A stretch of 64,000 bases of DNA, from NCBI RefSeq assembly GCF_026410385.1, contig NZ_JAPMLT010000003.1:1-64000 (forward strand), given 5' to 3'. How positions within the stretch are numbered: the first letter of the stretch is position 1; each line of letters opens with the position of its first letter. This DNA is from Tumebacillus lacus. Lineage in GTDB: Bacteria; Bacillota; Bacilli; Tumebacillales; Tumebacillaceae. The notes under the pieces were generated by a model. That model saw only the letters and a program-made list of their open reading frames with translations. It was not told where the DNA came from and searched no databases. Positions 1 through 64,000 of the stretch are shown here, one piece after another. Made by a program: the position numbers and the translations under genes.

Positions 1-354
<354 letters not shown>

Positions 355-479
355 GTTTGGTTCAAGCGAACTGAATCGCTGGCTCGAAAATCGATCTCGT
401 AACACTCGTTTAGTTTTCAAGGATCAATCAGCGAGATCACTCTCGCGTCAACCGCTTGTCTCTCGCGGCGACAAGAGAT
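355..479 (-). other. rrn leader region
   Basis: This is the untranslated leader between the candidate rrn promoter and 16S. On the reverse strand it contains CCTTGAAAACTAAACGAG (about 404-421), a motif common in Bacilli rrn leaders and spacers. It also has two short inverted repeats, GCGAG/CTCGC at about 431-446 and CTTGTC/GACAAG at about 457-477, which are plausible processing or antitermination structures. No protein gene is seen here. Confidence 0.55.
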
Positions 480-508
480 ATCTTATCATGCCCGTTCCTC
501 CACCACAA
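480..508 (-). promoter_or_regulatory. candidate rrn sigma-A promoter
   Basis: On the reverse strand a -35-like TTGTGG (503-508) and a -10-like TAAGAT (480-485) are separated by exactly 17 bp, about 125 bp upstream of mature 16S. A second -35-like TTGACG nearer the gene has no good -10 partner. Only this promoter fits well; rrn operons often have tandem promoters. Confidence 0.4.
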
Positions 509-540
509 CCCAACATTCTGCCACAATCCGCCATTGCAAA

Positions 541-566
541 ACAAAAAGCCGCTTTTCAGCGGCTCA
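541..566 (-). terminator. intrinsic terminator after the lipase gene
   Basis: On the reverse strand GAGCCGCTGAAAAGCGGC forms a hairpin followed by TTTTTGTTTTG. It lies 33 bp past the stop of the lipase gene and just before the rrn promoter, so it insulates the two units. Confidence 0.85.
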
Positions 567-598
567 CAATCTCAAGGCTCGTTATTTTGTTTTCATGC

Positions 599-3361
599 TC
601 ACTCTCCCGCCATATGAAGCGGTTGGCCTTGAACGGCGTTCGCACCTTGATACACCGCCGTGTTGCCTGTGGTCTGACGAATCGTCAGCGGCGCGGACGT
701 TTGATTTTGCAGGTTGCCGTATACATAGCGGTCGTGTGTGCCCGTCTCCGCGATATCGTATTTGGCGACGATAAACTCAGTGCCGTCGTCGCTCTTTACG
801 ACGATGTCATAGTCGGTGAACTTGTTGATAAAGAACTGCAGATTTTGCTTGCCGTCCTGCAATCTCGCTGCTTGCGGTTGCAAAGATGCGGTGGAGTGTT
901 CCGCATCCAGCGTGCCGTCCGCATAGAACTTCACCGTTTCGGTCAGACCGGTCTTTTTGTTTTTCAGCTCCACCGTCATGTTGCTGAAGCTCTCCGGCGT
1001 GCCGGTCAGCGATTGAGCCGTCAGTTCCGGCAGCAATTCGCTCGCAGCCGAGGTGCGGATGCCTGCGACCGAGATGTTCGGCTGACCTTTTACGATATTG
1101 ACGATCTTGGTACGGGTCGCCTGATCTTTGACCAAGGCAACGTGGTCTGCGCTGGAATAATAGAAGGAAGCGTTCGTGCCCGGTTTGTTCGCCGAGAGCA
1201 ACGGCACGGTGCCGTCGCCTTTGGCCATCACGTATTCGAGATAGAACCAATGGAAGATGTCTTTCATCTCCCAGTAGTTGTAAGCGGTCACAGTGCTTTG
1301 CGCGTCTCCGATGATGTGGTGCTGTTTGACACCCGGATAGCTCAGGTCCCATTGTCCGTGCCGGGTGTCGGCCAGTCCGGCCAGCGCGCTGTTCGGATAT
1401 TTGGCGTTCAGCTGCGCGTGCGTGTAATCGGTCGTATTGCCCCAAATGTCGATGTAGCGGTAGGCCGAACGTCCGAGTTGCGCTTTGATTTGCTTTTCGT
1501 ACTCAGCGGACGGCGCGAGTTGATACACGGCCGGGGCGTTTTTCGAAATCGCCTCGCCCGTGGAGTCAAAGACGATCGGGATGCCAAAGTTGTAGCCGCC
1601 AAACGCCAGTGCTTTTGAAGCGAGCGCCGCGCCGAGGAACGGCGTGCCGACGGTGGTAACTTGGTCGATTTTGGTTGTCATCGCCGGTTGATTCAGCAAG
1701 TAGTCTTTCATGACCAGACCGCCCATGCTGTGCGCGACCGCTTGTACTTTCGTCGCACCGGATGTGCTCAAAGCTTGGTTGATCGTGTCGGTCAAGCGCT
1801 GTTGGTGGGCGCGATTGTCCAAACGCCAGTCATAGGGGAATCCGTACAGGGTCTTGCCCGGCACGTAGCCTGCCTGGGTCAAGTCGCTGATCAAGTCGCG
1901 GTAGTACGACGCGAGATCCAATTGGACGCTTGACAAGTAGGTGATCCCTTCCAGTCCGTAGTGATTCAAGTTTGGCGTGACGGTGACGCCGGAGTTCTTC
2001 TGAACGACACCCGTGCATCCCGAGCAGGCCGGGACGAGTTCCAAGTTGTTTTTCAGCGGCGCGTTGATCAGCAGCGCATCCCACAGATTGAACCAGGTCA
2101 GTTCGCCGTTCGCCATCAATTGAGAGCCGCCGATGCCCGGGAAGAGGATGACCGGGATGGTTTTCGTCTTCAAAGAGAGCGTGTAGTTGGCGGTGGAGGC
2201 TCCGGTGTACGGATAGACTTTCGCGTAGTAGTACCCCGGATCGAGGGTCATTTGAATCTGCTCGTTGCTGTTGCTGCTCAGTTGGGAGTAGCCCACCAGC
2301 CCTTGCGAGGCGTTGTACAAGGAGACATCATAGTCGGTGCCGACGGGGATGTTGGTCAGGTCGAGGGAGAAGGTGGAGCGCAGCGGCACGTAAAAGCGGT
2401 AGAAGTCTTGGTCGGAGCCTGTATGCAGATTGGCATTGAGGTAGGAGTTGTTGTTTTGCACGGTAAGCGCGCCGGCAAACGTGTCATTGCGCTCATAGGA
2501 ATCGGAGTCGGTGTCAGGCGTCGTGGAGTGAGTCGCTTGGAGGTTGTAGGAGAGATTGGTGTTGTAGGTGCCGTTGTAGCCTTTTACCTTGACGTAATAG
2601 GTGCTTCCGGCTGTCACCGGCAGATTGGTGATGATCTCGTCGGAGTTGCTCCCTTTGAGCGAGGAGCGGAGCAAGGTGTTGGCGGAGTCATACACTTCGA
2701 TGTCATAGTCGGTGCCGTCCGGGACCGCCCCGAGCCAGAAGCGGGCCACGCCGCCGGTGCCAAAGCTGACCTTGAAATAGTCGACGTCAGAGGAGGAACT
2801 GATCTTGCCAAACAGATCATCCCCTGCGACCAACGTGTTGGCCGAGGCGAAAGAACCGTTGCTCTCCGTCTCGTTGACATTAAGCATGGCGCTGACTTCG
2901 CCTGTGGTGGCGAGACGGCGGTGCATCGTATCCCCGAGTTGCACGTTGGCGGCTGTGATGTTGCCGTTTTCGTCGCGCTTGATTTGCAGGATCAATTGGC
3001 CCGCAAAGGAGTCGATCTCCTCTTTGTTGTGGCTGACCTTGATGTTGAACGAGTAGCTTTCCCCTTCGCGAAGTCCTTTGATCGTCAGCGATTTGCGGCC
3101 GGCTGTCAACTTGCCTTTGTACTCGATCTGTTTGCCCTCGCTGCTGCCGATCAAAACGTCGACCGACTGCCCGGCAGCGAGCGTGCCCGGATACTGAAAC
3201 TCGACTGCCACCTCCCCTTTGCTGTCTGCCGTCGCCGCAAATACGTACGGCGCAGCAGGCGTTTCCGTTGCAGCTTGCACGGTCGGGGCTGCCAAGGTGA
3301 GCGGTGACAAGGCGAGCGCCGCGATCAGCAACCAATGAAACGGTTTTGTTGCACGTCTCAT
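599..3361 (-). CDS. secreted LCAT-like lipase/acyltransferase with two PPC domains
   Basis: This 920-residue exported protein probably hydrolyses or transfers acyl groups of lipids outside the cell. A signal peptide covers about residues 1-30, ending in VQA. Residues about 160-280 and 285-395 are two beta-rich repeats of the pre-peptidase C-terminal (PPC) type, with recurring DxDYF/DQDFYRF and GTDYD. The lecithin:cholesterol acyltransferase-like alpha/beta hydrolase domain starts near 402 (PVILFPGIGGS). It has FPYDWR near 508, the nucleophile motif AHSMGG with Ser545, TVGTPFLGA, and a likely catalytic His in SADHVALV. The tail of about 140 residues is unassigned. The start has a strong GAGGGAGGG site 8 bases upstream. 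PPC domains usually sit C-terminal in proteases, so their position before a lipase domain is unusual. The gene is monocistronic between two terminators. The family call is firm; the substrate is unknown. Confidence 0.85.
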   Translation of the reverse strand: MRRATKPFHWLLIAALALSPLTLAAPTVQAATETPAAPYVFAATADSKGEVAVEFQYPGTLAAGQSVDVLIGSSEGKQIEYKGKLTAGRKSLTIKGLREGESYSFNIKVSHNKEEIDSFAGQLILQIKRDENGNITAANVQLGDTMHRRLATTGEVSAMLNVNETESNGSFASANTLVAGDDLFGKISSSSDVDYFKVSFGTGGVARFWLGAVPDGTDYDIEVYDSANTLLRSSLKGSNSDEIITNLPVTAGSTYYVKVKGYNGTYNTNLSYNLQATHSTTPDTDSDSYERNDTFAGALTVQNNNSYLNANLHTGSDQDFYRFYVPLRSTFSLDLTNIPVGTDYDVSLYNASQGLVGYSQLSSNSNEQIQMTLDPGYYYAKVYPYTGASTANYTLSLKTKTIPVILFPGIGGSQLMANGELTWFNLWDALLINAPLKNNLELVPACSGCTGVVQKNSGVTVTPNLNHYGLEGITYLSSVQLDLASYYRDLISDLTQAGYVPGKTLYGFPYDWRLDNRAHQQRLTDTINQALSTSGATKVQAVAHSMGGLVMKDYLLNQPAMTTKIDQVTTVGTPFLGAALASKALAFGGYNFGIPIVFDSTGEAISKNAPAVYQLAPSAEYEKQIKAQLGRSAYRYIDIWGNTTDYTHAQLNAKYPNSALAGLADTRHGQWDLSYPGVKQHHIIGDAQSTVTAYNYWEMKDIFHWFYLEYVMAKGDGTVPLLSANKPGTNASFYYSSADHVALVKDQATRTKIVNIVKGQPNISVAGIRTSAASELLPELTAQSLTGTPESFSNMTVELKNKKTGLTETVKFYADGTLDAEHSTASLQPQAARLQDGKQNLQFFINKFTDYDIVVKSDDGTEFIVAKYDIAETGTHDRYVYGNLQNQTSAPLTIRQTTGNTAVYQGANAVQGQPLHMAGE

Positions 3362-3390
3362 AAAATAATCCCTCCCTCTGGAAAATGGGT

Positions 3391-3404
3391 ATTACAATTG
3401 TAAT
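3391..3404. promoter_or_regulatory. palindromic operator candidate (TACA-N2-TGTA type)
   Basis: ATTACAATTGTAAT is a perfect 14-bp palindrome 30 bp upstream of the lipase start. Its core TACAATTGTA matches the TACA-N2-TGTA pattern of CopY/BlaI/MecI-type repressors. No such regulator is encoded in the window, so the link is inference from sequence alone. Confidence 0.35.
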
Positions 3405-3436
3405 GCTACTATCTTTATTCTGTAAAAGGCAATAAA

Positions 3437-3466
3437 AAAACTCCCGACTGGTCGGGAGTTTTTTTA
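3437..3466 (-). terminator. intrinsic terminator, overlapping a stop codon
   Basis: The perfect 9-bp stem CTCCCGACTGGTCGGGAG (3441-3458) is flanked by A and T runs. On the reverse strand the U-tract follows directly after the stop of the 3464-3997 gene, whose TAA lies in the upstream A/T flank. Confidence 0.9.
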
Positions 3467-3997
3467 TGATTCGATAAAATCGCACCGTTTCTCGAATTTC
3501 TCCAGCATTGGATGGCGTGCATAGCCCCCGCTCCCGTGGATGATCAGACGAACACCCCGGATCAATTCCGGGAAGGAAGCAAATCCGGCGAAGGCGTTGG
3601 CATACCCGGCACTCAGGTAGAGAAAATACGGGCCGGGGTGGCGTTCCCCGATGTGGCGAAGGATCAGTTCCATCGGCGTGTATTTTTTGCGCTTTTCTTC
3701 AAACGTGTCGATGCGAATGTACGCGTCGGTGCGCACGTCGTCCAGCAGCGACTCGATCTCCTTCACCCGGCGGTGAAACGGCGATGCATCGCGGACGCCG
3801 AGGGTGGCGAGCGTCTTTTCGTTGTGCGGGAACAGCACGATGCGGGAAAAGCGGCGACGCTCGGCCAGTTCGAGGATCTGCCGCAGGTCGTGCTCGGTGA
3901 ACGCGTCAAAGGAGTCGAGCACGAGCAATGTCCCTTTCGCCGCATCGAACACTTGTTCTCCATAGCCGAAATCGACCATCTTGCGCTGTTTGGCCAT
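3464..3997 (-). CDS. hypothetical protein, possibly a degenerate nucleotidyltransferase-fold protein
   Basis: This 177-residue cytoplasmic protein has no certain assignment. By eye it follows the layout of NadD/CoaD-type adenylyltransferases. Near residue 29, SFDAFTEHDL aligns with the FDPxTxGHL nucleotide-binding loop. SPFHRRVKEIESLL resembles the family's SPEHR helix. KKYTPMELILRHIGERHP, followed by FLYLSAGYANAF, matches the SYTIDTL...RYP...IIGAD stretch. The catalytic (T/H)xGH is not intact because the His is displaced, and no C-terminal ISSTxIR motif is seen. If the alignment holds, this is a non-canonical or inactive relative. The start has AAAGGAG well placed upstream. It is monocistronic, between two terminators. 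The protein is clearly coding; the fold assignment is tentative. Confidence 0.8.
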   Translation of the reverse strand: MAKQRKMVDFGYGEQVFDAAKGTLLVLDSFDAFTEHDLRQILELAERRRFSRIVLFPHNEKTLATLGVRDASPFHRRVKEIESLLDDVRTDAYIRIDTFEEKRKKYTPMELILRHIGERHPGPYFLYLSAGYANAFAGFASFPELIRGVRLIIHGSGGYARHPMLEKFEKRCDFIES

Positions 3998-4030
3998 GCC
4001 GACACTCCTTTCCTGTTGCTACCAGAGTAC

Positions 4031-4068
4031 CAAAAACCCTTCGCGCACTCAATCGCGAAGGGTTTTTG
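4031..4068 (-). terminator. intrinsic terminator of the korAB operon
   Basis: AAAAACCCTTCGCG (4032-4045) pairs with CGCGAAGGGTTTTT (4054-4067). The 14-bp stem is bidirectional by sequence and closes the leftward operon that ends with korB. Confidence 0.9.
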
Positions 4069-4107
4069 GACAGGCATGTATTATATATTTCCTGTGCTCG
4101 GTTTCGG

Positions 4108-4971
4108 TTACCGGCGGAACTGATCGATCAGTCCGGCCGCGTCTGCAGGCGTGATGTCGAGCGTCTGCTTGACGGTTCCGGTCTCGGTGGCACCCAGCAC
4201 GTATTCGTGCCAAGCCGGACGCTCTTCCCGGTACAGGATGCCGGTGCAGACCGACTCGGTCTCGGCGATGCGCTTCATCGCGTTGTATTTGTCGGTCGGG
4301 TCATAGCCTTCCTCTTCGTCGAGATTGACGATGTGCTCCTTGAACCATTCATAGGTGTTGACGCGGTTGAAGGTGACGCACGGCGAGAAGACGTTGACCA
4401 AGGAGAATCCTTTGTGTTTCATCGCCGCTTCGATGATGTTTTGCATCTGCTTCAACTCGCCGGAGAACGCTTGGGCGACGAACGAGGCACCCGAGACGAT
4501 CGCCAACTCCAGCGGCTTGAGCGGTTCTTCCCCGACGCCTGCCGGGGAAGTTTTGGTTTTGTGGCCTTTTTTCGAGGTCGGCGAGGCTTGACCGGTGGTC
4601 AGACCGTAGATGTGGTTGTCCATGACGATGTAGGTGATGTCGACGTTGCGACGGCAGGCGTGAATGAAATGGCCGACGCCGATGCCGTAGCCGTCGCCGT
4701 CACCGCCCGCTGCGATGACGGTCAGGTCTTGGTTGGCCATCTTGACACCCTGCGCGGTCGGCAGGGAGCGGCCGTGCAAGGTGTGGAAGCCGTAGCTTCC
4801 GAAGTGCTGCGAGATCTTGCCGGAGCAGCCGATCCCGGAGACGCAGACGACGTCTTCCGGCTCTAAGCCCATCCGCACGCAGACTTGCTGCAGGGCGGCA
4901 AGGACGGAAAAGTCGCCGCACCCGGGGCACCAAGTCGCTTTGTCATACCGAAAATCTGCCATAGTCGCCAT
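4108..4971 (-). CDS. korB: 2-oxoacid:ferredoxin oxidoreductase, beta subunit
   Basis: This 287-residue thiamine-pyrophosphate-binding subunit works with KorA to convert a 2-oxoacid (usually 2-oxoglutarate in this class) plus CoA to acyl-CoA, CO2 and reduced ferredoxin. CPGCGDF lies near residue 15. The TPP/Mg motif runs from GGDGDGYGIG through DNHIYGLTTGQ, with SGIGCSGK before it. No 4Fe-4S ferredoxin domain is present, as in the two-subunit enzymes of aerobic Bacilli. The ATG at 4971 is preceded by AAGGGGTGA, which overlaps the end of korA; the genes are only 7 bp apart. A second in-frame ATG three codons in is possible. Confident at family level; substrate preference is not visible. Confidence 0.93.
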   Translation of the reverse strand: MATMADFRYDKATWCPGCGDFSVLAALQQVCVRMGLEPEDVVCVSGIGCSGKISQHFGSYGFHTLHGRSLPTAQGVKMANQDLTVIAAGGDGDGYGIGVGHFIHACRRNVDITYIVMDNHIYGLTTGQASPTSKKGHKTKTSPAGVGEEPLKPLELAIVSGASFVAQAFSGELKQMQNIIEAAMKHKGFSLVNVFSPCVTFNRVNTYEWFKEHIVNLDEEEGYDPTDKYNAMKRIAETESVCTGILYREERPAWHEYVLGATETGTVKQTLDITPADAAGLIDQFRR

Positions 4972-4978
4972 TTTTCAA

Positions 4979-6718
4979 TCACCCCTTCACGTGGCTGACA
5001 ATCTCGCTGACGGTGAACGGATTGCCGTTGTATTTGTGCAGCACGTCCATCTTGTCGTGGAAGCCGATCTCTTTGCAGAGCAATCCTGCCAATTGACCTG
5101 TGTAGTTGTTGTCGACGACGACGACGCGCTGCGCTTTTTCCAAATGCGGACGGACCGCGTCTTTCGGGAACGGCATCAGGCAACGCAGTTGCAAATGGCC
5201 GACGTTGGTCGCGCCGCCCAGTTGCTCCATCGCTTCGGCGATCTGCGCCTCAGTGGAACCAAATCCGACGAGGATCGTCTCGGCCCCGTCCGGCCCGCTG
5301 TAGTCGACGCCCCACTCGTTGACGTCGCGCTCCAGCGTGGACAGTTTCCGGAAGCGTTTTTTCATCTGCGCTTCCCGCATCGGCACGTCCTCGATCTCAA
5401 GACCCGTCTCTTCGTGCTCGTTGGTCAGGGCGCAATAGCGGCCGTTTTTCATGCCGGGGAACGAGCGCGGCGAGATGCCCGATTCGGTAAGAGCATATCG
5501 TTTGAACGCGCCCTTCTCCATCTCGTCAAGCTGCGCCTGCGTGACCACTTCGCCGCGGTCGATGGTGACGCGGGAGAGATCGAGGTCAGGGAAGGAGCGC
5601 TTGTTCATGCCCATCAGCAGGTCGGAGAGCACGATGACCGGAACTTGATAGCGCTCCGCCAGGTTGAACGCGTTGATCATTTGATAGAAGCAATCCTCAA
5701 TCGACGTCGGCGCGATGACGATGCGCGGCGTCTCACCGTGTGATCCGTACAACGCTTCGTAGAGGTCGGACTGCTCCGTTTTGGTCGGCAAGCCGGTGGA
5801 CGGTCCGCCGCGCTGGACATCGACGATGACCAGCGGTGTCTCGGAGATGCCGGACATGCCGAGCGCTTCCATCATCAAGGACAGGCCCGGGCCGGACGTG
5901 GAGGTCATCGAGCGCACGCCGGCGAAGTTTGCGCCGATCGCCATGATGCAAGCGGCGATCTCGTCCTCCGCTTGCAGGACTTTGCCGCCAAACTTCGGCA
6001 GGTTGGCGAGCACCCAATACAGGATCTCGGTCGCCGGGGTGATCGGATAGGCGGCGAGAATGCGGCACCCGGCCAGCGTTGCACCGAGGCCGATGCACTC
6101 GTTGCCGGACATCAGCAGACGGGCCTTTTCCGGTTTGCTGGCCACCGGAACCGGTTTTTGCAAGTTGCCGTAATGCTCTTTGACGTAGTTGTAGCCTTGG
6201 TCGAACGCGTTTTTGTTCAAATTGACCAGTTCGGCGCCTTTTTTGCCAAACTGCGCTTCGATTTGCTCATAGAAATTGCTCGGGTCGATGCCGAGCATGT
6301 AGCTGGAGGCGCCGGCGGCGACCATGTTTTTGATGATCGAGTTGCCGAGATCTTTGGCGAACTGAGAGAGCGGCACAGCGCAGAGATGGACCGCTCCTCC
6401 CCGCTTGGTCGACGCTTGGAACTTGGCATCGTGGATGATGACGGCGCCCTCGACGAGCTCGTCTTCGTTTTCATCGATGGTCGTTTGGTCGAAGGCGACG
6501 AGCATTTCCAGCGTGTCGCCGTGATACTTCACTTCGCGGTCTGTGGATGCGCGGATCTTGTAGTTGGTGTGGCCGCCCTTGACGAGCGACATGAAATGGC
6601 GGTAGGCAAATATGTAGTAGCCCATCCGAGTCAGGACGGTCGCGAGGATTTCCCCGGTCGAGTCGATCCCTTCCCCTTGCGCACCGCCCACTTTCCAGGT
6701 GAATTCGTTGGTGGTCAT
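4979..6718 (-). CDS. korA: 2-oxoacid:ferredoxin oxidoreductase, alpha subunit (gamma-alpha fusion)
   Basis: This 579-residue partner of KorB has an N-terminal gamma domain of about 190 residues with the GAQGEGI motif. It is fused to the pyruvate:ferredoxin oxidoreductase alpha domain (AAYPITPATEI, TSTSGPGLSLM, QRGGPSTGLPTKTEQ). The open frame extends 24 codons upstream, but GAGGTG lies 6 bases before the ATG at 6718, and the upstream gene stops only 10 bp away. I therefore start at MTTNEF. It is the third gene of a leftward operon behind a glycosyltransferase and a membrane phosphatase-like gene, an unusual setting for central carbon metabolism. Confidence 0.93.
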   Translation of the reverse strand: MTTNEFTWKVGGAQGEGIDSTGEILATVLTRMGYYIFAYRHFMSLVKGGHTNYKIRASTDREVKYHGDTLEMLVAFDQTTIDENEDELVEGAVIIHDAKFQASTKRGGAVHLCAVPLSQFAKDLGNSIIKNMVAAGASSYMLGIDPSNFYEQIEAQFGKKGAELVNLNKNAFDQGYNYVKEHYGNLQKPVPVASKPEKARLLMSGNECIGLGATLAGCRILAAYPITPATEILYWVLANLPKFGGKVLQAEDEIAACIMAIGANFAGVRSMTSTSGPGLSLMMEALGMSGISETPLVIVDVQRGGPSTGLPTKTEQSDLYEALYGSHGETPRIVIAPTSIEDCFYQMINAFNLAERYQVPVIVLSDLLMGMNKRSFPDLDLSRVTIDRGEVVTQAQLDEMEKGAFKRYALTESGISPRSFPGMKNGRYCALTNEHEETGLEIEDVPMREAQMKKRFRKLSTLERDVNEWGVDYSGPDGAETILVGFGSTEAQIAEAMEQLGGATNVGHLQLRCLMPFPKDAVRPHLEKAQRVVVVDNNYTGQLAGLLCKEIGFHDKMDVLHKYNGNPFTVSEIVSHVKG

Positions 6719-6728
6719 GTCTGTCACC

Positions 6729-8945
6729 TCATCTGCCAAGTCTTGATGGTGCGTGTTCGTGGGTAGTATGCCCAGATGCCTGTCCCGCAAACAACGCGAG
6801 CGGAACGGCGGCGTAGAGCAGGATCAAGGCGGCTGCCACCACCCCGGAATCGTTAAACAAAAAGGCGGCCAACGCGGCAGCCCACAGCCGTTTGGTGTTT
6901 TCGGTGACAAAGGTGCCCGACTCGCCGGGCAGCCGCTGCGGACGCCACAGCACGAGCAGGGTGAGTGCGGCGAACAGCAAAAATAATTTGCCCCAAGCGG
7001 AGACGCGCAACAGGTGCAGGTTCAGTTCCACCTTACGGAGGATCACCTGTCCCACGGCGGTGAACTCGCCATGCACGAGTTGCTCCGCGACGCGCCCGAT
7101 GTGCGTCTGCTGCCCGCTCGGGACCGCCCCGTTCCAGACGAGCATCCCGGCAAGGACGAGCAACAGGACGGTCAGCATCCCGCCGCCGAGGATCAGGCAT
7201 TGTCGCACGCTGGGGACTCGGGAGCAGGCGGAGTGGAGCAGCCAGTAGGCGCACCCTACCGCCGCCGCCATCGCACCGCCTGCGTTTGTACCGAGCGTCG
7301 GCGCGGCAAACAGCCAGATCACAGCGGCGAACAGGAACAGAGCGACGGCTCGTTGCCAGCGAGCGGAGATGCGGCCCTGCCACGCATTGAGGGCGAGCAG
7401 AACCGCGCCGAGCAGGACGCCCATGTATTCGTTGCCGATGCCGTAGTATCGGGCTCCGGCGATGGGGTCGTAGGAGAAAAGCGACTGTTTGAGCAAAGGT
7501 GCGCCGAGCAGCAGATCGATCATCAGGGTAAACGCCGTCACACCGGCCAGCCACCCAAGCCGTTGCAGCGGATCGCGGACGAGACGCAAGAGCAGAAAGA
7601 TGGCGAGCGTCCCCGTCAAGGAATAGCCAGTCGTCGCCGTCACGGAACGCGGACCGAGCAACGGAACGAGCAGCCAGGCCAGCGGGAAGATCATCATCAC
7701 CTCAAGGAACGGGCCGGCTGTGCGAAACCACTCCGCTCTGCGCCACAAAGAGGCGGCGAGCAAGACGGCGGCGAGGCCGATCCAGATGTCGAGCCAGTAC
7801 CGGACCAACATGTGCCGGGATTGGCTCGGCACGATCAGCCGGTCGACCAAAGCGGTCAGAAACTGATGCGGGTCGGAGGCGGAGATCGCTTGCATCGCCT
7901 GCCCTTGAAAGCGGCTTGCTGCCGCTTCCCCGCTGAAAAACTGCGCCAGGGTCGGTGCGAGGTCGTACTGGGCAACCAGCCCGGTGCGCTTGGTCGTTGG
8001 CGAACTGAGCAGCCCGCCGCCGCTGTAAGAGCCGCCCGCCAGCAAGACGGGCGTGAGCGGCGGTGCGGCAGGGTCGGGGTGCTTGTCCGGCGAGACGACG
8101 AGCATCAGGTGGTCGGGGCCGATCTCGGGCAACAGCTTGCCGACGAGCCGATCAGCCTGTTGGAGCGCCGCCAGTTCGGCCTGTTGCCGCTTCGAATCGG
8201 TCATCCGGCCGTACGTGCGGTGCAAGCGGGCGAGGTCGCCGCTGTCGATGACGATCAGGCTGGCCTGTGAGCGGATCTGTTGATAGCTGCGGTACAGTTG
8301 ATCGACGTCCGTGTGCAGACCGTAGGGATGCATGGCGGAAGGGTGGGTGCCTGCCTGTAGATTACCGATGTCGACCGCCCCGTCTCCGTCCATCGCGAGA
8401 AGGGCGGCCGGTCGGTGGATCTCATCGCCTAGATCGGAGTTGCCGAGCGCTGCGGTGCGGCCGCCGGCGCGGTGCACAGCATCGCCGAGCGCTCCGGCGT
8501 CCGCATGGAAACGAGCCTGATCGAGTTGGGCGGCGATGTGCGGCAGAGCTGGAAAAACGACGGTGCCCTGCGGCTCCCGACCCGTGTGGCGCAGGTAGAG
8601 GTCTCGTCCGGTGGTGGAGGCCGCGCCGTCCGTTTTCACTCGCTCCCCCGTGCCGTATGCGGCTGCGTAGACAGGTTGACTCACGATCGCACGCGCCCCG
8701 GTGTTGATCGTCAAAAGCGAATTGATCGCGTTTTTCGGGTTGCGTTCGATCTGATTGATCACGCCGGACGCGCCGGACTGTTGCATCTGCCAGAGATGCG
8801 GCGTCGTTTCCTGGGAAATAACGTCGAGACGTAAACCGTCGATCAGCAGCAAGACCGCACGTTTCGAGCTTTCTGCTTGAACAGGCGATGAAAGAAGAGA
8901 GCAGCTGAGCAGCATGACGAGCAGGACCCATCCGAGCCGTCTCAT
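6729..8945 (-). CDS. membrane protein with extracytoplasmic alkaline-phosphatase-superfamily domain
   Basis: This 738-residue protein has a signal peptide (about 1-24, ending VQA). An extracytoplasmic domain of about 330 residues resembles the alkaline phosphatase superfamily: LLLIDGLRLD metal-binding start, TTPHLWQM, NSLLTINTGA nucleophile region, and VVSPDKHPD before LTPVLLAGG. Beyond residue about 390 it is a polytopic membrane domain of roughly nine to ten segments containing a conserved-looking GARYYGIGNEYMG loop. The architecture suggests transfer or cleavage of phosphorylated lipid-linked or envelope groups. It starts with ATGA overlapping the stop of the glycosyltransferase, and korA follows after 10 bp. 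The gene is certain; its reaction is not known. Confidence 0.75.
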   Translation of the reverse strand: MRRLGWVLLVMLLSCSLLSSPVQAESSKRAVLLLIDGLRLDVISQETTPHLWQMQQSGASGVINQIERNPKNAINSLLTINTGARAIVSQPVYAAAYGTGERVKTDGAASTTGRDLYLRHTGREPQGTVVFPALPHIAAQLDQARFHADAGALGDAVHRAGGRTAALGNSDLGDEIHRPAALLAMDGDGAVDIGNLQAGTHPSAMHPYGLHTDVDQLYRSYQQIRSQASLIVIDSGDLARLHRTYGRMTDSKRQQAELAALQQADRLVGKLLPEIGPDHLMLVVSPDKHPDPAAPPLTPVLLAGGSYSGGGLLSSPTTKRTGLVAQYDLAPTLAQFFSGEAAASRFQGQAMQAISASDPHQFLTALVDRLIVPSQSRHMLVRYWLDIWIGLAAVLLAASLWRRAEWFRTAGPFLEVMMIFPLAWLLVPLLGPRSVTATTGYSLTGTLAIFLLLRLVRDPLQRLGWLAGVTAFTLMIDLLLGAPLLKQSLFSYDPIAGARYYGIGNEYMGVLLGAVLLALNAWQGRISARWQRAVALFLFAAVIWLFAAPTLGTNAGGAMAAAVGCAYWLLHSACSRVPSVRQCLILGGGMLTVLLLVLAGMLVWNGAVPSGQQTHIGRVAEQLVHGEFTAVGQVILRKVELNLHLLRVSAWGKLFLLFAALTLLVLWRPQRLPGESGTFVTENTKRLWAAALAAFLFNDSGVVAAALILLYAAVPLALFAGQASGHTTHEHAPSRLGR

Positions 8946-10081
8946 ACGATGCTTCCTTCCCGCAGCGCGACGGCCGCGTGGTATTCGCGCAAGGTGGCAT
9001 CGACCATCGCTCGACGGGTAAACATCTCTTCGGCGCGCATCTTGCCGTTTTCGCCAAGTGCTTCGCGCAGGTCGGGTCGCACGGCGAGGAGTTGGATCGC
9101 GTCGGCGAGCGCGATCTCGTCCCGAGGCGGTACGAGCAGACCGGTGATGCCGTGGTCGACCACTTCCGGGAGACCACCGACTTCGCTGGCGATGACGGGG
9201 CGGCCATGCAGCATCGCTTCGATCGGCACGAGGCCCAATCCTTCGGCGTGCGAAGGCTGGACGACAACGTCAAATCCGAGCATCAGCCTGGCCGCTTTGG
9301 GAACTTCGCCAAGAAAGCGTACGCGGGCGTGACGCATTTTCCCGGCGAGATTTTGGTACGTCGAGTGGTACGGGCCGTCGCCGATCAGCACCAACTCCGC
9401 GTCGACGCCGCGGGCGAGCACGATCTGAAAGGCGGCGAGCAACGTCGCAAACCCTTTCTCCGGCACCATGCGTCCGACGGCACCGATCACCGTACGGTCC
9501 GCGTCCTCGCACCCGAGCACGGCGCGGGCGTGTTCACGGGCGAGCGGCGGCAACGGATCGACGCCGTTGTGAATGGTGACGGCTCGGTCTTTGAACCGTT
9601 GGTGGCGGGAGACGTGGTCCTCCTGCAGATGGCGGGAGACGGCGATCAGGCGGTCGGTGTCGGAGGCGAGCCGCCGTTCCAGCGCATGGAGAACGCGACG
9701 TTGCAAACCGCTGCGCGGCGTCATTTGATTGTGGACGGTGCAGACGACAGCCGGACGCGGGTCGCATCCCCGTACCGCAATCCGTCCGACGACCCCCGCT
9801 TTGGCTCCGTGCAGGTGCACGAGATCGACCGGGAGGCGACGCAGGATCTGGCGCAACTGCATCGCCGCCCGCAGATCGGCCATTGGCGACATCGCGTCGC
9901 TGAGATCGAGCGTCTCGACCGGCACCCACGGGTACAGGTCACGGCGAAGCGTCGAATCGCTCGGGCAGGCCACCGTGACCTGATGCCCTTCCGCTTGCAA
10001 TCCTTCAATCAAATCGATGACATGGCGGCGCATCCCGCCTTCCATCGGACGCAAGACTTGCAGCACATGATAAGTACGCAC
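8942..10081 (-). CDS. family 4 glycosyltransferase
   Basis: This 379-residue cytoplasmic GT-B enzyme transfers a sugar from a nucleotide-sugar donor. The N-terminal acceptor half has PMEGGMRRHV and VHLHGAKAG. The donor half carries the retaining GT4 E-x7-E signature in HAEGLGLVPIEAMLHGRPV, then ASEVGGLPEVV. The start is GTG at 10081 with AGAGGTGA about 7 bases upstream. It is the first gene of the korAB operon, with a 4-bp ATGA overlap to the next gene. The target is probably a surface glycan or glycolipid, but no polymerase or flippase is nearby to tell which. Confidence 0.88.
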   Translation of the reverse strand: MRTYHVLQVLRPMEGGMRRHVIDLIEGLQAEGHQVTVACPSDSTLRRDLYPWVPVETLDLSDAMSPMADLRAAMQLRQILRRLPVDLVHLHGAKAGVVGRIAVRGCDPRPAVVCTVHNQMTPRSGLQRRVLHALERRLASDTDRLIAVSRHLQEDHVSRHQRFKDRAVTIHNGVDPLPPLAREHARAVLGCEDADRTVIGAVGRMVPEKGFATLLAAFQIVLARGVDAELVLIGDGPYHSTYQNLAGKMRHARVRFLGEVPKAARLMLGFDVVVQPSHAEGLGLVPIEAMLHGRPVIASEVGGLPEVVDHGITGLLVPPRDEIALADAIQLLAVRPDLREALGENGKMRAEEMFTRRAMVDATLREYHAAVALREGSIV

Positions 10082-10145
10082 GTGTCAGTCACCTCTTTCA
10101 TGCTTCCTAGGTTTTCCATGTGAGGAAAGGATCATTCCAATGACA

Positions 10146-10183
10146 AAAAAGACCGCCTGCTCCCAGTGGGAACAGGCGGTCTT
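10146..10183 (-). terminator. intrinsic terminator of the LysM/3D gene
   Basis: GACCGCCTG (10151-10159) pairs with CAGGCGGTC (10173-10181). On the reverse strand the hairpin is followed by six U residues. It separates the LysM/3D gene from the glycosyltransferase operon. Confidence 0.88.
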
Positions 10184-10206
10184 GCGGGTATGGGATAGCG
10201 GGCTTT

Positions 10207-11169
10207 TTACTTCAACAGGTACACTTTTACATCTTGCATCCCGAACTGACGCAGTTCGGCCTGCGTGCCGTCGATGTAGATGTCGATGCGGTTGCCTTTG
10301 ATCAGGCCGCCGGTGTCTTCAGCGGTGGCGACAAATCCGCCTGCCGGAAGCAACGGGGAATTGTAGCCGGTCACCCAGACTTTCGAGCCGAGCGGGATCA
10401 CGTTCGGGTCGACTGCGATCACGCCTTCGCGGACTTTGGTGCCCGTGAAGGTGTGGCCGCCCCATTGCCACATGATGTTGCCCGGGCCGTATGCGGATGC
10501 GGTGGCCGACAGTTGCTTGCTGTAAGCCATGCCTGCAATGGTCGGGGCAGCTGGCTTGGCTTCCACCGGTTTCGCATCAGCCGGTGCCGGTGCTGCCGGA
10601 GCCGGCGGCGGGGTCGGGCGCGCGGCAGTCGGTGCGGTGACGGCGGTCGCCGCATCTTTCAGTTGCTGCGACGGCTTTTGCACCGGAGCCGGGGCTACCG
10701 GAGCTTCTTGTTTCACCGCTTCTTTTGCTGCCGGTGCCTCTTGCAGCACCGGTGCTTTTGCCTCGACGGCCGGAGCGGTCTCTTGCTTGCCGACCGGGAT
10801 CGTGATCGTTTGGCCGGCAGTCAGTTCGGACGACTGAAGGCCGTTGAGGGTCTTGATGTCCTCGACGGTGGTGTGGTACCGATCAGCGAGGAACCACATC
10901 TCATCGCCCGCGTCGACTTTATAAGCGAGCGCGACGTTGAGCTGTTGACCCGCTTGGATCTGATCGGTGGTCAGGCCGTTTGCATATTTCCATTCGGAGA
11001 CGTCGGTGCCGTATTGCGCCGCCACTTCCGAGAGCGACTGTCCATGTTTGACGGTGACAGGACCGACACTGCTCATCGCAGCCGCCTCTGCTTCTTGCGT
11101 GTTGCTGAACAAAATCAAACCAGATGCAACGAGTGCACCTGCAGCGATCTTTTTCCAGTTTTTCATCAT
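10207..11169 (-). CDS. secreted LysM-3D domain cell-wall protein
   Basis: This 320-residue exported protein is probably a peptidoglycan-binding lytic enzyme. The signal peptide ends at EAEA. Two LysM domains occupy about residues 38-85 and 87-132 of the mature region (VKHGQSLSEVA, VDAGDEMWFLADRY). A Pro/Ala/Glu-rich linker of about 80 residues follows, then a C-terminal 3D domain with the three aspartates in AEDTGGLIKGNRIDIYI and an MltA-like double-psi barrel (TATAYGPGN-like start). The open frame begins seven codons earlier, but GGAAGGAG is best placed for the ATG at 11169. The c-di-AMP riboswitch in its leader agrees with this role, since the ligand commonly represses wall-hydrolase genes. 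Confidence 0.9.
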   Translation of the reverse strand: MMKNWKKIAAGALVASGLILFSNTQEAEAAAMSSVGPVTVKHGQSLSEVAAQYGTDVSEWKYANGLTTDQIQAGQQLNVALAYKVDAGDEMWFLADRYHTTVEDIKTLNGLQSSELTAGQTITIPVGKQETAPAVEAKAPVLQEAPAAKEAVKQEAPVAPAPVQKPSQQLKDAATAVTAPTAARPTPPPAPAAPAPADAKPVEAKPAAPTIAGMAYSKQLSATASAYGPGNIMWQWGGHTFTGTKVREGVIAVDPNVIPLGSKVWVTGYNSPLLPAGGFVATAEDTGGLIKGNRIDIYIDGTQAELRQFGMQDVKVYLLK

Positions 11170-11189
11170 TGCCTTGCACTCTCCTTCCA

Positions 11190-11322
11190 AAGCCTGCGGA
11201 GTTAGCTGCCGGGTTCGGGAGAAGGATTCCCGCTCGCTTTTTATTCAATCGTCATGCGAAAAAGCGAGTTCACCCCATTCTTGGTTCCTCCGCTCCTTTT
11301 CGAATGTGAGGATTCGGCTCGT
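11190..11322 (-). promoter_or_regulatory. c-di-AMP riboswitch (ydaO-yuaA type)
   Basis: On the reverse strand the leader contains the family's conserved blocks in order. These are CGGAGGAACCAAGAATGGGG, then GTGAACTCGC, a variable A/T-rich hairpin (AAAAGCGAG), AATCCTTCTCCCGAACCCG, and GGCAGCTAACTCCGCAGGC at 11191-11210, ending about 20 bases before the gene start. This matches the ydaO/yuaA consensus (GGGGGAACC...GGGGTGAAT, ATCC...CCCGAA.CCG.CAGCTAACC). In known cases c-di-AMP binding turns the gene off. The 3' blocks abut the ribosome site, so control could be at translation initiation. Confidence 0.9.
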
Positions 11323-11340
11323 TGTTGTGTGTTGTGAACG

Positions 11341-11369
11341 AGTATCATCCTACCGCAAGTGAGTGAAAA
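11341..11369 (-). promoter_or_regulatory. candidate promoter of the riboswitch transcript
   Basis: On the reverse strand TTTTCA (11364-11369) and GATACT (11341-11346) are 17 bp apart, about 20 bp ahead of the first riboswitch block, which is a sensible start point. The -35 match is weak. The rest of the 11323-11469 gap shows nothing else. Confidence 0.4.
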
Positions 11370-11469
11370 GATTCACTAGGCCATCGTTGGAAATCAAATG
11401 GAAAAATCTCCACGACCCGCCCGTAACCTTAGAGCCTCAGGGGATCGCGGAGATCGCGAACAGAGATTG

Positions 11470-12537
11470 TCAATTTTTGTGCACGCCAATTTCGCCGCTC
11501 GACGTCTCAACGGTCAGCTTGTGGCCGCCCGTTCCGACGGTACCCGATTTGCCATGTTCGTCATTGCTGTGGAACGCGGCCGGGAAATCGACCCCGACAT
11601 CGCCCGACGAGGTCGTCAGCGCAAACGCAAACGACGCCGCCCCCGGCAACGCGACGACGGTGTCGCCCGATGTCGCGTGCACCTCGACGTCTCCGTTCAT
11701 CTCTTTCAGCCTCATGGTGATGTCGCCCGAGGAAGCACGGGCGCGCACCGCACCCCGCACATCATTCAGCACCATGTCGCCGGATGTGATCTCCGCATCG
11801 ATCTCTTCGATGGACGGACCGCCATCCGCCAGCCGGATCGACCCTGAGGAAGCGCGCAGACGAACGTTTCGGGAGTCGAGTCCGCCCATTTGCATGTCGC
11901 CCGACGTGGCCGTCGAGGAGATCGTCTCTCCTCCCTGCCAGCCATCGACACGGATATTGCCCGAGGTCGCGTTGATCGTGCCGCTCCGGGCCGCGATCCC
12001 GCGCAGCAACAGGTCGCCTGATGACGCGGTCACGCTCACCGACTCTCCTTCCGCGCCATCCAGCGTGGCGTCACCCGACGAGGTGATGATCTCCAGCCGT
12101 TTCGCCTTCAGATCTTCTGCCGCAAAGTCGCCCGACGACAACTCCGCTTTCAACTCCTCATATTGCTTTTCCGGCACGGTCACATCCAGTCGGATCGACG
12201 TGCGGACAGCAGACAAATTCAAGGAGAAATAGACCGGGTCGTGATCGACGGCGATGCTCAATTGCCCGCCTTTCTGATCGGCTGACAGATGGTAGCTGTC
12301 TGCTCTCCCCTTGCCGCGCAGGTGCACGACAGCCTCGTCCGTCTGCCCGGGCATCAGATGGACATCCACATCGCCCGTCTCGATCAAGATCTTGCTGAGA
12401 TCCTGCGCGGCAAACGTTTTTCGCTCATCATAGTCCTGCAGATCGGTTCCCAAATCCAACCCGGACACCGCACCGATCACACCCAACCCGGCGAGCAGCA
12501 CACCGCCAAGCGCGATATTTCGCACCCATTCACCCAT
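11470..12537 (-). CDS. DUF4097-family beta-repeat protein, membrane-anchored
   Basis: This 355-residue protein has an N-terminal hydrophobic segment (about residues 6-24, IALGGVLLAGLGVIG) and then a beta-helix-like region. The turn motif (S/T)SG(D/N/S/E) recurs about eleven times at roughly 19-22 residue spacing, for example SSGDFAA, SSGDATL, TSGNIRV, TSGDMQM and SSGDVGV. This is typical of DUF4097/LiaG-like proteins, which sit outside the membrane and are often tied to envelope-stress operons. Here it stands alone. GGAGGAG lies 5 bases before the ATG at 12537, so the seven upstream codons are excluded. No clear terminator is visible after it. Confidence 0.85.
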   Translation of the reverse strand: MGEWVRNIALGGVLLAGLGVIGAVSGLDLGTDLQDYDERKTFAAQDLSKILIETGDVDVHLMPGQTDEAVVHLRGKGRADSYHLSADQKGGQLSIAVDHDPVYFSLNLSAVRTSIRLDVTVPEKQYEELKAELSSGDFAAEDLKAKRLEIITSSGDATLDGAEGESVSVTASSGDLLLRGIAARSGTINATSGNIRVDGWQGGETISSTATSGDMQMGGLDSRNVRLRASSGSIRLADGGPSIEEIDAEITSGDMVLNDVRGAVRARASSGDITMRLKEMNGDVEVHATSGDTVVALPGAASFAFALTTSSGDVGVDFPAAFHSNDEHGKSGTVGTGGHKLTVETSSGEIGVHKN

Positions 12538-12601
12538 CTGTTCTCCTCCGTTCACCACATGTCTTTGCCCCTATAGACGCATGTCCGATCCCAAACCCTT
12601 C

Positions 12602-12643
12602 AAAAAAAGAGGACCCGATCCAAAAAAATTTGGAGTGGGTCCC
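12602..12643 (-). terminator. intrinsic terminator of speA
   Basis: GGACCC (12611-12616) pairs with GGGTCC (12637-12642), with an inner CCAAA/TTTGG pairing. The reverse strand continues as CTCTTTTTTTG. Confidence 0.85.
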
Positions 12644-12666
12644 CGTCCGTTCGTCTGCCGTTATTT

Positions 12667-14115
12667 CTATTTCAGCACTTTGACAAATTCGATGTTGGGA
12701 TCGTCCGGGCCTTGCACCGGCAATCCTTCGCGAACGTGTTCAACGATGTATTCGATGTTGTCTTCGGTCACCACTTCGCCCGGCATGACAATCGGGATAC
12801 CCGGCGGGTAGACCATGATGAACTCCGCGATGATCCGGCCGGCCGCCTCTTTCAGCGGCACGATCTCCGTCTGCTTGTTGTAGAACGCGTCGCGCGGCGA
12901 GAGAGCCAAGAGCGGCATCGACGGCGTTTTAACCTGCGGCACGTCGCGCTTTTCCGCCCGGTAACGGGATGCGATCTCGCGCAGGGCGTTGACCAAGAGA
13001 CCGACCGTCTCCTCGGTGTCGCCAAACGTGATGATGCAGAGGATGTTGTACAGATCGGACATCTCGACTTCGATGTTGAAGTCGGTGCGCAGGATCTTTT
13101 CCACTTCCCAGCCGGTCAAGCCAAGGTCTTTGACGGTGACGTTGATCTTGAGCGGGTCGTGGGCGTAGGTCGCCGTCGTTTTCAAGATCTCTTCACCAAA
13201 GCAGTACAGCCCTTGGATCTCATTGATCTGCTCGCGGGTCTTATGGGAGAGGTTGATCGTGCGCTCGATCAGCTCACGGCCGTGCATTGCGAGGTTTTTG
13301 CGGGCCACGTCCAACGAGGCGAGCAGCAGGTACGACGTCGAGGTCGTGTGCAGCATCGAAAGCACCGACTGCACGTGCGCCGGCGAGATGATGCCTTCGC
13401 GGACGTTGAGCACGGAACTTTGCGTCATCGAGCCGCCGAGCTTGTGCACGGAGGTCGCCGCCATGTCGGCTCCGGCCTGCATCGCGGAAAGCGGCAGGTC
13501 TTCATGGAAGCAGAACAGCACGCCGTGCGCCTCGTCGACCAGCACCGGAACACCGCGTTCATGCGCGAGGTCGACGATCGACTTCAGGTCGCAGGAGATG
13601 CCGAAGTAGGTCGGGTTGATCAGCAGCAGGGCTTTGGCATCCGGGTGCGCGTCGAGCGTCTTGCGCACCGTGTCGACGGAGATGCCGTGCGCGATGCCGA
13701 TGTTCGGGTCGAACTCCGGGTGCATGAACACCGGATGTGCGCCCGAGAAGATGATCGCCGACAAGACCGATTTGTGGACGTTGCGCGGAACGAGAATTTT
13801 TTCACCTGGTCCGACGGCAGACAACACCATCGTCATGATCGCGCCGGACGTGCCGTGCACGGAGAAATAAGTATGATCCGCACCGAATGCCTGCGCCGCC
13901 AATTCCTGAGCTTCCTTAATGATGCCTTTGGGCGAATGCAGGTCATCGAGCGGAGCGATATTGATCAGGTCTATGGACAGAGCGTTCGGACCGATAAATT
14001 CGCTGAATTCGCTCGGCATGCCGAAGCCCTTTTTATGAGCAGGGATATGGAACTGAATCGGGTTCCGGTTCGCATGTTCAATCAGCGCCGAGAACAGGGG
14101 GGTTTGGTTTTGCAT
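12667..14115 (-). CDS. speA: Orn/Lys/Arg decarboxylase (probable arginine decarboxylase)
   Basis: This 482-residue PLP enzyme of the fold-I basic amino-acid decarboxylase family is the size of B. subtilis SpeA (arginine to agmatine, first step to polyamines). IPAHKKG lies near the N-terminus, followed by SVHGTSGAIM, LLINPTYFG, VDEAHG, and the PLP lysine in TSVHKLGGS. The C-terminal domain has PPGIPIVMPGE. The longest frame uses a TTG three codons upstream, but AAAGGAA is correctly spaced for the ATG at 14115. Whether it prefers arginine or lysine cannot be decided from the sequence; SpeA is the closest known layout. Confidence 0.88.
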   Translation of the reverse strand: MQNQTPLFSALIEHANRNPIQFHIPAHKKGFGMPSEFSEFIGPNALSIDLINIAPLDDLHSPKGIIKEAQELAAQAFGADHTYFSVHGTSGAIMTMVLSAVGPGEKILVPRNVHKSVLSAIIFSGAHPVFMHPEFDPNIGIAHGISVDTVRKTLDAHPDAKALLLINPTYFGISCDLKSIVDLAHERGVPVLVDEAHGVLFCFHEDLPLSAMQAGADMAATSVHKLGGSMTQSSVLNVREGIISPAHVQSVLSMLHTTSTSYLLLASLDVARKNLAMHGRELIERTINLSHKTREQINEIQGLYCFGEEILKTTATYAHDPLKINVTVKDLGLTGWEVEKILRTDFNIEVEMSDLYNILCIITFGDTEETVGLLVNALREIASRYRAEKRDVPQVKTPSMPLLALSPRDAFYNKQTEIVPLKEAAGRIIAEFIMVYPPGIPIVMPGEVVTEDNIEYIVEHVREGLPVQGPDDPNIEFVKVLK

Positions 14116-14264
14116 CGCGTTCAATTCCTTTCTTGATAAACATTCTCAATGCATTTTCATGCGACAAACAAGAGAATTATATCACCTTTCCCACAGGTGG
14201 GGAACTGATTTTTTCCGATTTTTTGTGACAATCGGTCAGATTTTTTTATTTTCCCCCGAATGGC

Positions 14265-14292
14265 GAAAAAAAACCCACCTTCACAGTGGGTT
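14265..14292 (-). terminator. intrinsic terminator of the ywhD-like gene
   Basis: AACCCAC (14272-14278) pairs with GTGGGTT (14286-14292), and eight U residues follow on the reverse strand. The remaining speA upstream region (14116-14264) is A/T-rich; I could not fix a promoter in it. Confidence 0.88.
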
Positions 14293-14315
14293 TCCTCTCG
14301 ATATCTCCGTTTTCC

Positions 14316-14780
14316 CTAGGCAAGTTTCGCTTTCACTTCGTCTGGCGTATTCTCCCAGAGATCGGTGCGGAACTGCGCGAGGAACGCTGCGAGACGCTGT
14401 TTGTCCGCGTCGGGCAGGGAGCTCAGTTCGACGGTGCCTTTGACCGCGCGGTCCATCTGGTTGACCAGCGGACCCATCGCTTTGTAGCCGACGCCCTTCG
14501 CGGCGTCGATGATCAACTGGGCCGCTGCGATGCCGTTGTAGCCGCTGCCGCCTTCGTAGCGTTTGAGCGTCACCCAAACGACGTGGACGGTGCGTCCTTC
14601 CGGCACTTCTTCCGCCGAGCGGGCGGTGCGGAAATCGATGCCGCGCTCGATGACGCTCTTGCCGTGGATCGCGCCGTTGTCGAGGAAGATGTCATCGCCG
14701 TCGATCAGAACGGCCGAAAGATTGGCAAAGTCATCAGGTGTGCCGTGGCCGCCGGGACGGCCGGTCAGGTTCAATTCCAT
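14316..14780 (-). CDS. ywhD: YwhD-like protein of unknown function
   Basis: This 154-residue soluble protein resembles Bacillus YwhD. It shares the GHGTPDDF-like N-terminus, LIDGDDIFLDNGAIHGKS, HVVWVTLKR and the C-terminal LAAFLAQFRTDLWE. The family occurs in Bacilli near spore and polyamine genes, but its biochemical role is not known. GGGGAGGA lies upstream of the ATG. It is monocistronic, with its own terminator. The name rests on recalled family similarity and should be treated as probable. Confidence 0.75.
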   Translation of the reverse strand: MELNLTGRPGGHGTPDDFANLSAVLIDGDDIFLDNGAIHGKSVIERGIDFRTARSAEEVPEGRTVHVVWVTLKRYEGGSGYNGIAAAQLIIDAAKGVGYKAMGPLVNQMDRAVKGTVELSSLPDADKQRLAAFLAQFRTDLWENTPDEVKAKLA

Positions 14781-14912
14781 CTGGTCAGTTCCTCCCCTGT
14801 CTTGCCGTATGGATTCTGGTACATTTTATCATCTCTTGCGATGCATGGGTATCCGGTTCATTAGACATGTTATGAACGAAATGCGTTTTTACATAAGGAG
14901 GTGTCTTCCGAG

Positions 14913-15557
14913 ATGAAAAAGTACGTACTAGCATTCTTGGGTATTTTTCTGACCGCTATTCTTGTTACTGCCTCGTTGGTTACGCCCGGTCAGGCGGCCG
15001 CGAAAAAACATTTCCTCAAAACGACGCCGTATCCAAAAGCGATCCGTGTCGCCGTCCGGGAGAACAATCCGTGGGGCCATCCCGACCCTCGTGGTCGGAT
15101 CCTCTACGTGAAGACTTATCGTTTTGACGACTATCTGCAAAACGTGCTCCCGAACGAATGGTTGCCGTCGTGGGAGGACAACTCCCTGCGCGCCGGTGCG
15201 ATCGCCACGAAAATGTTTGCGTGGTATCACCATCTCAACCCGATCAAGCAGTCCGGCTTCACGTTTGACGTGGACAACACCGTCAATTTCCAGGCGTTCG
15301 TGGAGCGGACCAACCAGCCGGAGACCGACGCGGCTCTGAAAGGGACCGGTCACCTCGCCTATGTGAAAAAAGACGGCGAGATCTTTGAGTTGAACTACCG
15401 CGCCGGCTACCAAGGCTCCCCCAACGCCCAGTACCGCAACGCGCAAAAGATGTCCCAGTGGGGGTCCCAGTATTGGGCAGAGCGGGGCAAATCCCCGATT
15501 GAGATCCTCCAGTATTATTATGAAGGTCGTCTATTGACGAGAATCCCCGGCCGCTAA
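14913..15557 (+). CDS. secreted SpoIID/LytB-domain protein
   Basis: This 214-residue exported protein has a signal peptide ending near GQAAA. It is a compact SpoIID/LytB domain with IRVAVRENN at the start. FDDYLQNVLPNEWLPSW carries the conserved Glu of the family's PAE motif, and RAGAIATKMFAWYH follows. The C-terminal KMSQWGSQYWAERG then ILQYYY is the hallmark MSQWG...EILxYYY. SpoIID is a lytic transglycosylase in engulfment; this short version may be a wall amidase enhancer or a related lytic enzyme. The ATG at 14913 is preferred over a GTG at 14901 because that GTG lies inside the AAGGAGG site. It is followed by the 15580 gene after 22 bp. Confidence 0.85.
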   Translation: MKKYVLAFLGIFLTAILVTASLVTPGQAAAKKHFLKTTPYPKAIRVAVRENNPWGHPDPRGRILYVKTYRFDDYLQNVLPNEWLPSWEDNSLRAGAIATKMFAWYHHLNPIKQSGFTFDVDNTVNFQAFVERTNQPETDAALKGTGHLAYVKKDGEIFELNYRAGYQGSPNAQYRNAQKMSQWGSQYWAERGKSPIEILQYYYEGRLLTRIPGR

Positions 15558-15579
15558 AGCGGAAAGGACGTGATACGAG

Positions 15580-16359
15580 ATGAAACAGCGCAACCCTTGG
15601 AAATCGGCTTTTCTCGTGCTCGCATCCGGCTGCTTGGCGGCGGGTACGTTCGCCTGGGCCGGAGTGGTGAACGGTCTGCCGCTCGCACAGGCGACAGAAG
15701 GCCAGCAAGAGACCATCGTCCCTTCGGAACTGGTGCTGAACCCAACCACCCCGTCTGCACCGATGGAGACGAAAGACGGCGTCAAGATCAAACCCTCGGA
15801 TGACAAGCCGTTTGACGTGCCGGACGGCGAGCAGACGCTGCCAGATGACATGAAAAATGCAACGGGCGACGTCGTGCCCCCGCCGCTCACCGAGCCGAAC
15901 ATTCCGCCGACATCCGCTGCGAAAAAAGCAAAAAAGACGGCCAAGCTGGTCGTTCACGCGATGGACGGACGCACCGGTCAGCCGCTGGAAAATGCGGAGA
16001 TCGTGCTGCTGGAGACGTCGGAGCGCTTTAAGACCGACCGCACCGGCACCACCCCGGCGATTGACGCACCGGTGATCCGCGAAGAGACGTATGCGGAGCA
16101 GTTGGCGCAGTTGCACGGGCAACTCGGCCTGATCGCCTACAAAAACGGCTACCGCGACTCGATCACGTTCGGCGTGCGCATGCACGAAGGGCGCGTGACC
16201 GACGTGACGATGTGGATGTATCAGATCACACCGGGCGACCGCCGGGTCGAACCGGTCTTCTTCCACAATCCCTACCACCGCCTCTGGCTGGTTCGCCTCG
16301 CCGATGCGTACCGCTCTCCCACTCAACCGGGGGAAGGGCAAGAGTCTCCGGCGAGATAA
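15580..16359 (+). CDS. secreted protein with carboxypeptidase-regulatory-like domain
   Basis: This 259-residue protein has an N-terminal signal or anchor (about residues 9-29) and a Pro/Glu/Asp-rich low-complexity stretch (about 40-110). A beta-sandwich of the carboxypeptidase-regulatory/CNA-B type starts at AKLVVHAMDGRTGQPLENAEIVLLET and includes GLIAYKNGYRD. It lies 22 bp downstream of the SpoIID-like gene and probably shares its transcript, so it may be an accessory envelope protein. I recognise no enzyme motif. The ribosome site (GGAAAGGA, 11 bases upstream) is acceptable. Confidence 0.75.
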   Translation: MKQRNPWKSAFLVLASGCLAAGTFAWAGVVNGLPLAQATEGQQETIVPSELVLNPTTPSAPMETKDGVKIKPSDDKPFDVPDGEQTLPDDMKNATGDVVPPPLTEPNIPPTSAAKKAKKTAKLVVHAMDGRTGQPLENAEIVLLETSERFKTDRTGTTPAIDAPVIREETYAEQLAQLHGQLGLIAYKNGYRDSITFGVRMHEGRVTDVTMWMYQITPGDRRVEPVFFHNPYHRLWLVRLADAYRSPTQPGEGQESPAR

Positions 16360-16365
16360 AGGGCC

Positions 16366-16406
16366 TGAAAAAAAGCGAGAGCAGACACCGCGTCTGCTCT
16401 CTTGCT
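16366..16406. terminator. bidirectional intrinsic terminator
   Basis: AGCGAGAGCAGAC pairs with GTCTGCTCTCTTGCT around a CACCG-type loop. It has a strong A run on the left, which gives a U-tract for the leftward cyanophycinase gene, and T-rich sequence on the right. It separates two convergent genes. Confidence 0.85.
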
Positions 16407-16413
16407 TATTTCT

Positions 16414-17688
16414 TTACTTTCTCACGATGTCGAGCTTCATGTCTTTGTAGGAGATAGACTCGGTACCGTTGCTTGTGCCTACATAACCGACCGAACCGGT
16501 GACTTTGGTCATGGTGACTTTAAAGATCGGATTGGTCTCGTGCGTCTCGCCGTAGGTGGACGTCGAGGACCGTGAGTCGAACAGATCGGTGGATACGTCG
16601 ACGAACTCGCGCGGGTTGACGCGAGATCCGTTGCGGTAGTTGTTTGGCGACGAAAAGATGTCAAGGGTCGGGGTCATGGCGTAGCTGTAGGCTTCTTTGC
16701 CCGCGATGTTCGATTTGTACGAAGCAAAGGTGACCGCTTTTGTCGCTGGGGTATAGAGATCACCCGGCGTCAGATAGGTCGCTTTCACGTTGGAGATCGA
16801 CCAGTAGCCGCCGGTCGTCCCTTTCGTCGCGGCAGAGAGGTCAAACACAAACGCCCCGTTTTGCCCGAGCACTTCCATTTTTGCAGAGGAGGTGCCTTCG
16901 CCGGTCACGACGAGAGCTGTGTTTTCATCCACACCGTATGCGGCCGACTTCCCTGTGTCGGATGCGAGGCGGACGATCCGCCCTTGACGGCCCCGCTCAG
17001 AGAAATGGGTGTCGATCAACCCCTCCTTGAAAAATCCAAAGCCGCCTTTGGGATCATAGGACAGATTGTCCCCGCTGACCGACGTGTAGGAGCCGTATCG
17101 CAACGCCTCGTAACTCTCGCCGCCGGTGATCATCGGCGACTGCGCGAGGATCGCCGTGCCGGCAGAAGTTCCCGCCACAATCGCCCCGCTGTTCCACTTT
17201 GACCGGATCGCAGCCAGAGCGGGCGAGTCGGTGCGGTCACTGTTCAACAGGCAAGTGACCAAACGAGACTGGTCGCCGCCGCCGATGAAAAAGCCGGTCA
17301 TCGAGTTGATCTGATTGACAACCGACGGCGAGGCGTTGTTGGCGATGTGGTCCAGATCGATGGGAATCCACTGAGCATCCAGTGCCCCGTACGTCGCTTT
17401 GAACAGGTTGGCGTAGTACTCACCGTTTGCTTGCGAGTTGCTGGCGTTTGCCGTTCCGGCGTCCGGGTCTTGACTTGCCGGGATCGAGGCGGCTGTTAAA
17501 ATGCCGATCTTCGCCACGGAGCGACCGCCGGCGAGCGAGACGATCCTATTATAAATCGCCGCGTTGTCGTCTTGAAGTCCACCGCCGACCAAAACCAGAT
17601 TGGCTGCTTGCACCTGCATGGGCATGGCAAACAGCAGCGTGCCCGCGATGACGAGACCGGCCCATTTGGAAAGAGATGTTGAAAACAT
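16414..17688 (-). CDS. secreted cyanophycinase-like S51 peptidase
   Basis: This 424-residue exported enzyme has a signal peptide ending near VQA. The catalytic half matches peptidase family S51: LVLVGGGLQDDN, FIGGGDQSRL, the nucleophile motif VAGTSAGTAIL (Ser in GTSAG), GFGFFKEGLIDTHFSERGRQGR, and GVDENTALVV. Family members are cyanophycinases, which release Asp-Arg dipeptides from cyanophycin, and dipeptidase E-like enzymes. Secretion suggests use of external polymer. A C-terminal extension of about 130 residues (from about 290) is unassigned. GAGGAGG precedes the ATG at 17688, so the 18 upstream codons are dropped. Confidence 0.88.
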   Translation of the reverse strand: MFSTSLSKWAGLVIAGTLLFAMPMQVQAANLVLVGGGLQDDNAAIYNRIVSLAGGRSVAKIGILTAASIPASQDPDAGTANASNSQANGEYYANLFKATYGALDAQWIPIDLDHIANNASPSVVNQINSMTGFFIGGGDQSRLVTCLLNSDRTDSPALAAIRSKWNSGAIVAGTSAGTAILAQSPMITGGESYEALRYGSYTSVSGDNLSYDPKGGFGFFKEGLIDTHFSERGRQGRIVRLASDTGKSAAYGVDENTALVVTGEGTSSAKMEVLGQNGAFVFDLSAATKGTTGGYWSISNVKATYLTPGDLYTPATKAVTFASYKSNIAGKEAYSYAMTPTLDIFSSPNNYRNGSRVNPREFVDVSTDLFDSRSSTSTYGETHETNPIFKVTMTKVTGSVGYVGTSNGTESISYKDMKLDIVRK

Positions 17689-17715
17689 GTGGATGTCCTC
17701 CTCTATTTGTATAGA

Positions 17716-17748
17716 TAAAAAGTGCCTATTCGAAATAGGCACTTTTTA
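17716..17748 (-). terminator. intrinsic terminator of the amino-acid ABC operon
   Basis: AAAAAGTGCCTATT (17717-17730) pairs with AATAGGCACTTTTT (17734-17747), followed by a U-tract on the reverse strand. Confidence 0.9.
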
Positions 17749-17769
17749 TTCCCACTCTTGTGTGGAGAG

Positions 17770-18492
17770 CTATAATACTTTCTCTAAAAACTGTTTCGCG
17801 CGCGGGCTCTTCGGCGTGGTGAAAAACTCGGCCGGAGCCGCGTCGTCGACCAGACGGCCTTCGTCGAGGAAAAGGATGCGGTCGGCCACTTCACGAGCAA
17901 AGCCCATCTCGTGGGTGACGATCGCCATCGTGATCCCGGTGTGGGCCAGTCCTTTCATGACGTCGAGCACCTCTTTGACCATTTCCGGGTCGAGTGCGGA
18001 GGTCGGCTCGTCAAACAGCATGATCTCCGGCTCCATCGCCAGCGAGCGGGCAATCGCCACGCGTTGCTTTTGGCCGCCGGACAGCCGGGACGGGTAGGCG
18101 TCCGCCTTTTCCGTCAAGCCGACGCGAGCCAGCAGTTCCATGCCTTTTTGCTTCGCCTGCTCCTTGGAGAGGCCTTTGACTTTGATCGGTGCATAGGTGA
18201 TGTTGTCAAGCACGGTCATGTTCGGGAACAGGTGGAAATGTTGAAACACCATCCCGACGTTTTGCCGCACTTTGCCGATGTCCGTCTTCGGAGAGGTGAT
18301 GTCTTCGCCGTTGATCACAATCTGCCCCTGCGTCGGCGTCTCCAGCAGATTCATGCAGCGCAGGAGCGTTGACTTGCCGGAGCCGGACGGTCCGATGATC
18401 GCGACGACCTCCCCTTTTTTGATCTCGGTGGAGATGTCTTTGAGCACTTCGATCTGTCCGAAATTCTTATAGAGATGATCGACTTTAATCAC
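17770..18492 (-). CDS. polar amino-acid ABC transporter, ATP-binding protein
   Basis: This 240-residue ATPase energises uptake of a polar or basic amino acid. Walker A is GPSGSGKST (about 34-42), the Q-loop lies in VFQHFHLFP, the signature is LSGGQKQR, Walker B is [12 protein letters not shown], and the H-loop is VTHEMGFA. Length and motifs are those of GlnQ/ArtP-class proteins. It overlaps the permease gene by 8 bp and is last in a three-gene operon. Confidence 0.95.
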
Positions 18493-19144
18493 TGCGACGA
18501 AGTCTCCTTTCCAGCATGCGGGCAGCCAGGGTCAACGCCATGACCATCACATAGTAGATCGCCGCGACAAAGATCAGCGGTTCGAAGTAAATAAACTTCT
18601 CAGACGCCACGATGTTGGCGCGTCGCAGCAGGTCGAGCGCGCCGATCGTCGAGACGAGCGCCGACTCTTTCAACAGGGCGATGCTCTCGTTGACCAGCGC
18701 CGGCAGGATGTTTTTCACCGCTTGCGGCAAAATGATGTCCCACATCATCGCGCGGTACGGCACCCCCAGCGCCATGGCAGCTTCCCGCTGGCCTTTGTCG
18801 ACCGCGAGGATGCCGCCGCGGATCGTTTCCGAGATGTACGCAGCCGAGTTGAGCGAGAAGGCGAGGACGCCCGCTTGCAGCGCGGTGATGTCATAGCCGA
18901 TCAACTGCGGTGTGGAAAAATAAACGATGGCGATCTGCACGATCAGCGGCGTGCCGCGGAAGATCGAGGTGTACGCGACCGCAAACCATTTCAGCGGCTT
19001 GATGTTCGAGATCTTGAACAACGACAGCACCGTGCCGAGCAAGAAACCGAAGAAGGTCGATAAAAGCGTGTATTGCAGCGTGACCCATATCCCATCCAGA
19101 ATAAACGGGATAGAGGGCACAATTTGTGCAAAATCCAAATTCAT
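18485..19144 (-). CDS. polar amino-acid ABC transporter, permease
   Basis: This 219-residue HisM/GlnP-type inner-membrane protein has about five membrane segments. Its EAA loop ([23 protein letters not shown]) contacts the ATPase. An N-terminal [14 protein letters not shown] and [15 protein letters not shown] are typical of the family. It lies between the binding-protein gene (46 bp upstream) and the ATPase gene (8-bp overlap). Confidence 0.95.
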
Positions 19145-19190
19145 GCCCTACACTCCTCAGAGTACGTATTGTGTTGTCGTTGTCAAACGC

Positions 19191-19988
19191 TTATTGCTCG
19201 CCGCCGAACCATTTGACGACCAGCTTTTCCAGTTCGCCGTTGTCTTTCATCTTTTGCAGGACTTTGTTGAAGTCCTCGACGCGCTTCTCGTTGCCTTTCG
19301 GGAAGGCGACCGCAGAACCGGCCGGTTCGGAGGATTCGATCACGTGGAATTCGAGATCCGGGTTGTTTTTCGCGTAGCCTTGCGCGATGACGTCCTCAAC
19401 GATTGCAGCGTCCAGACGACCCGCTTTCAGCTCTTGCGCCATCTCGTTGACTTTGTTCAGGGATTTCAGTTCGATGCCTTCCCAGTTTTTCGCGTCCGCC
19501 TCTTGGATCGAGCCGAGCTGCACGCCGACCTTTTTGCCTTTGAGGTCTTCCGGCTTTTTCAGGTTGGCGCCTTTTTTCTGGATGATCGTGTTTTTCGCTT
19601 CATAATAGATGATCGAGAAATCGGCGTTTGCCAGACGCTCCGGTTTCGGAGTCATGCCCGCCATGACAAAGTCGGCGCGCTTGGATTGGAGAGCCGGGAG
19701 CAGGCCGTTGAAGTCCATGTCCTTGATCTCGTATTCGAAGTTGAGCTCTTTGGCGATGTAGTTGATGATGTCGATGTCAAAGCCGACGATCTTGTCGGTA
19801 CCGGACGAAGTGTCATGGTATTCGTACGGCGGGTAGTCGGCCGAGGTCGCCATGATCAACTTTTCTTTCTTGCCGGTTTCGCCGCCGGTGGTGCCGCCTT
19901 CTTCCGTCTTTGTGCCGCAGCCTGCCATCACCGTCATCGCCAGAGCGCCGGTCAGAGCGAGTGCCGCAATTTTTTTGAATTTTTGCAT
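19191..19988 (-). CDS. polar (probably basic) amino-acid-binding lipoprotein
   Basis: This 265-residue extracytoplasmic solute-binding lipoprotein has a signal peptide ending in the lipobox VMAGC. The mature protein shows the SBP family-3 pattern: ATSADYPPYEYHD, KIVGFDIDIINYIAKEL, DFNGLLPALQSKRADFVMAGMT, VGVQLGSIQE and DAAIVEDVIAQGY. The sequence is closest in style to arginine/basic amino-acid binders, but ligand choice is not certain. GGAGGAG lies well upstream of the ATG. Confidence 0.93.
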   Translation of the reverse strand: MQKFKKIAALALTGALAMTVMAGCGTKTEEGGTTGGETGKKEKLIMATSADYPPYEYHDTSSGTDKIVGFDIDIINYIAKELNFEYEIKDMDFNGLLPALQSKRADFVMAGMTPKPERLANADFSIIYYEAKNTIIQKKGANLKKPEDLKGKKVGVQLGSIQEADAKNWEGIELKSLNKVNEMAQELKAGRLDAAIVEDVIAQGYAKNNPDLEFHVIESSEPAGSAVAFPKGNEKRVEDFNKVLQKMKDNGELEKLVVKWFGGEQ

Positions 19989-20079
19989 GAGTAAATCTCC
20001 TCCTATGTTCGTGGTTCACTTGTACGTATCGAGTTAGTTGTTAGCATGTCCAACCGCGCCGCATTTTCTCAACTCTCGT

Positions 20080-20108
20080 ATAGTACCCTGTCACGGATAT
20101 TTATGCAA
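20080..20108 (-). promoter_or_regulatory. sigma-A promoter of the amino-acid ABC operon
   Basis: On the reverse strand TTGCAT (20103-20108) and TACTAT (20080-20085) are separated by exactly 17 bp, giving an 85-base leader. The sequence TGCATAAATATCC over the -35 loosely resembles an ArgR-type box, too weakly to call. Between this and the divergent 20289 gene the DNA is A/T-rich with no further gene. Confidence 0.65.
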
Positions 20109-20240
20109 GACTTTATGTACATTATTCGACAAAGAGATTCCCTTCCAATTTAAGTAAGAAGAACCACTCCTTGTTCGATGCATGTATTTACAGTCATTAA
20201 AACCAATATATCTTTAAAATGGAAATTTCGCAAACGTTTT

Positions 20241-20250
20241 CTGCTATAAT
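20241..20250 (+). promoter_or_regulatory. extended -10 promoter of the M20 peptidase gene
   Basis: TGC followed by TATAAT (20245-20250) is a perfect extended -10. The -35 region is weak, as is common with extended -10 elements. Transcription would begin near 20257, which rules out a start at 20259 and supports the GTG at 20289. Confidence 0.6.
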
Positions 20251-20288
20251 GTTCGGCAGTGAAAGCAGTGGAAAGGGAGGCACGCAAC

Positions 20289-21425
20289 GTGACAGCAGAT
20301 CGACAGTGGACAAGTTATTTTCAGGAGCGTTTGGACAGCGTGTTGGAAGAATTGAAGACCTATGTGGAGATCGAGACCCCGACTCACGACAAGTCGGCAG
20401 TCGACCGACTGGGAGCTTGGATCGCAGCACGTTTTCAGGCGCTCGGCTGCACCTTGGAAACGATCAAGCAACCGGTCACCGGCGATCAGTTGGTGCTGAC
20501 GTACGGCGAAGGCGATGAGCAGATCCTCGTGCTCGGCCATTTTGACACGGTCAAAAATGTCGGCACGCTGGCGACCGAACCGTGGCGGATCGAGGACGGC
20601 AAAGCGTACGGTCCCGGCATCTACGATATGAAGGCGGGCATCGTGTTTTCGTACTTTGCTCTGAAGGCGATCGTCGAAGAAGGCCTTGCGACGAACAAAA
20701 AGCTGGTCTTCTATTGGAACACCGACGAAGAGACGGGCAGCGCGTCGTCGTGGAAGTCGATCCAAGAGCATGCCAAACGGAGCGCACTGGCGCTGGTCAT
20801 CGAGCCCGCATACGGCGACGGCGAGCTGAAGACCAGCCGCAAGGGCGGCGGCGAGTTTACGCTGCAGGTCGAAGGGCGGGCCGCGCACGCGGGCAACGAG
20901 CACCAGATCGGCGTCAACGCGATCATCGAACTGGCGCAGCAGGCGGTGAAGATCCAGTCGTGGACCGACTACGACCTCGGCACGACGCTCTCCGTCGGCA
21001 CGATCAAAGGCGGCACCACCTCAAACGTCGTGCCCGCTCACGCCAAAGCGGTGATCGACGTGCGCGTGGCGTCCGTCCCGGAGGCGGAGCGGATCACCCG
21101 CCTGATGCAGGAACTGCAACCGGTCGATCCGCGCGCCCGGCTGACGGTGACCGGCGGGATCGAGAAGATGCCGATGGAAAAGCTTCCGGCTGCCGAGCCG
21201 CTACTGCGGCACGCGCAGGAACAGGCGCGCCTCGAAGGATTTGCACTCGGTGAAAAGGGCGTCGGCGGCACCAGCGACGGCAACTTCATCACCGTGCTCG
21301 GCGTGCCCGTGCTGGACGGCGTCGGCCCGGTCGGCGACGGAGCGCACGCGTCGCACGAGCACGTGGTCGTCGACCGCATCCCGGAGCGGATCGCGTTGCT
21401 TGTCCGCATGTTGACGACGATGTAG
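20289..21425 (+). CDS. M20-family zinc metallopeptidase (carboxypeptidase G2-like)
   Basis: This 378-residue di-zinc exopeptidase probably removes a C-terminal amino acid from peptides or N-acyl amino acids in the cytoplasm. Metal and catalytic motifs are visible: LGHFDTV, GPGIYDMKAG, NTDEETGS, VIEPAYGDGELKTSRKG, the dimerisation-domain start GRAAHAGNE, GGTSDGN, and a C-terminal HASHEHVVVD. The start is GTG with GGGAGG 8 bases upstream. It is monocistronic with its own promoter and terminator, divergent from the amino-acid ABC operon. The exact substrate is unknown. Confidence 0.9.
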   Translation: MTADRQWTSYFQERLDSVLEELKTYVEIETPTHDKSAVDRLGAWIAARFQALGCTLETIKQPVTGDQLVLTYGEGDEQILVLGHFDTVKNVGTLATEPWRIEDGKAYGPGIYDMKAGIVFSYFALKAIVEEGLATNKKLVFYWNTDEETGSASSWKSIQEHAKRSALALVIEPAYGDGELKTSRKGGGEFTLQVEGRAAHAGNEHQIGVNAIIELAQQAVKIQSWTDYDLGTTLSVGTIKGGTTSNVVPAHAKAVIDVRVASVPEAERITRLMQELQPVDPRARLTVTGGIEKMPMEKLPAAEPLLRHAQEQARLEGFALGEKGVGGTSDGNFITVLGVPVLDGVGPVGDGAHASHEHVVVDRIPERIALLVRMLTTM

Positions 21426-21458
21426 GGGCACATCCCCCGCCGACAAGAAGACTTGAAC

Positions 21459-21497
21459 ATGACCACCCGTCCTCGTGGGCGGGCGGTCTTTTTTGTG
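21459..21497 (+). terminator. intrinsic terminator of the M20 peptidase gene
   Basis: GACCACCCG pairs with CGGGCGGTC (one mismatch) around TCCTCGTGGG, followed by TTTTTTGTG. Confidence 0.8.
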
Positions 21498-21542
21498 TTA
21501 AGATGTCGTTACCTAAACATTCGGAAAAAGGAGGTTGTGGCG

Positions 21543-22499
21543 GTGCGCGCCCTGATGCTGGGGATCTTGTCCTCGTTTTTCTTTGCCTTCACATTCGTTC
21601 TCAATCGCTCGATGGAGCTGGAAGGCGGCAGTTGGCTGTGGAGCACGTCGCTGCGCTATTTTTTCATGGTGCCGCTCCTGTTGCTCCTCGTGCTGTGGCG
21701 GGGCAATCTCCAGCCGCTGTGGCGGGAGATGCGACGACAACCGGGAACATGGCTCGTGTGGAGCTTCGTGGGATTTGGCCTGTTTTACGCGCCGCTGACG
21801 TTTGCCGCCGCCTATGGGCCGGCCTGGCTGGTCGCCGGATCGTGGCAGATCACCATTGTCGCCGGGTCGTTGCTTGTACCCTTGTTCTATGACCTGAGCG
21901 GCGAGCGGCAAAAAATCCCGGTGCGCGGGCTGCTGATGTCGCTTTTGATCCTGCTCGGCGTATTCCTGATGCAGATGCAGTCGGCGACCGCTCTGACGAT
22001 GCGGGAGGCGCTGCTTGGCTTTTTGCCGGTCGTTGTCGCCGCCTTTGCCTATCCTCTTGGCAACCGCAAAATGATGGCCGCTCTGGAAGGGCGGCTCGAC
22101 TCCTACCAACGCGCCCTCGGCATGACGCTGGCCTCGCTGCCGCTTTGGATCGTACTCGCCCTGTTCGGCGCGACCACAGCAGGCGCTCCCAGCGAAGGGC
22201 AAGTGCTCCAGTCGCTGCTCGTCGCCGTCTCCTCCGGCGTGATCGCAACTGTGCTGTTCTTCTCCGCCACCGACCTCGCCCGCGGCAACGTCCGCCAGTT
22301 GGCAGCGGTGGAAGCGACGCAGGCGGGTGAGGTGATCTTTGCGGTGATCGGCGAGATGCTGATCCTCGCCGGCCACCTGCCATCCGCACTGTCTTGGGCC
22401 GGGATGGCACTGGTGATGATCGGCATGGTGCTGCACAGCTACGTGTCGCACACCCCCGCCCCCTCTCCCGCCGCAAAAAAAGAGAGTGCCTCGTCGTAG
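21543..22499 (+). CDS. multidrug-resistance efflux transporter of the EmrE/DMT superfamily
   Basis: This 318-residue integral membrane protein has about ten segments in two repeats (LMLGILSSFFFAFTFVLNR at the start, LLGFLPVVVAAFAYPLGNRKMM at the second repeat). It belongs to the drug/metabolite transporter superfamily, most like the multidrug-efflux (PF13536) branch. The start is GTG at 21543 with AAGGAGGT 7 bases before it; 30 codons of upstream open frame cross the previous terminator and are excluded. The C-terminal tail is Pro/Ala/Lys-rich. Confidence 0.85.
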   Translation: MRALMLGILSSFFFAFTFVLNRSMELEGGSWLWSTSLRYFFMVPLLLLLVLWRGNLQPLWREMRRQPGTWLVWSFVGFGLFYAPLTFAAAYGPAWLVAGSWQITIVAGSLLVPLFYDLSGERQKIPVRGLLMSLLILLGVFLMQMQSATALTMREALLGFLPVVVAAFAYPLGNRKMMAALEGRLDSYQRALGMTLASLPLWIVLALFGATTAGAPSEGQVLQSLLVAVSSGVIATVLFFSATDLARGNVRQLAAVEATQAGEVIFAVIGEMLILAGHLPSALSWAGMALVMIGMVLHSYVSHTPAPSPAAKKESASS

Positions 22500-22515
22500 G
22501 CACTCTCCTTTTTAC
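22475..22515. terminator. bidirectional intrinsic terminator
   Basis: AGAGAGTGCCT pairs with AGGCACTCTC, with A and T runs on both sides. It serves two convergent genes and overlaps both stop codons. Confidence 0.9.
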
Positions 22516-23789
22516 TTCACGTGCAACCGGTCGATCAACCGTTGCAACTGCTGCGCCAAATCGCTCAGCGAGTGGGCCGTCTGCTGGATCTGCTCCATCG
22601 ACGCGAGTTGCTCCTCCGAAGAAGCTGCGACATCCTGCGAATAGGACGCCGACTGTTCGGCGAGGCGGGTCATGTCGGAAACGCCCGCCGAGACCTGCTG
22701 CGAGTTGACGGTGATCGCCTGCGTGACTTGGGTGACCTCGCCGTTTTGTTCGGCGATGTTGTCGGCTGCCAGCACGATCCGTTCAAACGCCGCGCCCGCC
22801 TGTTGTGCCAGTTCCGAACCGGCGCGCACCTCGGTCACCCCTTCTCCCATCACGAGCACCGCCTGCGCGGTGTCCTCCAGGATCTCCGTGATCATGTCCT
22901 CGATCTGACGGGCCGACTCCCCGGACTGCTCTGCCAGTTTGCGCACCTCGTCCGCGACGACCGCAAAGCCTCGCCCCTGCTCCCCGGCGCGGGCCGCCTC
23001 GATGGCGGCGTTGAGCGCGAGCAGATTGGTTTGACCGGCGATGCCGGTGATCACTTCGAGGATCTTGCCGATCTCCTGCGAGCGACCGTCGAGATGGCGC
23101 ACCACAGCCGACAGACGGTCGACCGCTCCTGCGATCGACTCCATCTGCCCCATCACCTGCCGGATCGTGCGATTGCCCTCTGCCGCTTCGGCCGCCATCC
23201 GCTGCGAGGCGGCTGTCACCTGTGTCGAGCGGTCGCTGATCTGCCCCATGCCGGCTGCCACCTCGTGAAACGCCTGCGCACTTTCCAGCGTGTGGCTGGC
23301 CTGCAGGTCGGCTCCCTCGGCGATCTCCTGGATCAACACCGTCACCTGCTGCGTCGCCTGCCTGGTCTCCTCCGCGCTCGCCGCCAACTCCTGTGACAAG
23401 GCGTTGACCTCCAGCGCCGTGTGGTTCACCTCGCCGATCAACTGCTCCCAGTTGGCGCTCATCTCATTGACAGAGACGGCCAGAGGTTTCAAACCGCGCG
23501 CCATTTCCTCGTCGAGTCGAATCGACAGGTTGCCTTGCGACATCTCCGTCACATGCTCGATCACCATGTTCATCGGCTGCAAAAAGCGACGGAAGTTCAC
23601 CGTCGTGATCGCAGCGCCTGTCAGTCCGCTCAACACTACGGTGACCGCCACCGTGTAGACGACTTGCATCCCCTGCAGATCATTGATCCAGACCGTGCTT
23701 CCCGACAGCAACACTGCTGCCAGCACCGCCATCAAGACGGTGCGCAGCAAATACGCGCCAAACGATAGTGTGTTTTTTTCACTTCTCAT
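22512..23789 (-). CDS. methyl-accepting chemotaxis protein without a ligand domain
   Basis: This 425-residue receptor has two closely spaced N-terminal membrane segments (about residues 13-32 and 40-62) with almost no loop between them, so it has no extracellular sensor domain. A HAMP-like linker follows, then a signalling coiled coil with the hairpin tip [20 protein letters not shown], and [18 protein letters not shown]. It probably senses a membrane or cytoplasmic cue, or works with other receptors. The ATG at 23789 has AGGGGA 6 bases upstream; a TTG seven codons earlier is less likely. Confidence 0.9.
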
Positions 23790-23890
23790 GATTGATCCCC
23801 TATGCTCCAATCAGTATTCATTAATTTGACTGATGAGTATATTCCACGTGCTCCCCGTCATTTTCCTGCACATATCGAGCGAGTTTGCAA

Positions 23891-23920
23891 AAAGAAAAAC
23901 CGCCTGATCGCTCAGGCGGA
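23891..23920 (-). terminator. intrinsic terminator of the EamA transporter gene
   Basis: CCGCCTGA pairs with TCAGGCGG around TCGC. The reverse strand continues as TTTTTC, and the stem contains the stop codon of the upstream gene. Confidence 0.85.
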
Positions 23921-24847
23921 CTCTTGCATCGGCGGCAGTTGCCTCTTTTCTTTTGATTTCCACTGCGACGTGCCCAGCCAGACGGCGAAGAACACGGTCA
24001 AAAATCCCGCGCCGTGCACCCATGTCAACGTCTCCTCCAGCAGCAGCACGGCAAAAAACAGACTCATCGCCGGCATCCCGTTCATAAACATCGCCGTGCG
24101 TCCCGCACCGATGATGCGAATGCCGCCGTTCCACCAGACGGTGCACAAGGCGGTCGCCACCCAGCCGGAGAACAGCAGCACGCCCCAGACAAACCAGTCG
24201 TCCGGCCACGGGCGATGCACGCCGTTGACCGCTTCTTGCAACAGGGCGGTCGGGATCAGAAACAGCGTCGCCAACACGTGGCTGTAAGCAGTGATCACCA
24301 TCACCGGCCGAGTCTGCACCGCTTTTTTAACAAACAGTCCGGAGATGACGTAGGTCAGCATCGCGATGATGACCAGCCCTTCGCCAAGGCCAAACAACAG
24401 CGACTCCTCGTGCGCGCGCGCATCCCCGTAGATCACCAGCAGCACTCCGGCAAATCCGAGCAGCAACGCCATGATCTTTCGGATATGAAGCGGCTCGCGG
24501 AAGATCAGATACGCGAGCATCGCCGTCACCAGCGGGTTGAGCGCGAGGATCAGCGAACCGGTCGATGCCGGGACCGACTGGAGCCCGGCTGAGACCGTCC
24601 ATTGATGGATAAAAATCCCTGAACCTGCGATCGCCGCCGTCAACCCCCACTCTTTTTTCGTCAGCCTCACAAAACCGTGGCTTTTCCATACAACAGCTGC
24701 CAGCAGCGCCGCTGCGGCCCCGATACGCAGAGCGGCCAGCATCAGCGGATCAAAGTGTCCGGCGAGGTACTTGATCATGACCACGTTCAGCCCCCAGATC
24801 ACGATGACCAGCAACAGCAACAGTTTGGCGTTGCGCTCTTCGTTCAT
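23912..24847 (-). CDS. EamA/DMT-family transporter
   Basis: This 311-residue membrane protein has ten predicted segments formed by two EamA repeats (LLLLLVIVIWGLNVVMIKYLAG; GLVIIAMLTYVISGLFVKKAV). Family members export metabolites or amino acids; the substrate cannot be read. GGAGAG is spaced 6 bases from the ATG at 24847, so the GTG four codons upstream is rejected. It is a single gene between terminators. Confidence 0.9.
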   Translation of the reverse strand: MNEERNAKLLLLLVIVIWGLNVVMIKYLAGHFDPLMLAALRIGAAAALLAAVVWKSHGFVRLTKKEWGLTAAIAGSGIFIHQWTVSAGLQSVPASTGSLILALNPLVTAMLAYLIFREPLHIRKIMALLLGFAGVLLVIYGDARAHEESLLFGLGEGLVIIAMLTYVISGLFVKKAVQTRPVMVITAYSHVLATLFLIPTALLQEAVNGVHRPWPDDWFVWGVLLFSGWVATALCTVWWNGGIRIIGAGRTAMFMNGMPAMSLFFAVLLLEETLTWVHGAGFLTVFFAVWLGTSQWKSKEKRQLPPMQESA

Positions 24848-24901
24848 GGCACTCTCCACTTTCCATCAGACATTTTTGTTCATTATACACCTCGATCCCA
24901 A

Positions 24902-24931
24902 CAAAAAACGAGAGTCTTTTCGACTCTCGTA
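24902..24931 (-). terminator. intrinsic terminator
   Basis: ACGAGAGTC pairs with GACTCTCGT around TTTTC, with a U-tract on the reverse strand. It ends the 24945-25664 gene. Confidence 0.9.
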
Positions 24932-24944
24932 AAATCCTATACAT

Positions 24945-25664
24945 TTAGAATTTTCGATTTACAGTTCCGGCCGGCAGAAGATAATCGTAGGAATTGACAC
25001 CGAGCACGGTAACGTTGTGCGGGATCGCCCACTTTTTCAAGAATTGGTTGTATTCCCAATACGGCACGCTTAACGTCAGATCGGTCGAAAGGGCCAGTTC
25101 GGCCACCAACGCTTGCAGATGCGGCGCTTTTTTCGCGTCGATTCCGATCACGTCGAGCACCAGACCGTCGGTGCCGTACTGTTTGGAGATCAGGCTCAGC
25201 CGATGCACGAGTTGCGCGCGCTGTTTGTCCTCCGCCAAGGCGGCAGACATCTGCTCACCGGTCAGTCTCACTCCGGACAGCGCCTCGCCGCCCCCGTTCC
25301 TGACAGCTGCGATGGCCCGCACCGCCTGCTCGTCCAATCGATCCTGTTCCAAGTCGTACGCATCGTGGCCGAACACCGCGACCGCTTTCTTGCCGGAGAG
25401 TACCTGCTGCCCGGCCTGCAGGAACCGCAGATCCGGGTCTTGTCCTTTTAACACGCTATAGGAGCCGGGCACGCTGTCGACCTCATCAGTCTCGCCGCCG
25501 GTCATCTTCTCTTCTTCCATCTGGATGCGCTTGTTCGCCGCGCTCTCTGCCGACTGCCAAGCATCCTTGTCGAACGCCTGCGACGCTTGGGTCACCGCAT
25601 AGGAACCGGTGCCGATCAGCGCCAACGCCGCGCAGAGGGCAAGCAACCATTTTTGCTTGTTCAA
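24945..25664 (-). CDS. exported protein, possible catalytically dead GH18-like domain
   Basis: This 239-residue protein has a signal peptide (about 1-29). Residues 30-70 are charged. Residues 90-239 look like part of a glycoside-hydrolase family 18 barrel of the spore-germination (YaaH) sort. RLSLISKQYGTDGLVLDVIG aligns with the DGxDxDxE strand-4 motif, then HLQALVAEL, and TLSVPY at the next strand. The catalytic Glu position is Ile173 (DGLVLDVI) and the middle Asp is Val, so chitinase-type catalysis is not expected. The protein is short for a full barrel. The start is TTG with GGGGAGGG 8 bases upstream. GH18 similarity is my own alignment and tentative. Confidence 0.75.
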   Translation of the reverse strand: MNKQKWLLALCAALALIGTGSYAVTQASQAFDKDAWQSAESAANKRIQMEEEKMTGGETDEVDSVPGSYSVLKGQDPDLRFLQAGQQVLSGKKAVAVFGHDAYDLEQDRLDEQAVRAIAAVRNGGGEALSGVRLTGEQMSAALAEDKQRAQLVHRLSLISKQYGTDGLVLDVIGIDAKKAPHLQALVAELALSTDLTLSVPYWEYNQFLKKWAIPHNVTVLGVNSYDYLLPAGTVNRKF

Positions 25665-25723
25665 GGAATAAACCCTCCCCTCTTTATCGGTAGCACATAT
25701 TTAACTGAATCTTTCTATCATTC

Positions 25724-25752
25724 ACGATAACACGCTTCTATCAAACAGTCAA
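25724..25752 (-). promoter_or_regulatory. sigma-A promoter of the 24945-25664 gene
   Basis: On the reverse strand TTGACT (25747-25752) and TATCGT (25724-25729) are spaced by 17 bp, 60 bp before the TTG start. Confidence 0.55.
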
Positions 25753-25807
25753 CGTACTTTATTACCGATTATTTATATATAATTTGTTTTTTTTAGTGCC
25801 ACAGACA

Positions 25808-25842
25808 CAAAAAGCCCCCTGCCACACTTCCTGACAGGGGAC
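25808..25842 (-). terminator. intrinsic terminator of the M16 peptidase gene
   Basis: CCCCTG pairs with CAGGGG around a 13-base loop, and GCTTTTTG follows on the reverse strand. Confidence 0.75.
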
Positions 25843-25855
25843 GATAGACTTATTT

Positions 25856-27082
25856 TCACTTGGGCTGTTGCGGGCCTACTGTCACGCGGGTCATCTGACT
25901 GAGGTCGAGCGTTTCACGGGCGAGCCGCATCGCTTCATCCATCGAGACCGATTCCAGATCGGCGATGTCCTGCTCGTACGGGATGTAGCGCCCGTACAGC
26001 ACCTCATCGTCGATCAGCTTGTGCACCTTGTTGCCGAGGTGGTCGCTGCTCATCAAAAGCGCCGCGCGCAGCATCGCCTTCGAGCGTACGATCTCATCCG
26101 GGTCGATCGCGGACGTGAACTTTTGGATCTCCGCCGTGATCTCGCCGATCACCTGATCGGTGACGCTCGGCTGACAACCGGCGTAGATCATGTACGCGCC
26201 GATATGCGGCCAGCCGGAGTAAGAGCCGTCCACATGGTAGACCAGCCCCAGTTCGTTGCGCAACCGCTGGAACAGGCGCGACCACGAATCGCCGCCGAAA
26301 ATCGTCATCGCCACATCGAACGCGTGCAGGTCGCAGCGTTTGATATGCGGGGCACGAAAGCCGAGATACACCTGCTCCTGCTCGCTGTCCTCGTCCTCAT
26401 GGCGGGCCGAGATGCGGGACAAGGCCGGTGTGACCAGCGCGGGAGCTTTTCGCGTGTCGGTGCCGAAATGTTTCGCCACCACCTCGACCACCTGTTCATG
26501 CGCGACATGGCCGACCACGCCGACGATCAGATTGTCCGGGGTGTAATACGTTCTGGCAAAATCCAGCACTTGCCGGCGGGTCAACGAGTCGATGGTGCCG
26601 AGCGTGCCGATCGTCGGATGAGCAAATCCGCCCAGCAGCGAATGATAGGCGATGTCTTCGCCCCACGCCGACGGGTCGTCCTTGATCATCTTATACTCTT
26701 CGCGGATGACGTCCTTTTCCTTGACGAACTCCTCCTGCGGTGCGTGAAAATTCGCCAGCACAGAAGCAAAAAGATCGAGCCCTGCGAGGATCGCCTCCGC
26801 CGGACCGTCCAGTTCATAGGTCGTCGACTCATATCCGGTCGACGCATTGGTCGAGCAGCCGAGCCGCGCGATGGCATTGCCAAACTCCACCTGATCGAGA
26901 TCGGGCGTGCCTTTGAAGACCATGTGTTCGAGCAGATGCGCCACCCCGTAGATCTCCGGGCTCTCATACCCCGACCCGATGCCAAAGCGCAGGTGGGCCA
27001 CCGCCCCGCGCAGATAGGGAGTATGTTCGGTCAGCACCGTCAGACCGTTCGGGAGCACCGTCTTGCGGATAGATGCTGTCAT
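25856..27082 (-). CDS. M16-family zinc metallopeptidase (pitrilysin-like)
   Basis: This 408-residue cytoplasmic protease has the inverted zinc motif HLLEH (His49-Glu52-His53), with the distal Glu probably in the VKEKDVIREEYKMIKDDP region. The second half-domain has the R/Y motif NELGLVYHVDGSYSGW. Processing-peptidase-like members of this length in Bacilli (YmxG/MlpA class) trim peptides or signal fragments. The gene starts 3 bp after the stop of the Spx/ArsC-like gene, so the two are cotranscribed; its ribosome site AAGGTG lies in that gene's last codons. Confidence 0.9.
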   Translation of the reverse strand: MTASIRKTVLPNGLTVLTEHTPYLRGAVAHLRFGIGSGYESPEIYGVAHLLEHMVFKGTPDLDQVEFGNAIARLGCSTNASTGYESTTYELDGPAEAILAGLDLFASVLANFHAPQEEFVKEKDVIREEYKMIKDDPSAWGEDIAYHSLLGGFAHPTIGTLGTIDSLTRRQVLDFARTYYTPDNLIVGVVGHVAHEQVVEVVAKHFGTDTRKAPALVTPALSRISARHEDEDSEQEQVYLGFRAPHIKRCDLHAFDVAMTIFGGDSWSRLFQRLRNELGLVYHVDGSYSGWPHIGAYMIYAGCQPSVTDQVIGEITAEIQKFTSAIDPDEIVRSKAMLRAALLMSSDHLGNKVHKLIDDEVLYGRYIPYEQDIADLESVSMDEAMRLARETLDLSQMTRVTVGPQQPK

Positions 27083-27085
27083 TCG

Positions 27086-27445
27086 TCAGCCGAGCACCTT
27101 CTGAAATTCTTCTTCCTTAAAACCGACCGTCGCCTGGCTCCCGCGCACGAGGATCGGCCGCTTGACCAGCATGCCGTCGGTGGCGAGCAGGTCGAGCATC
27201 TCCTCTTCGCTCATCGACTTCAGTTTGTCCTTCAGGCCCAACTCCCGGTACTTTTGGCCGCTCGTATTGAAAAATTTGCGGATGTCGAGGCCGCTCTTTT
27301 CCAAATAAGAGCGCAGTTCTTCTTTCGTCGGCGCTTCCTCGACGATATGGCGGTCTGCAAAGGCAACGCCTTGTTCTTCCAGATATTTTTTCGCTTTGCG
27401 GCAGGTGCCGCACTTCGGATATTGGATAAAAAGTGTATCCATCAT
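27086..27445 (-). CDS. ArsC/Spx-family thioredoxin-fold protein
   Basis: This 119-residue protein of the arsenate-reductase/Spx family has YPKCGTCRKAKKYLEEQ with a CxxC pair, FNTSGQKYRELGLKDKL, and MLVKRPILVRG. The Arg-Pro cis-proline region is that of YusI/YffB-type proteins. It lacks Spx-specific features I could point to, so a thiol-dependent reductase or a regulator are both possible. The start is ATG at 27445 with AGGAGG 9 bases upstream; the longer open frame runs into the divergent promoter region. It is first in an operon with the M16 peptidase. Confidence 0.88.
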   Translation of the reverse strand: MMDTLFIQYPKCGTCRKAKKYLEEQGVAFADRHIVEEAPTKEELRSYLEKSGLDIRKFFNTSGQKYRELGLKDKLKSMSEEEMLDLLATDGMLVKRPILVRGSQATVGFKEEEFQKVLG

Positions 27446-27563
27446 GTGTTCGTACCTCCTTGTTGCCCCCACTGTAACATGAAATTGTAGGGTCGCCAAC
27501 AGAATTTTATCCATCAAATCAGTTATCCTAATCGTAGCAACCAGAGAAAATGAGGTGTATAAG

Positions 27564-27989
27564 ATGTACCAATCTCCGTCGAATGATACATTGAAACAAT
27601 GGCTGACCGACGTCAAAACGATCGCCGTCGTCGGGCTGTCCGACAAACCGGACCGCACATCCTATCAGATCGCCGAAACGATGCAGGAGCGCGGCTACCG
27701 GATCATCCCGGTCAACCCGATGCTCAAATCAGCTGTGCTCGGCGAGACCCCGTACGCTTCTTTGGAAGAAGTGCCGGATGGCGTCGACATGGTCAACGTC
27801 TTCCGCCGCAGCGAAGAACTCCATGCTGTTGTCGAGTCGGCCGTCAAATCCGGTGCCAAGTGCATCTGGGCGCAGCAAGGCGTCTACGATGAAAAAGCGG
27901 CCGAACTGGCAGTCGAAAACGGCGTGGAAATCGTGATGGACCAGTGCCTCGCCGTGGCGCACAGCGTCCTGATGGGAGGCAAGCGATGA
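27564..27989 (+). CDS. CoA-binding Rossmann-fold protein (YccU-like)
   Basis: This 141-residue CoA_binding-domain protein has IAVVGLSDKPDRTSYQIAETMQERGYRIIPVNP, which is the nucleotide-binding strand-loop-helix plus the characteristic VNP, then VDMVNVFRRSEE, and AKCIWAQQGVYDEKAAE toward the C-terminus. Family members bind CoA but their physiological role is unclear. The ATG at 27564 has GAGGTG 6 bases before it. It overlaps the next gene by ATGA. Confidence 0.88.
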   Translation: MYQSPSNDTLKQWLTDVKTIAVVGLSDKPDRTSYQIAETMQERGYRIIPVNPMLKSAVLGETPYASLEEVPDGVDMVNVFRRSEELHAVVESAVKSGAKCIWAQQGVYDEKAAELAVENGVEIVMDQCLAVAHSVLMGGKR

Positions 27990-28558
27990 GCCGCCTCGAT
28001 TATCATTTTGACTACGCCTGCCCGTGGTGCTACCTGAGCACCCTCACCGTGCGCGAATTGGAAGCGGAAGGCGCTGCCGTCGAGTACCATGTCTGGAAGA
28101 TGCCGCCGGGTGCCAACCCGCCGCCGAAGCCGGAAGGGTATTTTGAAGCCGGCCGCGCCCGCCTGAAAGAATTGCGGGAAGAAAAAAATGTACCGCTCTC
28201 CTCTCCGGTTCAATCCGAGACAATCCCGGCTTTGCTGGCGACAAAAGTGGCGACCGAAATGGGCAAAGCGGGCGACTATGTCACCGCCGTCTTTGCCGCT
28301 CACTGGGCGAACAAACAAGACATTTCCGACCGCGAGACGTTGATCCGCATCGCAGGTGAGATCGGCCTCGATCAGGGCGCATTTGCTGCCGCTCTTGACG
28401 CGGAGGCGGGCCAAGCGGCTCTGGAACAAGACTTGCAGACCGCCAGCGCGGAAAACATCGACACGATCCCGGCGTTCCTGAACGGCGAAAAACGCCTGCT
28501 GATCCACCATTTCGACGATGTTCCCACGCTGAATGACATTCGTGAACTCTCCCGTTAA
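27986..28558 (+). CDS. DsbA-family thiol oxidoreductase (FrnE-like)
   Basis: This 190-residue cytoplasmic DsbA-fold protein has the active site YACPWCYLS (CPWC near residue 11-14) and a helical insert. The cis-Pro region DTIPAFLNGEKR lies near the C-terminus. FrnE/YwbO-like members act in disulfide exchange or oxidative stress. GGGAGG precedes the ATG at 27986, which overlaps the stop of the CoA-binding gene by 4 bp, so the pair is translationally coupled. Confidence 0.9.
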   Translation: MSRLDYHFDYACPWCYLSTLTVRELEAEGAAVEYHVWKMPPGANPPPKPEGYFEAGRARLKELREEKNVPLSSPVQSETIPALLATKVATEMGKAGDYVTAVFAAHWANKQDISDRETLIRIAGEIGLDQGAFAAALDAEAGQAALEQDLQTASAENIDTIPAFLNGEKRLLIHHFDDVPTLNDIRELSR

Positions 28559-28573
28559 GGGAGAGTTTTTTTG
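28544..28573 (+). terminator. intrinsic terminator of the CoA-binding/DsbA pair
   Basis: AACTCTCCC pairs with GGGAGAGTT around GTTAA, followed by TTTTT. The stem overlaps the stop codon. Confidence 0.9.
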
Positions 28574-28659
28574 CACGCAAGTAAAAATGTATAAAAGAGT
28601 GTCTCATGGATTAGAATAAACTCATTTCCTAATATTTGCGAGTATCCCTTTTTTTGCCG

Positions 28660-28687
28660 TTGACATCCTTGATTCGAATTGTAAACT
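28660..28687 (+). promoter_or_regulatory. sigma-A promoter of the S1-domain gene
   Basis: TTGACA (28660-28665, perfect) and TAAACT (28682-28687) are 16 bp apart, about 45 bp before the start. Confidence 0.6.
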
Positions 28688-28737
28688 TGTATTGACAGAA
28701 GAATTTGCCAAGCATTCGGAAAGGGGGGAACCCGATT

Positions 28738-29553
28738 TTGCCGGAGCCCATAGGGCCTGATGCAAACCGGGGCACTCTACATATGGAAACATTGCGATAT
28801 GTTCAACAGTTTGGCCGTTCCAAACGGGACAATTTACGCCCGAGCCTTTTGCAAAAATATCACGTCGGGCATTCGATTGAAGTTACACCGTTCCGCATGA
28901 TGGACTTCGGTTGCTTCGCTTCCACCGCTGACGGACTGAGCGGTCTGCTGCACAACAGCGAAATGCCGAAAGATTTGCAAAATGATCTGCAAAAATTGAT
29001 CGACACGCAAGGCACGCTCCACGTAAAAATCAACAAATTTGACCGCCGTACCGGCGAGATCGCTTTTGGTCTCGAAGACAAAAATTATCCGAAAGACACA
29101 TCGTCCGAGAAACCGGAGCAAACAGTTGTGCAGCCGAAAGCGGAGACCAAACCGGAAGAAACACCGGTGGCAACTCCGACGGCAGCGGCTGTGACTGAAA
29201 CGGTCGTCACCGCAAACGAGACGGAAAAATCGGCTCAAACGGACACTTCGAAAGATCTCGAACCCTACCAATTTACCACTTCCCAGCCGGTTCAACCGAC
29301 CCGCACCGGCACCGATGCTCTCAGCGAACGTATCGAACAAGAAGTGGAAGATATCCGCAAATTCTTGGAAACGGTGATCAAAACGCCGCTGTCCCCGGCC
29401 GCGAAAGACATGTTGCGCGATCTGCTTCAAGACACGTCGGTCTTCCGATTCACCTATGCGATGCAGACGGCTGTCGACGAATTCCAGGCGGACGTCGGCC
29501 TTCAATTGATGACCGAGATCAAAATGGCGCTGCAAAAACGCCAAGATCAATAA
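28738..29553 (+). CDS. S1-like RNA-binding domain protein with disordered middle
   Basis: This 271-residue protein has an S1/OB-fold-like segment near its N-terminus: VGHSIEVTPFRMMDFGCFAS, GLSGLLHNSEM, and VKINKFDRRTGEIAFGLED. An acidic, Pro/Thr/Lys-rich region of about 90 residues follows, then a predicted helical C-terminal domain (RIEQEVEDIRKFLETVI...). It may bind RNA or ribosomes. I choose TTG at 28738 because AAAGGGGGG lies 9 bases before it; the ATG at 28783 (METLRY) has only a weak site and is the alternative. It is monocistronic. Confidence 0.75.
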   Translation: MPEPIGPDANRGTLHMETLRYVQQFGRSKRDNLRPSLLQKYHVGHSIEVTPFRMMDFGCFASTADGLSGLLHNSEMPKDLQNDLQKLIDTQGTLHVKINKFDRRTGEIAFGLEDKNYPKDTSSEKPEQTVVQPKAETKPEETPVATPTAAAVTETVVTANETEKSAQTDTSKDLEPYQFTTSQPVQPTRTGTDALSERIEQEVEDIRKFLETVIKTPLSPAAKDMLRDLLQDTSVFRFTYAMQTAVDEFQADVGLQLMTEIKMALQKRQDQ

Positions 29554-29572
29554 TTTTAGCCAGAACGGCACA

Positions 29573-29606
29573 TAAAAACCCTTGAGCGAGGCTCAAGGGT
29601 TTTTTC
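29573..29606. terminator. bidirectional intrinsic terminator
   Basis: AAAACCCTTGAGC pairs with GCTCAAGGGTTTT, with A and T runs on either side. It lies between the S1-domain and alarmone-synthetase genes, which converge. Confidence 0.9.
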
Positions 29607-29613
29607 GTCGTGC

Positions 29614-30450
29614 TTAATTTTTCTTGCTCAGCCGGGTGCCGAGCAGGTCGTTGATCATCTTCAGCTTCGGATTGTCGCCAAAATCGTGCTCACTGCCGAA
29701 GTAATGCCGGTACATCTCGGCCGCCTTGTCAAAGTCTTTTTTCACATACAGCGAAAAGATCTCTTCCAATTTGTCCTCGTTGGCAATCGCAAACTCCTGC
29801 ACCACTTCACGGGCGGTGCGGATGTCGCGGCGGAACTGGTCCATCTGCATGTCGAGTTCATAGGCGGTGTCGGCTGCGGTCCGCAGCGCGTCCTTCATCT
29901 CGGCGGGCAGGTTCTCGGCGTATTTGTAGCGCAGTTCATGTTCGTTGGTCGCCCAGAAGTTCATCGCCAGCGTGCGCAGTTGGATCTCGCACAACACCTC
30001 TTTTTTCGTCGCGCCGTGGTAAGTCGGATAGCGAACGAGCATGTGGACGGAGCGGTAGCCGGACTCTTTGGGATCGGCGATGTAGTCGGTGATCTCCTCG
30101 ATGACAAAATCCTCACGCTGGCTCAACATCTCCTGTACCTCGCGGATGTCCTCGATATAGCGAGTGACCACGCGCAGCCCGGCGATGTCATATACGTGCT
30201 GCTCGATCTCTTCGATCCAGTTCTTCGCGCCGATCTGCACGCCTTTTTTCTCCGCTTTTTTTAAGATCGAGTCGGTCGTTTTGACGCGGCCGACGACGAA
30301 CTCGATCGGAGAGTAGTTGTCTTGGTGCAGGCAGCCGTATTTGATGCCTTTCAGTTTGACTTTCATTTCGTCGATTGCTTGCTGGTACGGAGCCCGGAGC
30401 CGGGACAAACGTTCCAGATCACTTTTGCTGGGTTTGTGTATCGTGCTCAT
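29614..30450 (-). CDS. small alarmone synthetase ((p)ppGpp synthetase, RelA/SpoT domain)
   Basis: This 278-residue GTP pyrophosphokinase transfers pyrophosphate from ATP to GDP or GTP. DIAGLRVV (88-95), the substrate motif ESGYRSVHML (129-138), CEIQLRT with Glu155, and FWATNEHELRYK (165-176) match stand-alone RelQ/SAS enzymes. No HD hydrolase domain is present. It is somewhat longer than RelQ/YjbM because of a C-terminal helical region. GGGAG lies 13 bases upstream, so translation initiation may be modest. It is monocistronic and divergent from the hydrolase gene. Confidence 0.92.
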   Translation of the reverse strand: MSTIHKPSKSDLERLSRLRAPYQQAIDEMKVKLKGIKYGCLHQDNYSPIEFVVGRVKTTDSILKKAEKKGVQIGAKNWIEEIEQHVYDIAGLRVVTRYIEDIREVQEMLSQREDFVIEEITDYIADPKESGYRSVHMLVRYPTYHGATKKEVLCEIQLRTLAMNFWATNEHELRYKYAENLPAEMKDALRTAADTAYELDMQMDQFRRDIRTAREVVQEFAIANEDKLEEIFSLYVKKDFDKAAEMYRHYFGSEHDFGDNPKLKMINDLLGTRLSKKN

Positions 30451-30579
30451 CTTCGTTCTCTGCTCTCCCTGTCACTGTCATACTTCTGTAAAAATTCACG
30501 ATCCAAAGGCAAATTCCTGCCATATTCAAATGAATCTGATTGTGATACCATGATACTACTCTTGAACAGGAGGACTTTG

Positions 30580-31383
30580 ATGAAGCATTTTGTCAGTGAG
30601 CATGGATCGGGCGTTCCGATTGTTTTTATACATGGGTTTGCCGGCAACTCGCGGACCTGGTTGCCGCAGGTGCGCGTATTTCAAAAAAAGTTTCGCGTGA
30701 TGCTCTATGACTTGCGCGGTCACGGCCGCACCGGCGGCAGCGAGCTCGACTGCTACACGGCCGAACTGTATGCCGACGATCTGGCGCAGGTGCTCGACGA
30801 GCGCGGCATCGAGTCGGCGCACATCTGCTCACTCTCGATGGGAGCGATTGTCGCGCAGGCGTTTGCTGCCAAATATCCGGAGAAAGTCCGGACGCTGACG
30901 TTGGCGGGCGGATTCTACACGATCCCGTGGTATTTCAAAGCGGTGATGAACGTGCTGAACCGGACGTTGACCAAAGTGTTGCCGCCGAGTATCATCGTCG
31001 CCATCGGCTCGCATGTGTTGATGCCGCGCCCGCGGGAAAAGGTCGGACGCAAAGCGTTCATCAAGGCCAGCCGGGACCTCGGCCCGCGCGAGTTTGAGAA
31101 GATCATCTCGTTTTTGACCAGCGCCGATGCCCGCGCATTGTGCCAGACGTTGCGCGTGCCGACGCATCTGATCTCCGGTGACGCCGACTATTGGTTCATC
31201 AAGCAGGTCCAACGGATGAAAGTCTGGATCGACGGGGCGAAAATGCACCTGCTCAAAGGCTGTGCCCACGTCGTGACCATCGAGCGATTTGCAGAGTTTA
31301 ACACGCTGTATCTGGGCATCATCGAGCAGTTCGAACACCAACAGCAGCAACGGCTCTCATCAGCGAAACCAAAAGCGATCTGA
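30580..31383 (+). CDS. alpha/beta-hydrolase
   Basis: This 267-residue cytoplasmic hydrolase has the oxyanion motif VFIHGFAGNSRTW, YDLRGHGRT, and the nucleophile elbow ICSLSMGAIVA (Ser in SLSMG). The late acid lies in LISGDADYWF and the His in LLKGCAHVVTIE, so the triad appears complete. Closest in style to esterases or enol-lactonases of the BioH/PcaD type; substrate unknown. AGGAGG is 6 bases from the ATG at 30580, so the long upstream frame is not used. Confidence 0.9.
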   Translation: MKHFVSEHGSGVPIVFIHGFAGNSRTWLPQVRVFQKKFRVMLYDLRGHGRTGGSELDCYTAELYADDLAQVLDERGIESAHICSLSMGAIVAQAFAAKYPEKVRTLTLAGGFYTIPWYFKAVMNVLNRTLTKVLPPSIIVAIGSHVLMPRPREKVGRKAFIKASRDLGPREFEKIISFLTSADARALCQTLRVPTHLISGDADYWFIKQVQRMKVWIDGAKMHLLKGCAHVVTIERFAEFNTLYLGIIEQFEHQQQQRLSSAKPKAI

Positions 31384-31397
31384 ATATACACCGCAGA

Positions 31398-31570
31398 AAA
31401 GGGACATGCTCCAGCAGCACGTCCCTTTCGCATGTACCAGACTGCCAGAATGCAGTCACCCCGCGAAAGGGACAGGCTCGGAGGGCACGTCCCTTTCGCA
31501 TGTACCAGACTGCCGGAATGCATTCACCCCGCCATCGGGATATGCCCGGACAGCATGTCCCTTTTTGTTC
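31398..31570. repeat. 68-bp tandem repeat, two hairpins per unit (three copies)
   Basis: Units begin with AAAGGGAC at 31398 and 31466, and the related TCGGGAT at 31536, exactly 68 bp apart by the GGG anchors (31401, 31469, 31537). The first 25 bases of each unit fold into a hairpin (GGGACATGCT/AGCACGTCCC in unit 1). Units 1 and 2 continue with a near-identical arm including CATGTACCAGACTGCC, which holds a second small hairpin GACTGC/GCAGTC. Unit 3 is cut after its first hairpin, which is followed by TTTTTG and can end the hydrolase transcript. This fills the space between two convergent genes. Confidence 0.85.
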
Positions 31571-31581
31571 TTGTTGCGAAA

Positions 31582-31612
31582 AAGACATGCCGTTTTTCTC
31601 AGCATGTCCTGT
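31582..31612 (-). terminator. intrinsic terminator of the Xaa-Pro peptidase gene, related to the 68-bp repeat
   Basis: GACATGC (31584-31590) pairs with GCATGTC (31602-31608). On the reverse strand the hairpin is followed by TTTTTC. The stem sequence is that of the neighbouring repeat hairpins, so it looks like a fourth, diverged copy. Confidence 0.75.
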
Positions 31613-31617
31613 TTTCT

Positions 31618-32724
31618 TTATTTTACTGCGAGGATCTGCAACTCTTTCGGGTACGAGGTGAGCACTTCGACACCGTCTTCGGTAACGAGCACGTCGTCCT
31701 CGATGCGCACGCCGCCGACGTTCGGAACGTAGACGCCCGGCTCGATGGTGAACACCATGCCCGGCACCAGCTCTTGTTCGTTTTTGCCGTGCATCGACGG
31801 GGTCTCATGCACCTCGATGCCAAGCCCGTGCCCGACGCGGTGCGTGAAATACTCGCCGTAGCCGCGCGCCGTGATCGTCTCCCTTGCAGCCGCGTCAATC
31901 GCCATCGCCGGCACGCCCGGTCGGGTCGCTGCGATCCCGGCCAGATTGGCCGCCAGCACCGTCTCGTAGATCTCGCGCTGCTGGTCGGTCGGCTCGCCGA
32001 CCATCACCGTCCGGGTGATGTCCGAGCAGTAGCCCTCATACACCGCCCCGAGATCGAGCAGCACCAAGTCGCCCGCCTGAATCACCCGGCTGCCCGGGCT
32101 CCCGTGCGGCAACGCGCTCTTTTCCCCGCCGAGCACGATGGTCGAGAACGAGGTGCCGCTCGCACCGTGACTCTTCATGGTCGACTCGATCACCGCGACG
32201 ATCTCCGCTTCCGTCTTGCCCGCTGCGATGGCGTTGATGCCCGCCTCGACGCCGCGGTCGGCGATCTGTGCCGCCTTTTTCATGATCGCGATCTCTGCCG
32301 CATCCTTTTGCAGGCGCATCTTCAGCAGCAACTCCTCGGCGGCCACCGATTTGGCCTCGCCAAACACCGTCTGGAGTTGCTCATAGCGCGCCACCGTCAG
32401 ATGCTGCTTTTCAATCGCCAACGCGCCAAACGGCCCGTCGCCGACCACGCTGCGCAGTTTTTCCATCGGGTCTTCCGTGTCGGACACCGTCACAATCGCC
32501 GACCGGAACCCGCTCTTTTCCGCTTCATTTTTCTCCAGCGACGGGATAAACAGCGTCGCCTCCCCGCTCGCCTGCAGGCACAACGCCATGAACCGCTCAT
32601 GCGGATGGCAGTCAAACCCTGTCAGGTAAAACACGTTCGGCGGCGACGTCACCAGCGTCACGTCCACCCCGTTCTCCGCCATCCACTCCCGGATGCGGGA
32701 CAATCTCGTCTCAAAAATCGTCAT
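31618..32724 (-). CDS. M24-family Xaa-Pro peptidase
   Basis: This 368-residue aminopeptidase P-like enzyme cleaves N-terminal residues before proline. The creatinase N-domain includes NVFYLTGFDCHPHERF. The pita-bread domain carries the metal ligands: Asp in VLLDLGAVYEGYCSD and CSDITRTV, His in THRVGHGLGIEVHE, and Glu in FTIEPGVYV and VRIEDDVLV. GGGAGG is 9 bases from the ATG at 32724; an ATG two codons earlier is too close and the 26-codon extension is excluded. Monocistronic. Confidence 0.92.
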   Translation of the reverse strand: MTIFETRLSRIREWMAENGVDVTLVTSPPNVFYLTGFDCHPHERFMALCLQASGEATLFIPSLEKNEAEKSGFRSAIVTVSDTEDPMEKLRSVVGDGPFGALAIEKQHLTVARYEQLQTVFGEAKSVAAEELLLKMRLQKDAAEIAIMKKAAQIADRGVEAGINAIAAGKTEAEIVAVIESTMKSHGASGTSFSTIVLGGEKSALPHGSPGSRVIQAGDLVLLDLGAVYEGYCSDITRTVMVGEPTDQQREIYETVLAANLAGIAATRPGVPAMAIDAAARETITARGYGEYFTHRVGHGLGIEVHETPSMHGKNEQELVPGMVFTIEPGVYVPNVGGVRIEDDVLVTEDGVEVLTSYPKELQILAVK

Positions 32725-32855
32725 CCTCATCGTCCTCCCTTTCCTAAACAGTTCCACTTTCCCGCGCGGATTCCCTGCTGCCCACGTTTGCATCCGCACC
32801 ATTTCATGGCATACTGAAACTACCGAATCCCCAAAAGAGAAGGGAGGTCGCCGCG

Positions 32856-33848
32856 ATGCGCCGCCTGTCGTCTGTACGAGGCTTGTACGCGTGGATCTTG
32901 ATCTTCGCCAGCCTCCTGTTGGTCGCTCCGTTTCAGTCTTCTGTCGCCACCGTCAATGCGGAACGACCGCGTCTGTCGATCGCCGTCTTTTCCGACCTGC
33001 ACATCACCGCCAGCGAGGTCATCGGCGCCGACATTCCCACCTACAAATTTAAAAACGCGCTCGTCGATCTGCGCCGCCTGCGACCCGATCTGCTCGTGAT
33101 CAACGGCGACCTGTCGATGAACGGACGTCCCAAAGACTACGACCTGATCAAAGAGCTGCTCGCCAAGGAAGTGCCCACTCTGCCGATGTACCCGACGATG
33201 GGCAACCACGATTACTACCACGCTTGGGAAAGCCCCGAATGGAACGACGACCGTTCCAAAGAGACCTTCCAGAGCAAATTTGCCCTCGACAAGCTCTACT
33301 ACGACCGCTACGTGCGCGGCCTCCACTTGATCTTCCTTTCACCGGAGCAATACATGCCGCGGCAAAAGGAGATCGGCGAAGCGGCGTGGCTCTCCCCGGA
33401 GCAGGTGGCGTGGTTTGAAAAAACGCTGCTGGCCACGACGATGCCGACCGTCGTCTTTCTCCATCAGCCGCTCGACGGCACCGTCTACCAAGGCTTCCCC
33501 ATCGGCACCGTGCAAGCAAAAGAACTGCTCGCCATCGCGCAAAAACATCCGCAGGTGTTCTGGCTCTCCAGCCACACGCACATCTCGCCGGAGTCGCCGA
33601 CCGAGATGGTCGAGCGCGACAACATGGTCTTTGCCAGCACCGGCTCCGTCTGGCGTCCGTGGGACCGCCTGACCTCGTATTTCCCAGGGGCGCGCAAACG
33701 CAACGGCATCTACTACCACACCGACCCGCTGAAAAGCCAGTCGCGATATCTAAACGTGTATGACGACCGAGTCGAGATCCTCGTCCGCAACCACCATACC
33801 CATTCTTGGAGCACCGTCAAACACAGCGTGCCGCTCAAACCGCACTGA
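32856..33848 (+). CDS. exported metallophosphoesterase
   Basis: This 330-residue calcineurin-like phosphoesterase has a signal peptide (about 1-34). All metal-binding blocks are visible: FSDLHI, VINGDLSMNG, TMGNHDYYH, VVFLHQPLD and SSHTHI. It therefore binds two metals and cleaves phosphate esters outside the membrane; the substrate is not known. GGGAGG is well placed before the ATG. Monocistronic. Confidence 0.9.
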   Translation: MRRLSSVRGLYAWILIFASLLLVAPFQSSVATVNAERPRLSIAVFSDLHITASEVIGADIPTYKFKNALVDLRRLRPDLLVINGDLSMNGRPKDYDLIKELLAKEVPTLPMYPTMGNHDYYHAWESPEWNDDRSKETFQSKFALDKLYYDRYVRGLHLIFLSPEQYMPRQKEIGEAAWLSPEQVAWFEKTLLATTMPTVVFLHQPLDGTVYQGFPIGTVQAKELLAIAQKHPQVFWLSSHTHISPESPTEMVERDNMVFASTGSVWRPWDRLTSYFPGARKRNGIYYHTDPLKSQSRYLNVYDDRVEILVRNHHTHSWSTVKHSVPLKPH

Positions 33849-33854
33849 CCAAAC

Positions 33855-33890
33855 AAAGAGCCTGCCCTCGACCGGGACAGGCTCTTTCTC
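33855..33890. terminator. bidirectional intrinsic terminator
   Basis: AGAGCCTG pairs with CAGGCTCT around a GC-rich loop, with TTTC on the right and AAAC on the left. It separates two convergent genes. Confidence 0.7.
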
Positions 33891-33906
33891 CGTTACGAGT
33901 TACGAA

Positions 33907-34899
33907 CTACGAACAGGTCACCATTTCCTTGACCACGCGGTACTGCACGATGCCCGACTGATCATCCTCAACGGCGAGCACACCTTCCTCCACCAGCCAA
34001 TCGAGGTGGCCGAGCGTCTCCGAGACGATCAGCGACAACTGGTTGCGGTGGTGAGGAAACATCGCCAGACACAGCCGCGCCCCGGTCGTACGCCCCTCGC
34101 GCACCATCTCCACGATCCGGGCAGCCCGGCGCTCTTGATCGCGCAGTCGCTTTTCGATCAACTCGCGATGCCCCGTCACCGGCTCGCCGTGCCCCGTGTA
34201 GCCGATGTGCCAGTCGATGGCCGCCACCTTTCTCAGCGCTTCCCGATACAGCACCAGCGTGCGCGGACGCGGTTGACTGATGTCTGCCGGCGGCTCGATC
34301 ATCGCGTTGGACGAGATGTGCTTGATCACGTGATCGCCAAGGATCATCACCCCGTCCTCCGCCCGGTACAGCGACAGATGGTCCATCGAATGACCGGGCG
34401 TATAGAGCACTTCCCACGCCTCGTGCCCCGGCACCCGGTCGCCCTCGGCCAGCATCACATCGACATGACCTTGTCCCATGTAGTCTTGGTAGTCGGCGAG
34501 TTGCTCATACGCGAGCAGGCCGTCCTCGTCTGACAGACCAAACGAGCGGTACAGATCGAGGAAAAATGTTTTGCGCTCCGCTTCCACCGCTTGATTTTTT
34601 TGGATCAGCCGCTCCGTGCCGGGATGAGCAAACACTTTCGCGCCGCACTGCTTTACGAGCCGCTCCACCAGCCCGCTGTGATCGACATGAAAATGGGTCA
34701 GCAGGATCTGATCGATGTCTCCCACAGTCAGCCCGATCTCCGCCAATCCCGCACTCAGCGCAGCCTCCGCTTCTGGCGTCTGCGGGCCCGTATCGACCAG
34801 CGTCACCGTCTCGCCGTCCTGCAGCACATACACATTCACATCGCCCACCAGCCACGGCGTCGGGATCGCGATCCCGTGCACGCCTTTCGTCGCTGTCAT
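33907..34899 (-). CDS. MBL-fold metallo-hydrolase with C-terminal winged helix
   Basis: This 330-residue metallo-beta-lactamase-fold protein has the zinc motif THFHVDHSG (His69, His71, Asp73, His74), TPGHSMDHLSLY, and ILGDHVIKH. The region after about residue 240 (GYTGHGEPV..., SETLGHLDWLVEEGVLAVE) is the small winged-helix tail seen in the YflN-like branch. AAGGAG lies 8 bases before the ATG at 34899; the 44-codon extension crosses the operator and a promoter-like region, so it is excluded. A small membrane-peptide gene lies 91 bp upstream on the same strand. Confidence 0.9.
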   Translation of the reverse strand: MTATKGVHGIAIPTPWLVGDVNVYVLQDGETVTLVDTGPQTPEAEAALSAGLAEIGLTVGDIDQILLTHFHVDHSGLVERLVKQCGAKVFAHPGTERLIQKNQAVEAERKTFFLDLYRSFGLSDEDGLLAYEQLADYQDYMGQGHVDVMLAEGDRVPGHEAWEVLYTPGHSMDHLSLYRAEDGVMILGDHVIKHISSNAMIEPPADISQPRPRTLVLYREALRKVAAIDWHIGYTGHGEPVTGHRELIEKRLRDQERRAARIVEMVREGRTTGARLCLAMFPHHRNQLSLIVSETLGHLDWLVEEGVLAVEDDQSGIVQYRVVKEMVTCS

Positions 34900-34932
34900 C
34901 TGCCACACTCCTTCCACGTTGCCGCGTATTTG

Positions 34933-34946
34933 ACCGAACAGTCGGT
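34933..34946. promoter_or_regulatory. TetR-type operator candidate
   Basis: ACCGAACAGTCGGT has 5-bp inverted arms (ACCGA/TCGGT) flanked by TATA on one side, 34 bp upstream of the MBL hydrolase start. The form TATACCGAC...TCGGT is like operators of TetR-family repressors. No TetR gene lies in the window. Confidence 0.45.
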
Positions 34947-34990
34947 ATATACATTCATCGTATGCCATTTCCATGAAAATGAAAAGACCC

Positions 34991-35146
34991 CTAGCGTTTG
35001 CCGGGGCCGTTGTTTTCCGCAAGATTGGCACTCATCATCATCGTCATCACCATGCGCCAGACAGAGACTTTTGTGTATCCGGACTGCCGGGACACCAGCG
35101 CCACGAACACGATCACCAAGGCGAGCACGAGAAACAGGATTTTCAC
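34991..35146 (-). CDS. 51-residue single-span membrane peptide
   Basis: This small gene is below usual ORF length cut-offs. A GTG start at 35146 is preceded by GGGAGGTGAG at good spacing. The product begins with a hydrophobic helix (KILFLVLALVIVFVALVS), followed by a short polar tail rich in Met and ending GPGKR. Its TAG lies at 34991. Coding is supported by the strong ribosome site and a textbook membrane helix. Function is unknown. It precedes the MBL hydrolase on the same strand. Confidence 0.6.
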   Translation of the reverse strand: MKILFLVLALVIVFVALVSRQSGYTKVSVWRMVMTMMMSANLAENNGPGKR

Positions 35147-35232
35147 AAACCTCACCTCCCGCCGTTAGAATCCCCCGCTTTTGTAAAGCCTAGACGTTGT
35201 GGGTTGACGGCTTTTTTCAGGAGGTGAAGGCG

Positions 35233-35403
35233 TTGAACAGCGAAGAGATCAGCGCGATGGGTATCAAGGAAATTCAACAACTGGCCAAACGCCTGCGCAT
35301 CCACCCTTCCTACAAAGTCGGGGGACTGCGCGTCCGCAAAAACAAGGCGGAACTGGTCCGTGACATCCGCAAGTCCCTGAACGGCGGCGAACCAAACGAA
35401 TAA
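35233..35403 (+). CDS. small Rho-N/SAP-like domain protein
   Basis: This 56-residue protein has the helix-extended loop-helix of Rho N-terminal/SAP motifs (GIKEIQQLAKRLRI, then KNKAELVRDI). This suggests nucleic-acid binding. AGGAGG lies 8 bases before the TTG at 35233; the GTG three codons earlier falls inside the ribosome site. It is divergent from the 51-residue membrane peptide. The coding call is good, the function only suggestive. Confidence 0.7.
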   Translation: MNSEEISAMGIKEIQQLAKRLRIHPSYKVGGLRVRKNKAELVRDIRKSLNGGEPNE

Positions 35404-35423
35404 GAGCCCGATTATCACCCGGC

Positions 35424-35473
35424 GACGACCCGAGCGCATATCCAAACGCAGCGGGTCGTCCAACACGATGTTG
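35424..35473. other. two adjacent hairpins without a U-tract
   Basis: GACGACCCG (35424-35432) pairs perfectly with CGGGTCGTC (35452-35460), followed at once by CAACA/TGTTG (35461-35473). No U-run follows on either strand, so it is not a standard terminator. It lies between the Rho-N-like and rhodanese genes. Confidence 0.5.
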
Positions 35474-35562
35474 CGTAACAAATGTAGTTCAATTCACATA
35501 TTCTAAGTGCTGAGTCGTTTAAGATAGAGAGCAACAGCTATGTCTGACAAGGAGGTTTCCGC

Positions 35563-35886
35563 ATGTCCGCCACCGTCTACCGCCACGTGGCAACCATCAC
35601 CGCTTCCGACCTCAAGCATCGGATCGCGCAAGGCGACCTGCCCGTAATCGTCGATGTCCGTGAACAGGAGGAGATCGACGAAGGGAAGATCCCGCAAGCA
35701 CGGCACATTGCGCTCTGGGAGCTCACCTCGCGGATCGACGAACTCGATCCGGCTGCTGAGACCGTTCTCGTCTGCCGCAGCGGCCGCCGCTCGCTGGCCG
35801 CCTGTAAAGTGATGATCCTCGCGGGATTTGAAAATGTAAAAAACATGGAAAACGGCATGCTCGCTTGGACGGGAGCCCTCGCGTAG
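35563..35886 (+). CDS. rhodanese-domain protein
   Basis: This 107-residue single rhodanese domain probably handles sulfane sulfur in the cytoplasm. VIVDVREQEEIDEGKIPQA is the conserved N-terminal part, and LVCRSGRRSLAA holds the active-site Cys in the six-residue loop. AAGGAGG lies 8 bases before the ATG. It stands alone. Confidence 0.92.
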   Translation: MSATVYRHVATITASDLKHRIAQGDLPVIVDVREQEEIDEGKIPQARHIALWELTSRIDELDPAAETVLVCRSGRRSLAACKVMILAGFENVKNMENGMLAWTGALA

Positions 35887-35912
35887 AGGGCACCGTCCTT
35901 TTTCCTGCTTTT

Positions 35913-36116
35913 TTATAGTTGTACCTCGTACCCCCCGGCCTCCGCAGCGACCAGCCGTTTGGTCTGCACCAACGCCTGCCGCTGTTCCTCCGACAGCCCC
36001 GCTGCGATCAGATCCGCTTCCGTCACGGTCGCTCCGATCTTTTGATGCAGCCGAATCAACGTCCGCAGCACATGCGGCGTGATAATGTCGATCAACTCCT
36101 GCCTCGAAAAACGCAT
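35913..36116 (-). CDS. small hypothetical protein
   Basis: A 67-residue soluble, mostly helical protein (RFSRQELIDIITPHVLRTL..., EEQRQALVQTKRLVAAE). The start has AAAGGAGGG 7 bases upstream of the ATG at 36116. I recognise no family. It is convergent with the rhodanese gene and divergent from the acyl-CoA synthetase gene. Confidence 0.65.
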   Translation of the reverse strand: MRFSRQELIDIITPHVLRTLIRLHQKIGATVTEADLIAAGLSEEQRQALVQTKRLVAAEAGGYEVQL

Positions 36117-36227
36117 CCGCTTTCCCTCCTTTGCTTCTTTCATCATAACCAAAAACCCGGCATCGGGACATTCCCCCAACACGTACTCATAAAATACAAA
36201 CTTTTCGGAAAAGGGGGTCCTGCCACG

Positions 36228-38027
36228 ATGCAAAACCTGATCGGCCTGCTCCATGCGGCGGTGGAACGCCACGGCGAGCGCGACGCCTTGATGTGGAAAA
36301 GCGAAGGACACTACCGCAAGATGACTTACGACGGGCTCTGGCAACGCGTTCAATCTTTCGCCTATGGCCTGCAAGCCCAAGGCGTTGCCCACGGCACCAA
36401 AGTGGCGATCTTGTCAAACAACCGCCCGGAATGGTTGATCGCCGACTTCGCGGTGCTCTCCCTCGGCGCGGTGTCCGTTCCCGTGTATCCGACGCTCACC
36501 GCCCCGCAGATCGGCTTTATTCTGCAAAACGCCGATGTCGAACTCGTGATCGCCGAAAACGTCGAGTTGGTCGAAAAAGCGTTTGCCGCCGCCTCCGACA
36601 CCGTGCGGCTGATCGTGCACATCGACCGTTTGGAAGCGCTGCCGGAACAGACCGGACCGGCTCTGCTCCCCTTCGACGCCCTCGTGCGCGACGGACTCGA
36701 ATGCTTGGAAGCAGACGGTCCGCTGACCGCTTGGGAACAGGTGGACAAATCGGACCTCGCCACCATCGTGCACACCTCCGGCACCACCGGCAACCCCAAA
36801 GGCGTGATGCTCTCTCACGAAAACCTGCGCACAAACGCCGAGTCGGTGCTGTTGTACGTCCCGGTCCGCCCGGAGGACCGCTCACTCTCTTACCTGCCGC
36901 TCTCCCACATCTTCGAGCGCACCTGCGGCCAGTTTGCGTTTCTCTCCACCGGTGCCTGCATGGCGTTTGCCGAGAACCTGAACACGATCCCGGAAAATCT
37001 GCTCGAAGTCACGCCGACCCTGATGACCTCCGTCCCCCGTCTGTTTGAAAAAATCTACGACGGCGTCCAGAAAAACATCGCCGCCTCCTCCAAAGTGAAA
37101 CAATGGCTGTTCCGCACCGCCCTGAAGATCGGCAAACGCCACACCGCCGACCCGACACCGCTGACCCAATTTCTCTATCCGTTGTTCGACCGGCTCGTCT
37201 TTGAAAAGATCCGGGCCAAAACGGGCGGCCGCCTGCGTCTGCTCGTCAGCGGCGGCGGCTCGCTCTCACCGTATATCGCCGAGTTTTTCCGTGCGGTCGG
37301 ACTGCCGGTCTGCGAAGGCTACGGGCTGACCGAATCGGCGCCCATCGTCTCGACCAACCCAGTGCCGGACATCCGCATCGGCACCGTCGGCCGCCCGCTC
37401 AAAGGCATCCAAGTGCGCATCGCCGACGACGGCGAAGTGCTGGTCAAAGGTCCCAACGTGATGATCGGCTACTACAAAAACCCGCAGGCCACCGCCGACT
37501 CGTTCAACGACGACGGCTGGCTGTGCACCGGCGACATCGGCCGATTCGAAGACGGCTATCTGAAGATCGTCGAGCGCAAGAAAAACATCCTCGTCCTCGC
37601 CACCGGCAAAAACGTCGCTCCCTTCCCCGTCGAATCGGCCCTCTCCCGCAGCCCGTTCCTCTCGCAGGCCGTGCTGTTTGGCGACAAGCGCAAATACGTC
37701 ACCGCCCTGCTCGTCCCCGATTTCCAAGTCCTGTCCGAGTGGGCGGCCGAACAGGATCTCGCTCTGCCGCTCCCCGATCTGCTCGCCGATGAGCGCGTGC
37801 AAGACCTCTACGCACGGGAGATCGACAAGCGGCTGCAGGACTTTGCCTCGTTTGAGCGTCCGAAAAAATTTACCCTGCTCCCACGCGAGCTGACCCTTGA
37901 AGACGGCGAGTTGACCGCGACCTTGAAAGTCCGCACCCACGTGCTCGAAAAACAGTTCGCTTCGGAAATCGAAGACATGTACCGCGAGCGGGAAGAAATT
38001 GCGGCAGACACCGCCCGTTCTCTGTAG
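36228..38027 (+). CDS. long-chain acyl-CoA synthetase (AMP-forming)
   Basis: This 599-residue ANL-superfamily enzyme activates fatty acids to acyl-CoA through an acyl-adenylate. It has IVHTSGTTGNPKGVMLSHENL (P-loop), YLPLSHIFERT, GYGLTESAPIVS, and WLCTGDIGRFEDGYLKIVERKKNILVLATGKNV. Length and motifs fit the FadD15-like class. GGGGG sits 10 bases before the ATG at 36228; the 103 codons of open frame upstream are antisense to the 67-residue gene and not used. A MFS gene follows after 51 bp. Confidence 0.93.
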   Translation: MQNLIGLLHAAVERHGERDALMWKSEGHYRKMTYDGLWQRVQSFAYGLQAQGVAHGTKVAILSNNRPEWLIADFAVLSLGAVSVPVYPTLTAPQIGFILQNADVELVIAENVELVEKAFAAASDTVRLIVHIDRLEALPEQTGPALLPFDALVRDGLECLEADGPLTAWEQVDKSDLATIVHTSGTTGNPKGVMLSHENLRTNAESVLLYVPVRPEDRSLSYLPLSHIFERTCGQFAFLSTGACMAFAENLNTIPENLLEVTPTLMTSVPRLFEKIYDGVQKNIAASSKVKQWLFRTALKIGKRHTADPTPLTQFLYPLFDRLVFEKIRAKTGGRLRLLVSGGGSLSPYIAEFFRAVGLPVCEGYGLTESAPIVSTNPVPDIRIGTVGRPLKGIQVRIADDGEVLVKGPNVMIGYYKNPQATADSFNDDGWLCTGDIGRFEDGYLKIVERKKNILVLATGKNVAPFPVESALSRSPFLSQAVLFGDKRKYVTALLVPDFQVLSEWAAEQDLALPLPDLLADERVQDLYAREIDKRLQDFASFERPKKFTLLPRELTLEDGELTATLKVRTHVLEKQFASEIEDMYREREEIAADTARSL

Positions 38028-38030
38028 TAT

Positions 38031-38062
38031 AATGAGTAAAATTCAGCTCATTGTAATTTTTT
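38031..38062 (+). terminator. weak intrinsic terminator candidate
   Basis: AATGAG pairs with CTCATT, followed by TGTAATTTTTT. The A/T-rich 6-bp stem is weak and read-through into the MFS gene is likely. A TATAAT at 38028-38033 could instead be the -10 of that gene. Confidence 0.35.
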
Positions 38063-38078
38063 AGGAGGATTTCCTTTC

Positions 38079-39305
38079 ATGCGGAACTACCTGCTGTCGC
38101 TGCTCCGCCTGCCGCCCGCCGTGCATTTCTATCTGTTTTCGGAAATGCTGTTCGGCATCGGCGTCGGAGCGGCCGTCATCTTAAATTTCCACTACTTGGA
38201 GCTGGGCTTTGACACCAAAGTGATCGGCTTGGCGCAAGCGTGCTACTCGGTCGCCGTCGCCGTCTTTTCCTACCCGGCGGGGATTCTCACCGACCGGCTG
38301 GGGTCCAAATTTGCGATGTTGCTCGGTTCTGCCATCGTCACGCTCTCCTATGCCGCCATCGCATTTGTTACCACACCCGCAATGCTCTATCTGGTGCAGA
38401 TCGTCCTTGGCATCGGCTTTGCGTTCGTCATCGCCTGCGAGTTTCCTTACATCATGAGCCTGTGCGAACGCGAGGAAGACGAGACCACCGCCTACAACAT
38501 GCTGATCGCTGCCTTCACCTTGATGATGAGCGTCGGTTACATCCTCGGCACCAAACTCCCGACCTGGCTGCCGGAGGGACAGACCGCCTATCAGACGACG
38601 ATCTTTTTCATCGCATTCAGCTTCCTGATCATGTTGATCCTTCGCGTGTTCCTCCCGGCCAAGAGTCGACGCAAACAAGAGGAGCACGCCCGACAGACCG
38701 AAGTCAAACGCCCGTCGTGGCTGGCCGTCCCGAGTCGCCAAGTCCTCGTCTACGTCCTGTACGCGACGGCGGCCGGCTCCCTGTTCTCTCTGCTGGGGCC
38801 GTTTGAAAATGTCATCCTGCGCGAACGCTTTTCCTTGAGCGATGACATCGTCGGCTATCTGTTTGCTCTGAACTCGTTCCTCCTCTTCCTGACCACCTTC
38901 TTCACACCCTTTATCATGACCTCGCCAAAGCGGCGTCTGATCTTGTACACGGCGTTCGCGCTCCAGCTCCTGTTCATGCTGATGCTGGGCACCATCGGCG
39001 CGATCTGGCTGTTCTCACTGGTGTTTATCGGCAAAGGGACGGTCGGCGTGCTGATCAATTCCTTCATCGACGCTTCGATGATGAAAGCCACACCCGATGC
39101 CGAGCGCGGCCTGCACTCCGGCCTGCGCAACCTCTCGCGCTTTATCATCGGAGCCGGCGTCAACTCCATCGGCGGCTTCCTGCTCGCCAGCGGCGACTAC
39201 CGCTCGATCTATTACGTCGCCTTCGTGATCGTCGCGGCTCAAGTGCTGATCTATCTGACGCTCGTGCGCGGTCATCTGCGGCAGGATCTGCAAGAGTCCT
39301 TTTGA
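38079..39305 (+). CDS. MFS transporter
   Basis: This 408-residue, 12-segment major facilitator protein has a GILTDRLGSK loop 2-3 motif (family GxxxDRxGxR/K), a charged central loop (KSRRKQEEHARQTE), and the second-half repeat. Substrate unknown; drug or metabolite efflux is common for this size. AGGAGG lies 10 bases before the ATG. Confidence 0.9.
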   Translation: MRNYLLSLLRLPPAVHFYLFSEMLFGIGVGAAVILNFHYLELGFDTKVIGLAQACYSVAVAVFSYPAGILTDRLGSKFAMLLGSAIVTLSYAAIAFVTTPAMLYLVQIVLGIGFAFVIACEFPYIMSLCEREEDETTAYNMLIAAFTLMMSVGYILGTKLPTWLPEGQTAYQTTIFFIAFSFLIMLILRVFLPAKSRRKQEEHARQTEVKRPSWLAVPSRQVLVYVLYATAAGSLFSLLGPFENVILRERFSLSDDIVGYLFALNSFLLFLTTFFTPFIMTSPKRRLILYTAFALQLLFMLMLGTIGAIWLFSLVFIGKGTVGVLINSFIDASMMKATPDAERGLHSGLRNLSRFIIGAGVNSIGGFLLASGDYRSIYYVAFVIVAAQVLIYLTLVRGHLRQDLQESF

Positions 39306-39308
39306 ACG

Positions 39309-39353
39309 AAAAAGACCGGACGGCTCTCCTTTCTGAGATGTCCGGTCTTTTTG
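39309..39353. terminator. intrinsic terminator of the MFS gene
   Basis: AAAGACCGGA pairs with TCCGGTCTTT around a 20-base loop, with TTTTTG on the right. Confidence 0.85.
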
Positions 39354-39474
39354 CTTTCCTTGTCAACCTCCTCAGATGAGAAAAATTTTCAACAAAATGT
39401 GCAATCGGTCTCATCCGGCCCGGCCCGTCAGGTATACTATAGGTAGACTAACAAACTGTCAAAGGAGTGATGAA

Positions 39475-40368
39475 ATGGAACAAACGATAGTCCAGCCGAA
39501 CCCTCCGACCCAGCACGGCAAAACGTCGCTCGCCAAAGTGTTGAAACGGATCTTATTCATTACGCTCGGGGCCTTGCTCGTCTCGGTCGGCTTGGAGATC
39601 TTTTTGATTCCCAACCACATTATCGACGGGGGCATCGTCGGCATCTCGATTATCCTGTCGTACCTTACCGAGTGGCAGATCGGCCTTTTCCTCTTCGTGT
39701 TAAACCTTCCGTTTGTGTTGCTTGGATACAAACAGATCGGGAAAACGTTCGCCCTCTCCACCCTGCTCGGCATCACCGTCATGTCGATCGCCACCAACTT
39801 TCTGCACCCGGTCCCGAGCCTGACCCAAGACGCGCTGCTTGCCACCGTCTTTGGCGGCATCATCCTCGGCATCGGCGTCGGTCTGGTCATTCGCTACGGC
39901 GGGTCGCTGGACGGCACGGAGATCGTCGCGATCTTGATCAATAAAAAGACGCCTTTCTCCGTCGGGGAAGTCGTCATGATCGGCAACATCTTCATCCTCG
40001 GCTCGGCCGGCTTTGTATTTGGCTGGGATCGGGCCATGTACTCCTTGATGGCCTACTACATCGCGTTCAAGATGATCGACCTGACCATCGACGGCTTTGA
40101 AGAGTCCAAGTCGGTCTGGATCATCTCTGACAAGCACCGCGAGATCGGCGACGTGATCAACGCGCGCCTCGGCCGCAGTGTCACCTACTTGAACGGCGAA
40201 GGCGGCTATTCAGGCGACGAGAAAAAGGTCGTCTTTTGCGTCGTCACCCGTCTGGAAGAAGCCAAGCTCAAACTGATCGTCGAAGAGATCGACACCGACG
40301 CGTTCCTCGCCGTCGGCACGATCGCCGAAGTCAGGGGCGGACGCTTCAAAAAGAAGAGCATCCACTAA
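39475..40368 (+). CDS. YitT-family membrane protein
   Basis: This 297-residue protein has the DUF161 membrane domain (five to six segments, IFLIPNHIIDGGIVGISIIL, RYGGSLDGTEIVAILI) and a C-terminal cytoplasmic DUF2179 domain (VWIISDKHREIGDVINARLGR..., VVTRLEEAKLKLIVEEID). The transported substrate or ligand of the family is unknown. AAAGGAG is 8 bases before the ATG at 39475. Its stop overlaps the next start (TAATG). Confidence 0.93.
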   Translation: MEQTIVQPNPPTQHGKTSLAKVLKRILFITLGALLVSVGLEIFLIPNHIIDGGIVGISIILSYLTEWQIGLFLFVLNLPFVLLGYKQIGKTFALSTLLGITVMSIATNFLHPVPSLTQDALLATVFGGIILGIGVGLVIRYGGSLDGTEIVAILINKKTPFSVGEVVMIGNIFILGSAGFVFGWDRAMYSLMAYYIAFKMIDLTIDGFEESKSVWIISDKHREIGDVINARLGRSVTYLNGEGGYSGDEKKVVFCVVTRLEEAKLKLIVEEIDTDAFLAVGTIAEVRGGRFKKKSIH

Positions 40369-40586
40369 TGGCGCTCAAACCCTGCCCCGTGTGCAAGGGC
40401 ACAGGCAAACTGCACACCGCGCTCCCCGTCCCCTCCGTCGTCATCTGTCTCACATGCAAAGGCACGGGGAAGGTGGAACGAAACGTCGTCCAAAGCAAGC
40501 GCAAAGTCCCGTTCCTCCTCCAGATCTGGAAGGGGATCGCCGAACGAAAACAAAAACAGCAACCGCGTGAACCGGACAACGAATAA
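40368..40586 (+). CDS. small zinc-ribbon protein with two CxxCxGxG motifs
   Basis: This 72-residue protein has CPVCKGTG near the N-terminus and CLTCKGTG about 25 residues later, the paired CxxCxGxG knuckles of the DnaJ zinc domain and of anti-TRAP. A basic C-terminal tail follows (KQKQQPREPD). It should bind one zinc ion and perhaps a peptide or RNA. Its ATG overlaps the stop of the YitT gene and no separate ribosome site is seen, so it is translated by coupling. Confidence 0.8.
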   Translation: MALKPCPVCKGTGKLHTALPVPSVVICLTCKGTGKVERNVVQSKRKVPFLLQIWKGIAERKQKQQPREPDNE

Positions 40587-40628
40587 AAAAGGAGCCGCCT
40601 GCGAACGATGCAGGCGGCTCTTTTTTTG
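40585..40628. terminator. bidirectional intrinsic terminator
   Basis: GAGCCGCCTGC pairs with GCAGGCGGCTC around GAACGAT, with seven T on the right and six A on the left. It serves the YitT pair and the convergent ATP-grasp gene. Confidence 0.92.
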
Positions 40629-40640
40629 AATGTTGCGGAC

Positions 40641-41840
40641 TTACGCCTTCGAATGCTCGACTTCCTCTTCCCACTCCACAGCCGAGAGAAACCAATCATT
40701 CAGCTGCATCAGCCGCGCTTCCACGGTCTCTTCCGTCGGGCCCTTGACGATAAACGTCGCGAGGTTGGCGACCGTGTTGGTCGGTTTATCCAGTTGCACG
40801 CCCGGTTTGACACCCGGCGTGTAGTCGACGACCCAGTCGAACGGGATCTCAGCCGGGAGCGCGCGCACCACGCCCGGACGGGACGGCACGACGAGGTAGC
40901 CGCCCAGTTCTGCCGGGACCGGCTGCACGACTTTGTCGTTCAGACCGCAGGCGAGGCGCGTCCACGTGCGGTTTTGGTGAAGGCCGTACACGTGCTGGAT
41001 CGTATCGACGACGCGGGCCCCGCCGGAGCGAGACGCGATCTCGCAGAGCAGGATGCGGTCATCCGGCGTCAGGAAAAACTCCGCATGGAAGGAGATCAAC
41101 GGCGTTTCCGGCAGCGCACGGATCGTTTCGATGGCCTTTTCACGCATCCGCACAAACAGCGGGCTGTCCGGGTCGAGCGTCAACGAACCGCGGCTGAGGC
41201 CTTGCTGCCACGCGAGGCAGCCGTTCAAGTAGCGGGACACGGAGGCAAACAGCAGCTCACCGTCTTTGTAGATGCCGTCGACGTGGTACATGTCGCCTTC
41301 GACGAACGTCTCTACCATCATGTTGACCAGCGGACCCTTTTTCAGGAACTCCAGCATCTGCGCTTCATCATGAATGACCTGCGTGTTGACCGCACCGCCG
41401 CCGTCGACCGGCTTGATCACCACCGGGTACCCGTGCTGCTCGACAAAGAGACGCAGGTCGAGCGACGTCTCAATGCGGTGAAACTTCGCCACTTCCATCC
41501 CGGCTTTGACAGCGTGCTCTTTCATCACGACTTTGTCGCGGTAGGCGATCGCCGATGCCAAGCTCTGCCCTTGCACGCCGATGGCGTCGCGCAGGTGCCC
41601 CATGCGAATAACGTCATACTCCGACGTGCCAAAGACGGCTGTAAACGGCGTCTCCCGATGTTGATCCAACGCGTTCCACAACACATCCGCTGTATCGAAA
41701 GACTGGATTCTCACCAGTTTGTGATAAAACTCCGGGTGCTGCATGTCGTCCGTCGTGAACAGCACGATCTCATCGTTCAGATCGGCCAGCCACTCATGGA
41801 ACGGAAGTCCTGACCATCGACCCATTAACAAAACGGCCAT
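40641..41840 (-). CDS. stand-alone ATP-grasp ligase
   Basis: This 399-residue ATP-grasp enzyme joins a carboxylate to an amine or similar nucleophile. DKVVMKEHAVKAGMEVAKFH lies at the start of the grasp domain, HGYPVVIKPVDGGGAVNTQVI is the ATP-lysine and glycine loop, ETFVEGDMYHVDGIYKDG follows, and EFFLTPDDRILLCEIASRSGGA carries the metal-binding Glu/Asn-like site. Related stand-alone enzymes make dipeptides or natural-product amides. No partner biosynthetic genes are adjacent, so the substrate is open. GAGAGGGG precedes the ATG. Confidence 0.85.
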   Translation of the reverse strand: MAVLLMGRWSGLPFHEWLADLNDEIVLFTTDDMQHPEFYHKLVRIQSFDTADVLWNALDQHRETPFTAVFGTSEYDVIRMGHLRDAIGVQGQSLASAIAYRDKVVMKEHAVKAGMEVAKFHRIETSLDLRLFVEQHGYPVVIKPVDGGGAVNTQVIHDEAQMLEFLKKGPLVNMMVETFVEGDMYHVDGIYKDGELLFASVSRYLNGCLAWQQGLSRGSLTLDPDSPLFVRMREKAIETIRALPETPLISFHAEFFLTPDDRILLCEIASRSGGARVVDTIQHVYGLHQNRTWTRLACGLNDKVVQPVPAELGGYLVVPSRPGVVRALPAEIPFDWVVDYTPGVKPGVQLDKPTNTVANLATFIVKGPTEETVEARLMQLNDWFLSAVEWEEEVEHSKA

Positions 41841-41918
41841 TTGAATGCCCCTCTCTTTGTCTCATACAAATATATTCAATGTTTTCTATAAACTCTGTCG
41901 ATTCCCTCCCTGCTCGGT

Positions 41919-41953
41919 AAAAAAACCGCCTGCCCATGCCGGGCAGACGGTCA
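41919..41953 (-). terminator. intrinsic terminator of the pepF operon
   Basis: ACCGCCTGCCC pairs with GGGCAGACGGT (one mismatch), and a U-tract follows on the reverse strand. Confidence 0.8.
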
Positions 41954-41962
41954 AATTGTGGC

Positions 41963-43765
41963 TTACGCTTCCAGCATCAATTGCTCCAATTCCGCGAGTC
42001 GCTCTTTGAACACTTGCAGCGCGTCGTGGATCGGTTGCGGCGAGGACATGTCGACGCCTGCGCCTTTGAGCAGGTCGAGCGGGTCCTTGGAGGAACCGCC
42101 GCTCAGGAAGTTCAGATAGCGCTCGACAGCCGGAGCGCCTTCGCCCATGATCTGACGACCGAGGGCGATGGCAGCGGCAAAGCCGGTCGCGTATTTGTAG
42201 ACGTAGAACGAGTTGTAGAAATGCGGGATGCGCGACCATTCGTTGTGCAGTTCGTCGTCGATGACGAGATCCGGGCCATAGTATTTTTTGTTGAGATCCC
42301 CGTAGATCTCCCGCAGCACATCGGCCGTGAGAGCACCGCCCTCTTCGATGGTCGCGTGGCAGATCTTCTCAAACTCGGCGAACATCGTCTGACGGAACAT
42401 CGTCGAGCGGAACTGATCCAGCGAGTGGTTCAACAGGTACATCCGCTGTTGCTTGTCGGTCGTCTCCGCGAGCAATTTCTCCAAGAGAAGGTTCTCGTTG
42501 AGCGTCGAAGCGACCTCGGCGACAAAGATCGTGTAGTTGCCGTAGACGTACGGCTGATCTTTGTGCGAGTAGTAGGAATGCACCGAGTGGCCGAGTTCAT
42601 GCACCAGCGTGAACAGGGAATCCAGCGAGTCGTTGTAGTTCATCAGAATGAACGGGGAGGAACTGTAGCTGCCCCAGGAGTAAGCGCCGCTGCGCTTGCC
42701 TTGGTTCGGGTAGACGTCGATCCAGTTTTCGTCGAAGGAGCGCTTGACGACCGACACGTACTCATCACCGAGCGGCGCGAGGGCGGTCAGCGATTTTTCC
42801 TTCGCCTCTTCATAGGTGACGCTCATCTCCACGTTTTCAACCATCGGCACGAACAGGTCGTAATAGTGCAGGTCGTCGACCTTCAGCACTTTTTTGCGCA
42901 ACGCGACGTAGCGGTGCATGGTGTCGAGGTTTTCATGAACAGCTGCGATCAGGTTGTTGTACACGTCGGTCGGGACGTTGTCCGGGAACAACGACATCTC
43001 CAGCGAGGAGTTGTATTTTTTCGCCTGTGCGTAGAAGACGTCCTTTTTGACGTTTGCCGAGTACGCTGCGCTCAGCGTGTTGCGGAACTTGCCGTATGTA
43101 CCAAACAGGCGCTTAAAAGCGTTTTCGCGCAACACGCGGTCGCGATTCTCCAGCAGGAGACGGTACATCCCTTCGGAAACGGCGTGCTCGTTGCCCTGCG
43201 AGTCCTCGACGGTGCCAAACTCCAGGTCGGCGTTGGTCAGCATCGAGAAGATCGTATCCGGCGCGTCCGCCAGCTCGGAGGTGCGGGCGAGCAGATCTTC
43301 CAGCTCCGGGGAGAGGACATGCTCCTTCTCGTCCATCAGCCGCTGCAGGAAGGTTCCGTAGACGCGCAGGTCTTCGTTTTCTTTCAAAAATTGCTCCAGC
43401 GTCTCAGCCGGCAGTTCGAGGATCTCCGGTTTGTAGAACGACAGCGAGCTCATCGCCTTTGCCATCAGCGTGTTGGAACGGTCGGCCAATGCTTGGTTGG
43501 CGGAGTTGGCCGTGTCGGTGTGCGAATTCATGTTCGCATAGACGTAGACGTTCTCCAGCACCTGCGCGATCTCATCTTGCAGGCGCAGCGCGGCCAACAG
43601 CGTCGCGGAAGATTCGCCGAGGCGGCCTTTGAACGCCTCGACCTGCGGGAACATCTCCTGCGCTTTCTGGTAGTCGCGCTCCCACTCTTCATTCGATTGA
43701 TACATCGTGCCGAGATTCCATTGGTAGGCTGTCTCGATCTCGCTGCGCTTTTTGATTGCGGTCAT
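41963..43765 (-). CDS. pepF: oligoendopeptidase F
   Basis: This 600-residue cytoplasmic M3 zinc endopeptidase degrades oligopeptides. Its zinc motif is LVHELGHSVHSY (His389-Glu390-His393), with the third ligand Glu in the downstream FVAEVASTLNE. Length and flanking motifs (WGSYSSSPFILMNYNDS) match PepF. AAGGGGGAA lies 6 bases before the ATG and overlaps the end of the upstream small gene (1-bp gap), so the two are coupled. Confidence 0.95.
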   Translation of the reverse strand: MTAIKKRSEIETAYQWNLGTMYQSNEEWERDYQKAQEMFPQVEAFKGRLGESSATLLAALRLQDEIAQVLENVYVYANMNSHTDTANSANQALADRSNTLMAKAMSSLSFYKPEILELPAETLEQFLKENEDLRVYGTFLQRLMDEKEHVLSPELEDLLARTSELADAPDTIFSMLTNADLEFGTVEDSQGNEHAVSEGMYRLLLENRDRVLRENAFKRLFGTYGKFRNTLSAAYSANVKKDVFYAQAKKYNSSLEMSLFPDNVPTDVYNNLIAAVHENLDTMHRYVALRKKVLKVDDLHYYDLFVPMVENVEMSVTYEEAKEKSLTALAPLGDEYVSVVKRSFDENWIDVYPNQGKRSGAYSWGSYSSSPFILMNYNDSLDSLFTLVHELGHSVHSYYSHKDQPYVYGNYTIFVAEVASTLNENLLLEKLLAETTDKQQRMYLLNHSLDQFRSTMFRQTMFAEFEKICHATIEEGGALTADVLREIYGDLNKKYYGPDLVIDDELHNEWSRIPHFYNSFYVYKYATGFAAAIALGRQIMGEGAPAVERYLNFLSGGSSKDPLDLLKGAGVDMSSPQPIHDALQVFKERLAELEQLMLEA

Positions 43766-43766
43766 C

Positions 43767-43982
43767 TCAGTTCCCCCTTGTCGTTTCCATCACATATCCA
43801 TTGCCCGGTTCCAATCGTTTTTTCTCTACGATGGCAAACTCCGCTATTGTAATCAATCCCAGCGCGTTTCGCTCCAGCAGCGCTTGTGCCTGCGTGAACG
43901 CCTGCTCCTCCCCGTCGGCGATCACGATCACCGTCGAGTCGGCAAAGCCGTCGCCTCGGGCCTCCAACCGATATAAGAACAT
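43767..43982 (-). CDS. DUF3906-like small protein
   Basis: This 71-residue protein (MFLYRLEARG..., VIVIADGEEQAF, EFAIVEKKRLEPGNGYVME) resembles the DUF3906 family of Bacilli, whose members share the MFLYRFE start and the IVEKKR...GxGYV end. Function is unknown. AGAGGAGG lies upstream of the ATG at 43982. The gene ends one base before pepF, and both are served by the TATAAT at 44010-44015. Confidence 0.75.
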   Translation of the reverse strand: MFLYRLEARGDGFADSTVIVIADGEEQAFTQAQALLERNALGLITIAEFAIVEKKRLEPGNGYVMETTRGN

Positions 43983-44009
43983 CCTGTGGTCTTCCTCCTC
44001 TTTTGGCTT

Positions 44010-44015
44010 ATTATA
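44010..44015 (-). promoter_or_regulatory. -10 element of the DUF3906-pepF operon
   Basis: A perfect TATAAT on the reverse strand, 28 bp before the ATG. At 17 bp upstream only TGGAGT is found, a weak -35. Confidence 0.55.
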
Positions 44016-44070
44016 CCTTATTCCCGGAGCGCACTCCACATCCACCCCCCATAAAAACGGGCAGGGCTCC

Positions 44071-44093
44071 GTACAATGTGATACACTTTGTAC
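44071..44093. promoter_or_regulatory. 23-bp inverted-repeat operator candidate
   Basis: GTACAATGTG and CACTTTGTAC flank ATA, so nine of ten positions per arm are symmetric (GTACAAnGTG/CACnTTGTAC). It lies 17 bp before the Spo0E-like start and about 55 bp upstream of the pepF-operon -10, in a 127-bp divergent region. It does not match any regulator box I can name with confidence. Confidence 0.5.
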
Positions 44094-44109
44094 AACAATT
44101 GAGGAGGTG

Positions 44110-44274
44110 ATGTATATTAGCTGTATAACAAACGCCATCGAGTTGCTCCGTCGTGAACTGAATGAATGCGCGTGCCACAAGCAGGGCAACTTGCTCGACA
44201 AAGAAGTCATCGCGATCTCCCAAGCTCTGGATGTCCTGCTGGTGGCACGCTATAAAGACCAAAAAGCGACCTGA
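44110..44274 (+). CDS. Spo0E-family aspartyl-phosphate phosphatase-like protein
   Basis: This 54-residue helical hairpin has IELLRRELNEC (helix 1) and the hallmark second-helix motif ISQALDVLLVARY (SQxLDxLL), as in Spo0E/YnzD/YisI proteins that dephosphorylate Spo0A~P. These delay sporulation. An Asp in the SQALD motif is the catalytic residue of the family. The ATG is only 2-3 bases after GGAGG, which is unusually close; an alternative non-ATG start a few codons later is possible. Confidence 0.8.
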   Translation: MYISCITNAIELLRRELNECACHKQGNLLDKEVIAISQALDVLLVARYKDQKAT

Positions 44275-44294
44275 TCTCACAGGTCGCTTTTTTT
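44261..44294. terminator. bidirectional intrinsic terminator
   Basis: AGCGACCT (44265-44272) pairs with AGGTCGCT (44281-44288), with T and A runs outside. It lies between the Spo0E-like gene and plsY and overlaps the former's stop. Confidence 0.9.
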
Positions 44295-44306
44295 ATGTTT
44301 CCTTTT

Positions 44307-44888
44307 TTACATCCACGTGATGCGCGTCTCCGTCTTGTTCATAATCCGCTCGATGTTGCTTCTGTGCCGGTAGAGCACGAGCAAGCACAGGATGAACGTC
44401 CCGAGCGACAGCACTTTGTCATCGGTAAAGATCGCAAACAGATGCACGTACACGCCGGTGATCATCGACGCGAGCGAGACGTACTTCCACGCATAGAGCG
44501 ACAGGAAAAAGACCAGGAGACCCGTCACGAACAACAGGGGCGAGATGAACAGCAACACGCCGCCCGACGTCGCCACCGCCTTGCCGCCGCGGAACCCGGC
44601 AAACACCGGGTAGCAGTGCCCGAGCACGGCCGGGATGCCCGCGAAGATCGGGTGCAGATCGACACCGGCGAGAACCGGCAGCGCGGCCCCGAGCGTGCCT
44701 TTTAGCACGTCGACCGCCGAGACGATCACACCGGGCGCGATGCCGAGCGACCGAAACGTGTTGGTGCCGCCGAGGTTGCCGCTGCCGTGCTCGCGGATGT
44801 CGACGCCGTAGCCGAGGCGGCCGACGATCAGCGCGGTCGGGATCGAGCCGATCAGATAACTGAGAATCAACAGAACAAGGATCGTCAT
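44307..44888 (-). CDS. plsY: glycerol-3-phosphate acyltransferase PlsY
   Basis: This 193-residue, five-segment membrane enzyme acylates glycerol-3-phosphate from acyl-phosphate, starting phospholipid synthesis. The motifs REHGSGNLGGTNTFRSLG, VLGHCYPVFAGFRGGKAVATSGG and a C-terminal RHRSNIERI are conserved PlsY blocks. The usual SGNIGATN is SGNLGGTN here, a conservative change. GGAAGGAGG precedes the ATG. Confidence 0.95.
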   Translation of the reverse strand: MTILVLLILSYLIGSIPTALIVGRLGYGVDIREHGSGNLGGTNTFRSLGIAPGVIVSAVDVLKGTLGAALPVLAGVDLHPIFAGIPAVLGHCYPVFAGFRGGKAVATSGGVLLFISPLLFVTGLLVFFLSLYAWKYVSLASMITGVYVHLFAIFTDDKVLSLGTFILCLLVLYRHRSNIERIMNKTETRITWM

Positions 44889-44943
44889 GAGTGCGGAGCC
44901 TCCTTCCAGCTGAAAGACAGGTTTGTCCCTTCATTGTAGCACA

Positions 44944-44976
44944 AAAAACGACCGGAGAGCCCGGTCGTTTTCCATG
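44944..44976. terminator. intrinsic terminator of the NlpC/P60 gene
   Basis: AACGACCGG pairs with CCGGTCGTT around AGAGC, with A and T runs outside. Confidence 0.9.
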
Positions 44977-44986
44977 ATTTCCCGAT

Positions 44987-45874
44987 CTATATCACCCTGA
45001 CACCGGCTTGGTACACCCCTGCCCAATAGCCGCTGTTCAGGTCGTCGACCGTGACGCCGTCCGTTGCATCGGCATGCACAAATTTGCCGTTCCCCAGATA
45101 AATCCCTGCGTGCGAGGTTGCCGCGCCGCCGGCAGCGAAAAAGACCAGATCGCCCGGTTGCAAATGTTGTTTCGCCACTTGCGCGCCTGCTTCGTACTGC
45201 GCGTACGTGGTCCTCGGCACGTTGACACCGACTTCCCTCATAACGTATTGGATAAATCCGGAACAGTCAAATCCTTGCGGTGTCTCCCCGCCGTACACGT
45301 AAGGCACGCCTTGATACCTCAATCCGTGCGTGGCGGCCTTGTTGCCGAGCGTCGCGGTCACTCCGGCCGATTGGTTCAAAGTCGGAGCGGCGTTGCTCCC
45401 CGCGTGGACCGTCACGGTCTTCGTTTGCTTCTCCTGCGGTTTCTGTGCGGTCGGCACGATCTGCGCATCGCCGCGGGAAGCAACCTGCGCCCGGGCTTCC
45501 CATTTGCTTGGAGCCGGGGCTGGCGGCGTTTCCTCAACAGGCTGAACCGCTGCGTGCACCTCTTGCTCATCCAAGATCGCCCGCGAGGCCGCGCCTTCGT
45601 TTGGCGTGCTGTCGTGTCGCGAGTCAAAGGCAGGCAAATAGCGGGAATATCGCTTGACCCGATCCAGGCGTTTCTGCTCGACGAGCTCTTTTTCCTGTTC
45701 GGTGGCGTTCAGGCTGTTCTCCGCAACCTCCGTCGCCGGAGCTTGAGCCGGCGCCTCCGCGAGCGCGACGCCGCCGGACGGACGATCCAGCCCGACCGCC
45801 GCCTCCACTACCTGTTGCTCCAGCAACATAGACGAAAAGAGACCGATCAGCAACCCTTTTTTCCAACGATCCAT
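44987..45874 (-). CDS. secreted NlpC/P60 cell-wall endopeptidase
   Basis: This 295-residue exported peptidoglycan hydrolase has a signal peptide ending near VEAA, an Ala/Glu/Pro-rich disordered linker of about 150 residues, and a C-terminal NlpC/P60 domain. The catalytic Cys204 is in GFDCSGFIQYV, His255 in TSHAGIYLG and His267 in KFVHADA. It cleaves gamma-D-Glu-diaminopimelate bonds in the family. No wall-binding LysM or SH3 domain is seen. GGGGGAGG is spaced for the ATG at 45874; the 14-codon extension is not used. Confidence 0.92.
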   Translation of the reverse strand: MDRWKKGLLIGLFSSMLLEQQVVEAAVGLDRPSGGVALAEAPAQAPATEVAENSLNATEQEKELVEQKRLDRVKRYSRYLPAFDSRHDSTPNEGAASRAILDEQEVHAAVQPVEETPPAPAPSKWEARAQVASRGDAQIVPTAQKPQEKQTKTVTVHAGSNAAPTLNQSAGVTATLGNKAATHGLRYQGVPYVYGGETPQGFDCSGFIQYVMREVGVNVPRTTYAQYEAGAQVAKQHLQPGDLVFFAAGGAATSHAGIYLGNGKFVHADATDGVTVDDLNSGYWAGVYQAGVRVI

Positions 45875-45977
45875 TCTCAGCCTCCCCCAATTTCTCAAGA
45901 TTGTCGTTCCTGCCATACCTTTCGTGAAAGACTATTCAGGACATGTCGGCGGACTAGCCTACAAATCGCGGAAAACG

Positions 45978-46018
45978 CAAAAAAGGCCCTTCCCCTGCCA
46001 AGGAAAGGCCTTTTTTTA
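45978..46018. terminator. intrinsic terminator of the greA-GNAT pair
   Basis: AAAAAGGCC...TTCC pairs with GGAA...GGCCTTTTT around a short loop. The right-hand T run overlaps the acetyltransferase stop. Confidence 0.85.
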
Positions 46019-46465
46019 GAAACTCGGCTCCCGCTTGTCGCCGAGGACTTTTTTATAGCCGAACGTGTGGTCGCTGTCATAGCCAAGCCCCGCAAAGAAC
46101 GTCTGCACGCCTTCGCGGCTGCGCTGGCTTTGCAACATGATCTTGGTGCTGCTGTGCTCGCGGCCGAGCTCTTCGACTCGGTGCATCAGGCTCCGTCCGA
46201 TCCCTCTCTGCTGCGCTTCGGTGTCGACGATCAGGTTCTCGACCACCGTGTACGGCAGCGTTCCGAACATCGGGTCAGGACAGAAGGAGACAAAGACCGA
46301 ACCGTCCACCTTGCCGTCTGTCACGTGCACAAGCAGATAATGGTCCGGGCTGTCTGCGATCTCTTCGATGCGCGAGGCGATCACGCGCACCGGCTCGCCC
46401 GGGCACAACATCTCATAGAGCCGCTGGATCGCCGCTCGGTCTTCCGCCGTCGCTTGTCGAATCAA
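46016..46465 (-). CDS. GNAT-family N-acetyltransferase
   Basis: This 149-residue GCN5-like acetyltransferase uses acetyl-CoA. IRQATAEDRAAIQRLY lies at the start, and YTVVENLIVDTEAQQRGIGRSLMHRV carries the (R/Q)xxGx(G/A) CoA loop. GYDSDHTFGYKKVL at the end is typical. The acceptor is unknown. The start is TTG with AGAGGG 7 bases before it, 11 bp after greA, so the two are cotranscribed. Confidence 0.88.
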   Translation of the reverse strand: MIRQATAEDRAAIQRLYEMLCPGEPVRVIASRIEEIADSPDHYLLVHVTDGKVDGSVFVSFCPDPMFGTLPYTVVENLIVDTEAQQRGIGRSLMHRVEELGREHSSTKIMLQSQRSREGVQTFFAGLGYDSDHTFGYKKVLGDKREPSF

Positions 46466-46476
46466 CCTGTAACCCT

Positions 46477-46956
46477 CTATCGGATCTCGACGATCTCGAA
46501 CTCAATCGAGCCGCCCGGCGTGTTGACGGTGACTTTGTCGCCGACACTGCGGCCGATGACAGCGGCGCCAATCGGCGATTCATTGGAGATCTTGCCTTCC
46601 AGCGGGTCCGACTCGGTGGAGCCGACGATCGTATAGGTCTCTTCGTCGCCGTCCGGCACTTCTTTCAATTTGACGGTGGTGCCGATGGCGACCACATCCG
46701 CATCTTCGCTGCCCGGTTCGATGATGCGAACGTTGCGCATCATTTTCTCCAGCGTCACGATGCGGGACTCGACGAACGCCTGCTCGTCCTTTGCCGCATC
46801 GTACTCGGCGTTCTCGCTGAGATCCCCGTACGAAACCGCGATCTTGATCCGCTCTGCCACTTCACGGCGTTTGGTGCCTTTCAGGAAATCCAATTCTTCT
46901 TCTAACTTTTTCAACCCTTCGCGGGTTAGGAATACAGCTTTATCGTTCTCGCTCAT
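46477..46956 (-). CDS. greA: transcription elongation factor GreA
   Basis: This 159-residue factor reactivates backtracked RNA polymerase by stimulating transcript cleavage. The N-terminal coiled coil includes [17 protein letters not shown] and the acidic tip [15 protein letters not shown] (the conserved DLSENAEY). The C-terminal FKBP-like domain includes [12 protein letters not shown] and [14 protein letters not shown]. Full length. GAGGAGG precedes the ATG. It is divergent from cotJABC. Confidence 0.97.
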
Positions 46957-47143
46957 TTCGTTCCTCCTCAGAAATTGATACTCCCACTAGGGTGTAACTG
47001 GAGTCGATTCGTAATACAGGATAAAGCAAAAAAACTTTCTAGTCGAGTCGTTTTTTGAAATTAATGGGTCGAAGTGGCATCAAACCGCCCTCACTCAAGT
47101 ATGGATAATCTGAACTCGAGAGGGATGGGAGGTTGGTTTAAGC

Positions 47144-47371
47144 ATGGCAACGTTCACGCAATACAAAGTCTACTACCCGTTTGTCGGCCCTTGCGACCCC
47201 TGCCCGCCGATCCGGGCGAAGACGTATAACACCCCGCCGCAACTGTACGTGCCGGTGCAACCGCCGGGCCTGCCGCAATACGATCCGTATACGGCGCTCA
47301 AGCAGGGCACGCTCTGGCCGGCGTACTACAGCCCCTATGACGGACGGATCGAAAGCAAACCGGGGGAGTGA
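47144..47371 (+). CDS. cotJA: spore coat-associated protein CotJA
   Basis: This 75-residue Pro/Tyr-rich protein has the CotJA layout: PFVGPCDPCPPIRAKTYNTPPQLY, PPGLPQYDPYTAL, GTLWPAYYSPY. It is the first gene of the cotJABC operon, which in Bacillus is made in the mother cell under sigma-E and needed for assembly of the inner coat. The upstream 187-bp region divergent from greA has no clear sigma-E or sigma-K box that I can fix. Confidence 0.93.
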   Translation: MATFTQYKVYYPFVGPCDPCPPIRAKTYNTPPQLYVPVQPPGLPQYDPYTALKQGTLWPAYYSPYDGRIESKPGE

Positions 47372-47376
47372 GCGAG

Positions 47377-47637
47377 ATGGCGCACAAACAGCTGACAGAA
47401 GAGTATTACAAGCTGCTCCATGAGATCCAAGCGGTCGACTTCGTGCTGGTCGAGCTGAACCTCTATCTCGACACGCATCCAAGCGACAGCGCGATCATCG
47501 AACAATACAACGCGTACGCAGTCAAAAGCAAGCAACTCAAGGAAGAATATGCGCGCCGATACGGGCCCTTGCAGCACGGCGACATGGCCGACAAACCATA
47601 TTCCTGGCCGGATGCACCGTGGCCGTGGCAAGTCTAG
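47377..47637 (+). CDS. cotJB: spore coat protein CotJB
   Basis: This 86-residue protein (KQLTEEYYKLLHEIQAVDFVLVELNLYLDTHP, ending PYSWPDAPWPWQV) matches CotJB. The ATG at 47377 has GGGGGAG 8 bases upstream and lies 5 bp after cotJA. It acts with CotJA and CotJC in the coat. Confidence 0.93.
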   Translation: MAHKQLTEEYYKLLHEIQAVDFVLVELNLYLDTHPSDSAIIEQYNAYAVKSKQLKEEYARRYGPLQHGDMADKPYSWPDAPWPWQV

Positions 47638-47652
47638 GGGAGGTGACAGAGG

Positions 47653-48222
47653 ATGTGGATCTACGAGAAAAAGTTGCAATACCCGGTCCGTGTCTCCAAA
47701 TGCGATGTGCGCATGGCCAAACTGCTCCATGAACAGTACGGCGGCGCGGACGGCGAGTTGGCGGCGGCGCTCCGCTATCTGAACCAACGCTATTCGATCC
47801 CGGACAAAGTGGTCGGTCTGCTCAACGACATCGGTACCGAGGAGTTTGCCCATCTGGAAATGATCGCGACGATGATCTACAAACTGACGAAAGACGCGAC
47901 ACCGGAGCAGATCCGCGCGGCAGGCGTCGATGATCACTACGTCAACCACGACCGTGCGCTGTTCTATCACAACGCATCCGGCGTGCCGTGGACAGCCTCC
48001 TACATCCAAGCCAAGGGCGACCCGATCGCCGACCTGTATGAGGACATCGCGGCGGAGGAAAAGGCGCGCGCCACCTATCAGTGGCTGATCGACCAGACGG
48101 ACGACCCGGATCTGAAAGACGGACTGAAATTCCTCCGCGAACGCGAAGTGATCCACTCCCTGCGCTTCCGGGAAGCGGTCGAGATCCTCAAGGAAGATCA
48201 AGCTCAGAAAAAAATATTTTAA
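47653..48222 (+). CDS. cotJC: spore coat protein CotJC, manganese-catalase-like
   Basis: This 189-residue ferritin-like protein of the manganese catalase family starts MWIYEKKLQYPVRV. GTEEFAHLEMIATMIYKL carries the metal-binding ExxH, and YEDIAAEEKARATYQWLI supplies the second set of carboxylates; the last His is near EVIHSLRF. It may protect the spore from peroxide. AGGGGAGGTGA lies before the ATG, 15 bp after cotJB. Confidence 0.95.
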   Translation: MWIYEKKLQYPVRVSKCDVRMAKLLHEQYGGADGELAAALRYLNQRYSIPDKVVGLLNDIGTEEFAHLEMIATMIYKLTKDATPEQIRAAGVDDHYVNHDRALFYHNASGVPWTASYIQAKGDPIADLYEDIAAEEKARATYQWLIDQTDDPDLKDGLKFLREREVIHSLRFREAVEILKEDQAQKKIF

Positions 48223-48225
48223 CGC

Positions 48226-48264
48226 AAAAAAGACCGCTCTCCGCCGGGGAGATGCGGTCTTTTC
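48226..48264. terminator. intrinsic terminator of cotJABC
   Basis: AAAAGACCGC pairs with GCGGTCTTTT, with an inner TCTCC/GGGGA pairing. A and T runs on both sides make it usable for the convergent MauE-like gene. Confidence 0.88.
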
Positions 48265-48285
48265 CTATCCGAGTGCGAGTCGTCC

Positions 48286-48744
48286 TCACTTGCGGCGCAG
48301 CAGGAACACACCGGCTGCCATCGCGATAAACAGCACGTCTTTGCCGACGTCCGTCCAGCCGACCGGCTTGGCCTCCGTCGGGCCAAAGCAGCCGCAGCCA
48401 AACGGCAGCACTTTGCCCCAGTTGGCCGCGAGCGCGACGAGGAAAAACAGGGACAGGATGCCGATCACCACCGCCGAGATGCGGGCGGTCTGCGGGATCA
48501 GCAGGCCGATGCCAAACAAGAGCTCCAGCATCGGGAGCACGACCGCCATCGGCTTGATCAGCGAGTCCGGCAGGATGCCGTAGGAGCGCAGGATCTCGCC
48601 AAACGTGTACAGGTCGATGATCTTGGCGTAGGCAGAGTACAGAAACACGCCGGCGAGGGCGAGTTGCAACACCCAGGTCAGGTAGGTGACGATGTTATTT
48701 TTGGAGGAAGTCCCGGAAGACGTCTTGAGTTGTGCCGCCGACAA
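48286..48744 (-). CDS. MauE/DoxX-like membrane protein
   Basis: This 152-residue protein has four membrane segments (LTWVLQLALAGVFLYSAYAKI, LIKPMAVVLPMLELLFGIGLL, ISAVVIGILSLFFLVALAA, VLFIAMAAGVFLL). A FGCGCFG cysteine motif sits on a loop, as in MauE proteins that help disulfide formation or electron transfer to a thioredoxin-like partner. The TTG at 48744 has AAGGAGGT 11 bases before it, inside the thioredoxin gene; the two genes overlap by 50 bp. No later start has a ribosome site. Confidence 0.85.
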   Translation of the reverse strand: MSAAQLKTSSGTSSKNNIVTYLTWVLQLALAGVFLYSAYAKIIDLYTFGEILRSYGILPDSLIKPMAVVLPMLELLFGIGLLIPQTARISAVVIGILSLFFLVALAANWGKVLPFGCGCFGPTEAKPVGWTDVGKDVLFIAMAAGVFLLRRK

Positions 48745-49195
48745 TGCGGTCGACCTCCTTCCCGTCTTTGAAGTGAATCAGAGTCGGGGTGCCTTCGATC
48801 TTGTAGTCATCCCACGGCTCTTGCTGACGCTCGATGTTGACCGGGAACACCGGCTTGCCCATCTCTTCGGCCAGCGGCATCAGGATCGGTGTCGAGATTT
48901 TGCAGTGTGCGCAGGACGGCTGGTAGAAGTACGCGTAGACGTCTTCTTTGTTGTGAATTTTCGTCTCCAGTTGGTCCGGCGTGATCTTGTTTTTGTAGTA
49001 ATCCTGCACCGCCGCGTTGGCTTGCTGCGCATCGTCATAGTTGGTGGACATGAAAAAGCCGCCCACGATCAGCGCGATCGCCACGAGCGCACTGCCAAAG
49101 ATCCACGGCAGCTGCTTTTTGCGGGCTGCTGCCTTTTGGTTGCGGATTTCCTTTTCAATGCGCTTGTCCAAATTGCGTTGCTTTTTATTCGACAT
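48695..49195 (-). CDS. membrane-anchored thioredoxin-family protein
   Basis: This 166-residue protein has a basic N-terminal tail, one membrane helix (about 31-49) and an outward thioredoxin domain with the active site SCAHC (Cys95-Cys98). A cis-Pro is seen in EGTPTLIHFKDGKEV. It probably exchanges disulfides with the overlapping MauE-like protein. GAGGAGGG precedes the ATG. It is divergent from cydAB and shares the intergenic operator region. Confidence 0.9.
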   Translation of the reverse strand: MSNKKQRNLDKRIEKEIRNQKAAARKKQLPWIFGSALVAIALIVGGFFMSTNYDDAQQANAAVQDYYKNKITPDQLETKIHNKEDVYAYFYQPSCAHCKISTPILMPLAEEMGKPVFPVNIERQQEPWDDYKIEGTPTLIHFKDGKEVDRIVGGTTQDVFRDFLQK

Positions 49196-49279
49196 GTTGT
49201 GGCCCTCCTCAAAGGATTCATATGGTCTGCTTCTTCTATTCTACTACATAAATGGTCGTTCATGTTTATGAACAATCTG

Positions 49280-49295
49280 TGTGATTTTAATCACA
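49280..49295. promoter_or_regulatory. Fnr/Rex-type operator
   Basis: TGTGATTTTAATCACA fits TGTGA-N6-TCACA, the pattern shared by Fnr and Rex boxes, with 7-bp symmetric arms. It lies between the thioredoxin gene and cydA. Oxygen- or NADH-responsive control of cydAB is known in Bacilli. Just to its left, GTTCAT/ATGAAC (49258-49273) is a second inverted repeat. Assignment to one regulator is not possible from sequence. Confidence 0.6.
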
Positions 49296-49394
49296 TAGTT
49301 GTCACGAATTCCTGACTTGAGCACGTTGTGTCTCGCGATTTCGAGGCGTAGTCTGAAAGCAGCAACACTACTTTCAGCCGAAGGAGGCAACATC

Positions 49395-50774
49395 ATGGAC
49401 GACCTGCTCTTTTCCCGCATCCTCACCGGCACCACCCTCGCCTTTCACATCTTCTTTGCATCGCTTGGAGTCGGCATCCCCGTGCTGATCTCATTGGCCG
49501 AATTTCTCGGCATCTCCCGTCGCGATGACGAATACATCCTGCTCGCCAAACGCTGGTCGAAAGGGTTTGTCCTGCTGGTCGCCGTCGGCGTCGTCACCGG
49601 GACATGCATCGGCTTTCAGCTCAATCTGCTCTGGCCGGGCTTTATGGAACTGGTCGGCGAGGTGATCTCGCTACCGTTCATGCTGGAAGCGTTCGCCTTT
49701 TTTCTCGAAGCGATCTTTCTTGGCATCTACCTGTATACGTGGGGGCGGTTTAAAAATCCGTGGATTCACTGGTCGTTTTCCTTGCCTGTGATTCTCGGTT
49801 CCTCCGCCTCCGCCGCGTTGATCTCCACCATAAACGGATTTATGAACGCCCCAACCGGGTTTGAGATCGTCGGCGGTCAATTGACTCACATCGACCCGAT
49901 CGCTGCGATCTTCAACCCGGCGACACCGAGCAAAGTGTTTCATGTGCTCGCATCGTCTTACTTTACCACCGCCTGTCTGCTCGCCGCACTGACCGCTTTT
50001 TTCCTTGTGATTCGGCGCAAGCGGCTGACCTATTTCAAAAAAGCTCTGACGCTGACGATGAGCGTCGCGCTGCTCACCGGACTACTCACCGCTGTCGCCG
50101 GCGACCTGTCGGCCAAATACATGGCCGCCTACAATCCGGAGAAACTGGCGGCTGCCGAAGCGCTCTATGAGACGACGGCCAACGCGCCGCTGCTCATCGG
50201 CGGCCTGATCGAGGAAGAGACGCAGACGGTGAAATACAAAGTCGAACTGCCCGGCATGCTCTCGTTGCTCTCTTTCGGCGATTTCCGCGCCGAAGTGAAA
50301 GGGCTGAACGAATTTCCAACAGACGAGCGACCGCCTGTGTACATTCACTATCAGTTCCAAGTGATGGTCGGGGCGGGCGTGTTTGGCATCGCTTTGTCCG
50401 CCTTGTATCTGCTGCTGGTCTGGCGCAAAAGACCGCTCGCGTTTTCCAACGGACTGCTCCGGGCGACTTTGGCCCTCGGCCCGATTGCTGTGATCGGGAT
50501 GGAATGCGGCTGGATCTTCACCGAGATCGGGCGCAAACCGTGGATCATCTACGGCATCATGAAAACGTCGGAAGCGGTCACCACCGCCGGCAACATCCTC
50601 TACTACCTGATCGGATTTGTCCTGCTCTATGCGGCCATCGGGATCACGCTCTCCGTCGTGATGATTCGCTTCTTTCGCAGACGTCCGGTCGAGGCCGACC
50701 CGTTGTACCTCGCGATTCATCAGAAACGGCCGATTGATCCGCCCTCGGCGGCGAGAGGAGGAGGTTCCAGATGA
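49395..50774 (+). CDS. cydA: cytochrome bd quinol oxidase subunit I, short Q-loop type
   Basis: This 459-residue membrane subunit binds hemes b558, b595 and d and oxidises quinol. FHIFFASLGVG supplies the first heme His (His18), and KVFHVLASSYFTTA supplies another. MECGWIFTEIGRKPWIIYGIMKT is the family's conserved C-terminal block. The periplasmic Q-loop is short, giving 459 residues against about 520 in E. coli, as in the cyanide-insensitive (Cio) branch. The ATG at 49395 has AAGGAGG 7 bases before it. cydB overlaps by ATGA. Confidence 0.95.
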   Translation: MDDLLFSRILTGTTLAFHIFFASLGVGIPVLISLAEFLGISRRDDEYILLAKRWSKGFVLLVAVGVVTGTCIGFQLNLLWPGFMELVGEVISLPFMLEAFAFFLEAIFLGIYLYTWGRFKNPWIHWSFSLPVILGSSASAALISTINGFMNAPTGFEIVGGQLTHIDPIAAIFNPATPSKVFHVLASSYFTTACLLAALTAFFLVIRRKRLTYFKKALTLTMSVALLTGLLTAVAGDLSAKYMAAYNPEKLAAAEALYETTANAPLLIGGLIEEETQTVKYKVELPGMLSLLSFGDFRAEVKGLNEFPTDERPPVYIHYQFQVMVGAGVFGIALSALYLLLVWRKRPLAFSNGLLRATLALGPIAVIGMECGWIFTEIGRKPWIIYGIMKTSEAVTTAGNILYYLIGFVLLYAAIGITLSVVMIRFFRRRPVEADPLYLAIHQKRPIDPPSAARGGGSR

Positions 50775-51793
50775 CGGTGACACCGGAGATGGCGATCACG
50801 ATCCTGTGGCTGTTTTTGTTCGCCTACATCGTCTTGGCATCGATTGAATTCGGCGCAGGGTTTCTGCTCTTTTGGTCGCGATTTCGGAACTGGCCGTCCG
50901 AAGTGGAGCAGGTGATCGAGCGCTATCTCTCCCCTTTCTGGGAAGTGACCAACGTCTTTTTGATCACGTTCGTTGTCGGACTGGTCGGATTTTTCCCGGA
51001 GAGCGCCCGCTACTATGGCACGGTGTTGCTCCTGCCCGGCTCCGTCGCGCTGGTGCTGCTCGTGCTCAAAGGCACGTTTTTCGCCTACTGCCACTACGCC
51101 AAGGTGCGGGGCCGCTTTTATGTTTGGCTGCAAGGCGTGACCGGGCTGCTGCTGCCGATGGTGCTGGTCAGCGTCATCCCGATCTCCGAGGGCGGATTTG
51201 TCACCCGTACGCCGGAGGGACGGCTGGACCTCGTCTTCACCGATGTGTTGCAAAGCCCGCTCCACTGGGCTTTCGTGCTGTTCGCGCTGCTCAGCGTGCT
51301 TTTTGTGTCGGCCGTGTTCCTGCACTTCTACGCCGCCCGTGCCCGTGCGCCGGTGGCAGCGGCCGCCTTTCGCTCCGTCGCGCTCCATGTCGGCCTGCCC
51401 GCGCTCGGCTCCGGGGCGTTCATCCTGTTGCCGCTGACCGTTCACCGCCCGGACCACTTCCTCGCCCTCGCCACCGACTGGTCTTGGCTGCTGCTGCTCT
51501 CCGGCGCGCTGTTCGTCAACGCGTATCTGTTTTTGCAAAAGGGGAGATGGCCCGGCGTCACATTCGTGCTCGTGCTCGCCCAGTACGCGGCCGCTGTGGC
51601 GGCGTACGGCTACTCGCATCTGCCGTACCTGCTCTATCCCTATCTCACGATCCACGACGCCTTTGTCAACCCGGTGATGGCCCGGTACCTCACCGTCGCA
51701 CTCGCCGGCGGGCTGTGCCTGCTGGTCCCCGGTCTGCTGTTCCTCTCGTGGCTGTTTTTGTTCAGCGACCGCTATGTGCGGCTGGACAGGTGA
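50771..51793 (+). CDS. cydB: cytochrome bd quinol oxidase subunit II
   Basis: This 340-residue structural partner of CydA has about eight membrane segments. IEFGAGFLLFW and FWEVTNVFLITFVVGLVGFFP are conserved. Its start overlaps the cydA stop by 4 bp. No cydCD transporter genes follow, so heme-loading factors must lie elsewhere. Confidence 0.93.
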   Translation: MTVTPEMAITILWLFLFAYIVLASIEFGAGFLLFWSRFRNWPSEVEQVIERYLSPFWEVTNVFLITFVVGLVGFFPESARYYGTVLLLPGSVALVLLVLKGTFFAYCHYAKVRGRFYVWLQGVTGLLLPMVLVSVIPISEGGFVTRTPEGRLDLVFTDVLQSPLHWAFVLFALLSVLFVSAVFLHFYAARARAPVAAAAFRSVALHVGLPALGSGAFILLPLTVHRPDHFLALATDWSWLLLLSGALFVNAYLFLQKGRWPGVTFVLVLAQYAAAVAAYGYSHLPYLLYPYLTIHDAFVNPVMARYLTVALAGGLCLLVPGLLFLSWLFLFSDRYVRLDR

Positions 51794-51795
51794 AC

Positions 51796-51842
51796 GCAAA
51801 AAAAGACCCGGTGCTCCGTTTTTGGAGACCGGGTCTTTTCTG
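51796..51842. terminator. intrinsic terminator of cydAB
   Basis: AAAAGACCCGGT pairs with ACCGGGTCTTTT, with a CTCC/GGAG inner arm. A and T runs lie outside. Confidence 0.9.
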
Positions 51843-51855
51843 TGAGACGAGTCGC

Positions 51856-53835
51856 TTACAGTTTGAAACGGTAGATCAGCTCTTGCAGATCGGCTGCGAT
51901 GCTCGACAGCGAGTGGGCGGCCGACGCGATCTCCTGCATCGACGCCAGTTGCTCTTCGGCGGCTGCCGAGACGTTTTGCGTGCCGGACGCCGCCTGCTCG
52001 GAAGCGCGGGAGATGGCGTTCATCGAGTGCACGACCTGTTCGCTGTTGCCCGTCATCTGACGGACGGCGACAGTCACTTCCGAGATCTGCATCGTCACAT
52101 CCTGGATCGCCTGCTGGATGCGGGCAAACGCGTCGCCCGCCTCGTTGACCACGTTGATGCCGCTGAGCACTTCTTCGGTGCCCGCTTCCATCGACGCGAT
52201 GGCGATGTCGGTCTCGCCTTGGATGCCGAGGATCAACTCGGAGATCTGCTGCGCCGAAGCGCCGGACTGCTCCGCCAGTTTGCGTACTTCATCGGCGACG
52301 ACGGCAAAGCCGCGGCCGTGCTCACCGGCGCGCGCCGCTTCGATGGCTGCGTTGAGCGCGAGCAGGTTGGTCTGCGCGGCGATGGTGGTGATCACCTCGA
52401 CGATCTGACCGATCTCGTGCGAGCGCTGGCCCAGCGAACCGATGACGCCCGACAGTTGGCCGACGGTGGAGTTGATCGAGTGCATCTGCCGGATCGCCTG
52501 CTGGATCGAGGCGTTGCCGTCGTGCGCCAGATCGGACGCCGTCTGCGCCGTGCGGGAGACGGTGTTCGCGTTGGTCGCGATCTGCTTGATGCCGATCGAC
52601 ATCTCGCTGATCGCCTGCGAGCTCTCTTCCACGTTGATCACCTGTTGATCCGCACCGCGCGCCACCTCTTCGATGGTCTGCGCGATATGCTCCGTCGCTT
52701 GACTGGTCTGCTCGGAGGAGGCGGTCATCTCTTCCGACGAAGCGGCCAGCGTCTCCGCCGTGTCGCTCACCTCGGCGAGCACCGTGCGCAGCGATTCGCG
52801 CATGCGGTTGAAGTTCTCCGCCAGATCGCCAAACTCGTCGCGGTTTTTGATCGACACTTCGGCGGTCAGGTCGCCTTGGCCGATCCGCTCCGCTGCGTCG
52901 GTCACGGTGCGCAGCGGACGCACGATGGAGCGAACCATCAGGAGGCTCACTGCCACCCCGATCACCAGCGCGATGGCCAGGACGGTCAGCATGGCGTTAA
53001 AGATCGGCTGAGAGGCTGCCTCGGCTTCATTCAGATAGAACGTGCCGAGCACGCGCCAACCGGTCTGCTCATGCTTGGCAAAAGCCACCGCTTTGGTTTC
53101 GCCCTCCCACTCATACTCGGTGTTGCCGTTGTCCGAACTGAACACCGTTTCGAGGAAGGCGGCCTCGGCGACCTCTCCGAGCTTTTCGGTCGGATGATAC
53201 ATATAGTGGCGCTCGCTGTCGAGAATGATCGGATAGCCTTCCATGCCGATGTTGATCGACTTGGCGACCTCCCCGAGCGACTTGAGATTCAAATCCAACG
53301 CCATGACGCCGGAGCCATCCGATAACGCTTTGGCGATGGTGACGATCACGTCATTGGACGTGGCGTTCACATAGGGAGCCGTGACGACCACCTTGCCTTT
53401 TTTCGCCATCGTCTCTTGGTACCACGGACGTTTGCGCGGGTCAAAATCGGCCGGGAGATCTTGCTTGGGCGCGAGAATCATCTTGCCTGTCTCGGTGCCG
53501 ACATACGTATTCATGATTTCAGGATGCGATTTTCCGAATTGTTCCAGCTGTTTGAACAGTGCTTTTTGATCCGCCTCTTCCTTATAAGAAGCGGCTGTCA
53601 GCGAATCCGCCATGAAGGACACATTTTCCATGCCTCCCGTGACGACGCGGTCGAGAAGTTGCACGAGCAGGTTGACACTTTCCGTCGCGTTTGCCGTCAA
53701 TTGTTCCTTGACTTCCTTTTCTGCGTTTTGGTAGGACAGGAACCCCACCGACAGACAAGGTACGATCAGGATCAATGTGGCGAACAGGATCAGTTTGTTC
53801 CGCACGTTCAAACGAAACCATTTCTGTTTACGCAT
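51856..53835 (-). CDS. methyl-accepting chemotaxis protein with double-Cache sensor
   Basis: This 659-residue receptor has a first membrane segment at about 13-33 and an extracellular dCache domain of about 240 residues ([17 protein letters not shown] is the Cache signature). A second segment near 280 and a HAMP domain follow, then a signalling coiled coil with the tip [20 protein letters not shown], and [18 protein letters not shown]. The dCache probably binds an amino acid or carboxylate. The ATG at 53835 has GGAG 6 bases before it; the 20-codon extension is not used. Confidence 0.93.
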
Positions 53836-54022
53836 TTCGTGCTCCAATCCCCCTCTGAAAAACTGATGATGGTTACGAAGAAAGTAATTCGACAATTCAT
53901 GCGAAATTCCTACAATGCGGGATAAAAGAATGCTTCCAGCTTATAATTTCCACTAAACGACCAAAGACTGTTGATGTCAGGTTGATTCCGAATTCCTGAT
54001 CCCTTTTTCGCCTTTCCAGCCC

Positions 54023-54051
54023 TCGACAACAAAAAATGAAGAGTGTATAAT
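54023..54051 (+). promoter_or_regulatory. sigma-A promoter of folD-fchA
   Basis: TCGACA (54023-54028) and a perfect TATAAT (54046-54051) are 17 bp apart. The leader from about 54058 holds ATCGAAC (54067-54073) and GTTCGAT (54099-54105), which could form a long-loop hairpin before the ribosome site. The rest of 53836-54022 shows no gene. Confidence 0.65.
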
Positions 54052-54127
54052 ACGGGAAATAGAAAAAATCGAACATTAACACACAAACAGACAGGAAACG
54101 TTCGATATTTTGGAGGAGGACGGAACC

Positions 54128-54988
54128 ATGACTTTGGAACTAAAAGGCAAGCCCGTCGCAGATCAGATTCGGGAAGAGGTACTTCGTGAGGTGGAGGCGT
54201 GGAAAGCGCGCGGCATCGTCCCCAAGCTCTGCACCTTGATCGTCGAAGGCGATCCGGCGTCGCTTTATTACGCGGAAGCAAAAGGACGGGCTGCGGAAAA
54301 GCTCGGCATCGAGTATGAACTGCACAAATTCCCGGCCACCGTCAGCGAAGGATTGTTGCTCGACGTGATCGGCCGTTTGAATCGCGACCCGGAGGTGCAC
54401 GGCATCATGCTGGAACTGCCGTTGCCCGCCCACCTGCACGCCCCGAAGATCGCCGAAGCGATCCTCCCGCAAAAAGACATCGACGGCCTGCATCCGGACA
54501 ACCTGCTCGCTGCGATCAAGGAGACGACCGGCCTCTATCCGGCGACTCCGAAGGCATGCATCGCCCTCCTCACCCAATACGGCCATACGGTCAAAGGCAA
54601 GCACGTCGTGATGGTCGGTCGCGGCGCGACTGTCGGTCTGCCGCTGATGCACCTGCTGCTCAATGCGGGCGCGACCGTCACCGTCTGCACCTCGAAAACG
54701 CCCGATCTCAGCGTCCACCTCAAACAGGCGGACATCGCCTTCGTCGCCGTCGGCCGCGCCGGGCTGATCCAGCCGGAGATGGTGCATGAAGGGCTGATCC
54801 TGATCGACGCCGGCATCAACGAGACGGCGGACGGCAAGATCGTCGGCGATGTGAGTGCCGACTGCCTCGCATCTTCCGCCGGCCTCTCACCTACTCCGGG
54901 CGGCGTCGGCACCGTCACCACGGCGATGCTGTTCCGCAACTTGATGGATGCGATGGACCTGCAGATTCCCGTCAAGGAGGCTCGCTAA
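54128..54988 (+). CDS. folD: methylenetetrahydrofolate dehydrogenase/cyclohydrolase family protein (FolD)
   Basis: This 286-residue enzyme interconverts methylene- and 10-formyl-tetrahydrofolate through methenyl-THF. DPASLYYAEAKGRAAEKLGI holds the Tyr and Lys of the catalytic YxxxK. LPQKDIDGLHP, VVMVGRGATVGLPL (usually GRSxxVGxP) and LSPTPGGVGTVTTAML (usually TPVPGGVGPMT) are recognisable but diverged. GGAGGAGG precedes the ATG at 54128. It is followed after 2 bp by a second methenyl-THF cyclohydrolase-type gene. Confidence 0.9.
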   Translation: MTLELKGKPVADQIREEVLREVEAWKARGIVPKLCTLIVEGDPASLYYAEAKGRAAEKLGIEYELHKFPATVSEGLLLDVIGRLNRDPEVHGIMLELPLPAHLHAPKIAEAILPQKDIDGLHPDNLLAAIKETTGLYPATPKACIALLTQYGHTVKGKHVVMVGRGATVGLPLMHLLLNAGATVTVCTSKTPDLSVHLKQADIAFVAVGRAGLIQPEMVHEGLILIDAGINETADGKIVGDVSADCLASSAGLSPTPGGVGTVTTAMLFRNLMDAMDLQIPVKEAR

Positions 54989-54990
54989 CG

Positions 54991-55620
54991 ATGACGACTT
55001 TCGATCAACCGATCCGCACCTTCCTCACCGCGGCCGCTTCCGACTCGCCCACCCCGGGCGGCGGCAGCGTCGCCGCGCTCGTCGCAGCCCTCGGCGCTTC
55101 GATGACTTCGATGGTGGCCAACCTCACGCAAGGGACCAAATTTGCCGACGTGGAAGCACAGATGCAAGCGTTGGCTGCCGAGTTGCAGCGCACCATGCAA
55201 ACGGCGGAAACCCTGCTGGAACAGGACATGGTCTCCTTTGACCACTACATGTCGGCGCTCAAGCTGCCAAAAGACACCGACGAACAAAAAGCGGCCCGCA
55301 CCCTGGCGATCCAAGAGGCGACCGTCAAAGCGACCGCCGTCCCCCGCGACCTCGCACAGCTCTGCAACACCGTGCTGCGCCAATCGCTTGTGATCGCGGA
55401 GAAGGCCAATAAAAACGTGATCTCCGACCTCGGCATCGCCGCACTGCTAGCCGAAGCGGCCGGGCAATCAGCGATCCTGACGATGGACATCAACCTACCG
55501 TATCTGAAGGACGAAGCGGCACGAGAGACATTTACCCGCGACCGCAACGCCTTTTTGGAAGAAAACGCCCGCCTCAAAGATGAGATCGTCGCGATCACCC
55601 GTCGTCGGCTGGGCTACTAA
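54991..55620 (+). CDS. fchA: FchA-like methenyltetrahydrofolate cyclohydrolase / formimino-THF cyclodeaminase
   Basis: This 209-residue helical protein of the FTCD C-terminal family has the signature TPGGGSVAALVAALGASMTSMVANLT and a C-terminal VISDLGIAALLAEAAGQSAILTMDINL. The family includes FchA (cyclohydrolase) and cyclodeaminases of histidine breakdown. Its position 2 bp after folD suggests it works on methenyl-THF with that enzyme. The ribosome site AAGGAGG lies in the last codons of folD. Confidence 0.9.
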   Translation: MTTFDQPIRTFLTAAASDSPTPGGGSVAALVAALGASMTSMVANLTQGTKFADVEAQMQALAAELQRTMQTAETLLEQDMVSFDHYMSALKLPKDTDEQKAARTLAIQEATVKATAVPRDLAQLCNTVLRQSLVIAEKANKNVISDLGIAALLAEAAGQSAILTMDINLPYLKDEAARETFTRDRNAFLEENARLKDEIVAITRRRLGY

Positions 55621-55653
55621 AAAAACCACCTCTCGCGAGGTGGTTTTTTTTCT
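55618..55653. terminator. bidirectional intrinsic terminator
   Basis: AACCACCTC pairs with GAGGTGGTT around TCGC, with seven A on the left and eight T on the right. Confidence 0.92.
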
Positions 55654-55663
55654 GTCTCTGCTC

Positions 55664-56485
55664 TTACACATTCAGGTACGAGAGGGCCGCACTCGCCATC
55701 TCCGGGTCGAATGAGTCGACCGAAGTGCCGATCGCCATCATCAGGAAGAGGAACGCCACGTACGCCGCGATCAGGACGAAGAACATCAGCGCATAGATGA
55801 TGAACGGACCAAAGAACGCCTGTGCCACCGACACGTTGTCGTAGATCTTGCGGATCGCGATCACGCGCACGATCACTTGGTAGATGTACATGCCAAACGA
55901 CACAAGGTTTGACACGCCGCTCCACACGAGCATCCCGATCATCGCCGGCAACATCTCGTCGGGCATTTCGTCTGTGCCTTCCATCTCGCTCATCATCGCC
56001 GCTTCGAAAAATGCTCCCATGTCAAAGAACAGCGGCACAAGCAGCGACAAGAGCAGCGTCGGGAACATCATGATCCACAGCGTATACGGCTGTACCAGTC
56101 GGAGCAAGCGGGCTTTTTCCCCGCGATTTTCTGTCTCGCGCATCTGGCGGGACGCGACGATCCACAGCCCCACCTGCACGAACCATGAGAAGAAAAACCG
56201 GCTGAGCAGGATAAAGACGGCCGTCGCCAAGATCGCCACCACAAAGACCCCGATCATCACCCAGGACATGATCTCCGCATCGGTCGATCCAAAGCCCCCC
56301 GGCATCAGTTCAAACGCGTCGGTGAGCGAGCGGGAGAAGAAGATGCCAAACAGGAACAAAAGCAGCGCATGCAAACCGATCAGCAGGAACGTAGCCCCCC
56401 AGGACTGACCGTTATTGCGCTCTGCAAGCAACCGGTCGAGTGTCCGCTGCGGACGGAAAAAGATCGAAAACACGTGTTTCAACAT
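55664..56485 (-). CDS. YIP1-family membrane protein
   Basis: This 273-residue protein has about five to six membrane segments after an amphipathic N-terminus (LKHVFSIFFRPQRTLDRLL), the layout of YIP1-domain proteins. A Met/Glu/Asp-rich loop (MMSEMEGTDEMPDEM) stands between segments. Function unknown. I use the ATG at 56485 because the one eight codons upstream has no ribosome site, but the site here is also only moderate. Confidence 0.75.
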   Translation of the reverse strand: MLKHVFSIFFRPQRTLDRLLAERNNGQSWGATFLLIGLHALLLFLFGIFFSRSLTDAFELMPGGFGSTDAEIMSWVMIGVFVVAILATAVFILLSRFFFSWFVQVGLWIVASRQMRETENRGEKARLLRLVQPYTLWIMMFPTLLLSLLVPLFFDMGAFFEAAMMSEMEGTDEMPDEMLPAMIGMLVWSGVSNLVSFGMYIYQVIVRVIAIRKIYDNVSVAQAFFGPFIIYALMFFVLIAAYVAFLFLMMAIGTSVDSFDPEMASAALSYLNV

Positions 56486-56571
56486 AAGCAGGCCCCAACC
56501 TTCCACCATTTGGATAAATTCAGTTCAAGTATAGCATGTAAACAAGCTGTTGAAGCAACAAAAAATCACGT

Positions 56572-56601
56572 AAAAAGGAGGCCCGTTTTGCGGCCTCCTT
56601 C
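56572..56601 (-). terminator. intrinsic terminator
   Basis: AAGGAGGCC pairs with GGCCTCCTT around CGTTTTGC, and TTTTT follows on the reverse strand. It ends the 56613-56828 gene. Confidence 0.88.
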
Positions 56602-56612
56602 CTTGTGCTGAC

Positions 56613-56828
56613 CTACGCGCTTTGCAGCATCGGCACGACCGAGCGCAGCGTGTCATCGTCAAGCCTCGTGGCGAGGCCGAGAAACAGCTTTTTCGCCTCT
56701 GTGTCGCCGAGTTTGGCATACATCGATTTGGAGAGCCCCATCTGAGCGAGCAGCCCATTGAGTTTCATGCGCGGCGTCGTCTCCAGTTCGCTCCAGACTT
56801 CATCGAGGATCGATTGACGAGTCTCCAT
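56613..56828 (-). CDS. small hypothetical protein
   Basis: This 71-residue, probably all-helical protein (ETRQSILDEVWSELETTP, LNGLLAQMGLSKSMYAKLG, EAKKLFLGLATRLDDDTLR) is of unrecognised family. AAAGGGG is 8 bases before the ATG at 56828. It may be cotranscribed with the DUF4870 gene 60 bp upstream. Confidence 0.7.
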   Translation of the reverse strand: METRQSILDEVWSELETTPRMKLNGLLAQMGLSKSMYAKLGDTEAKKLFLGLATRLDDDTLRSVVPMLQSA

Positions 56829-56887
56829 GGGAACACCCCTTTCGCACAAGGTACCTATAGAGTGCCCTCGACCGGCGAATTCTTTCC

Positions 56888-57211
56888 TCAGTCGACCCAA
56901 CCGCCGGACACCGGATAGCGGTAAAACTCATTGTCCAGCGTGCGAATCACGGCGATGATCGTAAAGATGATGCCAAACAGACCCACAGCCGGAGCCAGCA
57001 AGAACCCGATCAGCACCACCATTAAGATCGTAGCGACAAACCCGGCCCCGATCAGGAACAGATGGAACACCAACGCCTGTTTGGCATGATGCTTCACAAA
57101 CGGGTCGTCACTTTTCACAGCCAGCAGGATAATCGGAATGATCAACGGCAGGAAAAACGCCGACACATGAGCCAGCACCGCCATCCAACGATTTTCAGTC
57201 GAAAAACTCAT
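56888..57211 (-). CDS. DUF4870/Tic20-like membrane protein
   Basis: This 107-residue protein has three to four membrane segments. ENRWMAVLAHVSAFF at the start, DDPFVKHHAKQALVFHL in the middle and a closing FTIIAVIRTLDNEFYRYP are characteristic of DUF4870. Function unknown. AAAAGGGGG precedes the ATG. Confidence 0.9.
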   Translation of the reverse strand: MSFSTENRWMAVLAHVSAFFLPLIIPIILLAVKSDDPFVKHHAKQALVFHLFLIGAGFVATILMVVLIGFLLAPAVGLFGIIFTIIAVIRTLDNEFYRYPVSGGWVD

Positions 57212-57347
57212 CTCGTCTCCCCCTTTTCTTTGCTTATCATTACGTACAGAGGGCGCGAACGTTTCATCCTATTTTTAGAAACGGAAAGAAAGAACGTGTA
57301 CAATGCAAGTAGATAGCTATCCTGCCGAGGAGCGTGAACATCTTCCC

Positions 57348-58022
57348 ATGTCTACCACCCACAAGAAAACCGCCCTGCTCGCCGGAGCGACCGGCTTGGT
57401 CGGGAGCGAAGCGTTGCGGCTGTTGCTGGCATCCGGCGACTACGCGAAGGTCGTCGCCTTCGTCCGCCGCCCCATTCAACAACTCTCGCATCCGAAACTG
57501 GAGCAGGTCATCGTCGACTTTGACGACCTTGCCCCGCATGCGCATCATTTCCAAAATGCCGACGTCTACTGCTGCCTCGGCACCACGATCAAGATCGCCA
57601 AGACTCGCGAGGCGTTTCGGAAAGTAGACTTCGACTACCCGCTCCGCCTTGCCGAACTGGCCAAACAAAACGGAGCCCGCCAGTATCTGATCATCACCGC
57701 GCTCGGCTCCGATGCCAACTCATCCGTGTTCTACAACCGCGTCAAAGGCGAGGTCGAGCTTGCCCTCCGCGCGCTCGACCTGCCCGCTCTGCGCATCTTC
57801 CGGCCGTCTCTCCTGCTCGGCGAGCGCACTGAGTTCCGCTTGGGCGAAAAGGTCGCGTCCTGGTTCTCCTTCGCCATCGTCGGCCCGCTGAAAAAATACC
57901 GCCCGATCCACGCCCGCACCGTCGCCCGCGCCCTGTTGCACGTCGCCCTGCACGACACTTCGACCGGGACCCGCGTGTATGAATCGAACGAGATGGAAAA
58001 ACTCGCAACCGCCCCCATATAA
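57348..58022 (+). CDS. NAD(P)-binding oxidoreductase-like protein (HTATIP2-type)
   Basis: This 224-residue Rossmann-fold protein of the atypical short-chain dehydrogenase class has the nucleotide motif LLAGATGLVGSEALRLLL (GxxGxxG), DVYCCLGTTIKIAKTREAFRKVDFDYP, and IFRPSLLLGER. It has no obvious catalytic YxxxK, as in HTATIP2/YraR proteins. The start is uncertain. The ATG at 57348 (MSTTHKK) has GAGGAG 16 bases upstream, while the ATG at 57303 overlaps a TACAAT that may be a -10. Confidence 0.8.
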   Translation: MSTTHKKTALLAGATGLVGSEALRLLLASGDYAKVVAFVRRPIQQLSHPKLEQVIVDFDDLAPHAHHFQNADVYCCLGTTIKIAKTREAFRKVDFDYPLRLAELAKQNGARQYLIITALGSDANSSVFYNRVKGEVELALRALDLPALRIFRPSLLLGERTEFRLGEKVASWFSFAIVGPLKKYRPIHARTVARALLHVALHDTSTGTRVYESNEMEKLATAPI

Positions 58023-58064
58023 ATCGGTCAGTTGTGGTATCATGTAGGGCGAGGTGAACACCAC

Positions 58065-58343
58065 ATGGCCACTCTGTCCTACAACGCGACGATCCACATC
58101 CACCCCCGCGGGCAACGGGCGATTCAGGTCGCGACCGCCTGCGTTGAATTTATCAACCGACAATTGGTGCTGACCGACATCCGCACCCCCGACGGCATGT
58201 GCTGGGAAGGCCCGGTCGAACCGGACGACCTCGGACGCATGCTCGTCACCGACTATCTGATCATCCTCGAAGGCGGACGCACCTACCGCGTCTCCTCGAC
58301 CGAAATGTCCGACCGCTGGTATGTAAGGATGGTGAAAGAATGA
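58065..58343 (+). CDS. small hypothetical protein
   Basis: This 92-residue, beta-rich soluble protein (TLSYNATIHIHPRGQRAIQVATACVEF, YRVSSTEMSDRWYVR) is not one I recognise. GAGGTG lies 8 bases before the ATG at 58065. Its stop overlaps the HAD phosphatase start (ATGA), so the two are coupled. Confidence 0.7.
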   Translation: MATLSYNATIHIHPRGQRAIQVATACVEFINRQLVLTDIRTPDGMCWEGPVEPDDLGRMLVTDYLIILEGGRTYRVSSTEMSDRWYVRMVKE

Positions 58344-59155
58344 CCCGCATCGTCTTTTTTGACATCGACGGCACATTGCGCCTCGACGGCGCGTTTCCCG
58401 ATACGGCTCAGCAGGCGATCCGTCTGCTCAAAGAAAACAACATCACGCCGGTCATCGCCACCGGCCGCTGCGAGCACGAAGTCAAAGCGTGGCGCGAGGA
58501 ACTGGACATCGAATGGGCTCTGACCTGCAACGGCGCCCACATCGGTCAGAACGGCCGGACGATGCCGGGCAGCATCGCCTTTGACCCGGACGTGATCGAC
58601 CGCTGGCTGCGCATCGCGGACGGCCGCCACACCTTCCTGCTCTACGGGGCGGAACGGATGTATGCGACCCGCCTCGACTGCCCGCATCTCGCGCAGGCCA
58701 GACAGGAGATCGGCGGATTTGACGATCCGTACCCGGCCAAGGCGGGCGACTCCCTGCCCCCGATCTACCAAGTGATCGTCTTCTGCGACGAGACGGCCGA
58801 ACGCCTCTACAGCGAAGGCCACCCCGAGCCGCTCTACGTCCACCGCTGGCGGGAGTGGGCGATCGACATCAACCCGCACGACGTGAACAAAGCGGCCGGC
58901 GTCTTGAAACTGCTCGACCTGCTCGACATCCCGGTCGCCGAGTCTGCCGCGTTTGGCGACGGCAAAAACGACATGGAGATGATCACCGCCGTGGGCACCG
59001 GCATCGCGATGGGCAACTCCTGCCCGGAACTGCTCGCCTGCGCCCCGCACACGACGCTGCGGATCGAGGAGCACGGCATCCTGCACGGCGTCAAACACCT
59101 GATCCTCGGTCATCCGCTCCCAGACGAAAAAACGACCACCGGCAGCCCTCGCTAG
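58340..59155 (+). CDS. HAD-superfamily phosphatase (Cof type)
   Basis: This 271-residue HAD hydrolase probably acts on sugar phosphates or nucleotides. VFFDIDGTLRLDG is motif I with both aspartates, VIATGR is motif II, DVNKAAGVLKLLD carries motif III Lys, and FGDGKNDMEMI is motif IV. The C2 cap lies between. Its ATG overlaps the previous stop by 4 bp. Its own stop overlaps the convergent histidine kinase stop at CTAG. Confidence 0.92.
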   Translation: MTRIVFFDIDGTLRLDGAFPDTAQQAIRLLKENNITPVIATGRCEHEVKAWREELDIEWALTCNGAHIGQNGRTMPGSIAFDPDVIDRWLRIADGRHTFLLYGAERMYATRLDCPHLAQARQEIGGFDDPYPAKAGDSLPPIYQVIVFCDETAERLYSEGHPEPLYVHRWREWAIDINPHDVNKAAGVLKLLDLLDIPVAESAAFGDGKNDMEMITAVGTGIAMGNSCPELLACAPHTTLRIEEHGILHGVKHLILGHPLPDEKTTTGSPR

Positions 59156-59175
59156 GCTCGGTGGTCGTTTTTTGT
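59127..59175. terminator. bidirectional terminator inside two converging coding ends
   Basis: AAAACGACCACCG pairs with CGGTGGTCGTTTT around a 16-base loop. The hairpin contains the shared CTAG of both stop codons, so the last codons of both genes are also terminator. Confidence 0.88.
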
Positions 59176-60987
59176 TTGCAGCGGGATCGAGATGACAAAC
59201 GTCGTGCCCGCCCCCTCTGCGGAACGTACCTGCAGCGCGCCGCCGTGTCCTTCCACAATGCGGTGCGAGATCGGCAGCCCAAGTCCCGTCCCGTGGTCTT
59301 TCGTCGTATAAAACGGTTCAAAGATATGACACAGATCCTCCGCCGGAATGCCCGGCCCTTCATCGACCACGAAAAACTGCACGCGCTGCCCGTCCGGATC
59401 ATCTTGCACCCGCAGCGTCAACCGACCGCCCTGGGGCGTGACGTCGAATGCGTTTTTGCACAGATTTAAAAACACCTGCTTCATCTGCTGCACATCCAGG
59501 AACAGAGCGGGCAACACATCCGGCGCTTCCACATGCAGCAGCACGCCCCGCAGATGCGCCTCCGACTCGACCAGCCGCACCACGTCGGCGACAAAGCTTC
59601 GCGTGTCCACCGACGACCGCAGCGGCGCTTGCGGACGGGACACCATCAGGAAATCGGACAGAATCGTATTGGCCCTGTCGATCTCCGGCAACAACAGCGT
59701 TTTCGTCAGGTCGAGGAAATACTCATCTTTCACTCCGCCGTCCGCATACAACTGCAAAAATCCGTCCACCGTCGTCAACGGATTGCGAATCTCATGGGCG
59801 ATCCCCGCCGCAAACTGCCCGATCAATGCAAATTTTTCATTGCGATCCACCGCCTCGCGCATCTGCACCAACTCGGTCTGATCGTCGAAGATCAAAATAT
59901 AGCCCACCGTCATCCCCTGCGCGTTTTTGATCGGGTTGCCCGACACGCGCAGCAACAACCGCCGACCGGCGATCCGACCGGCATATTCGATCTCGCGAAT
60001 CGGCGTCCCCCGCTCCATCAACGGGATCAACGGCGGATATTCACCCGTTAACTCGTTGCGACCCTCGACATACTTCTCAGTCAGATCCCCCATATACTGG
60101 CCGAGCACATCTTCCGCACGCAAACCGAGGATCTCTTCCGCCTTGTGATTAAATCCGGTGACGGTGCCCTCCCGGTTGAGGATCAACAGCCCGCTGTTCA
60201 TCGAGTTGAGCACAAAGGAAAACTGCTTTTGCAGGTTGAGCAGACGCTCCTTTTCACTGACCGACTGGAAACAGACGGAGACCACCCCGTTGATCGATCC
60301 TTCCGGATCGGCGAGCGGGATCAGATGTTTGTCGTTCATCATCAGACCTTCCTCCGTGGAGAACGACTCGATGCGGATCTTGACCCGTTCGCCCGCGCAC
60401 ACCCGCTCCCAGGCTCCGATCGGGTCCTCGTGATCGTTGTACTCCCCCGCCAGTTCGGCGCGGGTTTTGCCGATCACCATCTCATTGGTGGTGCCGCTCT
60501 GTTCATGGCAGTTCTTGTTGGCATACAAACAGCGGCCCTCGGTGTCATAGACCACCACCGAGATCGGCAACGCTTCCAGCACCTGATTGCGCTGCCACTC
60601 GTAGTGGCGGGCCTGCTGCTCCGAACGGCATTGATGGTACCCTTCCAGCATGCGGTTGGTGTACCGGTGGATCGCTGCGGTCAACAACACCGGATCGTCA
60701 CCCCGCTCCTGTCGCGACACCAACTGCCTGTGGATCGCGCGAGACAACTTGAGCAAACGTTCCAGCGGTACTTGCCGCTTTGCCATCCGATAGCCAAACT
60801 CATACACCCATCGACCGGACGCGTCAGATGCATCAACATCATCCATCGCATCCGGGTCACTGTTGCGCATCGTCTCCTCAAGATGCGCGACCAACAGCTT
60901 TACACAGGCAGTCAGCTCATCCCGCTCTTCTTCATGCAAATATTCACTTATCTCAGCCCACACATTTTGGACCATCATATCCACCAT
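59152..60987 (-). CDS. PAS-domain sensor histidine kinase
   Basis: This 611-residue soluble kinase begins with a helical region of about 125 residues like RsbR/sensor-type N-domains. PAS domains follow at about 133-245 (ALPISVVVYDTEGRCLYANK) and 252-375 (LNSMNSGLLILNREGTVTGFN). The HisKA box is IAHEIRNPLTTVDGF (His398), and the ATPase N-, G1- and G2-boxes follow (NLCKNAFDV, DEGPGIP, GTGLGLPISHRIV). The layout is like sporulation kinases KinA-KinE, but no response regulator is adjacent, so it is an orphan. GAGGTG precedes the ATG. Confidence 0.9.
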   Translation of the reverse strand: MVDMMVQNVWAEISEYLHEEERDELTACVKLLVAHLEETMRNSDPDAMDDVDASDASGRWVYEFGYRMAKRQVPLERLLKLSRAIHRQLVSRQERGDDPVLLTAAIHRYTNRMLEGYHQCRSEQQARHYEWQRNQVLEALPISVVVYDTEGRCLYANKNCHEQSGTTNEMVIGKTRAELAGEYNDHEDPIGAWERVCAGERVKIRIESFSTEEGLMMNDKHLIPLADPEGSINGVVSVCFQSVSEKERLLNLQKQFSFVLNSMNSGLLILNREGTVTGFNHKAEEILGLRAEDVLGQYMGDLTEKYVEGRNELTGEYPPLIPLMERGTPIREIEYAGRIAGRRLLLRVSGNPIKNAQGMTVGYILIFDDQTELVQMREAVDRNEKFALIGQFAAGIAHEIRNPLTTVDGFLQLYADGGVKDEYFLDLTKTLLLPEIDRANTILSDFLMVSRPQAPLRSSVDTRSFVADVVRLVESEAHLRGVLLHVEAPDVLPALFLDVQQMKQVFLNLCKNAFDVTPQGGRLTLRVQDDPDGQRVQFFVVDEGPGIPAEDLCHIFEPFYTTKDHGTGLGLPISHRIVEGHGGALQVRSAEGAGTTFVISIPLQTKNDHRA

Positions 60988-61062
60988 TTCGGCTCACCTC
61001 GAACAGTTTCACTTCTTGTACCTATTGGCTATCGGGAGCTACAATCCTCTAACCCGCTAAAG

Positions 61063-61093
61063 TAAAAAATCCGACCTCGCCGGAGGTCGGATC
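61063..61093 (-). terminator. intrinsic terminator of the exonuclease gene
   Basis: ATCCGACCTC (61069-61078) pairs with GAGGTCGGAT (61083-61092), with a U-tract on the reverse strand. Confidence 0.9.
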
Positions 61094-61098
61094 TTGAT

Positions 61099-62286
61099 CT
61101 AAGACTGGGTGTTTGGTTGCTTCGGACGACGTCTGCGTCTGCGGCGACGGGGCGAGCGTTTGGTCTCGCCTTCCTCGCCCGCTGCCGCTCCTTCCGCATT
61201 CGACGGCTCGACCGCAGCTGCCGGTGCGTTCACCGCTGCCTCGCCGCCGGTCGCCGTCTCGTCCCGCTTCGCCTTTGGCTTGCGCGAACGCTTGCGGCGC
61301 TTTTTCGCCGGCTTCGGTGCCTCGTCAGACACGGCCTCCTCGCTCGGCTCAAGATCAGACTCAGCCAGAGACGCCTCTTCGACATCGTCCAGCAGATCGT
61401 CTTCCTCTGCATCCCGCGCCTCCACCGCCTTGCCGCGCGGTCCTCGGGACGTTTTGCGAGGCGGTTCGAGCTCCATCCACGTCGAGACTTTCAGGTCGTC
61501 CCAGCGCAGATAGAAGCGCAGATCACAGCGGATCGCCGCCAAGAGCAGATTGTTGCGGACGTGATCGCGATTTTTCAGGATCAGGGCTTCCGTCTTGTTG
61601 GTGCCCTTCTCCAGATCCAAAAACTCGCTCAGTTCCGGATATCTCTCGATCACCTTGAGCGCATGCGGACGACGCAGCCCGGACACGCCTTTGATGTTGT
61701 CGGTGCGGTCGCCGAGCAACGCTTTGAGCGCGGGCAGTTGCTCCGGGTCCACTTGAAACATCGACTTCATGTTGCGCATCGTCACCCACTGACCGGTGAA
61801 GATCCCGCTGTTGACCAGATAGAGTTGCGTCTTTTGCGTGATCAACTGTGCAAGGTCCATGTCGCCGGAGACCAGCGTCACGCGCTGGCAACGGTTCATC
61901 TCTTCGGCCCGCTGTGCGATCGTGCCGATCAGGTCGTCACCTTCGTAGTCGGTCGCATAGTAGAACGGAATGCCCTCTTCCCGGAAGCGTTTGTAGATCT
62001 CCTGCTTCAGCGGGTGGACTTCCTTCGGGCGCTCCTTGCGGTTCGCCTTGTAGATCGGCGAGAGGCGATGCCGAAAGTTTTGACCGTCGTTGTCGAAGAT
62101 CACCGACATGTGGGACGGTCGGAACCGGCGTACCAATTTTTTGATCGTCGTCGTGTACTGCGCGCACGCTTTGGCGACGATCCGGTCGGTCGCCTCTTCA
62201 TAGTCCCCCCGCTTCTTCGCCTTGGCGATGTGGCGGTAGAGGACCGAATACATGATATGATTGCCGTCAATCAGCAGGAGTTGCAA
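61099..62286 (-). CDS. 5'-3' exonuclease (flap-endonuclease family) with charged C-terminal tail
   Basis: This 395-residue protein has residues 1-270 as a 5'-nuclease of the PolI-exo class. The metal-binding acids are Asp7, YEGDDLIG (115-121), SGDMDLAQL (140-148) and GDRTDNIKGV (192-201), and a helix-hairpin-helix GVSGLRRPHAL follows. Residues 275-395 are disordered: an acidic stretch (289-322), a Lys/Arg block (326-341), an Ala/Glu-rich spacer and a near-pure Arg tract (379-387). It is separate from a DNA polymerase, as in B. subtilis YpcP, but that protein has no such tail. The TTG start has GGAGG 9 bases before it. A 103-residue gene lies 21 bp upstream. Confidence 0.9.
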   Translation of the reverse strand: MQLLLIDGNHIMYSVLYRHIAKAKKRGDYEEATDRIVAKACAQYTTTIKKLVRRFRPSHMSVIFDNDGQNFRHRLSPIYKANRKERPKEVHPLKQEIYKRFREEGIPFYYATDYEGDDLIGTIAQRAEEMNRCQRVTLVSGDMDLAQLITQKTQLYLVNSGIFTGQWVTMRNMKSMFQVDPEQLPALKALLGDRTDNIKGVSGLRRPHALKVIERYPELSEFLDLEKGTNKTEALILKNRDHVRNNLLLAAIRCDLRFYLRWDDLKVSTWMELEPPRKTSRGPRGKAVEARDAEEDDLLDDVEEASLAESDLEPSEEAVSDEAPKPAKKRRKRSRKPKAKRDETATGGEAAVNAPAAAVEPSNAEGAAAGEEGETKRSPRRRRRRRRPKQPNTQS

Positions 62287-62307
62287 ATGTAGTAGCCTCC
62301 ACTTCTC

Positions 62308-62619
62308 TTACAGCTCGTCCTCGATCTCTTCCAAGATCATCAGCAGGTCGCGGCGCAGCACATGGCCCGCCTCTTCCACGCTCATCCGTTGCAACGGCGT
62401 CACGTGCCCGTCCTGCTGCACCTGCAGCGCTGCCTCGCCCGTTTGCTCGATCAGCACTTGAAACCGCACATCTTCGCTCAGATGTTTATATTCGACGATC
62501 AGCCATCCCCCACCTGCCAACGGTTGCGGGTCCTGCGGCGAGCGCGTGCGCTCAAAGCCGGCCATCCGCTCCGGGAACGGGGTGTGCTGCATCGTCTGGA
62601 GCAACTGTTCGTGATTCAT
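62308..62619 (-). CDS. small hypothetical protein
   Basis: This 103-residue protein (NHEQLLQTMQHTPFPERMAGFERT, GGGWLIVEYKHLSEDVRFQVLIEQ, C-terminal VLRRDLLMILEEIEDEL) is of unrecognised family, mixed alpha/beta. GGAAGGAG lies 9 bases before the ATG at 62619. It is 21 bp upstream of the exonuclease gene and probably in its operon. Confidence 0.7.
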   Translation of the reverse strand: MNHEQLLQTMQHTPFPERMAGFERTRSPQDPQPLAGGGWLIVEYKHLSEDVRFQVLIEQTGEAALQVQQDGHVTPLQRMSVEEAGHVLRRDLLMILEEIEDEL

Positions 62620-62696
62620 CTCTTGACAACTCCTTCCGGCGCAGTCGTTCACTCTCCATTATGCGCTTTTCGGGCCGCTTTGAAAATATTTCCGGG

Positions 62697-62755
62697 CAAA
62701 AAAAGACGGGGCAGTTGCGGCGACCGCTGCGGGTCGCCTCGCCTCCCCCGTCTGC
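62697..62755 (-). terminator. intrinsic terminator of the paralogous pair
   Basis: AGACGGGG pairs with CCCCGTCT with an inner GCGACC/GGTCGC hairpin. Seven U residues follow on the reverse strand. Confidence 0.8.
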
Positions 62756-62758
62756 TTG

Positions 62759-63142
62759 CTATTCTTTTTCCCGATTGGTGTGCTCATCGGCAAGGCCGTA
62801 TCCGTCCTCTTCACCTTCCACCGGGGGCTTGTCTGTCAGTCCCGGCTCGATCTTCGCCCAGATGTTCAGGTCGTTGATCACGCTGGCGATGGCAAAGTAT
62901 TCCTCGTACAACTCACACACGCGATCCCAGTCGTCCTCTTCGGAGATCGCCTGGTGTTTGGCGTTGATCTCGTCTTCCAGCTCTTTGATCCGGTCCGGGA
63001 TCCGGGCTTTGATCCGCTCCCATTCCTCGATCATCTCGGCTTGCTCGTGCAACGGGTACATCCACCAGTCGCGGTCGGTCTCCGGCAGCCGGATGCCGAG
63101 CCGCTCATTGAAAACGAAGCGAAAGCCTCTCTCTGCTGTCAT
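62759..63142 (-). CDS. hypothetical protein, paralogue of its neighbour (second copy)
   Basis: This 127-residue acidic, mostly helical protein has GFRFVFNERLGIRL at the N-terminus, a coiled-coil-like ARIPDRIKELEDEINAKHQA, and the ending ASVINDLNIWAKI plus a 30-residue acidic tail (EGEEDGYGLADE). These blocks match the gene at 63163-63477. GGGAGGG precedes the ATG at 63142, 20 bp after the first copy. I recognise no family. Confidence 0.75.
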   Translation of the reverse strand: MTAERGFRFVFNERLGIRLPETDRDWWMYPLHEQAEMIEEWERIKARIPDRIKELEDEINAKHQAISEEDDWDRVCELYEEYFAIASVINDLNIWAKIEPGLTDKPPVEGEEDGYGLADEHTNREKE

Positions 63143-63162
63143 CACGGCTTCCCTCCCGTTTT

Positions 63163-63477
63163 TTAGAAATGTGCCTTTGCCATATCCTCGTACGCACTGC
63201 GCGACAGGATGTTCAGGTCGCACACGATGCTGGCGAGGTCCATCATCTCCGTGTTCAGATCGTGCATCTCATCGGCCGTCTCGACCGTGTACATCGCTTC
63301 CAATTTTTCCATCATCTTCGCTTCCAGCTCTGCAACGCGGTCGGTCATGTTGGCGCAGATCAAGATCCATTTGCTCCAGACCTGTTTGCGTTCCTCTGCG
63401 CTCAGTTTCGACAGATCATACTCTTGGCGAAGCAGGTAAACGCCCATCCGTGTATCAAAAGTAAAAGCCTCGTGCAT
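63163..63477 (-). CDS. hypothetical protein, paralogue of its neighbour (first copy)
   Basis: This 104-residue helical protein has AFTFDTRMGVYLL, NMTDRVAELEAKMMEKLEA and LASIVCDLNILSRSAY, aligning block by block with the following gene. The shared core is FxFxxRxG, then DRxxELExxxxxKxxA, then ASxxxDLNI. AAGGAG lies 7 bases before the ATG at 63477 and a good promoter stands 40 bp upstream. No signal peptide or membrane segment. Function unknown. Confidence 0.75.
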   Translation of the reverse strand: MHEAFTFDTRMGVYLLRQEYDLSKLSAEERKQVWSKWILICANMTDRVAELEAKMMEKLEAMYTVETADEMHDLNTEMMDLASIVCDLNILSRSAYEDMAKAHF

Positions 63478-63517
63478 CTGGCTCTCCTTCTTTCTATTAA
63501 AGAATTCTCTCCGTACA

Positions 63518-63546
63518 ATTCTAATAGTTGATAGGTCAAGGGTCAA
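63518..63546 (-). promoter_or_regulatory. sigma-A promoter of the paralogous pair
   Basis: On the reverse strand TTGACC (63541-63546) and TAGAAT (63518-63523) are separated by exactly 17 bp, about 40 bp before the first ATG. Confidence 0.65.
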
Positions 63547-63610
63547 CGGTATCTCTTACCGCAGGGCGGGAAATCGCCTACAGGCATCCTCAACAGCGGC
63601 GACGAGATCA

Positions 63611-63649
63611 CAAAAAGAGCCTTGGGCAGCAGACCCAAGGCTCTTTTTG
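63611..63649 (-). terminator. intrinsic terminator of the thioesterase gene
   Basis: AAAAAGAGCCTTGGG (63612-63626) pairs perfectly with CCCAAGGCTCTTTTT (63634-63648). Confidence 0.92.
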
Positions 63650-63667
63650 TGTGATGCGAGGACATTT

Positions 63668-64000
63668 CTATCGATCCCACGGTTTGCGCGACTCGAACAG
63701 TTCGGCGATCGCGCGGCTCTGCTGACGGCGCAGACGGCGGGCATCGGCCCGCTCCGGCGCGCTGTCATACAGGCGTTGCTCCTCCTCTGTCTCCGGGATG
63801 ACGCCCGGCACGAGGATCGGTTTGTTGTCCGGATCGAGCGCGACAAACGTCAGGAACGACGTGGCGCAAATCGCGCGCTTGCCGGTCAGCAGATCCTCGG
63901 CTACGACCTTGACGAACACCTCCATCGAGGTCTTGTGGGTCCACGTGACAAACGATTCGAGGCAGATCGAATCGCCTTCGCGGATCGGGTTCAGGAAGTC
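63668..64000 (-). CDS. acyl-CoA thioesterase (YkhA-like hotdog), 5' end missing
   Basis: At least 111 residues of a hotdog-fold acyl-CoA thioesterase, which releases CoA from acyl-CoA. The visible part runs from FLNPIREGDSICLESFV through THKTSMEVFVKVVAEDLLTGKR and SFLTFVALD, the core strands of the YciA/BFIT class, to an Arg-rich helical tail (RRLRRQQSRAIAELF). The frame stays open to the window edge. An ATG at 63925 is internal to the fold and not the start. Confidence 0.88.
   Translation of the reverse strand, partial: DFLNPIREGDSICLESFVTWTHKTSMEVFVKVVAEDLLTGKRAICATSFLTFVALDPDNKPILVPGVIPETEEEQRLYDSAPERADARRLRRQQSRAIAELFESRKPWDR

Follow-up and report, generated by a model that had tools for sequence, protein, structure and literature searches.

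Tandem copies of a probable two-way terminator between convergent genes of Tumebacillus lacus

In this study, we analyzed a 64,000-nucleotide stretch of the Tumebacillus lacus genome, referred to here as the window, and found that the gap between two of its convergent genes probably holds a two-way (bidirectional) intrinsic terminator that has been tandemly duplicated in this lineage. A sequence-only reading of the locus had suggested that a terminator may have been duplicated, and this is the best reading of the array, its hairpins and their tails, considered with the single hairpin in three relatives.

An alpha/beta hydrolase gene and an M24 family peptidase gene converge on the gap (31384-31617, 234 bp), which is flanked by their two stop codons and thus lies where intrinsic terminators do, just after a gene's stop codon. 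The array begins 14 bp past the end of the hydrolase stop codon (31383). The features are as follows.

30586..31383, plus strand: alpha/beta hydrolase gene; 30586 may not be the true start, and 30586-31380 is the part searched
31398-31465: unit 1, full 68 bp
31398..31428, unstranded: unit 1 hairpin (AAAGGGACATGCT...AGCACGTCCCTTT), its 10 stem pairs mismatch-free only as minus strand
31429..31465, unstranded: unit 1 linker, with a possible 6-bp stem GACTGC/GCAGTC
31466-31533: unit 2, full 68 bp
31466..31496, unstranded: unit 2 hairpin, 2 mismatches in 10 stem pairs on either strand
31497..31533, unstranded: unit 2 linker, 34/37 bases identical to unit 1, linker stem broken
31537..31561, plus strand: hairpin 3, tail TTTTTGTTCTTG, probable intrinsic terminator of the hydrolase gene
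31584..31608, minus strand: hairpin 4, minus-strand tail TTTTT, probable terminator of the peptidase gene and possible diverged copy
31618..32802, minus strand: M24 family peptidase gene, ORF as listed; 31621-32730 is the part searched

TRF placed the array at 31398-31564 (period 68, 2.5 copies, 84% matches, score 234). Three units at 68-bp spacing had been described earlier, and the hairpins at 31401-31425, 31469-31493 and 31537-31561 are indeed exactly 68 bp apart, but only two of the units are full; the third is a hairpin in register that lacks the linker after it. The fourth hairpin that had been noticed behind the array is present at 31584-31608, off register: it starts 47 bp after hairpin 3 rather than 68, and may be unrelated to the array.

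The hairpins differ in strength and in tails. Folded as pieces that differ slightly in length and ends, they reached -16.1 (plus) and -24.4 (minus) kcal/mol for unit 1, -26.0 and -23.6 for unit 2, a strand preference opposite to that of unit 1, -14.4 and -12.6 for hairpin 3, and -11.9 and -16.7 for hairpin 4. An A x C mismatch in the plus-strand stem of unit 1 becomes a G.U pair on the minus strand. The hairpins of units 1 and 2 were more stable than shuffled sequences on both strands (z -3.9 to -5.8), as was hairpin 4 (z -4.1 on plus, -5.0 on minus); hairpin 3 gave z -2.6 on plus and was weakly better than shuffles on minus (z -2.0, 9 of 200 shuffles as good). Unit 1 has the tails TTTCGC (plus) and TTTTCT (minus), and hairpin 3 has TTTTTG (plus) and GATGGC (minus), a U-tract on plus only. 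Past GTCCC there are only 3 T in unit 1 on plus and in unit 2 on either strand; with only 3 T on plus, hairpins 1 and 2 may not terminate at all.

A G+C-containing stem-loop followed directly by a U-tract, the form of an intrinsic terminator, was found in hairpin 3 on plus (TTTTTGTTCT) and in hairpin 4 on minus (TTTTT), in line with the opposed U-tracts reported by the sequence-only reading. Two terminator scans differing in tail and loop rules, neither of them a census, returned 231 and 335 sites in the same 400 kb. Within the array, the first detected hairpins 3 and 4 on plus and nothing on minus, and the second detected hairpin 3 on plus and, on minus, both unit 1 (TTTTCT) and hairpin 4; unit 2 passed as terminator-like on neither strand in either scan.

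A second copy of the linker differs at 2 of 36 bases, a match found in none of 100 or more shuffles. Two hairpins per unit had been proposed for this repeat. Folding weakly favored a second hairpin in unit 1 (-9.1 kcal/mol on plus, z -2.0, 7 of 200 shuffles as good; z -0.9 on minus), but the linker stem is gone from unit 2, where no such hairpin formed (-4.4 on plus, z +0.5; z -0.4 on minus, with another fold).

Selection on structure had also been proposed, from stem changes described as partly compensated. The bases had been read correctly (T.G, A-T and T-A in unit 3; C-G, A x C and T-A in unit 1), but the changes are one-sided and at different pairs, and at none of the 11 pair positions compared did both bases change to give another standard pair. 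Variation in the ten-pair stem falls at positions 5, 6, 7 and 10, the last being T-A, T.G and C x A. Under a random model that assumed a perfect ancestor and 1, 3 and 2 stem changes across the three units, the 26 pairs kept on plus and the 27 kept on minus, out of 30, were unremarkable, with a random mean of 25.2 on plus and P of 0.35 (plus), 0.11 (minus) and 0.10 (sum), three units giving little power. Selection argued from compensation is therefore not shown by these units. The kept pairs are likewise what a neutral tandem duplication of intergenic DNA including a terminator would leave, with copies 1 and 2 idle, an account to which we give an even chance and which overlaps the best explanation, differing only in whether the extra copies matter. 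Between units 1 and 2, the linker, with no shared structure, is kept as well as the hairpin (3/37 vs. 6/31 differences, Fisher P 0.28), which also speaks for neutrality; on the other side, unit 1 retains on the minus strand a stem without mismatches and a tail of 4 T, and passes there as terminator-like.

The same gap was compared across seven genomes of the family. The M24 peptidase was found in all seven and the hydrolase in four, T. lacus included, at the cut-offs used; hydrolase matches at 76-78% identity (30586-31380) were present in each of the three genomes searched from the sister genus. Outside T. lacus, both genes were found in three genomes, one of them Tumebacillus avium; by eye, the gap there holds one terminator-like hairpin of the type AAAAGCCATCC...GGATGGCTTTTT, bordered by an A-run and a T-run, and its stem sequence differs from that of the array. 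Three congeners gave no hydrolase match at E 1e-30; there the peptidase has other neighbors, and 1-2 terminator-like hairpins of other sequence were seen by eye. Among the genomes searched, the array is thus particular to that of T. lacus, which represents one strain of the species.

The sequence-only reading had considered that the terminator may seed a dispersed repeat family, and had asked for the genome and its relatives to be searched with the unit. The 236-base region had no second copy in its own genome, where nine matches of 15-37 bases were left at E of at least 0.86, one being the array matched to itself, and no match at E 0.01 in three congeners; for the two full units, a search of 13 other genomes of the order, with these congeners included, yielded no copy. 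At up to 3 mismatches, the linker occurs in its own genome only twice, both times in the array. The outer-stem pattern AAAGGGAC-N6-24-GTCCCTTT was found 2-9 times per genome in all seven family genomes, compared with 0 for the reversed control. The interiors listed differ within each genome, and one is common to the three sister-genus genomes, as expected of an orthologous terminator. An outer stem of this type thus reads as a usual one for terminators in Tumebacillaceae. On the copy, linker and outer-stem searches, a dispersed repeat family was rejected for the genomes searched.

REP/REPIN elements are short intergenic palindromes with many dispersed copies and a RAYT transposase. The array could be a member of such a dispersed palindrome family, mobilized by a REP-associated tyrosine transposase, and its short GGGAC-based palindromes in intergenic DNA would suit this, as would the similar outer stems at three other places among the five pattern sites of the genome (the other two are the array units). 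However, these three places have different interiors and lie by eye just past ORF ends with T-rich tails, the linker is confined to the array, and Y1_Tnp (RAYT) had no match at E 0.001 in any of the seven family genomes, T. lacus included (rated 95.7% complete); the control search was positive in 5 of 14 known genomes. Neither many dispersed intergenic copies nor a RAYT gene was thus found, and a REP/RAYT origin, which we consider extremely improbable, was refuted at the sensitivity used. A mobile-element origin was also rejected: two weak matches of 32 bases, in Methylobacterium and under a gene for urate hydroxylase (E 0.7), were all that the plasmid collection gave, and the phage collection gave no match to the array at E 1. 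We class the array as a local peculiarity of a single bacterium rather than as a new family of repeats.

Another explanation is a small structured RNA or a stabilizer of mRNA 3' ends, the row of hairpins being kept for a role of its own, such as protection against 3' exonucleases or the buffering of polymerases that converge. In its favor, the fold of the 236-base region is much more stable than those of shuffles (z -5.9; 0 of 200), but adjacent palindromes alone can probably yield such a z-score. Furthermore, no Rfam family matched the array at gathering scores, no sigma-70-type promoter-like site was found within the gap, and the 13 other genomes of the order hold no copy. We regard these roles, taken together, as quite improbable.

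Only two Rfam matches were obtained in the window, both away from the array. One is a c-di-AMP riboswitch (ydaO/yuaA leader) at 11176-11329 on the minus strand (88 bits), and a 33-bp imperfect tandem repeat lies at 10694-10761, about 400 bp from it. The other is SSU rRNA, a 16S rRNA gene whose 5' part lies at 1-353 on the minus strand (model positions 1-344 of 1533), cut at the left edge of the window, which is the first base of contig C20.

For the duplicated two-way terminator, the following history may be proposed. Given that the single hairpin of the relatives has a different stem sequence, we infer the ancestral form, a AAAAGGGACATGCT-loop-AGCATGTCCCTTTTT hairpin, which with about 37 bp of flank would have been copied side by side. 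Hairpins have a role in replication slippage, and slippage is the probable route of the copying. Over 14 bp, the 5' arm of unit 1 is perfectly complementary to the 3' arm of hairpin 3, as expected if the two arms descend from one palindrome. After duplication the inner copies would have decayed, leaving hairpin 3 to end plus-strand transcripts, hairpin 4 to end minus-strand transcripts, and hairpins 1 and 2 as weak back-ups or relics. Pairing is complete in unit 1 only as minus-strand RNA, is better on plus in hairpin 3, and is better on minus in hairpin 4, whose U-tract adjoins the stem there; this asymmetry of stems and tails fits either ordinary decay or a division of labor between the strands. 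Subfunctionalization, in which a duplicated two-way terminator was split by strand, seems to us unlikely on the sequence at hand. The array matters little by itself; a strand split, if true, would offer a small clean example of duplication freeing a shared two-way terminator from a double constraint.

Tandem arrays with a period of at least 25 numbered 12 in 400 kb of C20, the 68-bp array included, and 4 in 400 kb of C12. Terminator-like sites were overlapped by 4 of the 12 (random mean 2.0, P 0.12) and by 0 of the 4 (random mean 0.8). The idea that terminators are hot spots of tandem duplication was dropped, since overlap was not above random placement in the 800 kb sampled, and the terminator duplication described here thus needs no special explanation. 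At C20:186946-187104, a 79-bp unit is present in two copies (88% alike); the repeat ends by eye at the palindrome AAAGGCCCCTCCT...AGGAGGGGCCTTT, uncounted by the terminator scan, its right edge being the 5' arm of this long-loop palindrome and the left copy having a degraded arm. Outside the window, C20:125694-125877 carries 4.8 copies of a 38-bp unit. By eye, the final copy forms a perfect hairpin resembling a two-way terminator (AAGAAGCCGCCG...CGGCGGCTTCTT), and the earlier copies keep much of the 5' arm and the loop with a degraded 3' arm. Like the array between the hydrolase and peptidase genes, this array of the same genome consists of tandem copies, closed by a strong hairpin resembling a two-way terminator, but it has a different period (38 bp), unrelated sequence and, by eye, a full hairpin only in the last copy.

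Compared with known systems, the array resembles REP/REPIN elements in being made of short intergenic palindromes, and differs from them in occupying a single locus, with no dispersed copies and no Y1_Tnp match in seven family genomes. A literature search on tandem, duplicated or bidirectional terminators returned no title on tandem-duplicated native terminators. The closer likeness is to bidirectional intrinsic (Rho-independent) terminators: PMC1852404 describes two-way terminators with A and T runs on their flanks and tail-to-tail gene regions, and PMC5381666 reports that terminators in Bacillus cereus undergo compensatory evolution and that two-way ones show higher conservation than terminators of co-oriented genes. 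The T. lacus gap shares with these the order of A-run, hairpin and T-run between tail-to-tail genes; unlike them, it holds several tandem copies, which are asymmetric between the strands.
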